Shown here piece by piece: positions 1 through 64,000 of a DNA stretch of 64,000 nucleotides; position 1 is the first letter of the stretch, and the number at the start of each line of letters is the position of its first letter. A model generated the notes under the pieces. The model had not been told where the DNA came from. It saw nothing but the letters and a program-made list of their open reading frames with translations, and did no database searches. A program made the position numbers and the translations under genes. The DNA is from Silvibacterium bohemicum. GTDB lineage: Bacteria; Acidobacteriota; Terriglobia; Terriglobales; Acidobacteriaceae. Where the stretch lies: the NCBI RefSeq assembly GCF_001006305.1, contig NZ_LBHJ01000012.1:222231-286230 (forward strand), written 5' to 3'.

Positions 1-60
1 GGACATCCATTCCCTTCCTATCTGTAACGCGCGTGCATCCGCTGCCGGGAGCCAGAATTC

Positions 61-507
61 TCAATGCCCGGTGTGGTACGGATGCCCACTGAGGATTGTA
101 AATGCGCGATAGATCTGCTCGCTCAGGACCACCCGCGCCAGCTCATGGGGGAGGGTCATCGGCCCCAGGGAGAGCAGCAGGTTCGCCCGCGCCCGCTCGG
201 CATCCGACCAGCCGTCCGCCGGGCCGATCGCGAAGACGAGATGTTGTTGCCCTTCATCGCGCTTTTTCCCGATCCAACCTGCCAAGTCCGCAGAGGAGAG
301 CTGTTTTCCACGCGGATCGAGGAGGACCAGCATGGTTCCCATACGCGACTTCTGCCGGTCCAGAGAATCGAAAAAAGACTCGCTGGTCTTAAACACCATT
401 ATTTCAATGGGCGCATACGCTTCAACGCGTCCGGCGTAGTCCGAAGTCAGCGTGTCGAAGCGCTCACTCTTGGTCCGGACCGCTATGGAAACCAGAGCCA
501 GTTTCAT
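61..507 (-). CDS. rlmH: 23S rRNA (pseudouridine1915-N3)-methyltransferase RlmH
   Basis: The 148-residue product matches the usual length of RlmH, the SPOUT-family enzyme that uses S-adenosylmethionine to methylate pseudouridine 1915 in helix 69 of 23S rRNA. The SPOUT knot signatures are visible: the FAIGPADGWS loop near residues 92-101 and the C-terminal LPHELARVVLSEQIYRA segment ending in HPYHTGH. It is cytoplasmic. In many genomes rlmH follows rsfS and nadD; here those genes sit about 48 kb away on the same strand, so the usual cluster is split. The start was chosen because the family begins MKL with no extension. Confidence 0.95.
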   Translation of the reverse strand: MKLALVSIAVRTKSERFDTLTSDYAGRVEAYAPIEIMVFKTSESFFDSLDRQKSRMGTMLVLLDPRGKQLSSADLAGWIGKKRDEGQQHLVFAIGPADGWSDAERARANLLLSLGPMTLPHELARVVLSEQIYRAFTILSGHPYHTGH

Positions 508-971
508 CGAGCAAGTCTATCGAAAGAACGAGATAGCGATCGACTTCTTGAAATAGAGCCCATTTCCCATAGATGAGGACGGATATGTATATAAAAAATA
601 GTAGAAATGTGCTCCCTTGAACTTCCGATCCGGGATGCCACGCACGCCATAAACGGCTCGCAAAAAAAAATAATTAATCTGTAACACTTCAGGGCATGGA
701 GTTATTCCTTAGTTATCTCCACATTTAGGTCTCGAGTGTCCATTTTCGAGCGGAAAAATCCTCTCAAATCTGCCGATGTGTATTGGCGTTGGCAGTGCGA
801 TTGCTAGTTCCTCTGCCAAACAGTTGTCATGTCTTGCGGATCCTATCACCGCATGAGCGCAGCCGGTTCGAATTAGGGATCGGAAACAGATGCAGCCACC
901 GGATCGGGCCGATCGGTCGGGCGGTTTTTGAGCGCGCGAGACGATCGTTTACGCCTTCCGTTGAGGAGCTT
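508..971. other. Gene-free 464-bp interval
   Basis: No gene is supported here. The interval separates the divergent rlmH and first TonB receptor genes and is AT-richer than its surroundings, particularly around 590-760, which contains a run of nine A residues. It should hold both promoters, but no pair of -35 and -10 boxes stood out. The first receptor's reading frame stays open upstream to 783, but that extension lacks a signal peptide and is taken as non-coding. Confidence 0.5.
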
Positions 972-3900
972 ATGAGATACAAGAATTTCTTTGTGACCGT
1001 TGTTGTTTTTTTCAGTCTGGTTATTTGCGTATCAACAGCGAGCGGCCAGGGAATTACGACTGGCAGTATTACAGGTACGGTAACCGATCAGACGGGCGCG
1101 GTCGTTTCGAATGCCGAAATCACGGCTACGGATATCGCCAAGGGTACGACCATCAAAGCCGCCTCTCAGAGCAGCGGCGTGTTTGCGTTCCACGCAGTTC
1201 CGATCGGCACCTATAAGTTGAGGGTCTCTGCCTCCGGCTTCAGCCCGGGAAATATCGATTCGGTGGTCGTGGTCTCCGGTGTGACCACGGACCTGAAATC
1301 GGTGGAGCTGAGCATCACGGCCACGGAAAGCGTCATCATCACGGGAAATACGTCGCCGCTGCTGCAGATATCGGACTCCCAGGTATCGACTACCTTTTCC
1401 GGGCAGACTTTGGAGAACAGCCCGTTGAATAACGCCTTCGATACAGTGGCGGAAGTGATTCCGGGCGTGGTCAGCACACACGCTGATAACTTCTCCAACA
1501 CCAACGGCGACAATTTTTCGGTGAACGGACAGAGCGGCCGCTATAACAATTTTGAATTTGACGGTCAGTCGGACAACGACAACACCATCGGCGGACCTCA
1601 GATCTTCTTCGGCAACCAGGATGCGATTGCGGAGATCCAGATCATCACCGACGATTTCAGCGCGCAGTACGGAAGAAATTCGGGTGCGGTCATAAACTAC
1701 CTCACCAAATCGGGAACCAACGAGTTCCACGGCAGCGGATTCGAGTATTACCAGGGGCAGTTTCTGAGCTCCTTCGAGAACCAGGAGAAGAGCTCGATCT
1801 TCGGCTTCTGCGCGCCGGGTCAGAATCCCAATACAGGATGCGCGGTTCCAGTTCTCCCCCGGTCAGATGAGAATCGCTATGGCGGAACGCTCGGCGGTCC
1901 GATTCTCAAGGACAAGCTGTTCTTCTTCGGCAGCACTTACTGGGATCGTCAGCGGTCGGGAGTCTCTCCCTCCACTTCCACCACTCTGACTCCCACCCCG
2001 GCCGGCATCGCCCAACTGGCGAGCACCTTTCCCGGCAATGCGGCCGTTGCAGCGCTACAGACCACCGGTCCTTATGCAATCCCGGTCGGGAACCCGGCCC
2101 CGGTCGGCGCCATTACTCCTGAGAACATCACCGGCCCGGGAGGCGTGACCGCAACCAATGTACCTTTCTCTTTTGTGCAGCGCCTAGTTGCTTCTCCCTA
2201 CAATGACCAGGAGCACCTTGGCCGCATCGACTGGCAGCCGACCGATCGGGATCACCTCTTCGCACGATACTTCTACCAGAACCTGGTGCTGGCGGCGGCC
2301 GCCGGCGACATTCCCTCCGGTGGTTACACGAATTCAACGGACACGGTTCACACCATCGGAGCGGACTGGAGCCACACCTTCAGCGATACCTGGGTGGACC
2401 AGCTGCGGTATTCGTTCCAGCAGGCAACGGGGGCCTTCGATGGCGGCGGGTTCTCCAACTGCACCATCAGCGCGCCGAACGTTTGCCCGGCCCAGGTCAC
2501 GATCAATAGTGGATTCGAATCTCTCGGCCTGAATACCGATTTCCCGCAGGGCCGCGTGGTGAAGGTGACACAGGTTCAGGACAACGCGATCTGGACGCAT
2601 GGCCGGCACATTATCCTTTTCGGCGGCGAGGTCGACTACCAGAATTCTCCGCAGGTCGGCCTATTTAACTACGGCGGGGTATACACCTTTAACGACTTCA
2701 GCAATTTCATCTCCCAGGCACCCGGGGCCGGACAGCCTATCAGCAATGCCCAGGTGGCGCTGGCGGACGGAGATTTCACCACCAAATATAAAGAGACGGA
2801 TGTAGCCACTTACATTCAGGATGACTGGAAGGTGTCACCCACCTTCACCGCCCACATCGGTTTGCGCTGGGAGTACTTCAGCCCCTCATTCAATGTGCTC
2901 CACGACGAATCGGTGGCGCGCGAATCCAATCCGGCCACGGCCTTCTGGAGCCCGTCTCTTCCGCTCGCGGACCGGACGTTTCCCGCGATCCAGCAGTATG
3001 TGAAGGGCTTTGAGCCCCGCCTGGGATTCTCCTGGAATCCCGGCTTCGACAGCAAGTTGGTGGTGAAGGCCGGGTATGCCATCAACGAGAACCCTGCTTT
3101 CTACAACATCGGAACCAATGTGCAGGACACAGCGCCGATATCGAACGCGGGCGTGGTTTACTGCACCGGCGACGCCACCTGCATTCCTTCCAACGGCAGC
3201 ATCAGCTACAGCTCGGTCCGCGGCCTGAACCTGGCGTCGCTACCGCGGGGCGGCGATCCCCGGATGCGCGATCAGACTACGGTTCCTCAGAACCTCCGGC
3301 CGCCCTATACGCAGACGTATACCCTTGCGCTTGATCATCAGGTCGGCAGCGCGGCAGTTGCGGAGATTCGCTACGTGGGGAGCCTGACCCAGAAAAACTT
3401 CCAGAGCGTCGATGCCAACCCCGACCTGCTTCCGGTGCAGACCGACTTCCCTAACTTCGCGCCCGTAACCTTGTGCGACACCCCTGGCGCAACGGGATTT
3501 GGCCGGCCCAACTGCAATTTCGGCAACGTGTCCACGATAGGAAACGGAGCATGGTCGAACTACAACGGCCTGCAGACCAACCTGACCACGCGTGACCTGC
3601 ACGGCGTGACCGGCACGATCTCCTACACCTTCAGCAAGTCGCTGGACAACGCGACCGACGCCTTCCGCAGCACCGGGAGCGGCGGCAGCTCGATTGCGTA
3701 CGCTCAGAATCCGCTGAATACAGATTCAGGAGAGCGGGGCGTATCCGGCAATAGCATCACTCATGTGCTGGGCGCGCAACTCACCTACCAGCTCCCGAAC
3801 TTTGTGAAGAGCAATGGCCTGCTTTCCCGAGTGGCCAATGGCTACGTGCTGAGCGGGGTCTACCGCTACAATTCGGGACAGCCATATACACCGTATCAAT

Positions 3901-4523
3901 CGATCGGCCTCGACTCCTTCACGCCCGACACCAGCTACTGCGACGGGACGTTCAACTCCAGCAGCGTCGCTGTAGGAGTGGATACCTGCCGGTTGGTCCG
4001 CTCCAACAAGAGCGCGCCGCTGGGCACCGTGGCCTATCTGAATCCGTATACCGGTCCGGTGGTGAATGGCAGCCCCACACTCGGCACCCCCGTGTATGTG
4101 GCTTACGGGTCTGACAGTACGACTACCGACGCGAACGGCAATGTAACCGGCTATAACCCGGGCACGCCGATCGATCCGACCAAGGCCCATTGGATCGTCA
4201 ACAATATGGCGTACGCCCAGGCGGTGGGCAATCCTTATCCGGGCTCGGCACGCAGTGTGGAACATGGAGACAACTTCAGCGAGATGGATGCCACCATTCT
4301 GAAGACCTTGAAGGTCACGGAGCGGGTCAACGTCCAGCTCTCGATGGCTGCCTTCAACGTGCTGAACCAGATGTATCGCGGCGCACCACAGACGTTTGTC
4401 GCGAATACCGCAACCTTCGGGAGCTATGACTACAGCTCTCCGAGCGCGGTGGGTGGTGTTCCCGGCAATACCACGCAGTCCGGTCAGCGCTTTGTCTTAC
4501 TGGGAGGAAAGGTTCGCTTCTAA
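972..4523 (+). CDS. Oar-type TonB-dependent receptor (giant, 1183 aa)
   Basis: This encodes an outer-membrane receptor of the large Acidobacteria-type family. The start at 972 gives a signal peptide (MRYKNFFVTVVVFFSL to about residue 26) and has GAGGAG just upstream; the frame is open to 783 but that extension looks non-coding. Residues about 30-120 are a carboxypeptidase-regulatory-like beta-sandwich (GSITGTVTDQTGAVV). A plug-like region follows at about 130-260, then a beta-barrel ending in the aromatic terminus KVRF expected for Bam-dependent insertion. The substrate cannot be told from sequence; family members are thought to import carbohydrate or other large ligands. An intrinsic terminator follows. 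Confidence 0.9.
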   Translation: MRYKNFFVTVVVFFSLVICVSTASGQGITTGSITGTVTDQTGAVVSNAEITATDIAKGTTIKAASQSSGVFAFHAVPIGTYKLRVSASGFSPGNIDSVVVVSGVTTDLKSVELSITATESVIITGNTSPLLQISDSQVSTTFSGQTLENSPLNNAFDTVAEVIPGVVSTHADNFSNTNGDNFSVNGQSGRYNNFEFDGQSDNDNTIGGPQIFFGNQDAIAEIQIITDDFSAQYGRNSGAVINYLTKSGTNEFHGSGFEYYQGQFLSSFENQEKSSIFGFCAPGQNPNTGCAVPVLPRSDENRYGGTLGGPILKDKLFFFGSTYWDRQRSGVSPSTSTTLTPTPAGIAQLASTFPGNAAVAALQTTGPYAIPVGNPAPVGAITPENITGPGGVTATNVPFSFVQRLVASPYNDQEHLGRIDWQPTDRDHLFARYFYQNLVLAAAAGDIPSGGYTNSTDTVHTIGADWSHTFSDTWVDQLRYSFQQATGAFDGGGFSNCTISAPNVCPAQVTINSGFESLGLNTDFPQGRVVKVTQVQDNAIWTHGRHIILFGGEVDYQNSPQVGLFNYGGVYTFNDFSNFISQAPGAGQPISNAQVALADGDFTTKYKETDVATYIQDDWKVSPTFTAHIGLRWEYFSPSFNVLHDESVARESNPATAFWSPSLPLADRTFPAIQQYVKGFEPRLGFSWNPGFDSKLVVKAGYAINENPAFYNIGTNVQDTAPISNAGVVYCTGDATCIPSNGSISYSSVRGLNLASLPRGGDPRMRDQTTVPQNLRPPYTQTYTLALDHQVGSAAVAEIRYVGSLTQKNFQSVDANPDLLPVQTDFPNFAPVTLCDTPGATGFGRPNCNFGNVSTIGNGAWSNYNGLQTNLTTRDLHGVTGTISYTFSKSLDNATDAFRSTGSGGSSIAYAQNPLNTDSGERGVSGNSITHVLGAQLTYQLPNFVKSNGLLSRVANGYVLSGVYRYNSGQPYTPYQSIGLDSFTPDTSYCDGTFNSSSVAVGVDTCRLVRSNKSAPLGTVAYLNPYTGPVVNGSPTLGTPVYVAYGSDSTTTDANGNVTGYNPGTPIDPTKAHWIVNNMAYAQAVGNPYPGSARSVEHGDNFSEMDATILKTLKVTERVNVQLSMAAFNVLNQMYRGAPQTFVANTATFGSYDYSSPSAVGGVPGNTTQSGQRFVLLGGKVRF

Positions 4524-4553
4524 GCCCTCCTGATCAAGGTTCGATGTAGTCCC

Positions 4554-4595
4554 CAAACAAACAGCCACGGCCTAACGCCGCGGCTGTTTGTTTTT
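4554..4595 (+). terminator. Intrinsic terminator after first giant receptor
   Basis: A 12-bp perfect stem (AAACAAACAGCC at 4555-4566 with its complement at 4582-4593) continues into a further 4-bp inner stem and ends in a T-run. It starts about 30 bases after the receptor stop codon and would end that transcript. Confidence 0.85.
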
Positions 4596-5253
4596 GCTCC
4601 TAAGCCGGCGAAAGTCCATGGGAGTTGCGGGGCTGATCCCTAGCCAATATGTGAGGAATCGCATATCGCGGAGGGAAACTATGGAATCCTGGAGAATTCG
4701 CCAACCTACGTCTTTAATAGTTAATTAATACATCTCTTCCGATGTTTTGCAGGGAAGATCGCGATGCAGAAGTGAAAACAAGGCTCGATGACTGAAAAGG
4801 AACGGCTTGCCGTAACTTCGAGCTATTCATCGAATAGTAACGCTAAAACAGTCTTACTCTTCCCAGTTCGAGTGGCGAGCTACTTGCTAAGTACTCCGAT
4901 CAAGTGGGTATTGTCCCGGCTGCTGAGCACCCACATACAGACACCAAAATAAGAATTTGTTTCAGGCAGGCTATGCATCGCAAACGGAAGTTTCGGGCAT
5001 TCCAGGCATGTCTTTTTGTGACGAACTTATTGCTTGCTCCAGGAAACGCAGTCGACCCATTCCTGCGGCGTAGCGCGACCCTCACCGACACCCGAGCTAC
5101 TTCAGCTTAGTCAATGCGATGCAGCAAGGAAGCGCGATTTCCTCTCTGGTTCGCCTCTGAAGTTCTCGCTCCACTCGGCTACCGAGACTGGCAGACAGAA
5201 TGTTTTGTGACATGCCCGCATCAAAAAACTTTCTCCAATGAGGTTCCATACCC
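4596..5253. other. Gene-free interval before second giant receptor
   Basis: About 650 bases without a credible gene. It is AT-richer than the coding DNA around it. A short inverted repeat CTATTC-ATC-GAATAG at 4823-4837 could be an operator, but nothing else supports that. The stretch probably carries the promoter and 5' UTR of the next receptor. Confidence 0.4.
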
Positions 5254-8200
5254 ATGGGTAACTTGTCTTTCTGGCGCAGAGCCACTACCGCATCCACTCC
5301 GACAGCCGTAAGTGCGAATCAGGCGGCCGATTCCTTCGCCAAACTTTCCTGCGGAGCAACGGTGCGTGTTCATAGCCGGTTCCTCGCGGTTCTCCTGCTG
5401 CTTTCCTGCCTTCCATTCTTCTCTCACCGGGCTGAGGCGCAGAATACCTATGCCGCGATCCATGGCACGGTGACGGATGCGTCGGGCGCGGTGATCGCGA
5501 ATGCGACAGTCACTGTCGTGAATGACAGCACCGGTATCACCACCAAAGCGTCGACCGACAGCAAAGGCTATTATGCTTTGCCCCAGCTGCTAGAGGGTGG
5601 CCCTTATACAGTCACGATTTCGGCAACCGGCTTCAAGTCTGAGACTGCCAATGGCATTACGCTGAACGCGAATGACAATCGCGTTCAGGACGCCAAGCTG
5701 GATATCGGAAGCGGCACCACAACTGTGGAAGTCTCCGGGACGAGCATTCAGGTTGAAACGTCAGACACTCAGCTGAAGCAAGTTGTGAGCGCCCAGCAGC
5801 TCGAGGAAATTCCGCTCATCGGCCGCGATCCGGCTGGATTGCAGAAGCTCCAGACCGGCGTAGTGGAGTCGTCCGACCGCACCGGCTCCTTCTCGACCAA
5901 CGGCAGCCAGGCTACGCAGAACTCTTTCCTGCTGGATGGCGTGGACATCAACGATGGCCCGCTGCAGAACGAGGGCATCGCGGTGAATCCTGACGCGCTG
6001 GGCCAGGAAGTGATTATCAGCAGTACTCTAAATCCGGAATTCGCGCGTAACTCGGGCGCGATCGTCAACGAGATTACGAAGAGCGGAACAAATTCCTTCC
6101 ACGGCAACGTCTTCGAGTTTTATCGCGATACGTTCATGAATGCGACACCGTACTTCTCGCTGAACCGTCCCCAGTTTCACCAGAACCTTTATGGCGGAAC
6201 GCTGGGCGGCCCGGTGATCAAGAACAAGCTGTTCTTCTTCCTGGGATATCAGGGATATCGCAATGTGGTGGCAGGCACGAATACGAATCAGACCTTCGAC
6301 GCGGCACAGTTTGCCGGACAGTTTTCGGCCGATCCGAACTACGGAGCACTGCAAACCCCAAACAATACCCCGACCGTGGGCGCGGACGGCGTTCAGCGCA
6401 ATAATTCGCTGAGCCTGAATCCTCTTCCATTTGCGGTCTCGAACGGAACCACCACCTGCCCGAAGGGTGAGACCTGGGCCGACTGCTTCAACGGCACGGG
6501 TTCAGCGTCGGGGGCAAACATCAACATTGCGCCTGCCAACTGGAACGCACTAGCCTCCGCGATTACGGCCAAATACGTTCCGCAAGCCAATGTAAACGGC
6601 AACCTCTACACGTTTAACGCAAACAATACGGGCGCAGAGGACCAGGGAGTAATTCGCGCCGACATCACGCCGACTTCACGAGACACGATCTGGGCATCAT
6701 CTGTCTTCCAGTCGAGCCCGTCGACGTCCGCGATCTCTTTCGGCGGCGGCAGCTTTCCGGGCTTCGGTTCGGTGCAGGCTGAACACTTCAAGATCTTCAG
6801 CGGCGCGTGGACTCACACGTTCAGCACATCAATGCTGAACGAGCTGCGCCTGGGGTACTATCGCTTCAACTTCGCGGCGGTCGAGCCGCAGAATCCCATT
6901 CTGCCGAGCGCTGCCGGCTTTACGGGCGTCACCCCGCAAAACACCTCATCTCCCGGTTTTCCTTATATCTCAGTAGGCTCGTACTTCAACCTGGGCAACA
7001 GCTTCGAGGGACCACAGCCCCGGCTGGATACGAACCTCAGTTATACGGACAATTTCACCAAGATTCTCGGCAACCACTCGCTGAAGTTCGGCGGATCCTA
7101 TGAGCAATTCCGTGTGGACAATCCCTTCGACTATCTGAATAACGGCTCTTATTCGTTCAACGGAGCCGGCGTCTACAGCTCGGGCGACCCGGTGATCGAT
7201 TACGTACTGGGAGTTCCGGACAGCTACGAGCAAACCAGCAACGGCTTTATCAATGCGCTCGCCGCCGAGTCCTACGTCTATGCGCAGGACAGCTGGAGGG
7301 CGACGCCTGATCTCACTGTGAACTTCGGCATTTCATGGGATGTGGAGCATCCTAACCTGAACGATCAATTCGGCGGCCTGGGCATCAACTGCTGGTCGAA
7401 CTCGAATTTCGCATCGTCGGTATTTCCGGGCGCGCCTCCGGGACTTGCCTTTCCTGGCGATCCTGGTTGCAACCGCGCCGGCGGTCCTACCCCGCATTAC
7501 AATCGTTTTGGGCCGCGCGTTGGATTTGCCTGGTCGCCTTCGAACGGTCCTTCCAAGCTGATCGGCAACCCGGGATCGCATGACTTCTCGGTGCGCGCGG
7601 GCTACGGTATCTACTACAACCGCGACGAAGAAGAACAGTCGCTGCAGAACCTCGAAGATCCGCCGTTCTTCTTTGTTTCACGCGGAGCAGGCGGCCAGGG
7701 CGGAAGCCCGTCGTTCGCCAACCCGTTCCAGGATGTTTCGGGGAACGCCGGCGCCTCCGGCCCGAATCAGTTTCCTTTCGCGATTCCTCACGCCGGCGCC
7801 ACAGTCGACTGGGCCGATCTTTACAACTTCAACGAGCTCGCGACGTTCGATCCAAAAAACTACACGGTTCCTTACACGCAGAATTTCAACCTCAATGTTC
7901 AGCGCGCGTTACCCAGCAACGTGCTGCTGACGGTGAGCTATGTGGGTTCGGTCAGCCGCAACCTGCCCAGCTGGTATGACGGCGACAACATTACCTCGGC
8001 CGGCCATGCGGCCTGTCTAGCGGGTGCGACCCTGCCAGGGTATGGCCCGACCAATACCTGCAACACAACCTTCGCTAACTCCATCCGTGAATACTTCCCG
8101 CAATTCACTGCCGATCCTGCAATCGTTCCAGGCTCGGGTGGCGGTGCTGTGCCCACACTCCCAAACGGCATACCGTGGTATCTGAGCGTGGCGCGGCAGA

Positions 8201-9036
8201 CGACCAAAGATGCATCGAGCTACCACTCGCTGCAGGTAAGCGTACTCAAGGGCTCCACGCACGGGTTCAGCGGAACGCTTTCCTACACCTACTCCCATGC
8301 GCTGGATAATGGCTCGGGTTACGAGAACACAACCGGTACTCAGCAGAGTGGAACGGGCAAAGCGCAGATCTACACGCCGGGCTTTGCCTATCTGAACTAT
8401 GGTGATTCCAGCTTCGACGCCCGTCATAAACTCGCGGTGTCGTATATCTACGAAGTTCCTGTGTTCGATGCCATCCGCAACAACGTGATCGCACGCGAGG
8501 CACTTGCGGGCTGGGAGATTGCCGGGGTAACGGCGCTGCAGACAGGTTTCCCGGTTGGCATCGCCCAGGGCCAGAATTTGTCACTCTGGTGCGACGGCTT
8601 CAGCTACTTCGGCTGCGGCGATACACCAAATACATCGAACTTTAAACCCAAGAGCCTGGCGCCACGGAAGACGCAGTCGCTTGCAGGGGGTTCGGGGAAC
8701 TTTTGGTTCGATCCTTCCCCATTCTCCAGCGAGCAAGTGGGAACCTACGGCAACGTGAAGCGCAATTCAACGATTCACGGACCCGGTTACAACTACACCA
8801 ACTTGCAGCTCTCGAAGAATTTCCATATCTCTCAGGATGGACGGCGGTATGTCCAGCTGAGGATTGAAGCTGCGAACGCCTTCAACCATGCGAACTTTGC
8901 ACCGCCGAATGGAACCTTCGCCAGCAGCACGTTTGGCCAGGTCACCAGTGTACTGAGCTCCGCGAACTCCGCCGATCCTAACCAGGATCCGGAACCTGCG
9001 CGTATCTTCCAGCTGGTGGGTAAGTTCTTCTTCTAG
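5254..9036 (+). CDS. Oar-type TonB-dependent receptor (giant, up to 1260 aa)
   Basis: A second giant outer-membrane receptor: an N-terminal carboxypeptidase-regulatory-like domain (AAIHGTVTDASGAVIANA), a plug region with the GAIVNEITKSGTNSFHGNVF signature and a long barrel ending in LVGKFFF. The start is ambiguous. The ATG at 5254 has GAGG ten bases upstream but adds 36 residues before the signal peptide. A GTG at 5362 with GGAG six bases upstream would begin directly at the hydrophobic signal sequence (VHSRFLAVLLLLSCLPFF) and is an attractive alternative. It lies in tandem with the first receptor but has its own upstream region and terminator, so it is probably a separate transcript. Confidence 0.88.
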   Translation: MGNLSFWRRATTASTPTAVSANQAADSFAKLSCGATVRVHSRFLAVLLLLSCLPFFSHRAEAQNTYAAIHGTVTDASGAVIANATVTVVNDSTGITTKASTDSKGYYALPQLLEGGPYTVTISATGFKSETANGITLNANDNRVQDAKLDIGSGTTTVEVSGTSIQVETSDTQLKQVVSAQQLEEIPLIGRDPAGLQKLQTGVVESSDRTGSFSTNGSQATQNSFLLDGVDINDGPLQNEGIAVNPDALGQEVIISSTLNPEFARNSGAIVNEITKSGTNSFHGNVFEFYRDTFMNATPYFSLNRPQFHQNLYGGTLGGPVIKNKLFFFLGYQGYRNVVAGTNTNQTFDAAQFAGQFSADPNYGALQTPNNTPTVGADGVQRNNSLSLNPLPFAVSNGTTTCPKGETWADCFNGTGSASGANINIAPANWNALASAITAKYVPQANVNGNLYTFNANNTGAEDQGVIRADITPTSRDTIWASSVFQSSPSTSAISFGGGSFPGFGSVQAEHFKIFSGAWTHTFSTSMLNELRLGYYRFNFAAVEPQNPILPSAAGFTGVTPQNTSSPGFPYISVGSYFNLGNSFEGPQPRLDTNLSYTDNFTKILGNHSLKFGGSYEQFRVDNPFDYLNNGSYSFNGAGVYSSGDPVIDYVLGVPDSYEQTSNGFINALAAESYVYAQDSWRATPDLTVNFGISWDVEHPNLNDQFGGLGINCWSNSNFASSVFPGAPPGLAFPGDPGCNRAGGPTPHYNRFGPRVGFAWSPSNGPSKLIGNPGSHDFSVRAGYGIYYNRDEEEQSLQNLEDPPFFFVSRGAGGQGGSPSFANPFQDVSGNAGASGPNQFPFAIPHAGATVDWADLYNFNELATFDPKNYTVPYTQNFNLNVQRALPSNVLLTVSYVGSVSRNLPSWYDGDNITSAGHAACLAGATLPGYGPTNTCNTTFANSIREYFPQFTADPAIVPGSGGGAVPTLPNGIPWYLSVARQTTKDASSYHSLQVSVLKGSTHGFSGTLSYTYSHALDNGSGYENTTGTQQSGTGKAQIYTPGFAYLNYGDSSFDARHKLAVSYIYEVPVFDAIRNNVIAREALAGWEIAGVTALQTGFPVGIAQGQNLSLWCDGFSYFGCGDTPNTSNFKPKSLAPRKTQSLAGGSGNFWFDPSPFSSEQVGTYGNVKRNSTIHGPGYNYTNLQLSKNFHISQDGRRYVQLRIEAANAFNHANFAPPNGTFASSTFGQVTSVLSSANSADPNQDPEPARIFQLVGKFFF

Positions 9037-9052
9037 ACTTATCTCTTCACAA

Positions 9053-9086
9053 CAAAGCCGCGGCCTTGGTCGCGGCTTTGTCTTTT
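9053..9086 (+). terminator. Intrinsic terminator after second giant receptor
   Basis: A 10-bp perfect stem (CAAAGCCGCG at 9053-9062 with CGCGGCTTTG at 9071-9080) is followed by TCTTTT. It lies between convergent genes and ends the receptor transcript; the stem could also act on the opposite strand, where the aminotransferase ends at 9145. Confidence 0.8.
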
Positions 9087-9144
9087 CACTTGAAGGTCAG
9101 AGATAGATTGATTCCGAGGATAGCTTGAACGCTCGTCCCAGCGG

Positions 9145-10506
9145 CTAGAGCGCTTTGTCGGCGATGGCCAGCGCCTGATCCAATGCGTCGACCGCCGTAT
9201 CGATCTCCGCTTTCTCGATGATGAGGGGTGGGGCGATGACAAAGTGGCTGATCCAGGCTTGTATGGATACGCCGCGCTTGAGCATCTCCGCTGCTACCTG
9301 ATCGACGACCGTGGCTTTGCCGTCCACCTTGTCCTGCTTGGTGTTGAAGGGCGTCTTCTTCTCCTGGTCGCGCACCAGTTCGATGGCCCAGAACATGCCC
9401 AGTCCTCGCACCTCGCCGATCGATGGATGCTTGGGCTTCAACGCCTTCAGCTTTTCGCCGAGATAGGCTCCGACTTCCTTCGCGCGGTTAATCAGATTGA
9501 GGCGCTGCATCTCGCGAATCGCTGCAACTGCCGGCGCGAGGGTGATGGGGTGCGCCTCATAGGTGTGTCCGTGGGCGAAGAAGTGGTCTTCGAAATATTC
9601 GGCGATCTTGCCTGTCGTGGCGCAGAGGCCCAGCGGTACATAGGCCGAAGTGATGCCCTTGGCGGTGACCAGAATGTCCGGCTTCACGCCCCAGTGATCG
9701 ACGGCGAACCACTCGCCGGTGCGTCCCCACCCTGACATGACCTCGTCGGCGATGAGCAACACACCGCGACGGTCGCAGATCTCGCGCAGCTTGGGGAAAT
9801 ATTCTTTCGGCGGAACGAGCACGCCATTGGTGCCCACAACGGGTTCGACGATTACGGCGGCGACATCGCTCTCATTCTCGATCATGTGTTCGAGATAGTC
9901 GGCGCAGGCGATGCCGCACTCGGGATAGGTGTGCTTGATGGGGCACTTATAACAGTTGACTTCAGGCGCGAAGAGAAAGCCCTGTCCTTTGCCGCCGGGC
10001 TCCATGGCCCAGCGCCGCGGGTCGCCGGTGGCTGCGATCGAGGCCATGGTCGAGCCGTGATAGGAGCGATAGCGGGCGATGATCTTGGTCTTGCCGGTGT
10101 ACATGCGCGCGATCTTGAAGGCGGCTTCGTTGGCTTCGGTGCCAGAGGTGGTGAAGAAAAACTTGGTGATGCCTTCGGGCAGGACTTCGAGGAGCAGACG
10201 GCTCAGCTCCACGCGCGCGTCGGTCGCATAGGAGGGCATGATGTAGGCCAGCTTCTGCGCCTGATCGGCGATGGCCTTGATGACCGCGGCGTTCTTGTGG
10301 CCGAGATTGGAGCACATGAGCTGCGCCGAGAAATCGAGATAGCGCTTGCCGTTGGCGTCGGTGAAGTAGCAGCCCTCGGCGTCGACAATGTGCATCGGGT
10401 TCCAGGACTTCTGGTAGCGCCAGGTGCCGTAGTTGAGCTTCTTGGTCCATTCGACGACCTCTTGCGTGGTCATCGGTTGATCGGGTGAGAGAAGTGCGTC
10501 GCTCAT
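9145..10506 (-). CDS. Class III PLP-dependent aminotransferase
   Basis: The 453-residue product is a fold-type I, class III aminotransferase that moves an amino group, typically from an omega-amine, onto a keto acid. Visible motifs include the TTSGTEANEAAFKIAR cofactor phosphate site, the LLIADEVMSGWGRTGEW segment with the pyridine-binding Asp, and the DILVTAKGITSAY segment carrying the Schiff-base Lys. A Cys-rich stretch (CYKCPIKHTYPECGIACADY) is also seen in some class III subgroups. The ATG at 10506 was preferred because the first 27 residues of the longer form look non-coding. Substrate is not determinable; taurine-pyruvate or beta-alanine-pyruvate type activity is possible. It appears monocistronic. 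Confidence 0.85.
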   Translation of the reverse strand: MSDALLSPDQPMTTQEVVEWTKKLNYGTWRYQKSWNPMHIVDAEGCYFTDANGKRYLDFSAQLMCSNLGHKNAAVIKAIADQAQKLAYIMPSYATDARVELSRLLLEVLPEGITKFFFTTSGTEANEAAFKIARMYTGKTKIIARYRSYHGSTMASIAATGDPRRWAMEPGGKGQGFLFAPEVNCYKCPIKHTYPECGIACADYLEHMIENESDVAAVIVEPVVGTNGVLVPPKEYFPKLREICDRRGVLLIADEVMSGWGRTGEWFAVDHWGVKPDILVTAKGITSAYVPLGLCATTGKIAEYFEDHFFAHGHTYEAHPITLAPAVAAIREMQRLNLINRAKEVGAYLGEKLKALKPKHPSIGEVRGLGMFWAIELVRDQEKKTPFNTKQDKVDGKATVVDQVAAEMLKRGVSIQAWISHFVIAPPLIIEKAEIDTAVDALDQALAIADKAL

Positions 10507-10581
10507 GGTGTCCGCCTTATTGCCATTACTGTATCGCGTGGGGTATGGGGTGGGGAATTTCTTGTCTGAGAAGGGAAAGAT

Positions 10582-10609
10582 CCCCACATCTCAGAAGCGA
10601 AATGTGGGG
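10582..10609. repeat. CCCACATCTC hairpin repeat, copy 1
   Basis: CCCCACAT at 10582-10589 pairs with ATGTGGGG at 10602-10609. This is a slightly diverged member of a dispersed palindromic family also found at 12555, 29862, 29941 and 30785. It is followed by the family tail GGCACCCGG. Confidence 0.75.
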
Positions 10610-10700
10610 CACCCGGATTTGTGGGTTGGGAAATTATGCGTGTGCAATCATCGGTCGGGTAGAGTCTGTGTAGCACTGGAATTGCGGAGAGGTTGGCAGG

Positions 10701-12482
10701 ATGGGGTTGAAGAGTTCGTTGATTGCGGGATTGCTGGTGGCTTCTATGGGAGCGGCAGGTGCAGTGCAGGTTGCGGTTGCGCAGACTTCAAGTGCACAGA
10801 CTGGCGGCGGCGCTCACGCGCATGCGTCGCAAAGAGCGCTGCCGGATTTCGGGCCGAATGTTTTGATCTTCAATCCTTCTATGTCCTCGGCTGCGATCCA
10901 GGCGCAGATCGACAAGGTCTATTCGGTCGAACAACACAACGAGTTCGGGCCGGCGCGCTATGCGTTGATGTTTCTTCCGGGCGAGTACAAGGTCGATGTT
11001 CCCGTCGGCTTCTATACCGAGGTGATGGGGCTGGGCAAGCTTCCCGACGGCGTTCACATCACCGGGAATGTTCGCGCGGATGCGAGCGAGTCGAACAACA
11101 ATGCGACCACTACCTTCTGGCGGGCGATGGAAAACTTTTCCGTGACGCCCACTGGTGGAACGATGCGATGGGCGGTGTCGCAGGCTGCGCCGTTTCGGCG
11201 GATGCATGTGCGCGGCGATATTGTGCTGCACCAGAACGGAGGCTGGGCGAGCGGCGGATGGATGTCGGACAGCCTGGTGGATGGCAATGTTGGCGCGGGG
11301 CCGCAGCAGCAGTGGATCTCGCGCAACAGCGAGTGGGGCAGCTGGACGGGCTCGAACTGGAACATGGTGTTTGTCGGCGTGCCGCATCCTCCCGTGGGCG
11401 AGTGGCCGGCGCCTCCGTACACGAAGATTGCCGCGACGCCGGTTGTTCGCGAGAAGCCGTATCTGGAGGTCGATACGGCGGGACGGTGGAGCGTGCGCGT
11501 GCCTCCGCTGCGCCGGGACAGCGTAGGGATCACGTGGCGCAATGCGGCGCTGGCGGGTGCTTTGCTTCCGATCAGCCGCTTTTACATTGCGCGTCCGGAG
11601 AAGGACACGGCGGAGAGCATCAATGCGGCGCTGGCCAAGGGCAAAGACCTTCTGCTCACGCCGGGGACTTACGAGCTTAGCGACTCCATCAAGGTGACGC
11701 GGCCTAACGCGGTGGTGCTGGGGCTGGGCTTCGCGACGCTGAAGCCGGTGAAGCGCACGGCCGCGATCACCATCGCAGATGTCGACGGCGTGACTGTGGC
11801 GGGCATCCTCTTCGATGCGGGCGAGGCGCGGTCTCCGGTGCTGCTGCAGGTGGGTCCCACAGGAAGCCACTTGAGCCATGCCGGGAACCCGATCGTGGTG
11901 CAGGATGTCTTCTTTCGGGTGGGCGGCGCGGCTGTTGGGCGCACGGATACGAATCTTGAAGTCAACAGCAACGACACCATCATCGACCACACCTGGATCT
12001 GGCGCGCCGATCACGGCAAGGGCGTGGGCTGGATCAGCAACCTCAGCGACAACGGCCTGGTGGTGAATGGCAACAACGTGACCGCCTATGGCTTGTTCGT
12101 GGAGCATCACGAGCAGTACCAGGTGCTATGGAACGGCAACGGCGGAAGAACGTATTTCTACCAGTCGGAGATTCCTTACGATCCGCCGCGGCAGACGGTG
12201 TACACCAGCGCGAAGGGCGTGAACGGATGGGCGTCCTACAAGGTCGCCGACAACGTGACCAGCCACGAGGCGTGGGGGCTGGGCATCTACAGCGTGTTCA
12301 GCCATCCGGGCGTAACATTGACTCGCGCGATCGAGGTTCCGAAGACGCCGGGCGTGCGCTTTCATCACATGATTACGGTGGCGCTGGGGGAGAACGGCCA
12401 GATCAGCAACGTGATCAACGATCAGGGCGGGGCTACGTCGATTCATCCTCGAGTGACGCCTAAGGTGAATGAGTATCCTTAA
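10701..12482 (+). CDS. Secreted right-handed beta-helix-like protein
   Basis: A 593-residue exported protein with a signal peptide (residues 1 to about 28, ending VAVAQ). It resembles a family of secreted actinobacterial and acidobacterial proteins often loosely labelled coagulation factor 5/8 or adenylyl cyclase: an N-terminal PDFGPNVLIF block, the RYALMFLPGEYKVDVPVGFY block, and VREKPYLEVD near residue 250. The second half has the short beta-strand turns of a pectate-lyase-like beta-helix (for example residues about 330-500). A polysaccharide-active role is plausible but no catalytic residues can be assigned. It is convergent with the third giant receptor, which could be functionally linked. 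Confidence 0.7.
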   Translation: MGLKSSLIAGLLVASMGAAGAVQVAVAQTSSAQTGGGAHAHASQRALPDFGPNVLIFNPSMSSAAIQAQIDKVYSVEQHNEFGPARYALMFLPGEYKVDVPVGFYTEVMGLGKLPDGVHITGNVRADASESNNNATTTFWRAMENFSVTPTGGTMRWAVSQAAPFRRMHVRGDIVLHQNGGWASGGWMSDSLVDGNVGAGPQQQWISRNSEWGSWTGSNWNMVFVGVPHPPVGEWPAPPYTKIAATPVVREKPYLEVDTAGRWSVRVPPLRRDSVGITWRNAALAGALLPISRFYIARPEKDTAESINAALAKGKDLLLTPGTYELSDSIKVTRPNAVVLGLGFATLKPVKRTAAITIADVDGVTVAGILFDAGEARSPVLLQVGPTGSHLSHAGNPIVVQDVFFRVGGAAVGRTDTNLEVNSNDTIIDHTWIWRADHGKGVGWISNLSDNGLVVNGNNVTAYGLFVEHHEQYQVLWNGNGGRTYFYQSEIPYDPPRQTVYTSAKGVNGWASYKVADNVTSHEAWGLGIYSVFSHPGVTLTRAIEVPKTPGVRFHHMITVALGENGQISNVINDQGGATSIHPRVTPKVNEYP

Positions 12483-12517
12483 AACAGGGTTTAGGGCTTA
12501 GGGTTTAGGGTGTAGGA
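12483..12517 (+). repeat. Telomere-like 7-bp tandem repeat (TTTAGGG variants)
   Basis: Immediately after the stop codon come CAGGG, TTTAGGG (12490-12496), CTTAGGG, TTTAGGG and TGTAGGA: four 7-bp units. The unit matches the plant telomere motif by coincidence. It is one of several short arrays in this window that begin directly after stop codons. Confidence 0.8.
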
Positions 12518-12554
12518 AATCGGGCATAGCGGTCGAGTGTAGCTTCCGGGGAAT

Positions 12555-12580
12555 CCCACATCTCAAGGGCGAGATGTGGG
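12555..12580. repeat. CCCACATCTC hairpin repeat, copy 2
   Basis: CCCACATCTC at 12555-12564 and GAGATGTGGG at 12571-12580 form a perfect 10-bp inverted repeat around a 6-base loop. It carries the family tail CCACCGGTTTG. Confidence 0.85.
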
Positions 12581-12618
12581 CCACCGGTTTGCTGGTTCTC
12601 GCTTCGTTCGGAAAGAGA

Positions 12619-12651
12619 CTGCAGGTCCCTCGGCTTCGCTCGGGATGACAA
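12619..12651 (+). repeat. GGGATGACAA dispersed repeat, copy 1 (shortened)
   Basis: CTGCAGGTCCCTC followed by GGCTTCGCTCGGGATGACAA. This is a shortened member of a roughly 45-bp intergenic family with further copies at 21589, 32266, 35464 and 44280. It lacks the internal CTACGCTCCG block. Confidence 0.8.
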
Positions 12652-12731
12652 GTTCGTGGTGGGCGTTAGCGATGCTGTGGATTCCTCTCGATCGAAGGAG
12701 CCGGCCACTGCTCGTCATTCTGAGCGAAGCG

Positions 12732-12775
12732 AAGAATCTCAGCGATGTGTTTCTTTCTGCATCGCTGAGATTCTT
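12732..12775. repeat. 16-bp perfect hairpin in convergent intergenic space
   Basis: AAGAATCTCAGCGATG at 12732-12747 is perfectly complementary to 12760-12775, with a 12-base loop. It is embedded in a repeat-like block beginning CATTCTGAGCGAAGCG and ending TTTGGTCGC; a diverged relative lies at about 21478-21552. It sits 3' of the third giant receptor and may end transcripts, though no T-run follows. Confidence 0.75.
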
Positions 12776-12819
12776 CCTTCCTTTGGTCGCTCGAATGATA
12801 GTGAGCAACGCCGCGACTG

Positions 12820-15800
12820 CTAGAAGAGCAGCTTGAGGCCGAATTGAATCTGCCTGGACGTCGATGCTGTTGAGGTGATGACGCCTGCGGTTGGCGAGGG
12901 TGTTGTGCCTGCTGCGGAGTAGACGACTTCATTCGGCGTTCCGAAATTTGTGTGGTTGAGAATGTTAAAGAACTCGGCGCGGAACTGCGCCTTGAGGCCT
13001 TCAGTGATCTGGGTGTCCTTGCGCAGCGAGGCGTCGAGGTTCGCGAATCCCGGACCCACCAGCGAGTTGCGTCCGGAGTTGCCGTAGGTGCCCGCCACGG
13101 GATTGATAAAGGCCAGCGGGTTGAAGTATTGCGTGGGGCCGCCTTCGATCACTTTGCCGTGAAAATCAGGATTGACCGACGGACGGATTGGGTTCCGGCT
13201 GTCTCCGTTGTTCGTGGGGTTGTAGCCGAGCTGCGGTGTGAAGGGAAATCCCGACTGCAAGGTGGCGATCTCGCTGACGCTCCAGCCCTGCAGCGCGGTG
13301 CGTTCCAAGCGGCCGCCCGCGGAGCGCCCGATGGGCAGATCGTAAGTACCGTTGATGACGGCGAGATTGCGCACGTCGGTGCTGGCCGGACCCCAATCGA
13401 GCTTGGGGCGCGCGGGGAACTCGACGAATGCGGGAGCATTCGCGCCTACGCTGGTGTTCCACGCGGTGCCGTCGTCGAGGTTCTTCGACCAGGTGTAGAC
13501 GCCGCGCAGCTGAAAGCCGTGCTGGAAGCGGTGATTCGCGTCGACTTCAAGACCGTTGTAGGAGCTGACTCCCTTGGAGATCCAGGTTGTGGAGTTGGCC
13601 AGAGCGGGATTCGCGTAGGGCGCGCCCTTTGGGTAGTAGACGGTTCCCGCTGCCAATGTTGACGGGCAGGGAGCGGCGGGGCAGATGGTGGGTATGGGCT
13701 CGTTCACGTCTTCGGAAAGAATCTGATGGTAGCCGTGCGAGCCGACGTAGCCGATGGTGAGCGAGGTATTGGGAGCGATCTTCTGCTGCACGCTCAACGA
13801 CCATGTGAGCACCGTCGGCGTGTAGGCATCGGGCTGCACTCCGCTGGGCGATACCAGGCTGCCGGAGGGTGGGGCTTGTCCGGGAACGATGTCCAGGCTG
13901 CTGAGTGCGACGTTCTTCAACGTGTTGGTGGTGTTGAAGGGAGCCGTCTGGTCGAGGCGGTAATCGAGGTTGTCGAGCAGCGCGCGATAGATGCCGAAGC
14001 CGGCGTGAACAACGGTGTCGCCATGTCCGGCGGGGTCCCACGCAAGTCCGATGCGCGGCTCCGGGAGAAACTTCGCGCGATTCTTGGCAAGCGCGGAGTG
14101 TCCCACCTGCGGATTGGTTTCGAGCGCGCCGCTTGGTCCGAAGAGGTAATTGGAGGCGCGATTCTGCGACTCGTTCCAGCCGTTCGTGGATTCGAAGCGG
14201 AAGCCGGCGCGCAGCTCGAGGTTGGGGCGGAGTTTCACCGTGTCCTGGGCGAAGCCCGCGCCTTCGAGCGAGCGCCAGCCGAGCTCAGTGGGCGATGGAA
14301 CCGAGGTGAAGGTCGCGACCGTGCCTTGCAGGAAGGTGGTCAGCGTGGTGAAGGATGCCTGCCCGTACTGATCCTGCGCGAGGCTGTCGTTGGACTGAAT
14401 CTGCTGCAGCCATCCACCCAGTTCGATCTGGTGAATGCCCCGCGTCCAGTAGACGTGATCGTCGTAGGTGTAGAGGTTGCGAGCGGTGGAGAGATTGCTG
14501 CCGGCGTTGGTGCCGGCTCCGGTGATCTGCGACGCGCCGTTGAGCGCGGTGCCGCCGCCGATCACGATGGCTCCGATGGGCCGGCCGGCGATCCAGCCGG
14601 GGACATCGACGGGCGTGGTTCCGGTGAAAACGTAGGCGGCGCGGGAGTATCCGAAGCGGGCGGTATTCAACAGCGCAGGGGAGAAGACATGCTGCTCCTG
14701 AATGCTGGCCACCTGCTCGCGGAGGGCTTCAACGACTGAGCTGAGCGGATTCGCCGATGGCGTGTTCGCATCACTGTCGTCGATGGTGTAGACGCCGAAG
14801 AGCAGATCCTTGTCCGAGATGTTGTAATCGGCGCGCGCGGTGCCGAAGTCTTCGCGGATGACCTGCAGGGGATTGCTGAAGGCTTCGCCGATGCCGCTGC
14901 CCAGGTCCGGTCCATTTTGTGCCGGCCACAGTGACAGAAGCGCCTGGGAGGCGGCGTTGAGGCCGACGAAGGTCTCTTTGCCGCTGGAGTTGGGGATGTA
15001 TCCGAGGCGGGCCTGGTTATCGGGGACCAGGGTGACGTCGCTCAGATGGAGATTCTGCCGGAAGCCTTCGTAGTTGCCGAAGAGAAAGACCTTGTTCTTC
15101 TTGAGCGGGCCGCCCAGCGATCCGCCGAACTGGTTGCGCTGGAACTCGGGGATGTCTGCCTGGTCGAAGTAGTTGCGGGCGTCGAAGGCGCTGTTGCGCA
15201 GAAACTCGAAGACCGAGCCGTGCAGAGAATTTGTGCCTGATGCGGTTACGATACTCACCTGGCCGCCGGTGCGCTTGCCGTATTCGGCGCCGTAGGTGTC
15301 GGTGACTACGTTGAACTCGCGCACCGCGTCGACCCCGAGGAGCTGCCCGCTGGTTCCACCGGGCGTTACGTTGATCTCCGACGCGCCGGTGTATTCGATT
15401 CCGTTGAGCAGAAAGATATTGTCCTGCGGGCGGTGCCCGGCGACCGCGAACATGTTGCCGACGGCTGCATTCGATGTGCCGATGCCTCCCGAGCGCTGGG
15501 TCGAGTAGTTCACGATGGCTGGATTCAGCGTCATCAGCTCGTCATAGCTGCGGCCGTTCAGCGGCAGCTCTTTCACCTGCCTCTCGTCGACCAGCCCGGA
15601 GGTCTGCTGCGTCGATAGCTCAACGGTTGCCGGAGCAGCCGCGACGGTCACTTCCTGTTGTACCTGGCCGACGGCAAGCGAGAGATCGATGACCGCGCTC
15701 TGGCCGATCACCAGCCGCAATCCGGTCTGGGTCTGCGTGCTGAAGCCATCTTTGGCCGCGCTGATCGAATAGGGGCCCACCGGCACGGAGGGAGCGGCGT

Positions 15801-16014
15801 AGCGGCCTGCTGCATCACTGGTGATGACGCGCGTGGCACCAGTTTCAGTATTGCGAATCTCGACCTTGGCGGCGGGGATGGCGGCTCCGGTGGTGTCGCG
15901 GACGGTGCCGGTGATCGACGCTCCGACGATCTGGCTCAATGCGTAGCCGGAGAAGGCGAGGCTCAATAGCCCAAGACGAGCCAAAGCATAAAGAGAACGT
16001 GAGAGAGAGTGCAC
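12820..16014 (-). CDS. Oar-type TonB-dependent receptor (1064 aa)
   Basis: The third giant outer-membrane receptor. It starts at a GTG (16014) with GGAGG six bases upstream and a signal peptide running to about residue 28 (LARLGLLSLAFSGYALSQ). A carboxypeptidase-regulatory-like domain follows (ASITGTVRDTTGAAIPAAKV, residues about 32-115), then a plug with VKELPLNGRSYDELMTLNPA and GGQVSIVTASGTNSLHG, and a barrel ending in IQFGLKLLF. It is shorter than its relatives in the window. It is convergent with the secreted beta-helix-like protein. Ligand unknown. Confidence 0.9.
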   Translation of the reverse strand: MHSLSRSLYALARLGLLSLAFSGYALSQIVGASITGTVRDTTGAAIPAAKVEIRNTETGATRVITSDAAGRYAAPSVPVGPYSISAAKDGFSTQTQTGLRLVIGQSAVIDLSLAVGQVQQEVTVAAAPATVELSTQQTSGLVDERQVKELPLNGRSYDELMTLNPAIVNYSTQRSGGIGTSNAAVGNMFAVAGHRPQDNIFLLNGIEYTGASEINVTPGGTSGQLLGVDAVREFNVVTDTYGAEYGKRTGGQVSIVTASGTNSLHGSVFEFLRNSAFDARNYFDQADIPEFQRNQFGGSLGGPLKKNKVFLFGNYEGFRQNLHLSDVTLVPDNQARLGYIPNSSGKETFVGLNAASQALLSLWPAQNGPDLGSGIGEAFSNPLQVIREDFGTARADYNISDKDLLFGVYTIDDSDANTPSANPLSSVVEALREQVASIQEQHVFSPALLNTARFGYSRAAYVFTGTTPVDVPGWIAGRPIGAIVIGGGTALNGASQITGAGTNAGSNLSTARNLYTYDDHVYWTRGIHQIELGGWLQQIQSNDSLAQDQYGQASFTTLTTFLQGTVATFTSVPSPTELGWRSLEGAGFAQDTVKLRPNLELRAGFRFESTNGWNESQNRASNYLFGPSGALETNPQVGHSALAKNRAKFLPEPRIGLAWDPAGHGDTVVHAGFGIYRALLDNLDYRLDQTAPFNTTNTLKNVALSSLDIVPGQAPPSGSLVSPSGVQPDAYTPTVLTWSLSVQQKIAPNTSLTIGYVGSHGYHQILSEDVNEPIPTICPAAPCPSTLAAGTVYYPKGAPYANPALANSTTWISKGVSSYNGLEVDANHRFQHGFQLRGVYTWSKNLDDGTAWNTSVGANAPAFVEFPARPKLDWGPASTDVRNLAVINGTYDLPIGRSAGGRLERTALQGWSVSEIATLQSGFPFTPQLGYNPTNNGDSRNPIRPSVNPDFHGKVIEGGPTQYFNPLAFINPVAGTYGNSGRNSLVGPGFANLDASLRKDTQITEGLKAQFRAEFFNILNHTNFGTPNEVVYSAAGTTPSPTAGVITSTASTSRQIQFGLKLLF

Positions 16015-16447
16015 GATAACCTCCAGAAGCGGAACAGGCCGGGAAATCTATGTTCGAAAGTATGAGTTATGAGGGTTGGAACGGCCGTCGTTGGCGAGCG
16101 ATCAACAACAAGAACAGCGCGAGGAGCGCGCGATGGTGGGCCGGGATGGATGGGTAGAGATCATATGGCTAAGTCTGCGGAGAACTAAAAAGCCGGGCCA
16201 AGTAGGCTCCGGCGGATAGGCTTCTAGGAACGTAGAAAGAGAGCTTAGAAGAGGTCGATCACCGGACACGGACATGCGCGGGTACAACAGGTACAAGGCA
16301 TGCTGGCGGCGAGACGCATCGTGGTTCTGACTATAGAGCGGGTATTTGCTCCCGTCAAGCTCCGCGAGAGTAGCATTCTAAGTCGATATAGATTCAATTT
16401 GCTGGTCAATATAGCTTCAATATAGCTTTCGCACTAGACTTCTCCAC
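16015..16447. other. Gene-free 433-bp interval between divergent genes
   Basis: This interval lies between the third giant receptor (minus) and the VOC gene (plus). On the minus strand a GCCGG/CCGGC stem followed by TTTTT at about 16189-16214 looks like a weak terminator or attenuator ahead of the receptor. The last 80 bases before the VOC gene are AT-rich, with AATATAGC occurring twice (about 16408-16430). No gene is supported. Confidence 0.4.
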
Positions 16448-16831
16448 ATGGCTTTTACTCTGGATCGGATCGATCATCTCGTTCTCACCGTCGCGCACAT
16501 CGACGCGACCGTCGTCTTCTACACGGAGGTGCTGGGCATGGAGGCGGTTGTCACCAACGGCCGCACCTCGCTCACCTTCGGCGTGCAGGCCATCAAGCTG
16601 CATCAGCGCGGGCATGAATTCAACCCCAAGGCCTGCCACCCCACGCCTGGTTCCGGCGATCTCTGCTTTGTTACCGAAACGCCGCTCGATGAGGTGATCC
16701 GCTACGCGAGCGAGCTGCGGGTGCATGTCGAGGAGGGGCCAGTCGAGCGCGATGGGGCTATGGGGAAGATGCGGTCTGTGTATTTCCGCGATCCCGACCG
16801 CAATCTGATTGAGATTTCGAATTACGTCTGA
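16448..16831 (+). CDS. VOC superfamily (glyoxalase-like) protein
   Basis: A 127-residue single-domain vicinal oxygen chelate protein made of two beta-alpha-beta-beta-beta modules. The IDHLVLTV start, the FYTEVLGMEA turn, the KLHQRGHEF segment and the FRDPDRNLIEISNYV end are all characteristic, with the metal-ligand His and Glu positions present (DHLVL and LIEIS). This subgroup resembles small proteins often named VOC family virulence protein. The reaction is unknown; candidates are dioxygenase, glyoxalase or resistance-type activity. It is apparently monocistronic. Confidence 0.85.
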   Translation: MAFTLDRIDHLVLTVAHIDATVVFYTEVLGMEAVVTNGRTSLTFGVQAIKLHQRGHEFNPKACHPTPGSGDLCFVTETPLDEVIRYASELRVHVEEGPVERDGAMGKMRSVYFRDPDRNLIEISNYV

Positions 16832-16865
16832 GGCTTTCGAGAGCTCGATGGGGAGAGCGTTTCTC

Positions 16866-16930
16866 AGGGGCTGAAGCCCTTTTGTTCGGCGTCGTTTACG
16901 GCATGGCTGAAGCCATGCCCTGATACGAAG
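16866..16930. repeat. GGCTGAAGCC palindromic element, copy 1
   Basis: Two near-palindromes, AGGGGCTGAAGCCCTT at 16866-16881 and GGCATGGCTGAAGCCATGCC at 16900-16919, are followed by CTGATACGAA. The same tail occurs in the copies near 32160 and 35325. It lies directly upstream of the cys leader region. Confidence 0.8.
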
Positions 16931-17016
16931 CTCGCGTCAGCCAGGAGCCATGTTTTGATACAGAGCCGGATTCACGAAACCTATTCGGATGAACCGCTGC
17001 CTGGCGGAGCTATCGA

Positions 17017-17046
17017 TTGACAAGCGGCCCGGAGTGGGCGAAGCTT
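17017..17046 (+). promoter_or_regulatory. Candidate promoter of the cys leader
   Basis: A perfect -35 hexamer TTGACA lies at 17017-17022. At 17-18 bases spacing the -10 position holds GAAGCT or AAGCTT, which is a poor match. If used, transcription would begin near 17052, leaving only about 14 bases before the leader peptide ATG. Confidence 0.35.
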
Positions 17047-17065
17047 TCAGTAGATGCAATTTGTG

Positions 17066-17134
17066 ATGCCAGTTCCGTCTTGCTGCCAGCTCCACTCCTG
17101 TTGTCGGGAGTGTTGTGTGCCCGCGAGGCTGTGA
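17066..17134 (+). CDS. Cysteine-rich leader peptide of the cys operon (22 aa)
   Basis: A 22-codon frame reads MPVPSCCQLH then SCCRECCVPARL and stop, giving six Cys in three adjacent pairs (codons 6-7, 12-13, 16-17). It lies 174 bases upstream of cysD on the same strand and is followed by an intrinsic terminator at 17188-17225. This is the layout expected of ribosome-mediated attenuation by charged tRNA-Cys. Its ATG overlaps the stop of a preceding 25-codon frame (16989-17066) as TGATG, so coupled translation is possible. No clear Shine-Dalgarno is seen. Cys-rich upstream frames controlling sulfur genes are known in mycobacteria; assignment here is inference. Confidence 0.7.
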   Translation: MPVPSCCQLHSCCRECCVPARL

Positions 17135-17187
17135 GCTCTGTATCTGACCTTCTAGACGCATCGTAGTTTCAAGCGATCCAGTCCCCG

Positions 17188-17225
17188 AGCCCACCGTCCT
17201 ATCTTCCAGGCGAGTGGGTTTTTTC
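17188..17225 (+). terminator. Attenuator terminator of the cys operon
   Basis: AGCCCAC (17188-17194) pairs with GTGGGTT (17214-17220) including one G-U. Past a single bulged A the stem continues CGTC with GGCG, giving about 11 bp, a 10-base loop and then a run of six T. A competing pairing uses 17127-17140 (GGCTGTGAGCTCTG), which overlaps the leader stop codon, against 17185-17198 with 11 of 14 positions paired. The two structures are mutually exclusive. Confidence 0.65.
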
Positions 17226-17308
17226 TGTTGCAGCAGAAAGTGCAACTCGTAGGGCAATCGGCCGTCACAGATAGCGACGGCATATCAACGTAGCGAGATA
17301 TCAACCTC

Positions 17309-18247
17309 ATGGCTCCAGCAGTTCTTACCGATGTAGCAGAACAACAAGCACCGCCGCTCAGCCATCTACAGCTGCTGGAAGCGGAGAGCATTCAGATCTT
17401 TCGCGAAGTCGCCTCCGAATTCGAGAAGCCGGTGATGCTGTACTCGATCGGCAAGGATTCGTCGGTGATGCTGCGGCTGGCGCAGAAGGCGTTTTATCCG
17501 GGACCGATTCCGTTTCCGCTGTTGCATGTCGATACCGGTTACAAATTTCGCGAGATGCTCGAGTTCCGTGACAAGCTGACGCGCGAGCTGGGGCTGGACC
17601 TGCTGGTGTGGCGCAATGAGGCCGCGCTGGCCGATGGCGCGAATCCGATTGCGCTGGGAACGCAGCGCTGCTGCGGGCTGTTGAAGACGACGGCGCTGCT
17701 CGACGCGCTGCGCTACTACGGCTTCGATGCCGCGTTCGGCGGCGCTCGCCGCGATGAAGAGAAATCGCGCGCCAAGGAGCGCATCTATTCCTTCCGCGAC
17801 AAGGCCGGGCAGTGGGACCCGAAGGCGCAGCGGCCGGAGCTATGGAACCTGTACAACTCGCGCATCGGCCCGGGCGAAAGCATTCGCGTCTTTCCGCTTT
17901 CGAACTGGACGGAGCTCGACATTTGGCATTACATCCATCTCGAAAAGATTCCTATCGTGCCGCTGTACTTTGCGAAGGAGCGCCGCATGCTGGTGCGCGG
18001 CGACAGCCTGATCCCGGTGGAGCAGCCGTTTGTGCAGGGCCTTCCGGGTGAGGAGCAGATGGTGCGCTGCCGCCTGCGCTCGCTGGGCTGCAGCCCTTGC
18101 ACCGGAGCGATCCGGTCCGATGCCGACACGCTGCCGAAGATCATTGCCGAACTGGTTTCGTTCCGCTCTTCTGAACGAGCGAACCGCATCATCGATCATG
18201 ACCAGGAAGGCTCGATGGAGATCAAGAAGCGCGAGGGCTACTTCTGA
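17309..18247 (+). CDS. cysD: Sulfate adenylyltransferase subunit 2 (CysD)
   Basis: A 312-residue PP-loop ATP pyrophosphatase subunit that, with CysN, makes adenosine 5'-phosphosulfate (APS) from sulfate and ATP in the cytoplasm. The PP-loop [17 protein letters not shown] lies at about residues 45-61; [14 protein letters not shown] and the [20 protein letters not shown] block are family signatures, and the C-terminal KKREGYF is typical. It is the first structural gene of cysD-cysN-cysH-tauE and overlaps cysN by one base (TGATG). A leader peptide with a terminator upstream suggests control by cysteine supply. Confidence 0.97.
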
Positions 18248-19881
18248 TGAGCGTAGCGGCGGCCATAGAATTCCAGGCGAGAGTATTAGAACCGGGAGAA
18301 ACCGAGCTGGATAGCTTCTCGATTGAAGACTTCCTCACGATCGAACAGGGCAAGGACCTGCTGCGCTTCACCACCGCGGGCTCCGTCGACGACGGCAAGT
18401 CCACGCTGATCGGCCGCCTGCTCTATGACTCGAAGAATGTTTACGAAGATCACGTGCGCGCCGTTACCCGCACCCAGGGCTCTTCTGCCGCGGCTATCGA
18501 TTTCGCTCAGCTTACGGACGGCCTGCGCGCCGAGCGGGAGCAGGGCATCACCATCGACGTGGCCTATCGCTACTTCTCGACTGCGCGCCGCAAGTTCATC
18601 ATCGCGGATACGCCGGGCCACGAGCAGTACACGCGCAACATGGCCACCGGCGCATCGACGGCGGACCTGGCCATCATACTTGTCGACGCGCGTAAGGGCA
18701 TTCTGAACCAGTCGCGCCGCCATGCTTACATCGCATCGCTGCTGGGCATTCCGCGCGTCATCGCGGCCATCAACAAGATGGACCTGGTGGATTATTCCGA
18801 AGCAGTCTTTCGCGATCTGAGCCGGGACTTCGCCGACCTTGCAGCGCGCGTGGGTTTGCGCAACGTCGATGCGATTCCCATCAGCGCGTTGGAGGGCGAC
18901 AATGTGGTCCACGCCGGCAGCCGTATGCCGTGGTATCACGGCCCGGCGCTGCTCGAGTATCTCGAGTCCACGCCTGTTCTGCGAGAGAGTGCTGCGCTGG
19001 CGTTTCGCCTGCCCGTGCAGCGCGTAATTCGCCCGAATCAAAACTTTCGCGGATTCGCCGGGCAGATTGCCGCAGGCACTGTGCGTCGCGGAGACCGCAT
19101 TGTCGCGCTGCCGTCGGGACATACCAGCCGCGTGCAGAGCATCGTGACCTTCGATGGCGAACTGGAGTCGGCATCTGCTCCGCTTTCGGTTACGGTGACG
19201 CTCGAAGACGAGCGCGACATCAGCCGGGGCGATTTGATCGCCGCTGCCGATGCACCGCCGCAGGTCGCGAATCACTTCGAGGCCGCGATTGTGTGGCTGC
19301 ACGCGCAGCCTTTGGAGATCAACCGCCGCTATCTGCTGAAGCACACCAGCCACACGGTTCCGGCGCGCGTCCGCTCCATTCGCCATCAGATCGATATCGC
19401 AAGCCTCGATCCTAAAGCGGCGTCGACGCTCGATCTCAACGCCATCGGGCTGATCGAAGTTGAGACGGATCGCCCGGTGCTCGCCGATCTGTACAACGAG
19501 AGCCGCGCGACCGGCAGCTTCATCCTCATCGATCCCGCGAGCAATGCGACCGTGGGCGCGGGAATGATCCGGCACATCCTTACGCGGACGAGCACCAACT
19601 CAGAACAGCCCAGCATCGTTATCGCGAAGGTTGAAATCCTTAAACAGCTTGAACAGCGCATTCTCGATCTCGGCCATGCCGTCGTTCGGACTCGTGTTCA
19701 GGATGAAAAAGTATGGCGCGCCCTGCAGCATGCGGGTGTGACGGTGCTGGTGGAGAGCGATCAACCCACGATTCAAATCGTCGATGCGGACTTCACTCGC
19801 CGAGAGATCAAAGACGAATCGATCGAGACCATAGTGGATGCGCTGAGCTTTGCAGCGAAGGTCGAGGAGAAGGAGCTATGA
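18247..19881 (+). CDS. cysN: Sulfate adenylyltransferase subunit 1 (CysN) with extra C-terminal domain
   Basis: The GTPase subunit of ATP sulfurylase, with the P-loop GSVDDGKSTLIGRLL (about residues 45-59), the DTPGHEQYTRN switch and NKMDLVDYS. GTP hydrolysis drives APS synthesis by CysD. At 544 residues it is about 70-100 longer than stand-alone CysN. The extension (roughly 440-544) begins after ATVGAGMI. It has a segment reminiscent of APS kinase (LEQRILDLGHAVVRTRV) but no Walker A motif, so it may be a degenerate CysC remnant or a lineage-specific domain. Overlaps: TGATG with cysD and ATGA with cysH. Confidence 0.95.
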   Translation: MSVAAAIEFQARVLEPGETELDSFSIEDFLTIEQGKDLLRFTTAGSVDDGKSTLIGRLLYDSKNVYEDHVRAVTRTQGSSAAAIDFAQLTDGLRAEREQGITIDVAYRYFSTARRKFIIADTPGHEQYTRNMATGASTADLAIILVDARKGILNQSRRHAYIASLLGIPRVIAAINKMDLVDYSEAVFRDLSRDFADLAARVGLRNVDAIPISALEGDNVVHAGSRMPWYHGPALLEYLESTPVLRESAALAFRLPVQRVIRPNQNFRGFAGQIAAGTVRRGDRIVALPSGHTSRVQSIVTFDGELESASAPLSVTVTLEDERDISRGDLIAAADAPPQVANHFEAAIVWLHAQPLEINRRYLLKHTSHTVPARVRSIRHQIDIASLDPKAASTLDLNAIGLIEVETDRPVLADLYNESRATGSFILIDPASNATVGAGMIRHILTRTSTNSEQPSIVIAKVEILKQLEQRILDLGHAVVRTRVQDEKVWRALQHAGVTVLVESDQPTIQIVDADFTRREIKDESIETIVDALSFAAKVEEKEL

Positions 19882-20597
19882 GCACTGTGAGCGCGCCGTT
19901 ATCGACACTGGACGAGAAGATTGCGGAGGCAGCCGCGCTGATTCGCAGTAAGCTGCAGGCTCATAGCGGCGACGCCTGCGTGACCAGCAGTTTTCAGGCG
20001 GAGGATGTCGTCGTTCTTCATCTGGTGCGCCAGATTGCTCCCGAGATTCCCGTGCTCTTCCTCGATACCGGTTACCACTTTCGTGAAACCTACGAATATC
20101 GCGATCGCATTGCGGCAGAGTGGCGATTGAATCTCAAAAACATTCTGCCAGTGAAGACGGTCGCGGAGCAGGAGGCGGAGTTCGGCATCCTCAATCGAAC
20201 TGCACCCGACCGCTGCTGCGCGCTGCGCAAGGTTGGTCCGCTCTTCGCTGCGCTTGAGCCTTATGCTCTCTGGTTCACTGGGCTGCGCCGTCAGCAGGCG
20301 AAGACGCGCGCCAACTTGCAGGCGGCGGAGAGCTTTACGCTGCCGACAGGCAAGGATCTGCTCAAGCTGAGCCCGCTTGCCGATTGGCATACACGCGATG
20401 TGTGGCAGTATGCCGAGCGCCACGCGATCCCGCTGCTGTCGCTCTATGATCGCGGCTACTCCAGCATCGGATGCGAGCCTTGCACCAGCCTGCCGCTCAG
20501 CTCCGACGATCCGCGCTCCGGCCGCTGGGGTGGAAACAAGGTCGAGTGCGGCATTCATATTCAACCCGCAGCCGGCAGCCACGCGGAAGGACACTAG
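19878..20597 (+). CDS. cysH: Assimilatory adenylyl-sulfate (APS) reductase, CysH family
   Basis: A 239-residue reductase that converts APS to sulfite. The paired cysteines Cys113-Cys114 (DRCCALRK) and Cys199/Cys202 (IGCEPC) form the ligand set for the [4Fe-4S] cluster that marks the APS-using branch. The catalytic Cys224 lies in the terminal ECGIH motif. This agrees with the absence of a functional APS kinase in the operon. The start at 19878 overlaps the cysN stop (ATGA); a longer upstream frame exists but lies inside cysN. Confidence 0.93.
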   Translation: MSTVSAPLSTLDEKIAEAAALIRSKLQAHSGDACVTSSFQAEDVVVLHLVRQIAPEIPVLFLDTGYHFRETYEYRDRIAAEWRLNLKNILPVKTVAEQEAEFGILNRTAPDRCCALRKVGPLFAALEPYALWFTGLRRQQAKTRANLQAAESFTLPTGKDLLKLSPLADWHTRDVWQYAERHAIPLLSLYDRGYSSIGCEPCTSLPLSSDDPRSGRWGGNKVECGIHIQPAAGSHAEGH

Positions 20598-20606
20598 GCT
20601 CACAAG

Positions 20607-21449
20607 ATGGAACTGGCGATCGGCTTCCTCATCGCGTTTGTCATTGCCATCACCGGCGTCGGAGCCGGCACCATCACTGCGCCTCTGCTGATCCTGGCGC
20701 TGCATGTGCCGATTGCGGTGAGCGTGGGCACGGCGCTGGCCTACTCGACCGCGGTGAAGGCGGTGGTGGTTCCGCTGCAGATATGGCGGCGGCAGATTGC
20801 CTGGCGGGTGCTGGGCGTGATGCTGATCGGCGGGCTGCCGGGCGTGATCGTGGGCACGCTGCTGTTCAAACGCTTCGGCGCGCTCAGGGGCCACGCGTTC
20901 TTTTTCGGAGCGCTGGGCACGGTGATCGTCTTCTCTTCGGCGTGGCACCTCTTTCGATACTTCCGCCCGCAGGCACTGCCGGGGCGGCAGCCGGCGCGCA
21001 TCAAGAGCATCGGCGCGCTGATGTTTCCCATTGCCGCCGAGGTGGGCTTCTCGTCGTCGGGCGCGGGCGCGCTGGGATCGTTGGCGTTGATGAGCCTGTC
21101 TCCACTGAACGCGGCGCAGGTGGTGGGCACCGATCTAGCCTTCGCCTTCTGCGTAACGCTGATCGGCAGCGGCCTGCACTTCGCCGATGGCAGCATCGAC
21201 AAGGGACTGCTGCTGCGGCTGGTGATCGGCGGACTCATCGGCGCGGTGGCCGGGTCGATCGTCGCGCCGCGCGTGCCGAATCGGCAGCTGCGGCTGGCTC
21301 TCTCGGTGGTGCTGCTGGCTCTGGGACTGCAGTTTTGCTATCAGGCGGTGGCGAAGCAGCTGGCTTCGCATGCTGTGCCGGTGCAGGCGGCGAAGGTGCA
21401 GACGAAGACGCTGGCATTGGCGCAGGTGGCTGGCGGCCGTGTGCGTTGA
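20607..21449 (+). CDS. TauE/SafE-family membrane permease
   Basis: A 280-residue inner-membrane protein with about eight hydrophobic segments and the internally repeated TauE/SafE layout (GVGAGTITAPLLIL near the start and VGFSSSGAGALGSLALM in the middle). It starts nine bases after cysH and ends the operon. Family members export sulfite, sulfoacetate or related anions, or import them. Its place after APS reductase suggests sulfate uptake or export of excess sulfite. No other sulfate transporter is in the window. Confidence 0.85.
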   Translation: MELAIGFLIAFVIAITGVGAGTITAPLLILALHVPIAVSVGTALAYSTAVKAVVVPLQIWRRQIAWRVLGVMLIGGLPGVIVGTLLFKRFGALRGHAFFFGALGTVIVFSSAWHLFRYFRPQALPGRQPARIKSIGALMFPIAAEVGFSSSGAGALGSLALMSLSPLNAAQVVGTDLAFAFCVTLIGSGLHFADGSIDKGLLLRLVIGGLIGAVAGSIVAPRVPNRQLRLALSVVLLALGLQFCYQAVAKQLASHAVPVQAAKVQTKTLALAQVAGGRVR

Positions 21450-21477
21450 TTCGCGTCGTAGGGTCGTCGTGTTGAAC

Positions 21478-21552
21478 GACGTTAAGACTCTCAGCGACGT
21501 GGTGTAGCCATCATCGTCGAGATTCTTCGTCCCTTTGGTCGTAAGGATGACG
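21478..21552. repeat. Diverged hairpin-type repeat block
   Basis: A block with ACTCTCAGCGACG, CGTCGAGATTCTTCG and CCCTTTGGTCG in the same order as the block at 12715-12800. The stem here is weaker. It lies between the TauE gene and the next repeat. Confidence 0.45.
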
Positions 21553-21588
21553 GCTACGTCCGAGAAACGCGGCTGTCGCGCGTGCAAA

Positions 21589-21633
21589 CTGCAGATCCCT
21601 CCACTTCGCTACGCTCCGGTCGGGATGACAACT
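21589..21633 (+). repeat. GGGATGACAA dispersed repeat, copy 2
   Basis: CTGCAGATCCCTCC, ACTTCGCTACGCTCCGGTC and GGGATGACAA occur in order, nearly identical to the copies at 44280 and 35464. It lies in the convergent gap between the TauE gene and the amidohydrolase. Confidence 0.85.
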
Positions 21634-21682
21634 TCATTCTTGTTGTCGAGGCGCGAAGTGCGGTCGCCTGGACGGCGAGTCC

Positions 21683-22972
21683 CTAGTTCTGTTTGTAGAT
21701 GGTTCCGTTCTTCATCACGAACGCGACGTGCTGAGTCACGCTGATATCCTCGATCGGATTGCCGGGAACTGCGATCACGTCGGCGAAGTATCCCGGCTTG
21801 AGCTCGCCGATCTGGCCTTCCCAGCTCAGCAGTTTTGCTCCGTTCAATAGATCGGCCTTCAGCACATCTGCGGGCTTCATTCCGTACTGCGCCATGAGCA
21901 CCAGCTCGCGAGCCTGCGTGCCGTGTGGGAAAGGTCCCACGTCCGATCCCACTGCGAAAGGGATGCCTGCGGCCATCTGCTTCTTGAACTCGGCGGCGTG
22001 ATAGTCGAGAAAGGCTCGTTCGCGTTTGCCTGCAGCGGGAGAAGCGGCGTGGTCGGCGAAGTATTCGAAGATGGTGAAGGTAGGCACCGCGGGAATCTGC
22101 TTCTCGCGCATGATACGCATGGTCTCCGCGCTTAACTGCAGCGCGTGATCGATAGAGGAGACGCCGGCCTGCGCTGCATAGAGCGTGCCGGGCTCGCCGG
22201 TGGCGTGGACAGCGACCTTCTTGCCGACGCGCGCCGCTTCTTCGACTCCGGCCTTCAATTCGGCAGCGGTGTATTGGTATGGCGTGGAGAAGGTGTCGTT
22301 GTGCAGCGAGTCCGGTCCGGTCTCGTACATCTTCACGAAGTCGGAGCCTTCTTTGAATTGCTCGCGGATGGCTTCCACGATCTCATCCGGATTATTCGCG
22401 TACGTCGCATTCGACAGCACGTGCTGCGCGGGGTTGTAACGGTTGGCATCTTCGTGGCCGCCGAGGATGTCGATGGCGTTGCCGCTGATGCGCAGGCGTG
22501 GTCCGGGTATCAATCCCTGATTGATCGCATTGCGAACGGCGGTGTCGGCGGACCCTGCGCCCTCGGTGCCCATGTCGCGCTCGGCGGTGAAGCCGGCCAT
22601 TAGATCGTCTTTGGCCGCGAGGGTCGCGAGGATGGTGCGTTGCGGCACAGACTCTTCGACCGTCTGCAGATCTTCCGCGCCTGGATGCAGGAAGAGATGG
22701 ACGTGCGCGTCGATGAGGCCAGGCATCAGTGTGGCGTCGCCGAGATCGAGGACTTGCGCGCCAGCAGGGTGATCGACGGATGATCCTGCGGCAACGATGC
22801 GGTCGCCTTGAATCAGCACTTCACCTGGAGAGACGATCCGCGCGCCGGCAACGTCAAGAAGCCGTGCTGCGTGCAGCACAATCGGCGGCGCTTGTTGAGC
22901 CAATGCTGCGCAGGTGATTGCGAGTTGCACTAGAGCGGCGAGAAATGGGGCAGCGCTTTTGAGACGTCGCAT
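21683..22972 (-). CDS. Secreted metal-dependent amidohydrolase (imidazolonepropionase-like)
   Basis: A 429-residue amidohydrolase superfamily protein with a signal peptide (MRRLKSAAPFLAALVQLAIT to about residue 25), placing it in the periplasm or outside. Metal-site motifs are visible: GLIDAHVHLF near residue 85, VAVHATGE, SIDHALQ and FAVGSDVGPF with the conserved Asp. It falls in the branch that includes imidazolonepropionase-like and Xaa-Pro/Xaa-Arg dipeptidases, so it probably cleaves peptides or cyclic amides. Exact substrate unknown. It appears monocistronic. Confidence 0.85.
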   Translation of the reverse strand: MRRLKSAAPFLAALVQLAITCAALAQQAPPIVLHAARLLDVAGARIVSPGEVLIQGDRIVAAGSSVDHPAGAQVLDLGDATLMPGLIDAHVHLFLHPGAEDLQTVEESVPQRTILATLAAKDDLMAGFTAERDMGTEGAGSADTAVRNAINQGLIPGPRLRISGNAIDILGGHEDANRYNPAQHVLSNATYANNPDEIVEAIREQFKEGSDFVKMYETGPDSLHNDTFSTPYQYTAAELKAGVEEAARVGKKVAVHATGEPGTLYAAQAGVSSIDHALQLSAETMRIMREKQIPAVPTFTIFEYFADHAASPAAGKRERAFLDYHAAEFKKQMAAGIPFAVGSDVGPFPHGTQARELVLMAQYGMKPADVLKADLLNGAKLLSWEGQIGELKPGYFADVIAVPGNPIEDISVTQHVAFVMKNGTIYKQN

Positions 22973-23186
22973 GGTCCATCCTGAACTGGAGATTGGAACA
23001 TAGCGATCTTAAAGGGGCGTTGTGGAAAGGCGAAGGGAAAACACCACGAGGGCGTGGGTGATGCGCTTCATCGGAAAGCGTGGTGATGGATTGTGAGGCT
23101 GCAGTTAAAAGCAATCGCAAAAAAAAGAGCGGGCAAAGGGCTCTTCAGACTGCTGACAAAGTTATATCGAGTTTAGGGAGCAAAAG

Positions 23187-23260
23187 GCCCGGGGCTGAAG
23201 CCCGCGGAGTTTGAGCGGCCTGTTCGTGAGGCTGAAGCCTCACGCTCCCTCCGGAAAACA
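23187..23260. repeat. GGCTGAAGCC palindromic element, copy 2
   Basis: A GGCCCGGGGCTGAAGCCCGC palindrome and GTGAGGCTGAAGCCTCAC (23226-23243) are followed by GCTCCCTCCGGAA. It is closely similar over about 70 bases to the element at 36594-36665. Confidence 0.8.
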
Positions 23261-23340
23261 AAGCGTTGGGTTCTTCTTCAAACAAGGTGAGTTTGTCTTC
23301 AAACACATTGCGTACTTCTTCAATCACACGGGGTTTCCGT

Positions 23341-23376
23341 AAAAACAAAAGAGCCCGCGATCTTTCGCGGGCTCTT
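23341..23376 (-). terminator. Intrinsic terminator of the secreted 193-aa protein gene
   Basis: A 12-bp perfect stem, AAGAGCCCGCGA at 23349-23360 with 23365-23376, has a 4-base loop. Read on the minus strand it is followed by TTTTGTTTTT, a clear U-tract. It lies 20 bases after the stop of the gene ending at 23396. Confidence 0.9.
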
Positions 23377-23395
23377 CGAGTGATCCAGTTCCAAA

Positions 23396-23977
23396 CTACT
23401 CGGCCGAGGTTGAGGCCTGCGCCGACTGTGCGCCGACGGCGACCAGGAGCTGCGTTCCTGCTCCGAGGCTGATGTTGCTGCGGCTGTCGGTGAACGTTGC
23501 TGACGACTTATCCTGCACCGAGCTGTGCAGCGCGACGCCGGTTGCTCCGCCAGCTACCTGATCGAAGGTGGCGTGCGGATCGACGGCGGCAGGCAGCTGC
23601 TCTGTGTCACCAGCGGCCGCAAAGGCGGCGACGGTGGCCTTGATGGCGATGGTCTTACCGTCCTTCAAGTGAGCCTGGTAGAAGGTGAGAGTCAGAGTCG
23701 ATGGTCCCTTGTTGTCAGAAGCCTTGACTTCGTCGACGCGTCCGAGCAGCTCTGTGCCGCGCGGCAGTTCTACGCCTTCTGCAGTCTTGATGGTTCCGGT
23801 AAGCTTCACCGCTACAGCCTGACCTTGCGTGGCCGACTTGGTGCTCAACGCGCGAATCAATTCCGTGTTTCCAGCTATAAGCTTTACGCCTTGGGATTGT
23901 TCCTGCGCCATTGCAAGACCTGAAAATGCAACAACGGCAGTAGCAAATGCGAGGGTACCCGCTTGAAATCGCTTCAT
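23396..23977 (-). CDS. Secreted protein of unknown function (193 aa)
   Basis: A 193-residue protein with a signal peptide (FATAVVAFSGLAMAQ, to about residue 25). The mature part is predicted to be mostly beta-strand, with KLTGTIKTAEGVELPRGTEL and VKASDNKGPSTLTLTFYQA, followed by a Gly/Ala/Ser-rich C-terminus. The TAEGVELPRGTELLGRV segment resembles a short beta-barrel often seen in acidobacterial exported proteins. I do not recognise a named family. It is monocistronic with its own terminator. Confidence 0.75.
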   Translation of the reverse strand: MKRFQAGTLAFATAVVAFSGLAMAQEQSQGVKLIAGNTELIRALSTKSATQGQAVAVKLTGTIKTAEGVELPRGTELLGRVDEVKASDNKGPSTLTLTFYQAHLKDGKTIAIKATVAAFAAAGDTEQLPAAVDPHATFDQVAGGATGVALHSSVQDKSSATFTDSRSNISLGAGTQLLVAVGAQSAQASTSAE

Positions 23978-24281
23978 AAAGACAAATCTCCTGTGCAGAT
24001 AATAATTCTTATACGTTGGGAACGTAGTGCCAGCTTTTAGGTTTATAGATAGAAGGAAGGGCGAACGCCGGAAGGTTCCGGCCAGCGGCCAAATGGCTCG
24101 ACTTAGTAGATGAGACGAAGCGAACTAGGCAAAGGTCGCAAATAATTACGAGATACCAGGAGCCAAGCTAGTCGCGAATAGCGCGGCTGCGGCTGCAACT
24201 AACGCATTTCATTGGGATCTAAGTTGCGTGCTGGGGCAAACCTCGCTCGCAAATTTTTTCGCGAGCGAAGCAGAGCGCGCA
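23978..24281. other. Gene-free 304-bp interval
   Basis: No gene is supported. It contains the promoter side of the secreted protein gene. At 24244-24267 a CGCTCGC/GCGAGCG stem encloses a T-rich loop and lies 15 bases after the next minus-strand gene. The loop, not the tail, carries the T-run, so it is a poor terminator. Confidence 0.4.
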
Positions 24282-24521
24282 TCACATCACCAACGCGACC
24301 CGCTCCAGCTCCTGCTGCATGCGGTCGTACGAGAACCCGTTATGCTCGAGGCGCAACACGGCGGCGCGCGCCTGTTCGGTGCCGATGCCATAGCCGCGGC
24401 CGCTCAAGAAACTGGAAAGCACCTGAGCACCCTGGAACGAGTCGAGCCCGGACTCCATCAGCTCATTCCGTAAATTCGTCAATTCGTTGAGCCCGAACTT
24501 TTCAATCTTGCTGTTTTCCAT
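24282..24521 (-). CDS. Small conserved-looking protein, unknown (79 aa)
   Basis: A 79-residue soluble protein predicted to be largely alpha-helical (LNELTNLRNELMESGLDSFQ, then ARAAVLRLEHNGFSYDRMQQ). It has no signal peptide or membrane segment. The start (MENSKIEKFG) has GGAGA a short way upstream on the minus strand. Amino-acid composition is normal for coding sequence and differs from the shadow frames. I do not recognise the family. Confidence 0.55.
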   Translation of the reverse strand: MENSKIEKFGLNELTNLRNELMESGLDSFQGAQVLSSFLSGRGYGIGTEQARAAVLRLEHNGFSYDRMQQELERVALVM

Positions 24522-24710
24522 CGGTTCTCTCCTTTAACTCGCCGGGCCCATGCTGCCTTGCATGGTTAGAGACTTATCGGCTTGACGGGTTGCTTATTCC
24601 ATTCGCAATGCTTATGACGAAAGTACGCAGGAAGTGAACATACGGTTTTCGTCCGCTGCCAGTTCTCCCACAAAAGTGGCATGCCGCGGCCATGAGTAAA
24701 CTTGAAGAGG

Positions 24711-24857
24711 ATGTCATCGAATCAAGACGCGAAGAACGAAGGGTCATCCGGCCTGAGCTGGGGCTCGACGCTTGTGGTGCTGGCCATTGCTATCCTGGCG
24801 GCGGCTCTTATTGCCTATCGGATGATCTACCCGTTTTTCCACGGGCGGCATCATTAA
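24711..24857 (+). CDS. Small single-pass membrane protein (48 aa)
   Basis: A 48-codon frame encodes a polar N-terminus (MSSNQDAKNEGSSG), one strongly hydrophobic helix (STLVVLAIAILAAALIAY, about residues 19-36) and a short tail ending GRHH. AAGAGG abuts the ATG, so the ribosome site is unusually close. It ends nine bases from the convergent Trm112-like gene. The composition is typical of real small membrane proteins; function unknown. Confidence 0.55.
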   Translation: MSSNQDAKNEGSSGLSWGSTLVVLAIAILAAALIAYRMIYPFFHGRHH

Positions 24858-24866
24858 GCCGGGGCA

Positions 24867-25079
24867 TCATTCTTGCATCGAGCTGCGTGCTTCGAGCAGG
24901 ACGGGGATGCCGTCCTCAATCGGATAGCGGCGTCCGCAGCCGGTACATTCCACGAGCGGCGTCTCATCCACGATCGATGTTCCACCCTCGAGCGATGCCC
25001 TGGGAAGAGAGAGGCGTGCGTGGCACACGGGGCATACAATCAGCTCCAGAACTTCGCGAATGCGCTGCAACGACTGCAT
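24867..25079 (-). CDS. Trm112/UPF0434-like zinc-ribbon protein
   Basis: A 70-residue protein with two zinc-binding pairs, Cys16/Cys19 (CPVC) and Cys45/Cys48 (CTGC), and the closing GRRYPIEDGIPVLL signature. Trm112-like proteins act as activators or partners of methyltransferases; bacterial versions are poorly characterised. The start was placed at 25079 because the family begins just before LELIVCPVC; the longer frame overlaps coaE. It is divergent from coaE with only 31 bases between the two start codons. Confidence 0.88.
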   Translation of the reverse strand: MQSLQRIREVLELIVCPVCHARLSLPRASLEGGTSIVDETPLVECTGCGRRYPIEDGIPVLLEARSSMQE

Positions 25080-25110
25080 AGATTCAGTGTACCGAGAGAC
25101 GGGGAGAAAG

Positions 25111-25764
25111 ATGCTGCGGGTGGGGCTGACCGGAGGTTTAGGAAGCGGCAAGAGCACGGTCGCCGGCATTTTTCGTTCGCTCGGTGCGCATGTTGTCGAA
25201 GCTGATTCTCTGGGGCGCCAGCTCATGGAGCCGGGGCAACACGTTTACGACTCCATCGTAGCCAGCTTCGGCGCGGAGGTTCTGAATCCTGATGCCACGC
25301 TGAATCGCCGTCGCCTGGCGGATCTGGCCTTCGGGCAGAACCGCCTCGCCGAGCTGAACCACATCGTGCATCCGGCAGTGATCGCGGCCCAGCAGCAGTG
25401 GGCCGAGCGCATCTTCGCGGAAGATCCCGCCGCAATCGCGATGGTCGAGTCGGCGCTGATCTTCGAAGCGGACAGGGAGGGTACGGTGCCGGGATGGCGG
25501 AAGCGCTTCGACCGGATCATCCTGGTGACTGCTCCTGAGGATCTAAGGATCGCGCGTTATGTGGAGCGGATGCAGCGGCAATCGAGTCCGTTTTCTGTCG
25601 CGGAGCTGGAGGCGGACGCCCGTTCCCGCATCGCCGCACAGATTCCTGAGGTCGAAAAGATTCCTCTTGCCGATTACGTGATCCGCAATGACGGAGCGAT
25701 GGATGCCACTCGCCGCCAGGTGGAGGGGATCTACGCGGAACTTGCGGCCACGGCCCGTGTCTGA
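25111..25764 (+). CDS. coaE: Dephospho-CoA kinase
   Basis: A 217-residue P-loop kinase catalysing the last step of coenzyme A synthesis, phosphorylation of the 3'-hydroxyl of dephospho-CoA. The Walker A motif GLTGGLGSGKST lies at residues 5-16, followed by the ADSLGRQLMEPG substrate region and the RMQRQ lid. The start at 25111 follows GGGGAGAAAG, a good ribosome site. A 16-bp tandem array begins over its stop codon. Confidence 0.95.
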   Translation: MLRVGLTGGLGSGKSTVAGIFRSLGAHVVEADSLGRQLMEPGQHVYDSIVASFGAEVLNPDATLNRRRLADLAFGQNRLAELNHIVHPAVIAAQQQWAERIFAEDPAAIAMVESALIFEADREGTVPGWRKRFDRIILVTAPEDLRIARYVERMQRQSSPFSVAELEADARSRIAAQIPEVEKIPLADYVIRNDGAMDATRRQVEGIYAELAATARV

Positions 25765-25821
25765 AACGCGAAGGGGTCTGAAACGTGAGGGGTCTGAACG
25801 CGCAGGGCATCGAATGCGTAG
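25759..25821 (+). repeat. 16-bp tandem array at the coaE stop codon
   Basis: Units GTCTGAAACGCGAAGG (25759), GGTCTGAAACGTGAGG (25775) and GGTCTGAACGCGCAGG (25791), plus a diverged fourth (25807). The first unit contains the coaE stop codon TGA at 25762-25764. Confidence 0.8.
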
Positions 25822-25938
25822 ATGCCGATAGAAATCGGTGCGAATGGCTAAAATTGAAGAGACTGCCCTGGTCGTCGAGTAAATTTCGTCGTGCGCGTTC
25901 GCTCGAACGACAGGGTTGAGATGAGATAGGCGAATCCC

Positions 25939-27135
25939 ATGACCTTCCGCAGAATCGTTATCGTGCTGTTTATCGTCGGCGGCTTCTGGTACCTCACCAC
26001 GCGTGGACCCAAGCCAACCAACTCGAGCGCTCCCAGCAGCCTGCGGAGCCTGGAGCGGCACACGCTGGAAAGCGCCACGCACAGCGGCTCGCCGCTGACT
26101 CTGACCGAGGCCGATGCCGCGCCGGAATACGACTCGGAGGAGGTCAGCAACATCTCCGTTTACAAGAAGGCGCTGCCGTCGGTGGTCAACATCACCTCGT
26201 CGATGCAGGCGGTGAATTTCTTTTTCCAGGTAGTGCCGCAGCAGGGGCAGGGATCGGGCTTCATCCTCGATAAGGAAGGGCACATCCTCACCAACTACCA
26301 TGTGGTGGCGGATGCGCAGCAGATCGAGGTCACGACGGTCGACAAGCATCGCTATAAGGCGCGCGTGATCGGGCGCGACCAGGTGCATGACCTGGCGCTG
26401 CTGCAGATCGGCGCTCCGAATCTGGTGCCTGCGGTGCTTGCGTCTTCGTCGCATGATCTGGTGGTGGGGCAGAAGGTTTATGCCATCGGCAATCCCTTCG
26501 GTCTCACCGGAACCATGACGACGGGCATCATCAGCGCGATTCGCTCGATTCATAATCCGCAGGGCTCGCCTATCGAGAATGCCATCCAGACCGATGCCGC
26601 CATCAATCCCGGCAACTCGGGAGGCCCGCTGCTGAACTCGCGCGGAGAGGTGATCGGCATCAACTCGCTGATCGCCACCAATCCCAACGAGAACGTGGAG
26701 CAGAGCGCGGGCATCGGCTTCGCCATTCCTATCGATACGGCCAAGGCGGTGCTGGGCGACTTCCAGAAGTATGGCCGGGTGCGGCGTCCGTCGCTGGGCG
26801 TGGTGTCGCTGCCTATCGGTCCCGACCTTGCCGAGCAGATGGGACTGGCCGCCGACTACGGCGTGCTGATTCAGCGCACGGTACAGAATGGCGCGGCAGA
26901 TCGCGCCGGCCTAAAGGGAGGCAATCAGACCGCGTACCTCGGCAATATGCAGATCTATCTCGGCGGCGACCTCATCGTGAACATGGATGGCCAGGATGTG
27001 ACGAACACCCAGGACATTGCCGACGTGATGAATCGCCACCAGGTGGGAGACGCGATCACGGTGACGTTCTACCGCGGCCGGCGCAAGATGACCACGCAGG
27101 TGACGCTGGGCGAGGCTCGGGATCAGGCGGCCTGA
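25939..27135 (+). CDS. Membrane-anchored DegP/HtrA-type serine protease
   Basis: A 398-residue trypsin-like protease with an N-terminal membrane anchor (RIVIVLFIVGGFWYL, residues 5-19), a low-complexity linker, the protease domain (about 75-290) and one C-terminal PDZ domain (about 295-390). The catalytic triad is His121 (TNYHVVADA), Asp151 (VHDLALL) and Ser227 (NPGNSGGPLL). It should act in the periplasm on misfolded or signalling substrates, like DegS or DegQ. Monocistronic; no sigma-E-type partner is adjacent. Confidence 0.93.
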   Translation: MTFRRIVIVLFIVGGFWYLTTRGPKPTNSSAPSSLRSLERHTLESATHSGSPLTLTEADAAPEYDSEEVSNISVYKKALPSVVNITSSMQAVNFFFQVVPQQGQGSGFILDKEGHILTNYHVVADAQQIEVTTVDKHRYKARVIGRDQVHDLALLQIGAPNLVPAVLASSSHDLVVGQKVYAIGNPFGLTGTMTTGIISAIRSIHNPQGSPIENAIQTDAAINPGNSGGPLLNSRGEVIGINSLIATNPNENVEQSAGIGFAIPIDTAKAVLGDFQKYGRVRRPSLGVVSLPIGPDLAEQMGLAADYGVLIQRTVQNGAADRAGLKGGNQTAYLGNMQIYLGGDLIVNMDGQDVTNTQDIADVMNRHQVGDAITVTFYRGRRKMTTQVTLGEARDQAA

Positions 27136-27147
27136 GGGCAGCGAATG

Positions 27148-27199
27148 GCCAAGGTCCGGGTGGCTGAGAGGCGGTTCGCTTAAGTCCGGTTGGCGGTCT
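27148..27199 (+). repeat. 15-bp tandem array after the protease gene
   Basis: GCCAAGGTCCGGGTG (27148), GCTGAGAGGCGGTTC (27163), GCTTAAGTCCGGTTG (27178), then GCGGTC. The units belong to the same 15-bp family as the arrays at 30613 and 30829. The array starts 12 bases after the stop codon. The rest of the gap to 27476 holds no other recognisable feature. Confidence 0.65.
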
Positions 27200-27476
27200 T
27201 TCGCCATTTCTTCTGCCGGCAATCCTTTTGACAGCACGCGGGCGATCTCGCAGCCCCTTCAGCTTGCAGGTGACCCCAGATCTCGGCCGCGAAGGATCGG
27301 GCACCCGCGCCGTCTTTTCGCGTCGTGAACAGGCATTTGTGAAAGGTCTGTAGTTTCCCAAACTCCGAGGAATAAAACGAACCCTCCCGGAGTTTTAATC
27401 ACACAGCGGAATCGGCTGCCGGGACGCATACGGCTCCGGATTTGCGATCTTATGCTGTGGCGCGGAGGAATTAAAA

Positions 27477-28277
27477 GTGCAGGTGACGAGTAAAACAGAA
27501 CTACAGGAATCGAATGAGCAGTTCATCGCGGCGTGGGCGATGTTTGCTCAGTCCTTTCCCAACCCGGGGATCGCGGTTAGCGATCATTTGGCGATCGGCT
27601 GGCCGGATGTGCCGCTTCTCGTCTACAACAACATCTTCGTTGTGGGCGAGATCGACAGCCGAGAGGGCCTGACCTCCGCCGTGGATGAGGCCGTCGCGCA
27701 TTCCAGGGGCAAGAAGTGCCCGGGGATGATCACCGTATGCCACGATCTGCTGAGCGGATCGGCGAAGTCCGAAGTGGAGAAGATTTTTGCCGAGCGGGGA
27801 TACGGGCCTCTGATGGGGACAACAGGCATGGCAGGAAACATCTTTCCGCTGCAGGCAACGGGCCATCCTGACCTGCGCATGGAGCGCGTGGAAGATGGGA
27901 ATGTCATCACGGAGCTCAACTGCGACGCTTATCATATGCCGCGAGAGGTGGGTTACGCGTCCATCCTGGATGAGGCGATGTGGAAGAACTCCTACGCATA
28001 TGTGGGTTACATCGGCGATCGTCCGGTGGCGACGGCCACAACGATGGTGACGGGCGACACGCTTTACCTGGCCCTGGTAGCGGCCGCAGAAGACGTGCGG
28101 AACAAGGGATACGGTTCGGCCGTGGTGAGGTATTCGCTGCAGAAGGCGTACGAGGCGACCGGTCTTGTCCGCACCGTGCTGCACGCGACCGCGGATGGTT
28201 ATCCCGTCTACAAGCGCATCGGGTATGAGCCGGTTGCGAAATTTACCAGCTATGCTCCGGCGTTTCCGCAGGAATAG
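27477..28277 (+). CDS. GNAT-family N-acetyltransferase
   Basis: A 266-residue protein starting with GTG at 27477, preceded by GGAGGA seven bases upstream. The C-terminal half is a GNAT fold: the YVGYIGDRPVATATTM strand pair, LYLALVAAAEDVRNKGYGSAVV with the acetyl-CoA pyrophosphate loop, and YPVYKRIGYEP near the end. The N-terminal half (about 1-130) is an extra domain I cannot name. It should move an acetyl group from acetyl-CoA to an unknown amine. Monocistronic, followed by a strong hairpin. Confidence 0.85.
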   Translation: MQVTSKTELQESNEQFIAAWAMFAQSFPNPGIAVSDHLAIGWPDVPLLVYNNIFVVGEIDSREGLTSAVDEAVAHSRGKKCPGMITVCHDLLSGSAKSEVEKIFAERGYGPLMGTTGMAGNIFPLQATGHPDLRMERVEDGNVITELNCDAYHMPREVGYASILDEAMWKNSYAYVGYIGDRPVATATTMVTGDTLYLALVAAAEDVRNKGYGSAVVRYSLQKAYEATGLVRTVLHATADGYPVYKRIGYEPVAKFTSYAPAFPQE

Positions 28278-28286
28278 CCCCAAAAC

Positions 28287-28321
28287 CGGCGTATCCCCGA
28301 AGGCTCTTCGGAGATACGCCG
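28287..28321 (+). terminator. Hairpin after the acetyltransferase gene
   Basis: CGGCGTATC (28287-28295) pairs with GATACGCCG (28313-28321), and an inner CCGAA/TTCGG stem sits within it. There is no T-run, so it may act as an mRNA-stabilising end or a factor-dependent terminator. Confidence 0.55.
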
Positions 28322-28411
28322 CATCGTCCTGAGACTTCTCAAACAAACTAAAAAGACGCGACCAGCGGGCTGCGAAGCCCTGAGCCGTCCCCTGCTCTGC
28401 AAACGATCGAG

Positions 28412-29806
28412 ATGGAGATACAAGTGCCGTTGAAACGAGATCTGGGCTTAATCGAAGCAATCAGCTTGTCGACAGCGATGCTGACGCCAACGCTTGCGAT
28501 GTCGTTCAATACGGTTTTCGCGGTGCAGGCGGCGGGGACAGCCGCACCCCTGGCGTTCCTGATCGGTATGATCGCGATGCTCATCGTGGGTGCTTGTTTC
28601 GCGGCATTCGAGAGGCGCGTGCGCAGTTTCGGCTCCGTTTATTCCTACCTGGCGCATACCTTTGGAGCGGAGTGGGGATTTACCGCGGGATGGACGATGC
28701 TCTTTGCCTACATGGCGGCGACTGCGGGGATTTCGGTTCTCTCGGGCATCTCCGGATCCATCCTGCTGGAGAAGCTTGGGGTGCACGGAACAAATCTATG
28801 GCTGTGGATCTCGCTGCTTGTGACTGCAGGAGCGGGCTGGATGGCATGGAGGGACACAAAGGCCGCGGTGCGGGTGATGCTGGCGATGGAGGGTCTCTCG
28901 ATGACGATCATTGTCGCGCTGGCGGTGAAGATCCTGTATTCCGTCGGGTTGTCGTGGGTTCCGTTTCATCCCGATGCGACGCATGGCTGGGCAGGCATAG
29001 GCTATGCGATGGTTTTCGCCGCATTGGCCTTCGGAGGTTTCGAAGGCGCGGCAACGCTCAGCCAGGAGACAAAAAACTCGCGGTACGCTATCCCGCTGGC
29101 GCTTACATTGACGCTCGTTCTTTCCGGATCATTCTATGTGTTTGTGACTTATGCGGAGGTGATGGGATACGGGCTTGGCCATGTGGCGGATCTGGCGAGC
29201 GCGGAGTCTCCGCTGAGCGTACTTGCCGTGCGGTATATGTCGCGCAGCTATTCCCTGTGCATCGATGTGGCCCTGCTGGTGAGCACCGCTGCGGGTACGC
29301 TGGGCGGTGCGGCGGCAACAGCGCGGATGCTGCGTGCGCTGAGCCTGGGGAACAGGTGGCCATGGTTTACAGCTCTCGACCCGAAACACGGCACGCCGCG
29401 GACGGCAGTGGCGGTGGTTTCCGGGCTGTGCGCGGCGGGAACCTGCATTTGGGCGCTGATCACACGCACAGGTCCCCTTCCGTATGCTTTGGCTTTGGCG
29501 ACGATGGCTACATTGGCTATCGTGCTGGTGTACTTCGGCGTGACCGTTGCCGAGTGTGTCGAAGCGTTTCGCGAACGCAGGATCGGATGGATGCTACTGG
29601 CCGGACTGGGAGCGGCGCTTCTCTTGTGGCCGCTCTGGAATAACCTGTATCCCGTTCCGGCGTTCCCGGCGAACCTGTGGCCGTACGTCGTTGCGGTGTG
29701 GGTTGTGGGCGGAGCGGTTTACGCGTGGCGATCGAAAGCTGGAGGAGTCATCGAGGCGGAGCCGGAGTCAGTAGAGGAACTGGAGGGTGAGCTGGAGGTG
29801 CGGTGA
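28412..29806 (+). CDS. APC-superfamily amino acid permease
   Basis: A 464-residue inner-membrane transporter with 12 predicted helices. The amino acid/polyamine/organocation family signature is present near the N-terminus (LGLIEAISLSTAMLTPTLAM and FAVQAAGTAAPLAFLIG), as is the FAALAFGGFEGAATLSQETK segment. It should co-transport an amino acid or amine with protons. The acidic C-terminal tail (EAEPESVEELEGELEVR) is unusual in composition. A repeat begins one base after its stop. Confidence 0.87.
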   Translation: MEIQVPLKRDLGLIEAISLSTAMLTPTLAMSFNTVFAVQAAGTAAPLAFLIGMIAMLIVGACFAAFERRVRSFGSVYSYLAHTFGAEWGFTAGWTMLFAYMAATAGISVLSGISGSILLEKLGVHGTNLWLWISLLVTAGAGWMAWRDTKAAVRVMLAMEGLSMTIIVALAVKILYSVGLSWVPFHPDATHGWAGIGYAMVFAALAFGGFEGAATLSQETKNSRYAIPLALTLTLVLSGSFYVFVTYAEVMGYGLGHVADLASAESPLSVLAVRYMSRSYSLCIDVALLVSTAAGTLGGAAATARMLRALSLGNRWPWFTALDPKHGTPRTAVAVVSGLCAAGTCIWALITRTGPLPYALALATMATLAIVLVYFGVTVAECVEAFRERRIGWMLLAGLGAALLLWPLWNNLYPVPAFPANLWPYVVAVWVVGGAVYAWRSKAGGVIEAEPESVEELEGELEVR

Positions 29807-29966
29807 GGACTGGCCGTCCAGGCTTACGCCTTCGGCACTTCTTTACCGGTGCTCGAGATTTCCCACATCTCAAAAGCGAGATGGGACTGGCCGTCCAGGC
29901 ATTTTGCGCCTTCGGCACTTTTTACCGGTCCTTGAGATTTCCCACATCTCAAAAGCGAGATGTGGG
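29807..29966 (+). repeat. Two tandem copies of a composite about 76-bp repeat
   Basis: Each copy runs GGACTGGCCGTCCAGGC, a variable spacer, GCCTTCGGCACTT, TTTACCGGT, GAGATTT and then the CCCACATCTC hairpin. Copy 1 is 29807-29882 and copy 2 is 29884-29966. The second hairpin (29941-29950 with 29957-29966) is intact; the first is cut short where copy 2 begins. The first half matches the 33-bp array at 52929. Confidence 0.8.
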
Positions 29967-29975
29967 GCGCGCGGT

Positions 29976-30587
29976 TTATCGCTTGATGTATCTGCGGCCT
30001 TCGATTGTGTATTGGCCGCTGACGACGCGGGCGATGGCTTCGCTGTAGGCGATGTGTTCCTGCTCGAGGACGCGCTCGGAGAGTGCGTGCGCGTCATCGC
30101 CTTCGAGGATCGTGACGGTCTTCTGCAGCACGATAACTCCGTGGTCCAGCTGCTCGTCGACGAAGTGGACGGTGCATCCGGCCACCTGCACTCCGTAATC
30201 GAAGGCCTGTTGCTGGGCGTCGAGGCCGGGGAAGGCGGGCAGCAGCGAGGGATGGATGTTCAGAATGCGCTGCGGGAAGGCCTGCACGAACTCGGGCGAG
30301 AGCAGGCGCATGTAGCCTGCCAGGCAGACCAAATCCACGCCGTGGGCGCGCAGCGTGGCGACGATCTCTTCATCGTGCTCGGCTCGCTTGCGGCCCCTGG
30401 CTTCGATGGCGACGGCTTTCAGTCCGCGCTCCTGTGCGGCGGCGAGGCCAGGTGCGTCGGCTTTGTTGGAGATGACTACGGCGATCTCGCAGCCTTTCAA
30501 CTGGTCGTTCGCGATGCTGTCGGCGATGGCGAGGAAGTTGGAGCCGCGGCCGGAGAGAAGGATGCCGAGTTTGCTTGTGGAGCTCAT
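29976..30587 (-). CDS. purN: Phosphoribosylglycinamide formyltransferase (PurN)
   Basis: A 203-residue enzyme that transfers a formyl group from 10-formyltetrahydrofolate to GAR in purine synthesis. The catalytic residues align as Asn110, His112 (ILNIHPSLLPAFPG) and Asp148 (DEQLDHG). The nucleotide loop LLSGRGSNF lies at the N-terminus. It sits downstream of purM on the same strand, separated by 313 bases filled with repeats. It probably shares a transcript with purM. Confidence 0.95.
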   Translation of the reverse strand: MSSTSKLGILLSGRGSNFLAIADSIANDQLKGCEIAVVISNKADAPGLAAAQERGLKAVAIEARGRKRAEHDEEIVATLRAHGVDLVCLAGYMRLLSPEFVQAFPQRILNIHPSLLPAFPGLDAQQQAFDYGVQVAGCTVHFVDEQLDHGVIVLQKTVTILEGDDAHALSERVLEQEHIAYSEAIARVVSGQYTIEGRRYIKR

Positions 30588-30612
30588 CGTTTTCAGGGTA
30601 GCAGGGTGGGCA

Positions 30613-30673
30613 GCTAAGAAGCGGTCGGCGGTGACGCGGTTCGCTAAAGAAGCGGTTCGCTATGAAACGGTTG
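30613..30673. repeat. 15-bp tandem array upstream of purN
   Basis: GCTAAGAAGCGGTCG (30613), GCGGTGACGCGGTTC (30628), GCTAAAGAAGCGGTTC (30643) and GCTATGAAACGGTTG (30659). These units are the inverted complement, in family terms, of the array at 30829-30903. Confidence 0.7.
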
Positions 30674-30784
30674 GCGGCCGGTGGTCCCTGCTCCATCCGG
30701 CCTTAAGATCGAGGATTTCTTCTCTCTAAGTTGCCGGCCGTTTTGTGACTGAACACTAGCTGCGCAGTACCCGATTGGAAAATT

Positions 30785-30810
30785 CCCACATCTCAAACGC
30801 GAGATGTGGG
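30785..30810. repeat. CCCACATCTC hairpin repeat, copy 5
   Basis: CCCACATCTC at 30785-30794 pairs perfectly with GAGATGTGGG at 30801-30810. It carries the family tail GGCACCCGGTTTG. It lies between the two inverted 15-bp arrays. Confidence 0.85.
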
Positions 30811-30828
30811 GCACCCGGTTTGGCTGTT

Positions 30829-30903
30829 GCTAGCCGCTTTATCGCTGACCGGCCTTTAGCTAACCGCTTTTTAGCTGACCGAACTTCAGCTGCCCGCTAC
30901 TCA
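30829..30903. repeat. 15-bp tandem array overlapping the purM stop
   Basis: Five exact 15-base units: GCTAGCCGCTTTATC, GCTGACCGGCCTTTA, GCTAACCGCTTTTTA, GCTGACCGAACTTCA and GCTGCCCGCTACTCA. The last three bases are the complement of the purM stop codon. Confidence 0.8.
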
Positions 30904-32088
30904 GCCGTAAATCACCTTGCGGTCGCCTTTTACGATTCGGCCGATGACGTGGAATTTTTCGCTGGCGCGATCGAGCAGTCCGGTTACTCGTTTGAACTTC
31001 TCCGGCTTGACAACGGCGATGAGGCCGATGCCCATGTTGAAGGTGCGCAGCATCTCTTCCTGCTCTACGTTGCCGAGCTCGCGCAGGTGCTCGAAGATGG
31101 GGAGCACCGGCCAGGAGCCGATGTCGACGACTGCGGCGAGGCCCTTGGGCAGGATGCGGGGCAGGTTCTCGGTGATGCCGCCGCCGGTGATGTGAGCCAT
31201 GCCCTCGACCAGCTCGCCGGCGGTGAGTTTCTGGATCACGCTCAGGTAGCTGCGATGGGTCTTCATCAGCGCCGCGCCTGCCTTATCCTTGAGCGCGTTG
31301 ATGTACAGCTCGGGCTTATAGCCGGCGATTTCGAAGAAGAGCTTCCGCGCCAGGGAGTAGCCGTTGGTGTGCAGGCCGGTGGAGGGCAGCCCGATGAGCA
31401 CGTCGCCCGGTTTGATGCCGGCTCCGGTGATCAGCTTGTCGCGATCCACCACGCCTACGATGAAGCCCGCCAGGTCGTACTCGCCATCCTGATAAAAGCC
31501 GGGCATCTGGGCGGTTTCGCCGCCGATCAGCGCGCAGCTATTCGCGCGGCAGGCATCGGCGAGCCCGCTGACGATCTTCTCCGTTACTTCGCCATCGAGG
31601 CGGCCGGTGGCCAGGTAATCGAGGAAAAAAAGCGGCGTCGCGCCCTGCACTCCGATGTCGTTGACGCAGTGGTTGACCAGGTCGGCGCCCACGGTGTGGT
31701 GAATGCCCAGCTCGAAGGCCAGCTTGAGCTTGGTGCCGACGCCATCGGCGCTCGAGACCAGAATCGGCTGCTTGTATTTGGCGGTGTCCAGCTTGAACAG
31801 GCCGCCGAAGCCGCCGATCTCGCTCAGGACATTTTTGGAAAAGGTGCGCTGGGCGAGGTATTTGATTCGCTGCTTGGCGCGATCGCCGCTCGAGATATCG
31901 ACGCCGGCATCGGCGTAACTCACGGAGGCTGCTTTCTTTTTAGCTTCAGGCAAGGGAGATCTCGACGAGGTGAAATGGGGCTGAAACTCAGGCCGGAATT
32001 CCAAGTTTAGCATCCGGTAGCGGTGGAACCGAGGCGATGCGCCTCCTTCGGGCCCCGAGTTTGCATCTGATTGATACGCTTCAGTCAT
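30901..32088 (-). CDS. purM: Phosphoribosylformylglycinamidine cyclo-ligase (AIR synthetase, PurM)
   Basis: This ATP-dependent enzyme closes the imidazole ring of AIR in purine synthesis. The hallmark SYADAGVDI block lies near residue 58, with DGVGTKLKLAFE, the ALIGGETAQMPGFY segment and LPSTGLHTNGYSLARK further on. At 395 residues it is about 45 longer than usual. The extra N-terminus is probably not all translated: an ATG at 32013 or a GTG at 31923 would give lengths nearer the family norm, and no start has a strong ribosome site. A repeat element lies just upstream. Confidence 0.93.
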   Translation of the reverse strand: MTEAYQSDANSGPEGGASPRFHRYRMLNLEFRPEFQPHFTSSRSPLPEAKKKAASVSYADAGVDISSGDRAKQRIKYLAQRTFSKNVLSEIGGFGGLFKLDTAKYKQPILVSSADGVGTKLKLAFELGIHHTVGADLVNHCVNDIGVQGATPLFFLDYLATGRLDGEVTEKIVSGLADACRANSCALIGGETAQMPGFYQDGEYDLAGFIVGVVDRDKLITGAGIKPGDVLIGLPSTGLHTNGYSLARKLFFEIAGYKPELYINALKDKAGAALMKTHRSYLSVIQKLTAGELVEGMAHITGGGITENLPRILPKGLAAVVDIGSWPVLPIFEHLRELGNVEQEEMLRTFNMGIGLIAVVKPEKFKRVTGLLDRASEKFHVIGRIVKGDRKVIYG

Positions 32089-32125
32089 CTTTTAACGCAA
32101 ACGTTATGGGGGTGCGGCTGCGTCA

Positions 32126-32190
32126 GAGGCTGACGCCTCCCGAAAGTGGGGCGTTTTATGGCATGGCATGAAGCCATGCCCCGATACGAG
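32126..32190. repeat. GGCTGAAGCC palindromic element, copy 3
   Basis: GAGGCTGACGCCTC at 32126-32139 and GGCATGGCATGAAGCCATGCC at 32160-32180 are followed by CCGATACGAG. It is the same subfamily as the copies near 16866 and 35325. Confidence 0.75.
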
Positions 32191-32265
32191 ACTGTCTGGG
32201 CGGGTGCGGGGGGCGTCTGCACAGGTTTGAAAAGCGTTGGCGGCTGGAGCGCCAGTGGTTGAGAA

Positions 32266-32308
32266 CTGCCGGTCCCTCTACTTCCCTCCGCTTCGGTCGG
32301 GATGACAA
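32266..32308 (+). repeat. GGGATGACAA dispersed repeat, copy 3
   Basis: CTGCCGGTCCCTCTACTTCC and CTCCGCTTCGGTCGGGATGACAA, diverged in the centre relative to the other copies. The rest of the gap upstream to 32463 shows no other feature. Confidence 0.75.
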
Positions 32309-32463
32309 GTTTGTGTGCGTAATCTGGCGGCTCGGGGGGACTGGCGCCGGGGTTCGGCCGAAATTCATCCTTGCGGCGCTTAACAGTTGTCACAGTTGTC
32401 CTGGAGTGGCGGACAATATCGTCGAGAACGCATTTCAACCTCTGGAGCCCCGTTCCTGGCCGA

Positions 32464-34569
32464 ATGCCGACGTTTAAGCCATTTCGCAAACTCCGGTTTC
32501 GCCGCCAAACTCCGGTCTTCGCTCGTCCGGAGTCGGAGCTGCGCAAGCGCACGGAATCTTTCTGCGCTGCGAATAACCTGGCCGCCCAGACCCGCCGCCT
32601 CATCGTGCTTTTCACGTCGATCTGGACGCTGCCGACGGAGCGCGCCTTCACTGCGGGACTGATCCGATGGATCAGGCTGCTGGAGCATGATTCCGACCTG
32701 CGCGGCCGCTTCCAGAAATCTCTGCGGGAGGTGGTGCTGCAGCTGGATTCGATCTCTTTCCTGGCCGACTCCGGAATTCCCGCGCAGCATGCGCTCTGGC
32801 ACGAGACCACGCAGCGCATCTTCCAGCGGCTGCTGCCTACGGCGCGCGAGAATGTCGATACGGCGCGGCTGTTTGCGGCGGTATTCTCTTCGCCGCAGGC
32901 TGTGGAGCGCTTCCGCTCCATCGATGGCTTTGTCTTTACGCGCCTGGGCAGGCTGCTGTGGCCCTCGCTGGGCCTCGATGCGATGCCGAGGGTGCGCGAG
33001 AACATCCATCAGTCCCTGTGCCTGCTGGCGTCGCGCATCGCGGGACGCGGAGCGACACCGGCTATTCGCCAGCGCAGCACGCAAAATCTGGATCAGCCGC
33101 CTTTCTATCGCCTGGTCTTCGCCACCGACACCTTTGTGCGCTCGGAGAATTCGGAGCAGCAGCGCGCGCACTTCCATCACTGGGAGGAGTCGATTCGCGC
33201 CTGCCGCAACGAGCTGAACCAGGTGCGCCTGCACATGGAGGATTCGGGCGTCAGTACCGGACTGATGTTCGACGTAACCAGCATGGAGGCGGCGCTGGAC
33301 CGCATGGAGATGCTGGCTGCCACGCTGGTCGATCATGCGCCGGAGCTGCGGCAGGGTGACGAGGCCGCGCCGAAGCCGTCGTTTGCCGCGCGCCAGCTGC
33401 TCAACACGCTGGTGACCGGCTTGCTCGAAGACACACGGATTTCGGCGCTGGTGCGGCAGAACCTGAACCTGCTGGCGCGCAAAACGGTGGAGCGCACCGG
33501 CCACGGCGGCGAACACTATATCGCCCACTCGCTGCGCGAATATCGCCAGATGTGGCTCGCGGCGATTGGCGGAGGGTTGCTCACGGTCTTTACCGCTGCA
33601 CTCAAGCTGCGCGTGGTGGAAAGCCACTGGCCGCCGTTTGTGGAAGGCTTTCTAATCGGGATCGACTACGCGATCAGCTTTCTGCTGCTGCAGATCTTTG
33701 GGCTGGCGCTGGCCACCAAGCAGCCGTCGATGACGGCGGCAACCTTCGCCGGTATTATTCGACAGAATCGGGGAGCCTCGCGGCGCAGCAAGATCGCGGA
33801 CTTCGCCGCATCCATCAGCCGCACGCAGCTGGCCGCCGCTATCGGGAATGTCTTCGCGGTTTGCGCCGGAGCCATCGCCTTCGAGCATCTGTGGCAGAAG
33901 ATGTTCAGCGCGCACTATCTTCCCGACCAGACCGCGCGGCACGTCTATGAGACTCTGCACCCTTTCAGCTCGGCGACGGCAATCGATGCGGCGCTGACCG
34001 GCGTGATCCTGTGGCTGGCCGCGCTGATCGGAGGATGGTGCGAAAACTTCGCTGTCTATCACCGGCTGCCGGCTGCGATTGCCGCGCATCCCGTGGGCCA
34101 GCGTGTGGGCATTCGCCGCATGCAGCGCGGCGCAGCATGGTTCGAGAACAACATCGCCAGCTGGAGCACCAGCATCGTGCTGGGCTTCCTGCTCGGCTTC
34201 ACACCGGAGATCGCCCGCTTCTTCGGCCTGCCGCTCGATGTTCGCCACGTTACGCTCAGCACCGGCATGCTGGCCCTGGCGGCGGCGCGCTACGGGACTG
34301 CGGCCTTCGGACATGATTGGCTTTACTCGGCTGTCGCGGGGATCGGCATCACATTCGTCTTGAATCTGGGTGTGAGCTTCTCGATCGCCTCGGTGGTGGC
34401 GCTGCGCGCCTACAACGTGCAGCGGAGCGAGCGGCTTTCAATTCTGAAGTATGTGCTGGGGCAGGCGGTGAAATCACCGCTGCGCTTTCTCTATCCCGTA
34501 GACGCGGCGCCCGAGCTGACTTCGGTGGTGCCCAGCCATGTTGTGCCGGCCGCGAATTCTGAGGAGTAG
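32464..34569 (+). CDS. Gcr-type membrane protein (annotated in databases as site-specific recombinase)
   Basis: A 701-residue protein of the family named after gonococcal Gcr. The N-terminal half (1 to about 370) is predicted helical and soluble. The C-terminal half has about six membrane segments (LAAIGGGLLTVFTAALKL, GIDYAISFLLLQIFGLAL, AAIGNVFAVCAGAIAF, AALTGVILWLAALIGGW, SIVLGFLLGF and GIGITFVLNLGVSFSIASVV). No tyrosine or serine recombinase active site is visible, so the recombinase name is doubtful and an envelope role is more likely. The ATG at 32464 was preferred; the frame is open to 32371. Confidence 0.75.
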   Translation: MPTFKPFRKLRFRRQTPVFARPESELRKRTESFCAANNLAAQTRRLIVLFTSIWTLPTERAFTAGLIRWIRLLEHDSDLRGRFQKSLREVVLQLDSISFLADSGIPAQHALWHETTQRIFQRLLPTARENVDTARLFAAVFSSPQAVERFRSIDGFVFTRLGRLLWPSLGLDAMPRVRENIHQSLCLLASRIAGRGATPAIRQRSTQNLDQPPFYRLVFATDTFVRSENSEQQRAHFHHWEESIRACRNELNQVRLHMEDSGVSTGLMFDVTSMEAALDRMEMLAATLVDHAPELRQGDEAAPKPSFAARQLLNTLVTGLLEDTRISALVRQNLNLLARKTVERTGHGGEHYIAHSLREYRQMWLAAIGGGLLTVFTAALKLRVVESHWPPFVEGFLIGIDYAISFLLLQIFGLALATKQPSMTAATFAGIIRQNRGASRRSKIADFAASISRTQLAAAIGNVFAVCAGAIAFEHLWQKMFSAHYLPDQTARHVYETLHPFSSATAIDAALTGVILWLAALIGGWCENFAVYHRLPAAIAAHPVGQRVGIRRMQRGAAWFENNIASWSTSIVLGFLLGFTPEIARFFGLPLDVRHVTLSTGMLALAAARYGTAAFGHDWLYSAVAGIGITFVLNLGVSFSIASVVALRAYNVQRSERLSILKYVLGQAVKSPLRFLYPVDAAPELTSVVPSHVVPAANSEE

Positions 34570-34595
34570 GCCGGCCCGGGTAACAAATCCAAGAG

Positions 34596-35156
<561 letters not shown>

Positions 35157-35324
35157 GGCGGAAGAGTAATGCCGGTGGCGTAAGTTTGGCAACGTTAGAC
35201 CGCTTCCTGACCAGGAGCCGTTCACGCAATGCATGACGATGACAATTTATGTAAACAATCACTGAACTCGGGAGATTAGAGCTGGTCTGGTAGATGATTT
35301 ATGACTGCCAGCAGAGGTTATACT

Positions 35325-35360
35325 CCGGGGCTGAAGCCGTGCCGTGATACGAAACCGTTC
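35325..35360. repeat. GGCTGAAGCC palindromic element, copy 4 (partial)
   Basis: CCGGGGCTGAAGCCGTGCC is followed by GTGATACGAA. It is a truncated member of the family; the remainder of the 35157-35550 gap holds only this and the next repeat. Confidence 0.65.
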
Positions 35361-35463
35361 TTGATGCGAGTCATCTAGAAGACGGCTTGGCTCTGTTCAC
35401 ATACTTCTTTTTGAATTCAAAATGTAGGCTGTAACCGCAAAGATTGGTGATTGCACAGGCAAA

Positions 35464-35506
35464 CTGCAGGTCCCTCGACTTCGCTACGCTCCGCTCGGGA
35501 TGACAA
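35464..35506 (+). repeat. GGGATGACAA dispersed repeat, copy 4
   Basis: CTGCAGGTCCCTCGACTTCG, CTACGCTCCGCTC and GGGATGACAA, nearly identical to the copy at 44280. It lies downstream of the hydroxyacid dehydrogenase gene. Confidence 0.85.
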
Positions 35507-35550
35507 TTTTTTGTGAGTGAGCCTGAAGATGTCAAAAGATACGAGCAACT

Positions 35551-36546
35551 TTAATAGTTGCCGGTGACTACGTTCTGCAGGGGTTCGCCGCGCTGGTAGC
35601 GTCCTGCCTGTTCCGCGGCGAAGGTTATGGCGCGCTCCATCGAGCGCGGGGTAGAGCCGGCGATGTGCGGCGTGAGGAGCAGATTGGGAGCCGACCAGAG
35701 CGGATGATCCTGAGGCAATGGCTCGGGGTCGGTCACATCGAACGCGGCGCGGATACGCCCACTCTGCAGAGCTTCGACAAGCGCATCGGTCTGCACCACC
35801 GGCCCGCGCGCGGCATTGACGAGAAGTGCGCCTTGTTTCATCAGCGCCAGCTCCCTGGCGCCGATCATGCCCGTCGTCTCTTCGGTGAGCGGGACGATCA
35901 GCACTACTACATCCACCTGCGGCAGTAGTTCAGGAAGACGCTCGATGGCTTCCACACCGTCGCGCGCACTGCGTGCGACGCGAACGATGTCAACGCCGAA
36001 TGCGAGCAGGCGCTCCTCGATCGACTTGCCGATCGACCCGTAGCCCACGATCATCACACGCTTGCCGTAGAGCTCTTCCTGCAAGACCTTGAACGTGGTG
36101 AGCTGTTCGTTGCGATGGAGCTGGCGATAGGTCGTGTCGGCTTCTCTCAGCCGCTGCCACTCTCCCGTGTGTTGAAGGTCGCGATAGAAGGGGAAAAACT
36201 TCAGCGAGCTCAGGATTGCGGTGATCGTCCATTCCGCAGTCGGAATGTTGTGCATCCCTTGGCCGTCGCAGAGGACGAGGCCCTCGGGAACCAGCTTCTT
36301 CAACCAGTCCACGCCGGCGGTCATGGCCTGCACGACGCGCAAGCCGTGAAGATGCGGGAGGGCCTGCTGGAATCCCTTTACCGATGGATACGCGACCAGG
36401 AACTCCACCTCGAGGTCGCGCGTGAGGTTCGATTCCATGCGTTGGATCGAGACGCCCGATGGAAATTTCGCAAAAAGGTGTTCATCGATCCACGACGGCA
36501 CTCCGACCTTCAGCATCCTGCCTTGCTCCTTCAATCTGCTTTTCAT
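35551..36546 (-). CDS. D-2-hydroxyacid dehydrogenase family protein
   Basis: A 331-residue NAD(P)-dependent oxidoreductase. The Rossmann loop VGYGSIGKSIEERL lies near residue 165. The catalytic trio is represented by Arg in NAARGPVV, Glu in TDPEPLPQDH and His in LTPHIAGS. It would reduce a 2-keto acid to a D-2-hydroxy acid, or the reverse. An internal ATG at 36516 (MLKVGVPSW) is an equally good start. Specific substrate unknown (glyoxylate, hydroxypyruvate and others are possible). Confidence 0.88.
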   Translation of the reverse strand: MKSRLKEQGRMLKVGVPSWIDEHLFAKFPSGVSIQRMESNLTRDLEVEFLVAYPSVKGFQQALPHLHGLRVVQAMTAGVDWLKKLVPEGLVLCDGQGMHNIPTAEWTITAILSSLKFFPFYRDLQHTGEWQRLREADTTYRQLHRNEQLTTFKVLQEELYGKRVMIVGYGSIGKSIEERLLAFGVDIVRVARSARDGVEAIERLPELLPQVDVVVLIVPLTEETTGMIGARELALMKQGALLVNAARGPVVQTDALVEALQSGRIRAAFDVTDPEPLPQDHPLWSAPNLLLTPHIAGSTPRSMERAITFAAEQAGRYQRGEPLQNVVTGNY

Positions 36547-36557
36547 GATCTTAATTG

Positions 36558-36591
36558 CAAAAGAAAACCGCTTCCTCGTGTGAGGAAGCGG
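36558..36591 (-). terminator. Intrinsic terminator, minus strand
   Basis: CCGCTTCCTC at 36568-36577 pairs perfectly with GAGGAAGCGG at 36582-36591 around a 4-base loop. On the minus strand it is followed by TTTTCTTTT. It ends the transcript of the gene finishing at 36735 and precedes the hydroxyacid dehydrogenase start. Confidence 0.85.
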
Positions 36592-36593
36592 AA

Positions 36594-36665
36594 GGTCCGG
36601 GGCTAAAGCCCGCTGAATTCTATCGGCCTATTCGTGAGGCTGAAGCCTCACGCTCCCTCCGAAGA
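36594..36665. repeat. GGCTGAAGCC palindromic element, copy 5
   Basis: CCGGGGCTAAAGCCCG and GTGAGGCTGAAGCCTCAC are followed by GCTCCCTCCGAAGAACA. It is about 70 bases long and nearly identical to the copy at 23187-23260. Confidence 0.8.
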
Positions 36666-36734
36666 ACAGATTTTTGGGTTTCATCAATTGGCCGCTTTCT
36701 TCAGTTGGGGAAGCGGTTTCGAACAGAAACGAAG

Positions 36735-37544
36735 CTAGTCTTTCTGGTGGAAGAATTTGTTATTGATGTCGGGCCAGAATTCTTTGAAGACGAAGGTTGC
36801 GCCATCCAGCGCCACGCTGGTTCCCCAGCGTTGTCCCACCTTCGTCCAGTCACGATAGACACCCGGGTAATAGAGGCTGGAGATGCCTGCGGCCGCGCCT
36901 GCGCCGATGGCTTCGGAGAAGTTGAACATCTCCTTCCCATCGTCCTGCCGCGTGATTGCGACACGCGAGAAGGAGTAGACGACGCGCTTGAAAAAGCCGC
37001 CGCTGCCCAGCGTGTAATAACGGGGATCCTGATGAAACGCGGTCGGCAAGATGAATTCGACCATGTAGTTCTCGTCTGTCTGGTCGGCAAAGGTATGCCA
37101 GTAGTAGCGCGCGTATCCGGCTGCGCCCTGATGAAACGCGGGGTAGGAATCTTCAGCCTGGGCTTCGCCGGCCAGCAGTCCGACAAAGATGAAGGAGGAG
37201 TAATCGAAGCTGTCTTCCGTTGCCCCGATAAACTTCTCTTTCACGGACATGGGTTTCAGTTTGGCGTTGACCGACACGGAACGAAAGTTCGGCACGATGC
37301 CCAGGATCCGCTTAGTCTGCTTGCCCTCGAGGCTGGTGTCGGTAGTGGTTTGCGCGGTGGGAGCGGGGGCCTGTTGCTGGGCGGAGTCCGGCGCATCGGG
37401 AAGATGATTAGCGCCGATTGCATCTGCCGTGAGCGCAGCGGTCTGCACGGTCGCGGAAGTGTCCTGCGCCTGCGCGATGCCTAAAGCTAGAGGCAGGCAA
37501 ACGATCGCTGCGGCCATCCGGGAAGAAAGAAAATAGAAATTCAT
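36735..37544 (-). CDS. Secreted protein of unknown function (269 aa)
   Basis: A 269-residue exported protein with a signal peptide (MAAAIVCLPLALGIAQAQ, cleavage near residue 27). A Pro/Gln/Thr-rich linker follows (residues about 48-72), then a conserved-looking domain (RILGIVPNFRSVSVNAKLKP, DPRYYTLGSGGFFKRVVYSF). The many aromatic and Gly residues suggest an outer-membrane-associated or periplasmic protein. Similar proteins are common in Acidobacteria but have no assigned role. It is monocistronic with a terminator. Confidence 0.75.
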   Translation of the reverse strand: MNFYFLSSRMAAAIVCLPLALGIAQAQDTSATVQTAALTADAIGANHLPDAPDSAQQQAPAPTAQTTTDTSLEGKQTKRILGIVPNFRSVSVNAKLKPMSVKEKFIGATEDSFDYSSFIFVGLLAGEAQAEDSYPAFHQGAAGYARYYWHTFADQTDENYMVEFILPTAFHQDPRYYTLGSGGFFKRVVYSFSRVAITRQDDGKEMFNFSEAIGAGAAAGISSLYYPGVYRDWTKVGQRWGTSVALDGATFVFKEFWPDINNKFFHQKD

Positions 37545-37686
37545 GTGATTAAAGATTCTCTTCGACTGATTTTCGCTGCACGTATATGGCTAGGAGAACA
37601 CAAGATTGGACGCAGGAGACCTAATTTAGACGCGAATCTTTCTCTCCCTGGCCCGGTGCGTGAAGAAAACGTCAGAAAAATGTAAA

Positions 37687-38880
37687 TCAGCGGCCGCCTT
37701 TCGGCTGCGACTTCAAATAGGCTTTCACCGCACTCAATCCGGTCACAATCGCTTCCTTGGGCATCGCGTATCCAAAACGCACATGACCCTCGCCCTGCGC
37801 GCCGAAGACCACGCCGGGAATGGTTGCCACATGCGCTTTATCCAGCAGCATCGACGCAACCTTCCGGCTGTCCTTGTTTAGATTTGTAACTTCAGGAAAG
37901 GCATAAAACGCGCCTGCCGGTATTTCACATTTCAGCCCGGCGTCATTCAGTCCTTCCACGAGGATGTCCCGCCGCATGCGGTACTCGTCGCGCCGCGCAT
38001 CGATGGCGCTTTGCGGGATGGACAGTGCTTCAAGCGCGGCCCATTGCGTCAATGTCGACACGCCGTTTACCGAATACAAGACAAGCTTACGCAGGCCGGA
38101 CATGAAAGGTTCCCTGGCGACGGCATAGCCGATGCGCCAGCCCGTCATGCCGTAGGTCTTCGAAAAAGTGTAGGTCGAGATGGTGCGCTCGGCCATTCCG
38201 GGAAGCGAGGCGATGGAGACGTGGTCGCCGTCATAGACCAGGTCTTCGTAGGCTTCGTCGGCGATGACGACGAGATCGCGCTTCTTCGCGAAGGCCGCGA
38301 CCTCTTCGGCCTCGGATCGCGTGAAGACGGTGCCGGACGGGTTTTGCGGTGTGTTGTAGTAGATGGCCTTGGTGTGCGGAGTGGAAAACTCTTCCAGGGT
38401 TTTGGTGAGGCCGTTGCGTCGCGCCGGCCCCGTAGGGACCAGAAGCGCGCGAGCCTCTGCGCCGGTGATCATGTCGCGGATCGGCGTCCAGTAGGGAGAA
38501 AACAACAGCACGTCGTCACCGGGGTTGAGCAGGGCCTGGAAGGCGACGAAGAGCGCATGAGCGCCGCCGGCAGTGACGATGACGTCGTCCGTCTTGGCGT
38601 CGATGTGATTTTTCATCTGCAGCTTTTTGGCGATCGCCTCGCGCAGCGGCTCGATTCCGGAGGATGGCGCGTAGCGAGTTTTGTTTTCGACGAGCGCCTT
38701 CATCATTGCGTATTTCACCGTCTCCGGCGTATCGAAGAATGGCTCCCCGCCGTGAAAGGCGTGGACGGTCTGCCCGCTGGCGCGCAGTTCCAGAACCTTA
38801 TTCCGTATCTGCACAATGTCGGAGAAGCCGACTTCATCCAGGCGCTTCGCAAGCTGTATCGAACTCTTTTTTGTCGTCAT
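37687..38880 (-). CDS. Class I/II PLP-dependent aminotransferase
   Basis: A 397-residue fold-type I aminotransferase of the aspartate/aromatic group. It has the NTPQNPSGTVFTRSE pyridine-ring segment, the DLVVIADEAYEDLVYDG Asp/Tyr segment, and STYTFSKTYGMTGWRIGYA with the PLP Lys. It uses 2-oxo acids as acceptors; the amino donor is uncertain. It lies just downstream of the his operon on the same strand, but a small gene on the other strand intervenes, so co-transcription is unlikely. Confidence 0.88.
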   Translation of the reverse strand: MTTKKSSIQLAKRLDEVGFSDIVQIRNKVLELRASGQTVHAFHGGEPFFDTPETVKYAMMKALVENKTRYAPSSGIEPLREAIAKKLQMKNHIDAKTDDVIVTAGGAHALFVAFQALLNPGDDVLLFSPYWTPIRDMITGAEARALLVPTGPARRNGLTKTLEEFSTPHTKAIYYNTPQNPSGTVFTRSEAEEVAAFAKKRDLVVIADEAYEDLVYDGDHVSIASLPGMAERTISTYTFSKTYGMTGWRIGYAVAREPFMSGLRKLVLYSVNGVSTLTQWAALEALSIPQSAIDARRDEYRMRRDILVEGLNDAGLKCEIPAGAFYAFPEVTNLNKDSRKVASMLLDKAHVATIPGVVFGAQGEGHVRFGYAMPKEAIVTGLSAVKAYLKSQPKGGR

Positions 38881-38956
38881 GGTCGCATCTCGATTTCGTG
38901 AATGCGTCCGCTTGGCCCAGGCGGACCCACCAGCTTAGCTCATCTGCACCAATACG

Positions 38957-39160
38957 ATGCTATTCTGCGAAGAAATGCGCCGCTCGACCATCTGGTTTTT
39001 GATCGCATGCCTGTGGCTGATCGATGTTTTAATCACCGCTGCACGCGGACACGCCCACCAGGCATGGCTGCCTGGGCTGATCACGGGCGTGTTTTTCGTC
39101 ATTGGATTCGCTCAGCGCGCTCGCGAGGCGAAGCCGGCTACTTTCCGCAAGCTCAAGTAG
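38957..39160 (+). CDS. Small two-helix membrane protein (67 aa)
   Basis: A 67-residue protein with two hydrophobic segments (TIWFLIACLWLIDVLITAA and AWLPGLITGVFFVIGFA) joined by a short polar loop. An internal ATG at 38975 (MRRSTIWFL) is an alternative start with positive charges before the first helix. It ends eight bases inside the 3' end of hisA, tail to tail. No known family. Confidence 0.5.
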   Translation: MLFCEEMRRSTIWFLIACLWLIDVLITAARGHAHQAWLPGLITGVFFVIGFAQRAREAKPATFRKLK

Positions 39161-39827
39161 CCAACAGGCCGGTGTAGACGGCCATTCCGGCAACTGCATC
39201 GACTCCCATGGCATCGAGCGCATCGATCTCCGCCTGTTCGCGGATGCCGCCCGCAACAATCAACTGCCGCTGCGTGAGGGCGCGCAAGACTTTAGCGCGT
39301 TCGAGGGGGAATCCCTGCATGGTGCCCTCGGTATCGACGTGAGTGTAAAGAAAGCCGCTGCAGAAGGGCTCGAGATCGCGAATGGCCTGTTCGGGAGTGA
39401 GCTCGACCTGCTCTTTCCAGCCCTTTACGGCGATGCGGCCGCCTTTGGTATCGATGCTGGCGATGAACTGCTCGCTTCCGATGGCGTCTGTGAAGGCAGA
39501 CGCGGCCGCTGTGTTTACGCCATCAGAATCGAAGAGAACAGAGCCGACAATGACGCGCCGCGCTCCCGCGCTGAGCAGGGCCTGCGCGCGCGCTGCGTCG
39601 CGAATGCCGCCGCCCACCTGGCAGGGAAGGCGGCGTGCGATCCTCTCGATGAGCGCGGCGTTATTGCCCTGTCGCATGGCCGCATCGAGATCGATGAGCT
39701 GAACCATGGGATACGACGAGAAACGCTCGATCCAGTATTCGAAATCGTCGAAGGCCAGCTTCAGCTTTTCGCCGCGCACCAGCTGCACGATGCGTCCCCC
39801 CATCAGGTCAATCGAAGGAATCAGCAT
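39153..39827 (-). CDS. hisA: Phosphoribosylformimino-5-aminoimidazole carboxamide ribotide isomerase (HisA)
   Basis: A 224-residue beta/alpha barrel enzyme that isomerises ProFAR to PRFAR, the step before HisF/HisH. Catalytic Asp7 (PSIDLMGG) and Asp126 (ASIDTKGG) are present, with the phosphate loops CQVGGGIRD and IVAGGIRE. It is slightly shorter than the typical 240 residues. It is the last gene of the his operon and overlaps hisF by 7 bases. The start at 39827 was chosen because MLIPSIDL is the family N-terminus. Confidence 0.95.
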
Positions 39828-40582
39828 GGCAGCCTCATCGCTACCCCGGCGCGCGCAATCTCTTCTTTGAGCACGCGCGCGTCGGCGATGCCGAAGTGAA
39901 AGATGCTTGCAGCCAGCGCCGCATCGGCTTTGCCGCGCAGAAACACATCGGAGAAGTGTGCCGCGTTGCCCGCGCCGCCCGAGGCGATGACGGGGATGCA
40001 CACAGCTTCGCTGACCTGCGCGGTGAGTTCGCAATCGAAGCCGGCGCGTGTGCCGTCCGCATCCATGGAGGTGAGTAGAATCTCTCCCGCGCCGCGCTGC
40101 TCGGCCTCGCGCGCCCATTCGACGACGGCGCGGCCGGTAGCCTTGCGTCCGCCTTCAATGAAGACCTCGGCGCCTTCGCCGCTGCGCCTGCCATCGATGG
40201 CGACAATCACTGCCTGTGCGCCGAAGCGCGAGCCGATCTCGTCGATCAGCTCCGGCCTGCGCAGGGCGGCGGAGTTCACGCTCACCTTGTCCGCGCCCGC
40301 ATCGAAGACCGCTGTCGCATCGTCGAGGGTGCGAATGCCGCCGCCGACGGTGAAGGGCACAAATAGCCTTCGGGCGGTGCGCTTCACGGTGTCGATGAGG
40401 GTGCCGCGCTCTTCGTGCGTGGCGGTGATGTCGAGCAGAACGATTTCATCTGCGCCGGAGAGAGCGTGCCGCGCAGCCAGCTCCGCAGGGTCACCCGCGT
40501 CGACGAGATCGATGAATTGCACGCCTTTAACGACGCGGCCGTCCTTCACGTCCAGGCAGGCGATGATGCGCTTGGTTAGCAT
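39821..40582 (-). CDS. hisF: Imidazole glycerol phosphate synthase cyclase subunit (HisF)
   Basis: A 253-residue barrel enzyme that uses ammonia delivered by HisH to form imidazole glycerol phosphate and AICAR. Catalytic Asp11 ([11 protein letters not shown]) and Asp130 (VIVAID) are both in place. The [12 protein letters not shown] start fixes 40582. It overlaps hisH by 7 bases and hisA by 7 bases, showing tight translational coupling. Confidence 0.96.
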
Positions 40583-41172
40583 GGCAGCTCCACAAAATTG
40601 CGCAGGATGCGCAGGCCGGTGACGCCGGACTTCTCGGGATGGAACTGCACGCCCATCACGTTTCCCTTTTCGGCGGCTGCCGTGAACGGGCCGCCGTATT
40701 CTGTAACTGCTACGGTGCCATTTGTCACAGGGGCGCGGTATGAGTGGGTGAAATAGAGAAAGCTTCCATCCGGAACGGCCGCCAGCAGGCGCGAATCGCC
40801 GCGCACGCTGAGAGAATTCCAGCCGACATGGGGAATCTTCCGGCCTTCGGCGAATCGCTCGCATACCGCATCGAAGGTTCCCAATCCGGGCATGCCAGGA
40901 GCCTCGGTGCTGCCGGAGAAGAGCCACTGCAGACCCACGCAGACGCCGAGAAACGGCACGCCCGCAGCGATTCTTTCGACGATTGCTGCTTTGATTCCGC
41001 GCGTCTCCAGAAATTCCGTCGCGGCGAAATGGCCAACCCCAGGCAGCACGATTTTTTCGGCGTGGCGCACCACTTCCGGATCTTCGGTCACGGTGACGTG
41101 GGCGCTCACCGCGCGCAGCGCCTTCACCACGGAGGTCAGGTTGCCGGCCTTGTAGTCTATGACCGTAATCAC
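40576..41172 (-). CDS. hisH: Imidazole glycerol phosphate synthase glutaminase subunit (HisH)
   Basis: A 198-residue class I glutamine amidotransferase that releases ammonia for HisF. The triad is Cys78 ([12 protein letters not shown]), His178 and Glu180 ([10 protein letters not shown]). Translation starts at a GTG that shares four bases (GTGA) with the hisB stop codon, so it is coupled to hisB. Confidence 0.95.
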
Positions 41173-41789
41173 AGCAATCCTTTCGTCGAAGGCAGCATCT
41201 GGCCGAGTTGCTTGTCGCGCGAGCAGGCCACGCGGAGGGCGCGCGCGAAGGCTTTGAAGAGCGCCTCAACCTTGTGATGGTTCGAGCGCCCGTACATGGT
41301 CTTCAAGTGCACGTTGGCTCTCGCGCCGCGCGCGAAGCCCTCGAAGAAATCGTCGACCAGCTCGGATTGCAGATCGCCGACTAATCGCGTTTTTACTTTT
41401 GTCGTTACCACGGAGGCCACGCGTCCGCTGAGATCGATGGCGGCGAGGCCAAGTGTCTCGTCCATGGTCATCAGGAAGTATCCGGCGCGCAGGATGCCGC
41501 GCTTATCGCCGAGCGCCTGATCGACGGCCTCGCCGAGTGCGATGCCCACATCTTCGACGGTGTGGTGCTGATCGACATCGAGGTCGCCTTTGCAGGTCAG
41601 CTCGAGATCGAAGGCGCCATGCCGCGTGAAGAGCTCGAGCATGTGATCGAAGAAGCGGATGCCGGTCGAGACCTTGTATCGGCCTGAGCCTTCTATGGTG
41701 AGCTTGAGATGAATCTCCGTCTCCGCTGTCTTGCGGTCAATCACGCCTACGCGTTTTTTTCCTGTTTTCGTCGCCGTCTTCGTTGCCAT
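41169..41789 (-). CDS. hisB: Imidazoleglycerol-phosphate dehydratase (HisB)
   Basis: A 206-residue monofunctional dehydratase, without the phosphatase domain found in enterobacteria. The manganese-ligand motifs are [29 protein letters not shown] and [17 protein letters not shown] Lys/Thr-rich N-terminus ([13 protein letters not shown]) precedes the fold. It overlaps the hisC stop by one base. A separate histidinol phosphatase is not seen in the window. Confidence 0.95.
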
Positions 41790-42889
41790 CAAGCCTCGTC
41801 TCCTGTCCAACCAATCTCCCGCAGCGCTGCTTCCATTGCCTTCATGCCCGCGGCTGTGTGTTCGCGCGTGCCGATGGTGATGCGCACACATCCGTCGCAG
41901 CCCGGATCGCTCGATCTATCTCGCACCAGCACGCCTCGCGCTCGCATCGCGGCAGAGAAAGCGGCATGCTTAGCCCCGATCTTTGTCAAAACGAAATTCG
42001 CTTCGGAGGGCCAATACTTTACGCCAAGCCGTGCGAGCGCGGCGGTGAATTCCTCGCGCGCAGCTCGCACTTCGCCCACATACCAATCCAGATAGGCGCG
42101 ATCTTCGAGGGCCGCCGGCAGGCAGGCGAGAGCGAGCGAGTTCACGCTGTAGGGCGAGATCACGCGGCGCAGCCACTTCATCGCCGTTTCGTCGGCAGCG
42201 AGTAGGCCGAGACGTAGCCCGGCGAGGCCATAGACCTTTGAAAATGTGCGCGCCACGATTACATTTGGTACGCGCCCGACGAGATCCATTACCGTCTCGC
42301 CGTAAAAGTGGAAATAAGCCTCGTCGATTAGGATCATAGCGTGTGGCGCGGCTGCGACGATCTTCAATATCTCGTCGCGTCGAACCGCCTGGCCGGTGGG
42401 GCTGTTGGGATTGGCGATGGCAATGATCTTCGTGGCCGGAGTGATGCTGGCCAATAACGCGTTGAGCGGAAAGCGGAAATCCTCTTCCGCGCGGACCTCG
42501 ATGAGCTTCGCTTCGGTGCCTGAGGCATAGACGGCGTACATGGAATAAGTGGGGACGGGGAGCAGCATCTCGTCGCCTGCGCCGAGGTAGGTCTGGCAGA
42601 GGACGTGAATGGCCTCGTCGACTCCATTGGTGAGCAGCGCCTGCGTGGGTTTGAGTTCCAGATGCTGCGCGGCGATGGCCTCTACGTGCTCGCGCTCCGG
42701 ATACATGGTGAGCTGCGCACGCGAGACCTGTCCGAGAGCCTCGAGAACCTTCGGCGAGCAGGCGAAAGTATTCTCGTTGAAGTCGAGGCGCACGCCGCTG
42801 CGATCGCCCAGAGGCGGGTGATACTCCTTCATGCGCTGAATCAGTTCGCGAGGCTGAGGGGCCAGCCTGTTCGTTGTGAGCTCAGGCAT
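41789..42889 (-). CDS. hisC: Histidinol-phosphate aminotransferase (HisC)
   Basis: A 366-residue PLP enzyme converting imidazole acetol phosphate to histidinol phosphate. It has the [12 protein letters not shown] segment, [13 protein letters not shown] and [16 protein letters not shown] with the Schiff-base Lys. AAGGAG lies just upstream of the ATG, inside the end of hisD, which it overlaps by 8 bases. Position within the his operon supports HisC over other class I/II aminotransferases. Confidence 0.95.
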
Positions 42890-44150
42890 TGTTTCTCCTT
42901 AATGTGGAGCGCACACGAATTGCTTCGGCATGGCCGAGCAATCCTTCGGCTTCGGCCAGCGCGATGGCTGCGGGGCCGAGACGCTGCAATCCTTCGACTG
43001 AGTATTCCTGCACGGTGACAATTTTCAAAAAGTCCATCACGCTCAGGCCGCCGCGCACGCGCGCCAGTCCGCTGGTGGGCAGGGTGTGATTGGGGCCGGA
43101 GACATAATCGCCCAGGGGCTGCGCCGAGTAGCGTCCAACGAAGACCGAGCCTGCATTCGTTATCCATGCGAGATCTTCCGCGGAGTCGACGGTCAGGTGC
43201 TCCGGGGCCAGCGCATTGGTGATGGTTTGTGCTTCTTCGGTTGATTGGGCGACGATGGCGACTCCGTTGGGGGCGATGGCTTCGCGAGCAATCTTGTTGG
43301 ATCGCACGCGCTGCTTTACTTCGGCGATGACCGCTCGCGCGAGTTCAGTTTGCGTCGTTACCAGGATGGCCAACGCGTCGGGATCGTGCTCAGCCTGCGC
43401 GACCAGGTCGGCGGCAATCTCCGCTGCTTCGCCGCTCTCGCTGGTGACGACGATTTCGGTTGGTCCGGCCAGCATATCGATGGCGCAGTCGAAGGCTACG
43501 AGCTTCTTGGCCGCGGTGACGAAGGCGTTGCCGGGGCCGACGATCTTGTCGACTCGCGCAACCGTTTCCGTACCGTAGGCCAAGGCCGCGATGGCCTGCG
43601 CGCCGCCCAGCCGATACATCTCGGTGACGCCGAGCATGGCGGCTGCCGCGAGGGTTTCGGGCGCGGGCCTGGGCGAGACCACGACGATGCGATCCACGCC
43701 AGCTACCTGCGCGGGGATCACGGTCATCAGCAGCGTGGATGGCAGCGGATAGCGTCCGCTGGGCACGTAACAGCCGACGGCGCCGAGGGGGCGAATGCGC
43801 TGTCCGGTTTTCACTCCGGGAGCGGGCGCAAAGTCCCACTCCTTCGGGCGCTGCCGCTGGGCAAAGCTGCGGATGTTTTTCTCCGCGGTTGCCAGGGCCT
43901 TTTTTAGTTCGGAGGAAGCGGCCTGCCAGGCTGCCTGAATCTCGGCTTCGGATATTCGTAACGGTGTCTGTTGCGAATATCCGTCAAGCTGGGCAGCGTA
44001 GCGGCGGAGAGCGCGGTCTCCGCCTTTGCGCACGCTGTCGACGATGCGCTTCGCTGTGGGCAGCGCTCGTTCGTAGGTGGTGCTGCGGCGGGCGATGAGC
44101 TCGTCGATGCGCTGCCTGGCGAGTTTTGTTTTGGTGGAGAGCAATTTCAT
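42882..44150 (-). CDS. hisD: Histidinol dehydrogenase (HisD)
   Basis: A 422-residue zinc enzyme that oxidises histidinol to histidine in two NAD-dependent steps. Family segments seen are IRPLGAVGCYVPSGRYPLPS, VGPGNAFVTAAKK, LAGPTEIVVTSE, the AQAEHDPDALAILVT stretch and FVGRYSAQPLGDYVSGPNH. It is separated from hisG by 298 bases that contain two repeat elements, the only large gap in the operon. Confidence 0.96.
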   Translation of the reverse strand: MKLLSTKTKLARQRIDELIARRSTTYERALPTAKRIVDSVRKGGDRALRRYAAQLDGYSQQTPLRISEAEIQAAWQAASSELKKALATAEKNIRSFAQRQRPKEWDFAPAPGVKTGQRIRPLGAVGCYVPSGRYPLPSTLLMTVIPAQVAGVDRIVVVSPRPAPETLAAAAMLGVTEMYRLGGAQAIAALAYGTETVARVDKIVGPGNAFVTAAKKLVAFDCAIDMLAGPTEIVVTSESGEAAEIAADLVAQAEHDPDALAILVTTQTELARAVIAEVKQRVRSNKIAREAIAPNGVAIVAQSTEEAQTITNALAPEHLTVDSAEDLAWITNAGSVFVGRYSAQPLGDYVSGPNHTLPTSGLARVRGGLSVMDFLKIVTVQEYSVEGLQRLGPAAIALAEAEGLLGHAEAIRVRSTLRRNNA

Positions 44151-44167
44151 TGTTCGAGTCTTTCCCT

Positions 44168-44262
44168 CCGGGACTAAAGCCCCTTTTTCGCGGGAGTCTA
44201 ACGGACGGGCTGAAGCCCGTCCCCTTCAAAATCGCTTCTTTGTGGACCGGCTAAAGCCTGCA
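44168..44262. repeat. GGCTGAAGCC element, copy 6, inside the his operon
   Basis: CCGGGACTAAAGCCCC, GGACGGGCTGAAGCCCGTCC and CCGGCTAAAGCC lie within 95 bases. This is the most complex member of the family and lies between hisG and hisD. Confidence 0.75.
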
Positions 44263-44279
44263 CTGAGCGTCGTGAAAAA

Positions 44280-44323
44280 CTGCAGGTCCCTCCACTTCGC
44301 TACGCTCCGGTCGGGATGACAAA
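44280..44323 (+). repeat. GGGATGACAA dispersed repeat, copy 5, inside the his operon
   Basis: CTGCAGGTCCCTCCACTTCG, CTACGCTCCGGTC and GGGATGACAA. It is followed to 44448 by a stretch with repeated CAGCAGC/CAGCACC motifs and no gene. Confidence 0.85.
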
Positions 44324-44448
44324 GTTGTTGTGTCGCGGGATGTCAGCAGCACCACATCCTCTCTCTAGCCCCACGTCCCTCTCCTGCGCACATCGTTGTG
44401 CAGCAGCAAATCCCCACAGCCACATCCCTCTGCAGCACCGCGCTTCCT

Positions 44449-45324
44449 CTACAGCACCACCTTGTTGAGCGGATATTCGACGATCCCTGTGGCTTTGGCT
44501 GCTTTGAGCCTGGGGATTACCTCGCGGACTACTCCTTCTTCGAGGATGGTGTTGAGCGCTACCCAGTTGCGGTCGCTCAGCTCGGAGACGGTGGGGGAGT
44601 TCAGTGCGGGCAGCACGCTCAGCACTGCGGGCAGGTTCACCTTCTCTACATTCAGGATCAGGCCGACCTGTCCCTGCGCGGAGATTGCGGCATTCAGCAT
44701 CAGCGCCAGGCTGTCGATCTTGTGTTTCTTCCATGTATCCGCGTAGGCGGAGCGGTTGGCGATGAGGCGGGTTTCGCTTTCCATCACCGTATCGATGATG
44801 CGCAGGCGATTGGCGCGCAGCGAACTGCCGGTTTCGGTGACTTCGACGATGGCGTCGGCGAGAGTGGGCGGCTTCACTTCGGTTGCGCCCCAGCTGAACT
44901 CGACCTTGACGTCGACATTCTTGGCGGCGAAGTAGCGCTTCGAAACCTCGACCAGCTCGGTGGCGATCACCTTGCCGGCCAGGTCTTCGGCCTTCTGATA
45001 CGGCGAGTCTTCGGGCACGGCGAGCACCCAGCGCACCTTCTGCCGGCTCTGCTTGGAGTAGACGAGGCTGGTTACGCTCTCAACGTCGAGGCCGCTTTCA
45101 ACGACCCAATCGATGCCGGTCAGGCCGGCGTCGAGGACGCCTTTCTCGACGTAGCGCGACATCTCCTGCGCGCGGATGAGCATGCACTCGATCTCGGCGT
45201 CGTCGATGGTCGGGAAGTAGGACCGGCCGTTCGCGTAAATCCGCCAGCCGGCGCGTTCGAAGAGAGCGATGGTCGCGTCTTGCAGGCTGCCTTTGGGAAT
45301 CCCCAGCCGTAGCTTGTTGGCCAT
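44449..45324 (-). CDS. hisG: ATP phosphoribosyltransferase, long form (HisG)
   Basis: A 291-residue enzyme catalysing the first step of histidine synthesis, PRPP plus ATP to phosphoribosyl-ATP. Its length and the C-terminal region ([20 protein letters not shown]) show the long, self-regulated form with an ACT-like feedback domain. The N-terminus [11 protein letters not shown] and the [14 protein letters not shown] phosphate loop are family signatures. AGGAGG precedes the ATG, which shares one base with the hisI stop codon. Confidence 0.96.
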
Positions 45325-45689
45325 TACCGTGCCTCCTGAGAGGCGGAGGTCGCCGCGACGGGCAGAGAGATGGACCGGGTGAAGCAACTTACCGTGCCTT
45401 CGTGGCAGACCAGTCCATCGCCTTCCACCTCCACGCGGAAGAGCAGCGTGTCGTTGTCGCAATCGGTGGAGGCGTCTACGACGCGCAGGCGATTGCCACT
45501 GGTCTCGCCTTTCATCCAGAGCTTCTGGCGGGTGCGGCTCCAGAAGGTCACGAAGCCGGTCTCCAGAGTCTTCCGGTAGCTGACGTCATTGAGAAAGCCC
45601 ACCATCAGCACCTGCCCGGATCGGGCGTCCTGCACGATGCCCGGGACCAGCCCATCCATCTTCGCGAAATCGATCGTTGTATCCGTCAT
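45324..45689 (-). CDS. hisI: Phosphoribosyl-AMP cyclohydrolase (HisI)
   Basis: A 121-residue zinc enzyme, monofunctional with no HisE domain. Metal ligands Asp76, Cys77, Asp78 and Asp80 ([10 protein letters not shown]), and Cys95, His96 and Cys102 (CHEGTVSC) are visible. It is the first structural gene after the his leader and attenuator, starting 36 bases past the terminator stem with GAGG close to the ATG. No hisE (PR-ATP pyrophosphohydrolase) lies in the window. Confidence 0.95.
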
Positions 45690-45724
45690 ATCCTCATCTT
45701 CCTGTTCGGTTGTGGCCTGAACGC

Positions 45725-45763
45725 AAAAAGCCCGCCGGGGCTTTGCGCGCCGGCGGGCTTTTT
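45725..45763 (-). terminator. Attenuator terminator of the his operon
   Basis: AAAAAGCCCGCCGG at 45725-45738 is perfectly complementary to 45750-45763: a 14-bp stem with an 11-base loop. On the minus strand the 3' arm ends in TTTTT. Its 5' arm (45745-45756) can instead pair over 12 bp, with two G-U pairs, to 45806-45817 inside the leader peptide coding region. It lies between the leader stop codon and hisI. Confidence 0.9.
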
Positions 45764-45785
45764 CAGGATTCTGTGATTCTGGCTG

Positions 45786-45866
45786 CTAACTCAAGCCGAA
45801 CAGATCCGCCGACACGCTCGTCACGTGATGATGATGGTGCTGACGATGATGAAGGTGAATCTGCAT
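45786..45866 (-). CDS. hisL: His operon leader peptide (26 aa)
   Basis: On the minus strand a 26-codon frame begins MQIHLHHRQHHHHHV and ends DLFGLS at a TAG. Eight of its first 14 residues are His, including a run of five. It stands directly before a strong terminator and the hisI-A operon, the classical layout for ribosome-mediated attenuation. In that model a ribosome stalled on His codons leaves 45806-45817 free to form the antiterminator; a ribosome that reaches the stop codon covers it and the terminator forms. No good Shine-Dalgarno is visible. The symbol hisL follows usage in enterobacteria; homology by descent is not claimed. Confidence 0.85.
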   Translation of the reverse strand: MQIHLHHRQHHHHHVTSVSADLFGLS

Positions 45867-45874
45867 CTGTAAGA

Positions 45875-45903
45875 AACCTATCGCTTCGGTTGGATGCTGT
45901 CAA
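45875..45903 (-). promoter_or_regulatory. Candidate promoter of the his operon
   Basis: On the minus strand a perfect -35 TTGACA (45898-45903) is followed after exactly 17 bases by TAGGTT (45875-45880), a partial match to TATAAT. Transcription would start near 45868, one to three bases before the leader peptide ATG, implying near-leaderless translation. Confidence 0.55.
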
Positions 45904-46033
45904 CCGAAAGCCATGCCCGGCAAACTTTAAATTGGCAATTATCTCCTGATGAGAAGTAAGAGTTTTGAGAATATGTGTTCATGGCTAAGGGTTCTCAAAC
46001 TCTTCGCAATCACTAAATGAGGAGCATTTAATT

Positions 46034-46786
46034 ATGGCTCTTGATCTTCATTGCTACTTTGACGAAGGGAACCAAGCCGACAGCACACAGTACAGCCACG
46101 TGACTCTTACGGCAGCCTGTGGCACTCCGAAACAATGGCAGAAATTTGAGCGAGATTGGACTGCGCTTTTTCCCAAATACCACATGGCATTTTTCCACGC
46201 CACCGAGCACAAGAACCAAACCGATCTTATGGAGGACTTCGCTTCGGTAGCTCACGAACATTCCCGGCGCGGAGGAAATCGCGATTCTTTCCGCCATGGC
46301 CTTTACATATTCAGTGCCACGATACCCTTAGACGACTACAACAAAGCACGCAACGATAATCCGCAAGTGCCCGTAGACGCCTACGACATACTTATACGGG
46401 AAGTGTTTTTCAGATGTGTCGAATGGGGGAGTAAGGTAATAGGCGCTCGTGAATACCATTTGATCTTCGATGACTTAGAGCCTTATCGCGGGTATGTGTG
46501 TGACTGGAAGCGAAATCCTAAAGCGCTTAAAGAATACCCTATGCTCAACGATTGCTCGATTACCAAGGGCAATATGCGAAAGACTCCCGGTCTACAGCTG
46601 GCTGATCTTTTCGCATTTAGTCACAGTAATCGAAGTGCCCAAAATGGAAACATATGGCACCAGATGGTGATGGGAGTCGATCAACACGTCTACGACTTTA
46701 GTTACGAGGATTTGCTAATTCCTGTCGAGGCGGCAATCGAAAAGCGCGACTACTGGAAACTCCCGAAGCGAGCAGCGACAAAGTGA
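46034..46786 (+). CDS. DUF3800-like protein (predicted RNase H-fold)
   Basis: A 250-residue soluble protein. It has an N-terminal strand with acidic residues (CYFDEGN, Asp10-Glu11) and a C-terminal PGLQLADLFAF segment, the two ends that mark DUF3800 proteins, thought to have an RNase H-like fold. The IFDDLEPYRGY segment supplies another acidic cluster. GAGGAG lies ten bases before the ATG. Its composition is less GC-rich than the neighbours, and it stands alone between the his operon and a histidine kinase, suggesting acquisition. DUF3800 genes often accompany mobile or defence loci, but none is seen here. Confidence 0.65.
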   Translation: MALDLHCYFDEGNQADSTQYSHVTLTAACGTPKQWQKFERDWTALFPKYHMAFFHATEHKNQTDLMEDFASVAHEHSRRGGNRDSFRHGLYIFSATIPLDDYNKARNDNPQVPVDAYDILIREVFFRCVEWGSKVIGAREYHLIFDDLEPYRGYVCDWKRNPKALKEYPMLNDCSITKGNMRKTPGLQLADLFAFSHSNRSAQNGNIWHQMVMGVDQHVYDFSYEDLLIPVEAAIEKRDYWKLPKRAATK

Positions 46787-46820
46787 CGGTGCCTGCCCTT
46801 GTTCTGTGGAGGTAATTGCT

Positions 46821-48386
46821 TTAAATTTTGCCCAGGATCGGGCGGCCGGGAGACGTCTTCAGCAGCTGCGAAATGGTTTTTGCGAGCTGATGGAGGCTGA
46901 AGGGCTTCTGCAGGCACACGGCGTATTCCGTTGCGGGACCGTGGATCAGGGTCTGCTCCTGGCCGGACATCAGCACTACTTTGGCGGCGGGATGGCGCAG
47001 CCTCACCTGCTCGACCAGGATGTCTCCGGTTACATCGGGAAGGATGATGTCCGAAATAATCAGGTCCAGGCGACGGGCGAGAGAGCGGGCCCACTGCATG
47101 GCAGCTTCCGCGCTGCCGCAGGAGATGACTTCGTAGCCGCGGCCGGTGAGGAAGTCCTGGATGAGCTTGCGCAGCTCGTCGGCGTCTTCTACGAGGAGAA
47201 CGAGGCCGCTTTCGGCCTCGGACCAGGCGCCGTCCTGCGCGGGGATAAAGATGTCGAAGCGGGCGCCTTCGCCGGGAGAGCTGGTGAGGCGAACGCCGCC
47301 ACCGCTTTGGCGTATCACGCCGTAGACGGAGGCCAGGCCCAGGCCGCTGTTCTTGGCGCGCGATTTCGTCGAGAAGTAGGGCTCGAAGGCGTGCAGACGC
47401 GTCTCCGGGGACATGCCGATGCCGGTATCGCGAATAACGAGATGAACGTAGCGCCCATGAGGCAGGCCGAGCTCGGCGTCATCGGCGGCCAGCAGCGCGC
47501 GCCGGGTCGAGACTACAAAGGCTCCGCCGTTGGGCATGGCATCGCGTGCGTTCATGGCCAGATTCAGGAGCACTTCGCGCCATTGCAGCGTGTCGGCGAA
47601 GACCGGCCAGAGATCGTTGTCGAAATCCATCTCCAGATCGATGTCTTTGCCGAGCACGGCAGTCAGGATGTCCGATTGTTCGCTCAGGACAGCATTGAGC
47701 TGGATCTGTTCGCGCCGCGACTGCTGCTGGTAGCCGAGCAGCAATCTCTGCTGGGCCATGTCCTGGGCATTGCGGACGGTCTTCGCGATCAGCTCCGCCT
47801 GCTGTTCGGGATTGCCTTCGCCCTCCTGCATCTGTTCGGCGACGGCCAGGATGACGGTAAGAAGATTATTGAAATCGTGTGCGGCGGTGCCGGCGACCGG
47901 CGGGATGCCATCGGTCATCTGCGGGACATCCGACCGCGAAGACGACATTGGAGGCGTCGATCTGCGGGGCGTCTCCTGTCCATCGCGAACCATGGAGAAT
48001 CGCGCGGGCCTTCCGTTCCAGGGCACCGGGAAGGATGTAATTTCTACCGGGATTCGTGTGCCGTCAGCGAGGTAATGCTCGGCTGTGTAGTCGCGGGGCG
48101 GGCCGTCCAATCCCTGAGCCAGCAGCTCGCGCAGGTCGTCCTGATATTCGGCCGGAATCAGCTCCTCCACGCCTCGTTCTCGAAAAACCTGGAGGCTGTG
48201 GCCATACTTTCTAATCGCGGAATCATTGACTTCCACGATTTTGCAGCTTTCGCAATCCAGGACGAACATCGGCCACGGGGAGGACTCGAGCACCCGCTTG
48301 CACATTTCAGCGGGCCAAAGTGCAGAATCTGCGCGTTCCCTTAAGAGTTCTCCGACTCGTCGCTCCGACGCGGGGGCCTTGTTCAT
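46821..48386 (-). CDS. Hybrid PAS sensor histidine kinase/response regulator
   Basis: A 521-residue cytoplasmic signalling protein without membrane helices. It has a PAS domain at about 25-135 (ESSPWPMFVLDCESCKIVEVN), a dimerisation His170 (AAHDFNNLLTVIL), an ATPase domain with Asn279 in NARDAM, DTGIGM (320-325) and SGLGLA, and a receiver domain (395-515) with phospho-acceptor Asp446 (LIISDIILPD). The start at 48386 follows CTGGAG; the frame is open to 48545. The input signal and output target are unknown. It is convergent with the DUF3800-like gene. Confidence 0.88.
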   Translation of the reverse strand: MNKAPASERRVGELLRERADSALWPAEMCKRVLESSPWPMFVLDCESCKIVEVNDSAIRKYGHSLQVFRERGVEELIPAEYQDDLRELLAQGLDGPPRDYTAEHYLADGTRIPVEITSFPVPWNGRPARFSMVRDGQETPRRSTPPMSSSRSDVPQMTDGIPPVAGTAAHDFNNLLTVILAVAEQMQEGEGNPEQQAELIAKTVRNAQDMAQQRLLLGYQQQSRREQIQLNAVLSEQSDILTAVLGKDIDLEMDFDNDLWPVFADTLQWREVLLNLAMNARDAMPNGGAFVVSTRRALLAADDAELGLPHGRYVHLVIRDTGIGMSPETRLHAFEPYFSTKSRAKNSGLGLASVYGVIRQSGGGVRLTSSPGEGARFDIFIPAQDGAWSEAESGLVLLVEDADELRKLIQDFLTGRGYEVISCGSAEAAMQWARSLARRLDLIISDIILPDVTGDILVEQVRLRHPAAKVVLMSGQEQTLIHGPATEYAVCLQKPFSLHQLAKTISQLLKTSPGRPILGKI

Positions 48387-48654
48387 AACGGTTCGATCTC
48401 CAGACAGAAAAATACTGCAATTCGTCAGTAATAAAGTCTTCAGCCCTATCTCTTCGGCCATTTGAGGCCTGGAGTTCAGCGCTGACTCTTTCACGCAGCC
48501 TGTAAGCGGATGCCAACGCAAGCCATCCAAGCTTTCCCCGGTCAAGGCTGGGCTTCGACTTCTACCGAATACGTACTTTTTGGTCCCTCAACTGGGACAG
48601 CGTGGTCACTTTCGAACTGGAGAATGTTGCAATGGGACTTCCAACATCCAACCG

Positions 48655-49173
48655 CTATGGCTTTTGTGCCCGCTTTGCTGGAGCCTTCTTGGCGGCTCTC
48701 TTCGCGGGCGACTTGGCCGCTTTCTTAACTGCTTTCTTGGCTGCAGGCAGGGGGGCCTTTTTAGCAGCGGACTTTTTCCGGACGGCGAGGGTCTTCTTGG
48801 TGAGAGCAGCCTTCAACTCGTCCAGGTCGACATTGCGCGCCGATTTCCTAAGCCGTTCTATATCGTAGTAGGCGCGCCGTTCGGCGAGAAAGACGTGCAC
48901 CACAAAATCGACGTAATCGAGCAGCACCCACTCGCCCTGGCGGCGTCCTTCGACGGAGTTGGGATAGGTGCCGAAATCCCGCTTCAGCCGCACTTCCACT
49001 TCATCGGCGATGGCCTGAGTCTGGCGCTCATTGGTCCCGCTGGTGATGAGAAAGAAATCGGTGAAGCCTGAGTCCGCCGGATCCAGCTCTAAAACCAGCG
49101 TGTTTTCAGCCTTCTTGTCTTCACAGGCGGCTGCTGCCGCCAATACCATGCTGCGGATTTCTTTCGACGCCAT
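48655..49173 (-). CDS. rsfS: Ribosomal silencing factor RsfS with basic tail
   Basis: A 172-residue Iojap-family protein that binds ribosomal protein uL14 and blocks subunit joining when nutrients are short. The core (1 to about 118) has DFFLITSGTNERQTQAIADE and EGRRQGEWVLLDYVDFVVHV. The last 50 residues are almost only Lys, Ala, Pro and Arg (AAKKAVKKAAKSPAKRAAKK), a histone-H1-like tail not found in the usual 105-120 residue protein. It lies downstream of nadD on the same strand. Confidence 0.93.
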   Translation of the reverse strand: MASKEIRSMVLAAAAACEDKKAENTLVLELDPADSGFTDFFLITSGTNERQTQAIADEVEVRLKRDFGTYPNSVEGRRQGEWVLLDYVDFVVHVFLAERRAYYDIERLRKSARNVDLDELKAALTKKTLAVRKKSAAKKAPLPAAKKAVKKAAKSPAKRAAKKAPAKRAQKP

Positions 49174-49255
49174 TTCGATTGGTTTCTTCTCCGGAAGAAC
49201 GTTCTATGTTAGCGTGAGCAGGCATTGTAGCGCCAATAATTCATAAGATTATGCT

Positions 49256-49966
49256 CTAACTCTTTCTATTCCCTGGGAAAACCGAGCTGCCGGCTTCTTT
49301 CGAGGGATAAAGGCCGTGACGCTGGATATAGGCGGCTACCGCGGGGTCAATGGAGGTAGGGCGGCCCATGCGCAGCTCGGAGCGGATCTCGGTCGCCGAG
49401 ATGTCCTCGGCCAGATCGGGCAGCAGGCATAGCCGGGATTCTTTTCCATTCTGCCCGCGCAGGCCGATGACCAGGCGTCCGGGGGCGCTGCCCGTCTCCG
49501 CCGCCAGGGAGACGCTCTCCGGCAAGGCCGCTGCCACCTTCTGCAGGTTGAAGCCGGGACGCGATCCCACCACAAAATTGCAGAGCAGGAGCAGCTCCCC
49601 GGCGCGGTCCCACTTTCCGATGGTCAGGAAGGAATCGGCGCCCATCAGGCAATACAGAGTGTCGTCTGGACTTAGGGTCTGGCGCAGCTCGTTCACGGTG
49701 TCGATGGTGTAATTCGGACGACCGTCTTTGCGCGGCGCGTCGACCAGCGACACTTCCATGCGTGGCTCGCCGGCAATGGCCAGCTGCACCATCGCCACCC
49801 GATCATCAAAGGGCGTGGCTGCGCCCTGATCCCGCTTCAAGGGCTGCGTGCCCACCGGCGCGATCAGCACGCGGTCGAGCTCCAATTGCTCGATGGCCAG
49901 CCGCGCCAGGGCGATGTGCCCACGGTGGGGAGGGTCGAAGCTTCCGCCAAAGAAACCGACTTTCAT
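49256..49966 (-). CDS. nadD: Nicotinate-nucleotide adenylyltransferase (NadD)
   Basis: A 236-residue nucleotidyltransferase that makes nicotinic acid adenine dinucleotide in NAD synthesis. It has GGSFDPPHRGHIAL with the HxGH motif (residues 14-17), LYCLMGADSF, and ISATEIRSELRMG for ATP binding. It pairs with rsfS (82 bases apart) as in many bacteria. The start is divergent from folK with an 84-base gap holding both promoters. Confidence 0.95.
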   Translation of the reverse strand: MKVGFFGGSFDPPHRGHIALARLAIEQLELDRVLIAPVGTQPLKRDQGAATPFDDRVAMVQLAIAGEPRMEVSLVDAPRKDGRPNYTIDTVNELRQTLSPDDTLYCLMGADSFLTIGKWDRAGELLLLCNFVVGSRPGFNLQKVAAALPESVSLAAETGSAPGRLVIGLRGQNGKESRLCLLPDLAEDISATEIRSELRMGRPTSIDPAVAAYIQRHGLYPSKEAGSSVFPGNRKS

Positions 49967-50050
49967 CCTATTTCCATCCTAGGGCATCGCTTGGGCTTTG
50001 AGGCCCGAGCAACTCTCCGCGATGGCGACGTCCCGGCTATTCTGAAAGCG

Positions 50051-50617
50051 ATGCAGTGCGTGGCCTACATCGGGATTGGATCGAACCAGCCGCTCGGCGA
50101 CCGGCAGCCGGAGCAGCTGGTTGCGGCGGCTGTTCGCGAGCTGGAGGGGATTGGCCGCGTCCGCGCTGTGTCGTCGCTTTACGCCACCCAGCCGGTGGGT
50201 TTTGCCGATCAGCCATCCTTTATCAATGCGGCGGTTGAGCTTGAGACTGTGACCGGCCCGGAAAAGCTGCTCGGGGCGCTCATCGAGATCGAACGCCGGT
50301 ATGGGCGGAATCGCTCCCTGAGCGTTCCCAAGGGTCCGCGCTCGCTCGATCTCGACCTGCTTTTCATGGCCTGCGACGGCCTGCCGATTACTCTCGACTC
50401 GCCTACGCTGACACTTCCGCATCCGGAGGCGCCGCGCCGCCGCTTCGTGCTCGCGCCTCTGGCCGAGATCGCACCGGGACTTCGGCATCCCGTCTCGCAG
50501 AAGTCCATCGCCGAGCTGCTGGCCGAGTTGCCCGATGAGGGCTCGAACGCCATCGGCGCGGTCCGTTGTTTTGGAAACACCGTAAATATCGCAAGCATTA
50601 CGGGAAAGGGAAGATGA
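50051..50617 (+). CDS. folK: 2-amino-4-hydroxy-6-hydroxymethyldihydropteridine diphosphokinase (FolK)
   Basis: A 188-residue enzyme that pyrophosphorylates the pterin in folate synthesis. It starts VAYIGIGSNQPLGD, has the FINAAVELET strand, and the metal-binding PRSLDLDLLFM segment followed by LTLPHPEAPRRRFVLAPL. Its stop codon overlaps the start of a TonB-dependent receptor as ATGA, an unexpected pairing. Confidence 0.94.
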   Translation: MQCVAYIGIGSNQPLGDRQPEQLVAAAVRELEGIGRVRAVSSLYATQPVGFADQPSFINAAVELETVTGPEKLLGALIEIERRYGRNRSLSVPKGPRSLDLDLLFMACDGLPITLDSPTLTLPHPEAPRRRFVLAPLAEIAPGLRHPVSQKSIAELLAELPDEGSNAIGAVRCFGNTVNIASITGKGR

Positions 50618-52929
50618 ACCGCATCGCTCGCTGGATACTGCTCTTTTGCTTCTGCGCGGCACTCCTGCTGCCTGCTGGCCTGCCTGCCCAATCGAGGCCA
50701 ATCTCACCTGGGGAGATCCGGGCCGGCCAAATCCGGGCTGGCCAAGTTCGGGGCCGGGTCACCGATGCAGCGGGCAAGCCCGTTGCCGGGGCGGAAATCC
50801 TGGATAGCTCAGGGAAGATCCTCACCACCACCGACGGCGATGGGAACTTCGCGGTCTCTCGAAGCATTCCCAGCATCCAGATTTCGGATGCGCATTTTGC
50901 ACCTGTCACGGTGACAATTTCGGCGGCGCAAAGCGCGGCTGGGAAGCAAAATACATCTGACGCGCCGCTCGAGGTGGTCCTGGAACGGCCGCTCGAGACG
51001 GTCACGGTGTCGGCCTATCGCTCGCCGTTGCCTTCGATGGACAGCCCGGCCAGCACGCGCGTGCTGACATCACAGCAGCTCGAAGAGTCGACCACTCCGG
51101 CGCTCGACGGCAAGCTGCGGCAGGTTCCGGGCTTCGAGCTGTTCCGGCGATCAAGCTCGCTGGTAGCCAATCCCACGACCGAAGGCGTCTCGCTGCGCGG
51201 GCTGGGATCGACGGCGGCCAGCCGGTCGCTGGTGGTCTTCGACGACGTGCCGATGAACGATCCCTACGGCGGCTGGATTCACTGGGAAGAGCTGCCGGCG
51301 ATGGCCATCAAATCGGTCGAGGTGGTGCGCGGCGGTGCGTCGGACCTGTATGGATCGAGCGCGATCGGCGGGGTCATCAGCATCGTGCCGGTGCGGCCGC
51401 AGGCTGCGCGCACCTTTCAGCTCGATACCGATTACGGCTCGCTCGAAACATCCAACAATGCCGCGCTGGCGTCGATCCGGGCGGGGAGATGGTCGGCGAT
51501 GGGAACCGCGGGGCTGATCGCGACTGATGGTTATACTCTCGTCGCGCCCAACCTGCGCGGGCCGGTCGACCAGCCTTCGAATGTCCACGCGCAAAATGGG
51601 CTGGTCGAGATCGATCGCCAGCTTGGGTCGCTCTCCGCCGATAACCAGAGCCGTGTTTTTCTGCGCGGCGATGTGCTCAACGAGGCGCGCCACAACGGCA
51701 CGCTGCTCACCACGAATGGCACGCGCCTGTGGCGCTATGTTGCGGGCGCTGACATTCCCGACCTGGCGATTCGCTTCTACGGGGACAACGAGCATTACCG
51801 GCAGAACTTTTCGAGCATCGCCACGGGCCGGGCGTCGGAGACGCTGACGCGCTATGCCGAAGATCCGGCGGCGGAGCTGGGAGCCGCGCTGCACTGGCAC
51901 CATTCGCTGAATCCGCATCTTCTCGCTCTCGCCGGGGCCGACACGCACGATGTCCGCGCCTCGGATGACGAGACGCTCTTCACCAGCCACGGATTGCTTA
52001 CGACGACCGCGCGCCAGCGGCAGACCGGCGTTTATGGAGAAGCGCTTTACACGCCGCGCCAGTGGACCTTAAGCGGCTCGGCTCGCGTGGATCACTTTTC
52101 CAATTTCGATGCGCTGCAATATACGAGCCCGACGGCGCATAAGGTGCTGCCGGCGTTCAGCGAGACGGTCTTCGATCCACGGCTGGGCGTTACGCGTCGC
52201 ATCACTTCCAATGTTGCGCTGAGCGCCTCGACGTTTCGAGCTTATCGCGCGCCGACAGAGAACGAGCTTTATCGCACCGGCCAGGTTGGTCAGCAGCTGA
52301 CGCAACCCAACAGCAATCTACGCTCGGAGCGCGCGACTGGTTGGGAGACGGGCCTGGAGACCGATCTGCGCCGCCTGGCCTCGACGGTGCGCGTGAGCTA
52401 CTTCTGGACGCAGGTGAACCGGCCCATCACCGCGCTCACTTTGAGCACGACTCCGACGCTGACCACGCTGAAGCGCGAAAACTTGGGCCAGATCGAGAGC
52501 CGCGGCGTGTCTCTCGACTATGCTACGCAGCCGGCGCGGTGGATCTCGCTCGAAGGCGGCTACCAATATGCAATCGCCACGGTTACGAAATTCGTGCAGG
52601 AGCCGCAGCTGGTGGGCAACCGGATTCCACAGGTAGCTCGCAACATGGCTACAGCGCAGCTGCGGCTGTCGCATCCCAAGCTGGGGCTGCTGAGCCTGCA
52701 GGAGCGGGCGAGCGGACACCAGTTCGACGACGATGCGAATCAGTATCTGCTGCACAGCTACTTTCGCTTCGACGCCTATGCTTCGCGCAGCGTGGGGCGG
52801 CACATGGAGATGTATGTCTCTGGGGAGAACTTGTTCGATCGCAGCATCGAGGTGGGCAAGACTCCGATTACCACGCTGGGAACTCCACGTACGGCGCGGG
52901 TGGGATTGCGATTGAATTGGGGCGAGTAG
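50614..52929 (+). CDS. TonB-dependent receptor, classical size (771 aa)
   Basis: An outer-membrane receptor of the siderophore/vitamin type. It has a signal peptide (WILLFCFCAALLLPAGLPAQ, to about residue 24) and a carboxypeptidase-regulatory-like domain (about 45-115). The plug (about 135-245) has EGVSLRGLGSTAASRSLVVF and VEVVRGGASDLYGSSAIGGV; a 22-strand barrel to residue 771 follows. The first mature residues contain in-frame 15-bp repeats giving IRAGQ IRAGQ. The C-terminus (LRLNWGE) is not aromatic, unlike the giant receptors. Coupled to folK by ATGA. Ligand unknown. Confidence 0.9.
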   Translation: MNRIARWILLFCFCAALLLPAGLPAQSRPISPGEIRAGQIRAGQVRGRVTDAAGKPVAGAEILDSSGKILTTTDGDGNFAVSRSIPSIQISDAHFAPVTVTISAAQSAAGKQNTSDAPLEVVLERPLETVTVSAYRSPLPSMDSPASTRVLTSQQLEESTTPALDGKLRQVPGFELFRRSSSLVANPTTEGVSLRGLGSTAASRSLVVFDDVPMNDPYGGWIHWEELPAMAIKSVEVVRGGASDLYGSSAIGGVISIVPVRPQAARTFQLDTDYGSLETSNNAALASIRAGRWSAMGTAGLIATDGYTLVAPNLRGPVDQPSNVHAQNGLVEIDRQLGSLSADNQSRVFLRGDVLNEARHNGTLLTTNGTRLWRYVAGADIPDLAIRFYGDNEHYRQNFSSIATGRASETLTRYAEDPAAELGAALHWHHSLNPHLLALAGADTHDVRASDDETLFTSHGLLTTTARQRQTGVYGEALYTPRQWTLSGSARVDHFSNFDALQYTSPTAHKVLPAFSETVFDPRLGVTRRITSNVALSASTFRAYRAPTENELYRTGQVGQQLTQPNSNLRSERATGWETGLETDLRRLASTVRVSYFWTQVNRPITALTLSTTPTLTTLKRENLGQIESRGVSLDYATQPARWISLEGGYQYAIATVTKFVQEPQLVGNRIPQVARNMATAQLRLSHPKLGLLSLQERASGHQFDDDANQYLLHSYFRFDAYASRSVGRHMEMYVSGENLFDRSIEVGKTPITTLGTPRTARVGLRLNWGE
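50692..50760 (+). repeat. In-frame 15-bp repeats within the TonB receptor
   Basis: GGCCAATCTCACCTG, then GGCCAAATCCGGGCT and GGCCAAGTTCGGGGC lie in register, each a multiple of five codons. They resemble a circular permutation of the intergenic unit GCCAAGGTCCGGGTG at 27148. Confidence 0.65.
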
Positions 52930-53124
52930 GGACTGGCCGTCCAGCGATTGAGCCTTCGGCGGGACTAGCCGTCCAGCGATTGCGTCTTTGGCGGGACTGG
53001 CCGTCCAGGCGATTGCGCCTTTGGCGGGACTAGCCGTCCAGGCGATTGCGCCTTTGGCGGGACTGGCCGTTCAGGCGATTGCGCCTTTGGCGGGACTAGC
53101 CGTCCAGGCGATTGCGCCTTTGGC
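52929..53124 (+). repeat. 32/33-bp tandem array, six units, alternating variants
   Basis: Units start at 52929, 52961, 52993, 53026, 53059 and 53092. Each begins GGGACTGGCCGTCCAG or GGGACTAGCCGTCCAG and ends GCGCCTTTGGC or a close variant. The G/A difference at the seventh base alternates strictly, giving three 65-66 bp dimers. The first base is the last base of the receptor stop codon. There are no unique spacers. The remaining gap to 53281 shows nothing beyond the ribosome site of the next gene. Confidence 0.9.
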
Positions 53125-53281
53125 GCCTGTTCTGATGTTGTGACGTGTGTGAAGTCCGGGGCTCCCTCCGCAGTTCGGACCTTCCTGCGAGGTTCGGGCC
53201 GTTTTCTCCTGCTCTGGACGGCGGTCCTTGCTTAGGAGTAGCGTGATTTGGCCCAAGAATCCCCAGGAAAAGGAGCCTTCT

Positions 53282-54796
53282 ATGGCCACCCTCGCGCTCG
53301 ACCCTCGTCTCGACAAAAACACCTCCCAGTTCATCTCCGGCGACCACCGCATGCTTATCGACGGCAAGTTCGTTCATGCCGCTTCCGGCAAGACGTTGCC
53401 CGTCTACAACCCGGCAACCGGAGAAGTCATGGCTCAGGTGCCGGAGGCCGAAGCCTCCGACGTGGATCGCGCTGTCCGGGCTGCGCGCCGGGCCTTCGAC
53501 GAGGGGCCGTGGGGGCAGTTCTCGGCGAACCGCATCTCCGCCTCGCAGCGCGGCCGCTTGCTCAACCGGCTGGCCGACCTGCTGGAGCAGCATCTGGAAG
53601 AATTCGCCGAACTGGAATCGATGGACAATGGCAAGCCGCTGGCCGTTGCACGCGCGGCGGATGTGCCGCTGGCGGTCGATCTCTTTCGCTACATGGCAGG
53701 ATGGGCGACCAAGATCACCGGCAACACCTTTCCCATCTCGGCCGGGGGCGAATACCTGACTTACACGCTGCGCGAGCCGATCGGCGTGGTGGGGCAGATC
53801 ATTCCCTGGAATTTTCCGCTGCTCATGGCGGCGTGGAAGCTGGGACCGGCGCTAGCGGCCGGCAATACCGTGGTTCTCAAGCTGGCCGAACAGACGCCGC
53901 TTTCGGGGCTGCGGCTGGCGGAATTGATCATGGAGGCCGGCTTCCCGGAGGGCGTGGTCAACGTGCTCACCGGCTATGGCGAGGGGGCGGGCGCTCCGTT
54001 GGCGGCGCATGATCTGGTGGATAAGATCGCGTTCACGGGTTCGACCGAGGTGGGCAAGCTGATCGTGAAAGCCGCGACCGGCAATCTCAAGAAGGTGACG
54101 CTCGAGCTGGGTGGGAAATCGCCGGCGATTGTCTTCCCCGATGCCGATCTGGATCGAGCCATCGCCGGAACCGCGTCGGCCATCTTCTTCAACCACGGAC
54201 AGTGCTGCTGCGCGGGCTCCCGTTTGTATGTTCATGAGCGCGTCTACGACCAGGTGGTGGAGGGTGTGTCGAAGATTGCGGGGAAGATCAAGGTCGGACC
54301 GGGGCTCGATCCCCAGACCGAGATGGGGCCGCTGGTCTCGGAGGAGCAGTACCAGCGCGTGACCGGATACATCGACTCGGGACTTAAAGAGGGCGCGAAG
54401 GCCACGGCCGGCGGCAACGGCGGCGCGGAGCGCGGCTACTTCGTGAAGCCCACCGTTCTGACTCATACCAAGCCCGAGATGAAGGTGGTGCGGGAGGAGA
54501 TCTTCGGGCCGGTGGTCTGCGCGCAACCCTTCAGCGACGCAGATATCGACCTCATCGCCCGCGAGGCCAACGATTCGATCTATGGGCTGGCGGCGAGCGT
54601 GTGGACCAGCAACATCTCGACGGCCAACAAGCTGGCCAAGCGGATCCGCAGCGGAACGGTCTGGATCAACTGCCACAACGTCTTCGACGCGGCGCTGCCC
54701 TTCGGCGGATACAAGCAGTCGGGCTGGGGACGGGAGATGGGCTCCGAGGTGCTGAATAACTACACCGAGGTAAAGGCGGTTACTACGGCGTTGTAG
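53282..54796 (+). CDS. NAD(P)-dependent aldehyde dehydrogenase
   Basis: A 504-residue ALDH-superfamily enzyme of the ALDH1/2 type, oxidising aldehydes to acids. It has the cofactor loop FTGSTEVGKL (251-260), general base Glu275 (TLELGGKSP) and catalytic Cys309 (NHGQCCCAGSR), with IPWNFPLLMAAWKLGPAL at about 174-191. GGAG lies before the ATG at 53282. Close relatives include broad-specificity acetaldehyde and phenylacetaldehyde dehydrogenases; the substrate here is unknown. It is monocistronic. Confidence 0.92.
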   Translation: MATLALDPRLDKNTSQFISGDHRMLIDGKFVHAASGKTLPVYNPATGEVMAQVPEAEASDVDRAVRAARRAFDEGPWGQFSANRISASQRGRLLNRLADLLEQHLEEFAELESMDNGKPLAVARAADVPLAVDLFRYMAGWATKITGNTFPISAGGEYLTYTLREPIGVVGQIIPWNFPLLMAAWKLGPALAAGNTVVLKLAEQTPLSGLRLAELIMEAGFPEGVVNVLTGYGEGAGAPLAAHDLVDKIAFTGSTEVGKLIVKAATGNLKKVTLELGGKSPAIVFPDADLDRAIAGTASAIFFNHGQCCCAGSRLYVHERVYDQVVEGVSKIAGKIKVGPGLDPQTEMGPLVSEEQYQRVTGYIDSGLKEGAKATAGGNGGAERGYFVKPTVLTHTKPEMKVVREEIFGPVVCAQPFSDADIDLIAREANDSIYGLAASVWTSNISTANKLAKRIRSGTVWINCHNVFDAALPFGGYKQSGWGREMGSEVLNNYTEVKAVTTAL

Positions 54797-54973
54797 GTTG
54801 TCTTCGAAAGGTTTTAGGTTGGAGATGGGCGGTTGAGGATTCTCGACTGCCCATTTTCACTGGCTCCAACGCGGGGATTCGCAGGGCTGACAGTTATATT
54901 TCGCTTTGAATGGATTGACCAAATTGGGAGAATGGGGCGACAAGAAACGTTGAGCGCTCAAGGAGCAGATCAA

Positions 54974-55651
54974 GTGAGGCTGATTTTCCGGCGGTCAACC
55001 TTGCTACTGCTGCTCATAAGCGGCATCGCGTACGCTCAATCTACCTTAGGCGTGACGCAGAATTCTTCGCCTGAGATCCAGGCACAAACAGGTGCAGCAG
55101 GTACGCAAAGGAAACCGTGTTTAGGATGTGAGGCTGTCCCAAAGCCGGTACCGGACCGTATTTACTACTACCTCTTTCTTCAGCATATTGGCCGTGAGGA
55201 TCAGGAAGTTCAGCGTGCATTGGCGGAGGGAAAGGACATCTCCGAAATACGCTGGGACTACCAGAATACGGTGCATTTACGCGAGGACGAAACGAAGCAG
55301 ATGCTAAGCGTTGCCTTAGAAGGGTACCGCGCAATCGAGGCAAAGGAGCAGGAAGTCCAAGACGGAATTCGCTTACTGCATGAACAATATACAAATGCTC
55401 AGATAGCCAAAATGAAAACGCCAGAAAATCTCAAACACCTAAATGACGAACGCTGGCAACTGGTGGGTAACACTATGGCGAACCTTCGACAAGCCTTAGG
55501 ACAAGAGGAATATCAGAAATTAGACTCCTTCATTCATGCGACCTGGGGGGCTCACACCTCTAGATTTCAGCAGCGGGATCGTGCCGCGTCTGATCCGTCC
55601 TCGCTACTAGCTGGTCCGAATGCCACCAAAGTCAACGATCAAGAGCAGTGA
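54974..55651 (+). CDS. Secreted helical protein of unknown function (225 aa)
   Basis: The start is set at a GTG (54974) with AAGGAG nine bases upstream. This gives a clean signal peptide (RRSTLLLLLISGIAYAQ) cleaved near residue 20. The mature protein has an early CLGC pair and then long amphipathic helices (LREDETKQMLSVALEGYRAI, and MANLRQALGQEEYQKLDSF), loosely like Spy/CpxP-type periplasmic proteins, though I cannot confirm the family. Its base composition is less GC-rich than nearby genes. It precedes a long gene-free stretch. Confidence 0.65.
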   Translation: MRLIFRRSTLLLLLISGIAYAQSTLGVTQNSSPEIQAQTGAAGTQRKPCLGCEAVPKPVPDRIYYYLFLQHIGREDQEVQRALAEGKDISEIRWDYQNTVHLREDETKQMLSVALEGYRAIEAKEQEVQDGIRLLHEQYTNAQIAKMKTPENLKHLNDERWQLVGNTMANLRQALGQEEYQKLDSFIHATWGAHTSRFQQRDRAASDPSSLLAGPNATKVNDQEQ

Positions 55652-56500
55652 AGGAAATTTGGCGGGTGCTTTTTGCTGGGCCTGAGCTTGCGCGCACGGT
55701 GCAGGTTCACGCATAGAGATACGTGGCTTCGATTCTTACGCTAGACTCGCCACCAGGCAGCATGACAGCCTCTGCTGCAACGTTTGATCCTGGTCGCTCT
55801 CCTACGCCATGTCACATAGCTCACCTCCACCCTAGTCGTTGTGTAGTTTGCAGCCGGAACCACAATCCGCAATAACCTCTCCGGGTCGGCTGGGCTATGC
55901 CAATCTGAGTTCGCACTCACAAGGAGTTGAGCTAGCTTGCGCGTCAGTAAGATATCGGCCGGCCCTTCTGACTAAATCAATTTATCTAACTCCCGGCGCG
56001 CGATTCGCTCACTCTGTACAGCCATTTGTGGAGTGTTGTAGCGATCTTGCAAGGGCCTCCAGGGCTTGCGGGGTCGTTCGCGAAAGCCGTTCCCTTGTTG
56101 GAAATGGCTAGTCAACTTTTCGGTTGAGATGACTGTAGACATATTGACAATGATTCCTTCGAGCTACTAGAACGGTGGCCGGAATCGCAGGGCTGACAGT
56201 TCCATGCCGCTCTTACCTCATGGTGCAGGAAGCTGGCACTTATCGAACCAGAGATCTCTTTGTCATCGATGTTTCATCGATTATGTGTCGCGAGTTGTAT
56301 AGGGAACCGGCGGTAATTATCGGAACCATTGCATTGATATTTGAGATAGGAGCGTATTGCGTTCCCACGCCTCATCCTCGATGAAGAGAACCAAGAAAAA
56401 AACCACCCGCGCTCCTGAGTCTTCCCGCCAGGAATTCAAAAAGGAGAAGACGAGCGCAGGCTGAACGCAGACAGCTGTATCACTTTTTGGGAGGTAAGTC
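55652..56500. other. Gene-free 849-bp region upstream of fourth giant receptor
   Basis: No convincing gene on either strand; short frames here lack coding character. The region is AT-richer than average. It contains a 17-bp copy (56185-56201) of a sequence also found at 54879-54895, and a TTGACA at 56144-56149 without a good -10. The last 40 bases hold GGGAGGTAAGTC, the ribosome site of the receptor. It could be a long 5' UTR, decayed DNA or an unrecognised RNA gene. Confidence 0.45.
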
Positions 56501-59500
56501 ATGCTTCACCGTTTACGCTGCTTGCTTGCAGTGAGCGCAACAGTTGCGCTCCTGGCGTTTTCCCCTCTGAGATCGGAAGCCCAGGCTGTTTACGGCTCGA
56601 TCTACGGAACGGTGACCGACAACACCGGAGCGGTTGTTCCGAACGCCGCCGTCACCGTCACCGACGAGGCCAAGGGAACATCGGTTTCAATCACCACGAG
56701 CGCGGCCGGCGAGTATACCGTCGAGCATCTTATCCCCGACACATACGACGTGAAGGTAGTTGCTGCCGGCTTCAAGACTTTTGAAGCGAAGGGCATTGTC
56801 GTCGCCGCCGATACGTCTCCCAAGGTGGATGGCCAACTCGCGGTGGGCGGCTCGACGGAGACGGTGGAGGTGAATGCGGATACGGTGCCGGTGCTGAAGA
56901 CGGATCGTGCCGATGTCTCCACGGTCTTCAATTCGCAGACGGTCGATAACCTTCCGATCGGCGACCGCAACTTCACCAACCTGCAATTGCTCTTGCCGGG
57001 TGCGCAGCAGCTGAGCTGGAGCCATGCCGCCGACGAGAATCCGCAGGCCAGCAAGCAGATTCAGGTGGATGGCCAGGCCTTCGGCGGAGTCGCCTTCAAC
57101 CTGGACGGCACCGACAATCAGGATCCGATTCTGGGCATCATCGTCATCAATCCGCCACTCGACGCGATCCAGGAAACCAAGATCACGACGCAAAACTTTG
57201 ACGCGGAATTCGGCAAGGCTGTCTCGTCCGTCATTTCAGCCCAGACCAAGTCCGGCTCCAACAGCTTCCACGGCAGCGCGTTCGACTATCGCGAGAGCAA
57301 TGCGAATCTGGCCACCGATCCTTACACGCAGTTTCCCGGGTCGGGAGCATTTCCAGGGGGCCTCAAGAACCAATTTGGCGGTTCTGTCGGCGGCCCAATC
57401 CTGAAGGACAGGCTGTTCTTCTTCGGGGACTACCAGGGCGTTCGCCAGAAGGTGGGTACTGCCGCCAATATGAGCGTGCCGTCGGCGCACCTGATTGCCA
57501 CCTGCCTCGGCCAGGCGATGCCTTATGCCGGCACGGTGGCCGGTTGCGACTTCAGCGAATACCAGGCGCAGCCGGGTCTTACCAACAACGGCACTACTCA
57601 ACTGATCTATAACCCAACGACTGGCCTGCCCTATCCCAACAGCGTCATTCCGGCAGCCCAGGTATCGCCTCAGGCTCTGGGACTGCTGAAACTGCTTCAG
57701 CCGTATGCTCCGAACAAGAGCGGCACCTACGGACTGCTGGGGCCGTCGAACTACGCGGCCAGCGGAACGGGCCTCTTCAACAACGATCAATGGGACGAGC
57801 GGCTCGATTACACGCTTTCCCAGAAGATCCATGTCTTCGAGCGGTTCAGCCGCTTCACTGACACGTTAAGCGGAACCACGATCTTCGGTCCGGCGGGGGG
57901 AGCCGGTTTCGGCATCAACAACTACGGCGGCAACTCGCAGGGAGCCAACGACAGCCTGGCGGCGGGCACAGATATCGCCATCAGCCCGACCCTGCTCACC
58001 GATTTCCGTGTCGGCTATTACCGCTACAACATCGGCGATGGGAAGTACGACGCTGGAACCGCGTTCGCGACGAACCTGGGCATTCCAGGCCTCAATCTGA
58101 ACGCTATCACCACGGGCGCACCCGGCTTCAATATATCGGATCTCGGCGCGACCAACGTCGGTGCGACCAATCCGAACAACCCGACCGTGGGCGGCCCGCA
58201 GTATGGTTCCGGGCTGAATATCAACCGCTGCAACTGCCCACTCACCGAGCGCGAAGACCAGTTCCAGATCGTAAATAACTGGACGAAGATCTGGCGCACG
58301 CATTCCATCAAGGTGGGCGGCGATCTGCGCTATGCGCGCAACCTGCGCGTACCGAGCGACAGCGATCGTACGGGGCTACTCGATTTCGGGACTGGTCCTA
58401 CTTCGAATGGCGGCGTAGGCGGCCTGGGGTATGCGACCTTCGTCCTGGGACAAGTTACCGGCTTTAACCGCTACGTAAGCACATCGACCAACGCCAAGGA
58501 ATTCCAGAAGCGCGACTTCTTTTATGTCCAGGACACCTGGCGCGCGACGCCGAACCTCACTGTGAATTACGGGCTGCGCTACGAGTTCTATTTCCCCGAG
58601 TCGGTCAACGGCAAAGGAAATGGCTCGCTGATGCAGATGAACGACGACGTCACTACCGATGGCTACCTGCGTGTCGCTGGCTACGGCAACATCAACAGCA
58701 ATATGAACTGGAGCAGAGCCGCATTCCCTCTGAATCCCCGGCTTGGCGCGGCCTATCAGGTCGATCCGAAGACGGTCATCCGCGCCGGCTACGGACGCAG
58801 CTTCGACATCGGAGTGTTCGGCTCGATGTTCGGGCACGTGGTTACGCAAAACCTGCCGGTCCTGGTCAACCAGAGTATCTCCACTGGCAACACCAACGGC
58901 TATATCTTCTGCCTGGGAGCGGACACTCCCGGATGCACCCAGGGGGGAGCGACACCGAGTCAGGCAGCTCCGGCAGGGGGCGGTCCCGCGGCTTATCCGT
59001 TCCCGACAATTCCTGCGAATGGGCTGTTGCCAGCGCAAGGTTATGCGTCGAGTCCGAAGGCCCGGCCCAATGATCTGCGTATGCCAACGGTGGATGCCTG
59101 GAATCTCAGCCTGCAGCGCTCTCTTACTCCGACTTTGTCTTTGACCATGGCCTATGTCGGAAATAAAGGGACGCACACGTTGAGTGCCGGCGACGGCAAC
59201 AATACCAATCCCAATGAGGCGGGTATCTTCCTGCCCGCGGCGTACAGCATTACGGGACAGACGCTGCACTATGTTCCTGCGGCCGATGTTACATCCGCGA
59301 CCGGGATCAATCCGGACGGAGGCACGAATAATCAGAACTACCTGCAGCGATATTACGGCGGTAAGCTTGCCGCCTGCTCCGATCCCGCCTATGCGGTTCA
59401 GCCCGGGGTACCCGCCGGCTCATGCGGATGGACGCAAGGCATCGCGTACTACGGCGACGATCAGGATAGCCACTTCAATGCGCTTCAAGTCACCCTGGCC

Positions 59501-60226
59501 AAGCAGATCAGCAAGGGCTTGCAGGGCAATATCAACTACGCGTGGCAGCGTGGCTTCGATTTCAATAACAATTACGCGACCTGGAGCAGGGATGCGGTCA
59601 AGGGTAGAAACAATGACATCCGCGAGCAGCAGCTGGTGCTTTATGGGCTTTATCAGCTGCCTTTCGGGCACAATCAGATGTTCGGCTCGAACCTTCCCTC
59701 ATGGACGGACGAGATCCTTGGCGGCTGGGTTTTGAGTCCGGTGCTGAACTGGGCGAGCGGCCTTCCCTTTACCCTGACTCTCAGCAACTGCTCGGCCTAC
59801 GCTCCGGGCTCGGCTCCGTGCTATCCCAACGGCAAGGGCAGCTTCCTGAGAACGCACTTAGGATCGCTGAACCCGGTTACGCACCAGAGGCTGTACTTCA
59901 ACGGCAACGTCGCGGGCGGGACGCTTCCCATCGGGTTCAGCGACCCGACGCTCGACACCATCGGAACCGCCGGGCGCAACGATGCGAATGGACCGGGCTT
60001 CTTCAACACCGATCTGTCGCTGCAGAAGAACTTCCCGATTCACGAGTCGCTCTTCGCGCAGTTCCGCGTCGACGCTTTCAATGCCTTCAACCATATCAAT
60101 TCCGGATTCGGAGGCAGCGGCGCGACGTTCAACATCGACCAGGGACCGATCTACGTCGGCTCCAGTACGGCGGAGTTCGGACAGGGCCCGCGGCAGCTGC
60201 AATTCTCGCTGCGATTGCAGTTCTAA
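56501..60226 (+). CDS. Oar-type TonB-dependent receptor (giant, 1241 aa)
   Basis: The fourth giant outer-membrane receptor. It starts at 56501 after GGGAGG and has a signal peptide (LLAVSATVALLAFSPLRSEAQ). A carboxypeptidase-regulatory-like domain follows (GSIYGTVTDNTGAVVPNAAV, residues about 30-120), then a plug with DNLPIGDRNFTNLQLLLPGA and SSVISAQTKSGSNSFHGSAF, and a barrel ending LQFSLRLQF. It is followed by a terminator and then two TPR proteins and a CRTAC1 protein on the same strand, suggesting a surface-uptake locus. Substrate unknown. Confidence 0.9.
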   Translation: MLHRLRCLLAVSATVALLAFSPLRSEAQAVYGSIYGTVTDNTGAVVPNAAVTVTDEAKGTSVSITTSAAGEYTVEHLIPDTYDVKVVAAGFKTFEAKGIVVAADTSPKVDGQLAVGGSTETVEVNADTVPVLKTDRADVSTVFNSQTVDNLPIGDRNFTNLQLLLPGAQQLSWSHAADENPQASKQIQVDGQAFGGVAFNLDGTDNQDPILGIIVINPPLDAIQETKITTQNFDAEFGKAVSSVISAQTKSGSNSFHGSAFDYRESNANLATDPYTQFPGSGAFPGGLKNQFGGSVGGPILKDRLFFFGDYQGVRQKVGTAANMSVPSAHLIATCLGQAMPYAGTVAGCDFSEYQAQPGLTNNGTTQLIYNPTTGLPYPNSVIPAAQVSPQALGLLKLLQPYAPNKSGTYGLLGPSNYAASGTGLFNNDQWDERLDYTLSQKIHVFERFSRFTDTLSGTTIFGPAGGAGFGINNYGGNSQGANDSLAAGTDIAISPTLLTDFRVGYYRYNIGDGKYDAGTAFATNLGIPGLNLNAITTGAPGFNISDLGATNVGATNPNNPTVGGPQYGSGLNINRCNCPLTEREDQFQIVNNWTKIWRTHSIKVGGDLRYARNLRVPSDSDRTGLLDFGTGPTSNGGVGGLGYATFVLGQVTGFNRYVSTSTNAKEFQKRDFFYVQDTWRATPNLTVNYGLRYEFYFPESVNGKGNGSLMQMNDDVTTDGYLRVAGYGNINSNMNWSRAAFPLNPRLGAAYQVDPKTVIRAGYGRSFDIGVFGSMFGHVVTQNLPVLVNQSISTGNTNGYIFCLGADTPGCTQGGATPSQAAPAGGGPAAYPFPTIPANGLLPAQGYASSPKARPNDLRMPTVDAWNLSLQRSLTPTLSLTMAYVGNKGTHTLSAGDGNNTNPNEAGIFLPAAYSITGQTLHYVPAADVTSATGINPDGGTNNQNYLQRYYGGKLAACSDPAYAVQPGVPAGSCGWTQGIAYYGDDQDSHFNALQVTLAKQISKGLQGNINYAWQRGFDFNNNYATWSRDAVKGRNNDIREQQLVLYGLYQLPFGHNQMFGSNLPSWTDEILGGWVLSPVLNWASGLPFTLTLSNCSAYAPGSAPCYPNGKGSFLRTHLGSLNPVTHQRLYFNGNVAGGTLPIGFSDPTLDTIGTAGRNDANGPGFFNTDLSLQKNFPIHESLFAQFRVDAFNAFNHINSGFGGSGATFNIDQGPIYVGSSTAEFGQGPRQLQFSLRLQF

Positions 60227-60247
60227 ACTGCACGCAGCTTCCTACTT

Positions 60248-60278
60248 GCGAAGAGGGGAGACAGGCTCCCCTCTTCGC
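60248..60278 (+). terminator. Hairpin terminator after fourth giant receptor
   Basis: A 13-bp perfect stem, GCGAAGAGGGGAG at 60248-60260 with 60266-60278, has a 5-base loop and is followed only by ATTTC. Being poor in T it may allow read-through to the TPR genes 30 bases further on. Confidence 0.7.
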
Positions 60279-60309
60279 ATTTCGGGAGTAGACTCTCTTC
60301 ATTCGAATC

Positions 60310-61353
60310 ATGCGTCGATTTCTTCTTCTTTGCTCACTGTTGCTGCCGATGGCACAGGCTGGGGCCTATGCGCACCCATCGTTACAGGCGTCGTCCGCCG
60401 GAAGCGAGCAGCAGCCGACGGTTGGGAGCGTGCGCGAGCTGATCAGCAAGGGAAAGCTGGAAGAGGCACAGCACGACCTTGATGCACTGGCAGCGGTTCA
60501 TCCGGAACCGCAAGGCATCGAACGGCTGCGCGGATTCATCAGCTATCAGCAGAGCCGAATGGCTGATGCCGATGCTTCCTTTTCGAAGGCGCTGGAACAG
60601 GACCCGGCCGATCTCGAGTCCATGCAGATGCGCGGCGTCGTTCTCTATCGGATGGGCAAACCGGCCGAAGCTATCCCACTGCTTGAAAAAGCGCATACCG
60701 CCGTCGCGAGCGTCAATGTCGATCCTGATTACGTGCTGGCCAGCTGTTACGTGGTGGCGGGGCGATACAACGATGCGCGGCATGCCTTCGCCGAGCAGTA
60801 CGGCTTCGCTCCCGACTCCGCTCCCGCCTATCTGATCACTGCGCGCATGCTGCTGCGCCATCAACTGCTGGAGGCTGCGGAAGAAGCGGCTCGCAAGGCC
60901 GTCCAATTGGATTCCCGGCTGCCGCTCGCACATCAACTGCTGGGAGAAATCGCTCTGGCCAGAGGCGACGCGAGCGCGGCCATCGCCGAGTTGCAGAAGG
61001 AGCGCGCGCTGAATCCCCTGAATGGCAGCGTCTATGACCGTCTTGGGGATGCTTATATCCGCAACTCGCAGTATCCCGAGGCCCGCCAGGCGCTGGATCG
61101 GGCCATTCTTCTCGAGCCGAACACCACCGGGCCGTATATTCTTCTGGGCAGAGTTTTGTTGCAGCAGGAGCAGCCGGTGACGGCGACGATGTACCTGGAG
61201 CGGGCGGCGCAGATGGATCCGGAAAACTCCACCACGCACATGCTTCTGGGACAGGCGTACCGTTCCACGGGCCGCAAAGAAGAGGCGATGAAGGAATTTC
61301 AGGCGGCGCAACAATTGCGGTCGGGGACCCCGGCCTCGGCGGCGAAGCCGTAG
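60310..61353 (+). CDS. Secreted tetratricopeptide repeat protein (347 aa)
   Basis: A signal peptide (MRRFLLLCSLLLPMAQAGAYA) precedes about eight TPR motifs spanning residues 40-335. Examples are ISYQQSRMADADASFSKALE and LGQAYRSTGRKEEAMKEFQA, each with the helix-turn-helix spacing of about 34 residues. TPR arrays bind peptides or other proteins; the location is periplasmic or outer membrane-associated. It is followed after 11 bases by a second TPR gene, so they form an operon. Confidence 0.88.
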   Translation: MRRFLLLCSLLLPMAQAGAYAHPSLQASSAGSEQQPTVGSVRELISKGKLEEAQHDLDALAAVHPEPQGIERLRGFISYQQSRMADADASFSKALEQDPADLESMQMRGVVLYRMGKPAEAIPLLEKAHTAVASVNVDPDYVLASCYVVAGRYNDARHAFAEQYGFAPDSAPAYLITARMLLRHQLLEAAEEAARKAVQLDSRLPLAHQLLGEIALARGDASAAIAELQKERALNPLNGSVYDRLGDAYIRNSQYPEARQALDRAILLEPNTTGPYILLGRVLLQQEQPVTATMYLERAAQMDPENSTTHMLLGQAYRSTGRKEEAMKEFQAAQQLRSGTPASAAKP

Positions 61354-61364
61354 AGATTTGGTCG

Positions 61365-63134
61365 ATGCGTGCTCTCTTCATTCTCGGGCTCGGTGCATCT
61401 TCGCTCGCTTTCGCGCCCGCGTCGTTCGCACAGATTCAACCGGCGACGGATGCGCTGCAACGCGCGGATGCGGCCTTTCACGCGGGCTACGAAGCGGCGG
61501 GAAAGGGTGATCTGCTTACAGCGCGACAGGACTTTGAGGCCGCAGTGAAGCTTGCTCCCGACGTCGAAGAAGGCCACAGCGCGCTCGGAGCCGTGCTCTA
61601 TCAGCTTGGCGCGTATCGAGAGGCTATCGAGGAGTTAAACCTGGCGCTGGGCATCAAGAAGGACGACCAGTCTGCGCTCGAGAATCTCGCCATGTCTTAC
61701 GTGCAGACCGCCGATCTCAAAGATGCTCTCGTCGTCTTCGATGGGCTGCAGGCGGATTCCTCGCCGCTTCCACCGGATTTGCTGTCCGCGTATGCACGAG
61801 CGGAAGCCGCGAGCGGACAATATGGGGCAGCCGCGGCCCATCTGCAGCAGGCCATTGCTGCGACTCCGAAGCCTGCGGAGCTCTACGACGAGCTGGGCTC
61901 CCTCTATGCGCAGCAGCAGCAATGGCAGCCTGCGCAGGATGCGTTTTCGCAGGCCATCCAGATCGATCCTTCGCTAGCGACAGCGCACCTGCATCTCGGG
62001 GTGGCGCTTGGGAATGCATCACTCTCCGATGCCGGACGGATGCAGCGAGCGATCGATGAGCTGACTCGCGCCGCGCAGCTTGCTCCAGAGAATGCCGTTG
62101 TGCAGGTCGAATTGGGTCGAGCGCTTACGAATTCAGGCCGCGATGAAGAGGCTATTCCGCACTTCGAGCAGGCGCGGAAGCTCGACCCTGCAGCGATTGA
62201 GGCGACGAACCAGCTGGCCATGGCTCTGCAGCGAACTGGAGCGGTGAGCCGTGCGATTCCACTCTTCGAGCAGATCGTAAGCGCGCAGCCGCAGAACACG
62301 GCGGCGCTCTCGAATCTCGCGGTCGCGCTGATCCAGACGGGGAAGGCGAAGGATGCCATCGGTTATTGCCAGCGAGTTCTGACGATTGCCCCCGGCGATG
62401 CGGGCGCTCATCAGATTCTCGGCGCCGCATATTTGCAGGAGAGCGACATCGACGATGCGATGCGAGAATTTCGCAGCGCTCTTGCCGCGACGCCTGATAA
62501 TTCGCAGCTGCATTACAACCTTGGTTTAGCTTTCAAGCTGAAGGACAATCTTCCGGATGCGGTGAAGGAGTTGGAGGAGGCGGCGCGGCTCGATCCGGCG
62601 TCGCCCGACGCGCCTTACACCCTGGGCATCCTGTATATGCAGGCGGGGCGCTTCGATGATGCAGTGAAGAACCTTACCTCGTCTCTCGATCGGAGGCCCG
62701 GCAATGGCGATGGATGGGCCGTGCTGGGCAGCGTCTATCGCCAGCAGGGAAAGAATGATGATGCTGCTCGGGCTCTGCGGAAGGCTATCGAGCTTCTTCC
62801 GAATCAGCCGGGGCCGCACATTACGCTGGCCAGCGTTCTGCAGGAAGAAGGCAAGCGCGACGAAGCTGCAGTGGAACGCAAGCAGGCCGCCGACCTCACC
62901 CGAGTCGCGGTGAACCGGCAGCGTGCGCAGTTCGCAACGAATACGGCGAACGCCTACCTCGAGAAAGGGCAGATTGCCGACGCTGTTGCGCATTATCGTG
63001 ACGCCATTACCAGCGATCCGAGTTATGTGGACGCGCATCTTCAGTTGGCCATCGCATACGATCGGGAGGGTCGCGGCGCGGACGCAGCGAACGAACGCGC
63101 GGCAGCGGAGAAGCTGGGGGGCAATCATCCGTAG
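61365..63134 (+). CDS. Secreted tetratricopeptide repeat protein (589 aa)
   Basis: A signal peptide (RALFILGLGASSLAFAPASFAQ) is followed by about 14 TPR units covering nearly the whole protein, such as LGAVLYQLGAYREAIEELNL and LGSVYRQQGKNDDAARALRK. Its last unit ends REGRGADAANERAAAEKLGG. It likely forms a long superhelical scaffold. It lies between the shorter TPR protein and the CRTAC1 protein, and all three are probably co-transcribed. Confidence 0.88.
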   Translation: MRALFILGLGASSLAFAPASFAQIQPATDALQRADAAFHAGYEAAGKGDLLTARQDFEAAVKLAPDVEEGHSALGAVLYQLGAYREAIEELNLALGIKKDDQSALENLAMSYVQTADLKDALVVFDGLQADSSPLPPDLLSAYARAEAASGQYGAAAAHLQQAIAATPKPAELYDELGSLYAQQQQWQPAQDAFSQAIQIDPSLATAHLHLGVALGNASLSDAGRMQRAIDELTRAAQLAPENAVVQVELGRALTNSGRDEEAIPHFEQARKLDPAAIEATNQLAMALQRTGAVSRAIPLFEQIVSAQPQNTAALSNLAVALIQTGKAKDAIGYCQRVLTIAPGDAGAHQILGAAYLQESDIDDAMREFRSALAATPDNSQLHYNLGLAFKLKDNLPDAVKELEEAARLDPASPDAPYTLGILYMQAGRFDDAVKNLTSSLDRRPGNGDGWAVLGSVYRQQGKNDDAARALRKAIELLPNQPGPHITLASVLQEEGKRDEAAVERKQAADLTRVAVNRQRAQFATNTANAYLEKGQIADAVAHYRDAITSDPSYVDAHLQLAIAYDREGRGADAANERAAAEKLGGNHP

Positions 63135-63224
63135 ATACAGATCGAATAGCTATTCGAACTACTCCGCCCGCGTGAGCACCCATGCGATACGAAGGACAGT
63201 TGCGCGATGCGGACGTGGGCCGGC

Positions 63225-64000
63225 ATGAATCGACGACGCTTTCTTTCTTCGCTCAGCCGCACGGCTCTGGTGCTGCCCTTTGCCGATCTCTTATGGCTGG
63301 CTACACCTCCATGGATGCGCGGGAAGCGCTCTGCCGTGCAGGGCGCAATCGATGCCGCGCAGAGCCAGATGGGTGGAGCGCAGCCGGTCTATGAGGCGAA
63401 GCCGATGCCTCCACCGCCGGGACCTGTCTCTCCGATTGCGGGAACTCCGCTTGGACTGCAGTTCGTCGATGTGGCTGCACAAGCCGGATTGAACGCGAAA
63501 ACGATCTATGGCGGCGAGGGAAAGAATAAATATCTTCTCGAAACCACCGGCTGCGGAGTGGCGTTCTACGACTACGATCACGACGGCTGGCTGGACATCT
63601 TCCTGGTCAATGGCTGGCGGCTGGAGGGCTTTGCAAAAAGAATGGAGCCCACCTGCCATCTCTTTAATAACAACCGCGACGGCACGTTCACGGATGTCAC
63701 GGCCAAGGCAGGCCTGCTGCGCAGCGGCTGGGGGCAGGCGTGCTGCGTAGGCGACTACAACAACGACGGCTTCGACGATCTCTTCGTCAGCTACTACGGG
63801 CAGAACGCGCTCTTTCGTAACAACGGCAGTGGCAAATTCACCGACGTCACGGCTCAAGCGGGGCTGGCGCAAACAAAGACGCGCTGGAATTCCGGCTGCG
63901 CCTTTCTTGACTATGACCGTGACGGCCACCTCGATCTCTTCGTCGCCAACTATATCGATCTCGACCTGAAGACTGCGCCCACACCGGAGTCGGCGAACTG
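63225..64000 (+). CDS. CRTAC1-family (VCBS/FG-GAP) protein, 5' part only
   Basis: An open frame runs off the window end. It starts MNRRRFLSSLSRTALVLPFA, a Tat-like signal peptide with consecutive Arg; an ATG at 63207 is an alternative. Repeated calcium-binding VCBS/FG-GAP blades are clear: FYDYDHDGWLDIFLVNGWR, VGDYNNDGFDDLFVSYYG and LDYDRDGHLDLFVANYI, each with the DxDxDG-type loop. Each is followed by a GxFTDVTAKAGL-type strand. The family forms a beta-propeller and usually ends in an ASPIC/UnbV domain, which would lie beyond the window. It is probably in an operon with the TPR genes. Confidence 0.85.
   Translation, partial: MNRRRFLSSLSRTALVLPFADLLWLATPPWMRGKRSAVQGAIDAAQSQMGGAQPVYEAKPMPPPPGPVSPIAGTPLGLQFVDVAAQAGLNAKTIYGGEGKNKYLLETTGCGVAFYDYDHDGWLDIFLVNGWRLEGFAKRMEPTCHLFNNNRDGTFTDVTAKAGLLRSGWGQACCVGDYNNDGFDDLFVSYYGQNALFRNNGSGKFTDVTAQAGLAQTKTRWNSGCAFLDYDRDGHLDLFVANYIDLDLKTAPTPESAN

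Follow-up and report, generated by a model that had tools for sequence, protein, structure and literature searches.

A predicted cysteine-specific transcription attenuator upstream of cysD in Silvibacterium bohemicum, with similar leaders in other Acidobacteriota

Leader peptides containing cysteine were predicted by Seliverstov et al. (2005) in Mycobacterium, Propionibacterium acnes and Bifidobacterium longum; there, terminator hairpins were reportedly not conserved, and Rho was put forward (PMC1262725). In mycobacteria, cysteine-responsive leaderless polycysteine frames were described by Canestrari et al. (2020; doi 10.1111/mmi.14498, as far as its available record goes), and the available passages of later papers cite them as translation attenuation. 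A recent example of a leader-peptide transcription attenuator, according to the accessible text of PMC13236596, is that of ilvB1 of M. tuberculosis. In the open-licence PMC literature, we found no report of cysteine attenuators from Acidobacteria, although this does not prove that none exists. Lopatovskaya and colleagues surveyed attenuation comparatively in 2010 and may have predicted such an element.

Here, we analyzed a 64,000-nt stretch of the S. bohemicum genome (the window), in which cysD, cysN, cysH and a gene for a TauE/SafE-family permease are all encoded on the plus strand (Table 1). The permease gene is probably a member of the cysD-cysN-cysH operon, and a search for a PF00916 sulfate transporter found none. 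As judged by cysD, the best named relative is Granulicella sp. dw_53 (86%). The region upstream of cysD (16832-17308) very probably carries a trp-type ribosome-mediated transcription attenuator specific for cysteine, which would sense charged tRNA-Cys. Elsewhere in the window, at 23288-23401, weak sub-threshold Rfam matches to MicC and, on both strands, to Leu_leader were seen, which probably represent a chance hairpin.

Table 1. Predicted regulatory elements and genes of the cysD locus (window coordinates).
Feature	Position	Strand	Basis
-35 box TTGACA	17017..17022	+	sequence; TTGAC spacing in relatives
Putative -10 GAAGCT, poor match	17040..17045	+	17-nt spacing from -35; inferred
Cys-rich leader frame MQFVMPVPSCCQLHSCCRECCVPARL and stop (predicted)	17054..17134	+	sequence; Cys richness conserved in relatives
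Three Cys-Cys codon pairs, presumed sensing codons	17081..17119 (17081-17086, 17099-17104, 17114-17119)	+	sequence
Antiterminator strand (region 2), overlaps leader stop 17132-17134	17127..17138	+	nascent fold, genus pairing
Region 3: terminator 5' arm, also partner of region 2	17187..17198	+	folding, genus pairing
Intrinsic terminator (predicted): stem 17187-17221, T-run 17219-17224	17187..17224	+	folding energy, shuffles, genus pairing
cysD, sulfate adenylyltransferase small subunit	17309..18247	+	TIGR02039, 449.7 bits, above cut-off
cysN, sulfate adenylyltransferase large subunit	18247..19881	+	TIGR02034 above cut-off
cysH, (phospho)adenylyl-sulfate reductase	19875..20597	+	NF002537 and TIGR00434 above cut-off; start codon inferred
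tauE, TauE/SafE-family permease	20607..21449	+	PF01925, 120 bits; without NCBIfam match

The original prediction placed a frame of 22 codons at 17066-17134. The frame with its three Cys-Cys pairs is indeed present, while its start had to be moved upstream: position 17066 is the second in-frame ATG, and the first one, at 17054, which gives 26 codons, is retained by the genus relatives at a similar distance behind TTGACA. Because this ATG comes only 37 nt after the box, the leader transcript is predicted to be nearly leaderless, with transcription starting at about 17051-17054, i.e., at the usual promoter spacing. The best -10 match at the allowed spacings reaches 2 of 6 positions. As this element is poor and the terminator stem is bulged, a strict consensus scan of the window reported neither a promoter nor a terminator at the cysD leader. 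The spacing recurs among relatives: TTGAC is found 33-44 nt upstream of the leader start in 31/44 cysD loci with leader and terminator (43/880 shuffles) and in 38/53 loci of a second gene, the reductase gene discussed below (46/1060 shuffles), with median distances of 37 and 36, respectively. Among these TTGAC-scored loci, a Shine-Dalgarno-like core precedes the leader start in 0/31 cysD and 2/38 reductase cases. Together, the promoter-to-ATG spacing and the missing Shine-Dalgarno core predict, from sequence, a leaderless start. The strict test was used in place of a relaxed one (5/6 matches, distance 24-49), which was uninformative (44/107 leaders vs. 542/2140 shuffles).

Cysteine codon usage sets the leaders apart from the genes behind them. 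In 107 cysD leaders, counted from the first possible start and including some of the named-contig loci L020-L032, TGT occurs 480 and TGC 204 times, vs. 12 and 206 times in the cysD genes, which are partial for many loci. The respective figures are 188 and 100 for the reductase leaders and 13 and 285 for the reductase genes.

A cysD match at E<=1e-60 was obtained in 153/300 genomes of the family Acidobacteriaceae, and our family set comprised 133 cysD loci from 131 genomes (9 genus loci plus 24 and 100 further regions). We searched the 330 nt upstream of cysD for frames no longer than 50 aa that contain 4 or more Cys in 10 aa; all starts were tried, controls were held to the same rule and loci L020-L032 were excluded as possible duplicates. 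Such frames precede cysD in 82/133 loci, compared with 2/133 on the reverse strand and 27/1330 dinucleotide shuffles; at the level of at least 5 Cys in 10 aa, the counts are 46 forward and 0 reverse in the 133 loci and 1/1330 shuffles. This confirms that the Cys frame is far more frequent than expected by chance. Allowing all starts also caught the leader of L006, whose frame is open further upstream. Apart from Cys, the leader peptides have little in common except inside clades (first scan of 145 loci, L022 being too short). In 29/133 loci the density falls below 3 Cys in 10 aa. Seven of these (L009, L136, L138, L151, L156, L170, L171) have Cys residues spaced as in the CC-LSNIFDGC clade described below. 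Of the remaining 22, 9 have an open frame of at least 70 codons, a candidate gene, that ends at most 100 nt upstream; the operon may there begin with a gene other than cysD. Two relatives encode a tRNA ahead of the cysD leader, on the minus strand (L195:320-393 and L211:285-358).

Across the phylum, cysD was matched in 67/297 genomes, 42 of them outside the family, and 30 loci from 27 of these 42 were sampled. Frames with at least 3 Cys in 10 aa were found in 8/30 forward and 2/30 reverse stretches, and in 6/30 loci (L339, L340, L344, L345, L354, L369) a Cys-rich frame is followed 29-46 nt later by a terminator of -19.4 to -22.7 kcal/mol. These six loci belong to two other families of the phylum, and their terminators are GC-rich. 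Of 67 loci from other phyla and distant groups (L033-L099), which were compared for frames only, 8 have 4 or more Cys in a frame no longer than 80 aa, and on visual inspection none of these was convincing.

The original prediction also described a bulged stem of about 11 bp with a T-run at 17188-17225. Both exist, and folding redraws their extent (Table 1). The stem has an energy of -16.6 kcal/mol (z -3.42; 1/200 shuffles equally stable), and its positions are paired in 97.2% of 72 cells among six genus members. Terminators of -14 kcal/mol or lower with a T-tract follow the leader in 41/122 loci, i.e., of those among 146 loci that have a Cys cluster or Cys pair, vs. 3/732 shuffles. They are concentrated in the clade of the window's cysD and mostly missing in the CC-LSNIFDGC clade and several others.

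The latter clade deserves separate mention. In an alignment of 21 of its loci (e.g., L021, L138, L145, L173), the RNA upstream of cysD is highly conserved and lacks a strong terminator. It contains a hairpin inside the frame (CCTGTCGAA/TTCGACGGG), and an invariant GGGTG that can pair with a downstream CACCC (93.8% of cells paired, covariation none); as this helix hardly varies, covariation is uninformative here. The GAGG before cysD is also predicted to engage in a short pairing (4 pairs, 0 with two-sided change). The element may represent a Cys leader that has been rebuilt or that acts in another way.

A helix competing with the terminator had been proposed between 17127-17140 and 17185-17198, with 11 of 14 positions paired. 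The helix held up on reanalysis in a somewhat smaller form, with 10 pairs between 17127-17138 and 17187-17198 (17127-29/17196-98, 17131-33/17192-94 and 17135-38/17187-90). When 16-nt leader windows were scored for duplex energy with the terminator 5' arm in 47 loci, the values peaked at -26 from the leader end (-13.1, compared with -10.0 for composition-shuffled windows) and fell to about -3 beyond the stop. The pairing tests excluded L142, L160 and L170, reducing the 47 loci to 44, of which 31 were left once near-identical loci had been removed. The antiterminator strand pairs better with the 5' arm of its own locus than with those of others (matched mean -14.1, mismatched -11.7 kcal/mol; 0/20,000 permutations as low), while the 3' arm control shows no such preference (-10.1 vs. 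-10.9, p 0.99). When the leader stretch is dinucleotide-shuffled for comparison, the loci have a mean z of -1.49, with 13/31 (42%) at p<=0.05. Permutation within k-mer clusters retains the result for cysD (0/10,000) and for the reductase gene (0 and 0.0003), although for cysD it controls kinship only mildly, since the clusters are very uneven and most loci fall into one.

Within the genus, 98.3% of the 60 cells of the competing helix, from six members, are paired, vs. 28.3-53.3% when it is slid. Two-sided change was seen in 1/10 pairs (C-G to U-A, two sequences), 8/10 pairs never vary, and the covariation score was reached by 94/500 shuffles. As genus covariation is weak, the strong evidence for the antiterminator comes from between clades. 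Thus, the alignment of cysD upstream regions suggested by the original prediction bears out the Cys frame, the terminator and the helix, but compensatory change within the genus is confined to that single pair. The comparison of loci supports an antiterminator that uses the 5' arm of the terminator and thereby excludes it.

The geometry of region 2 is consistent with a strand that a ribosome at the stop would cover and that a ribosome stalled at Cys codons would leave exposed. Its median position from the leader end is -27 to -11 in cysD and -26 to -11 in reductase leaders, and 226/292 and 235/288 Cys codons, respectively, lie upstream of it. In the window, region 2 contains the leader stop, which comes earlier than in the relatives. 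The protecting 1:2 hairpin has a mean z of -0.63 (se 0.21) for cysD and -0.82 (se 0.21) for the reductase gene, which supports it weakly. In nascent folds with a stalled ribosome, the antiterminator is the lowest-energy structure in the window and is also obtained in L003, L004, L005 and L007; matched arms exceed swapped ones modestly (0.616 vs. 0.527 for cysD, 0.589 vs. 0.484 for the reductase gene). A full-leader equilibrium fold of the window showed no switch, with the terminator at 0.92 when the ribosome is stalled and 0.915 when it is at the stop, and with region 2 engaged in a hairpin with the spacer. Across loci, equilibrium folds have the stall lowering the terminator by more than 0.3 in 9/44 cysD and 8/52 reductase cases, and never the reverse. 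Since attenuation is kinetic, this outcome is neither a refutation nor a proof.

We found the same arrangement before a second sulfur gene. The S. bohemicum genome encodes a NirA-like sulfite/nitrite reductase (L254, G000:C4:735314-737017; below NCBIfam cut-offs, above those of Pfam), preceded by a frame ending in PAVCCPACCPMLSRTCA and a stop, the complementary pair GCTGAGC/GCTCAGC and a terminator (GCCCACCATCGCCGGTGGGTTTTTT). With TTGCCC as its -35-like box, this locus is absent from the TTGAC counts. In the stretch examined for the other NIR_SIR match of the genome (L256), no frame reaches 3 Cys in 10 aa. A tighter Cys-leader pattern occurs at 2 places in the genome and misses the window's own leader because of the longer gap of the latter; in the genus it retrieves leaders adjoining the reductase gene of two members (G001, G005), with similar sequences in two others (G003, G006). 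The reductase gene was detected at E<=1e-100 in 95/150 family genomes, and 70 loci (30 plus 40) were sampled. At least 4 Cys in 10 aa were found in 44/70 loci on the forward and 0/70 on the reverse strand (10/700 shuffles), and in 53/70 a leader (at least 2 Cys in 10 aa) is accompanied by a terminator within 70 nt. After removal of near-identical loci (33 of 53 kept), pairing was again locus-specific (matched -12.1, mismatched -10.4, 0/20,000 permutations; 3' arm control p 0.87). The finding for cysD is thus reproduced at a second, unlinked gene. The presence of its own Cys leader and terminator favors a sulfite rather than nitrite reductase role for the NirA-like protein.

Under the attenuator reading, transcription would begin at ATG 17054 or a few bases upstream, and a ribosome would initiate on the nearly leaderless frame. 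With ample Cys-tRNA it would reach the stop at 17132-17134 and cover 17127-17138; the terminator at 17187-17221 would then fold and the polymerase halt before cysD. A ribosome stalled at the Cys codons would leave 17127-17138 free to pair with 17187-17198 once made, and this pairing would block the terminator, so that cysDNH is transcribed. The element is thus probably an RNA off-switch that stops the expression of sulfate assimilation when cysteine is plentiful. The comparison across loci shows the Cys frame, the box-to-start spacing, the terminator, the locus-specific pairing and the second copy; translation of the leader, stalling, termination and a cysteine response are predicted. The original prediction of an attenuator is accordingly well founded as a candidate, given how widespread the Cys frame is, the locus-specific pairing in 31 divergent loci and the recurrence before a second sulfur gene. 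Against it stand the equilibrium fold, the modest advantage of matched arms in nascent folds, the minority of loci that outdo their shuffles individually, the weak genus covariation, the poor -10, the early stop, the weakly supported 1:2 hairpin and the clades whose Cys leader has no strong terminator.

Among the alternatives, the one that survives best, though we regard it as unlikely, is that translation or Rho mediates most of the effect of the Cys leader, as has been proposed for Actinobacteria, the terminator being secondary; stalling would then expose the cysD ribosome-binding site or exclude Rho. Actinobacterial Cys leaders are reported, in the accessible part of PMC1262725, to lack terminators, and the available text of PMC13236596 describes mycobacterial ones as translation attenuation; moreover, many Acidobacteriaceae loci carry the leader without a strong terminator, and the GAGG pairing before cysD is predicted in the CC-LSNIFDGC clade. 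Yet, the window and its clade combine the terminator with a locus-specific antiterminator pairing, and a terminator with matched pairing also precedes the reductase gene.

We consider it highly improbable that the frame encodes a functional Cys-rich micro-protein, binding metal or acting in redox, that lies upstream of the operon by accident. Cys clusters resemble metal-binding motifs, but the peptides are alike in little besides Cys, the rare TGT codons are preferred in the leaders, the last part of the frame is complementary to the terminator arm, and the same kind of frame is found upstream of the unlinked reductase gene. Even less credit is due to an undescribed riboswitch or other protein-free aptamer governing the terminator, with the Cys frame incidental. 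A terminator with an alternative fold ahead of a sulfur operon does look like such elements; however, leader and terminator are separated by only a short spacer that genus members conserve poorly, and no Rfam covariance model of known riboswitch or T-box families matched the leader in the window (E<=1) or, at gathering scores, 14 relatives, where only tRNA was matched. A random Cys-rich frame with an ordinary terminator can be dismissed, for although the pattern TGYTGY-TGYTGY is common in the genome (492 places vs. 245 for the reversed pattern), this explanation is refuted by the excess of Cys frames over the reverse-strand and shuffled controls, the promoter spacing and the pairing tests, each for both cysD and the reductase gene.

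Returning to the attenuator reading, it may extend to a cysteine attenuation regulon of Acidobacteriota, in which nearly leaderless TGT-rich leaders would drive terminator/antiterminator switches on sulfate and sulfite assimilation, and in which one clade would have rebuilt its sensor into a conserved RNA without a strong terminator, the output being changed and the sensor kept; we see this wider proposal as evenly poised. It predicts cysteine-responsive genes in common soil bacteria, and a nearly leaderless start joined to classical attenuation raises the question of how a ribosome without a Shine-Dalgarno sequence keeps step with the polymerase.

Compared with known systems, the cysD leader shares with trp/his/leu-type attenuators a leader rich in the regulated amino acid, a terminator, and an antiterminator 5' strand that would be covered by the ribosome at the stop. 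It differs from them in that the amino acid is cysteine, the start is predicted to be nearly leaderless and a Shine-Dalgarno-like core is missing in 31/31 cysD and 36/38 reductase loci scored. The leaders of Seliverstov et al. (2005; PMC1262725) are likewise short frames that contain runs of Cys codons and lie upstream of cys or cbs operons; there, however, the runs lie near the stop, whereas here most Cys codons precede region 2. With the mycobacterial polycysteine frames, as they appear in the available record (Canestrari et al., 2020) and in citing papers, it has in common contiguous Cys codons, an association with cysteine-metabolism operons and a (nearly) leaderless start, predicted in our case. 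Those frames are cited as controlling translation, while in this other phylum the evidence points to a terminator/antiterminator switch; translational control that dispenses with a terminator, as the available passages of the citing papers define it, does not describe the window, which has a terminator. The Acidobacteriaceae leader is thus best likened, in its features, to trp in its predicted way of working and to the mycobacterial frames in its type of sensor. What is new relative to the actinobacterial Cys leaders, reported in the accessible part of PMC1262725 to lack terminators, is the terminator/antiterminator switch behind a Cys leader.
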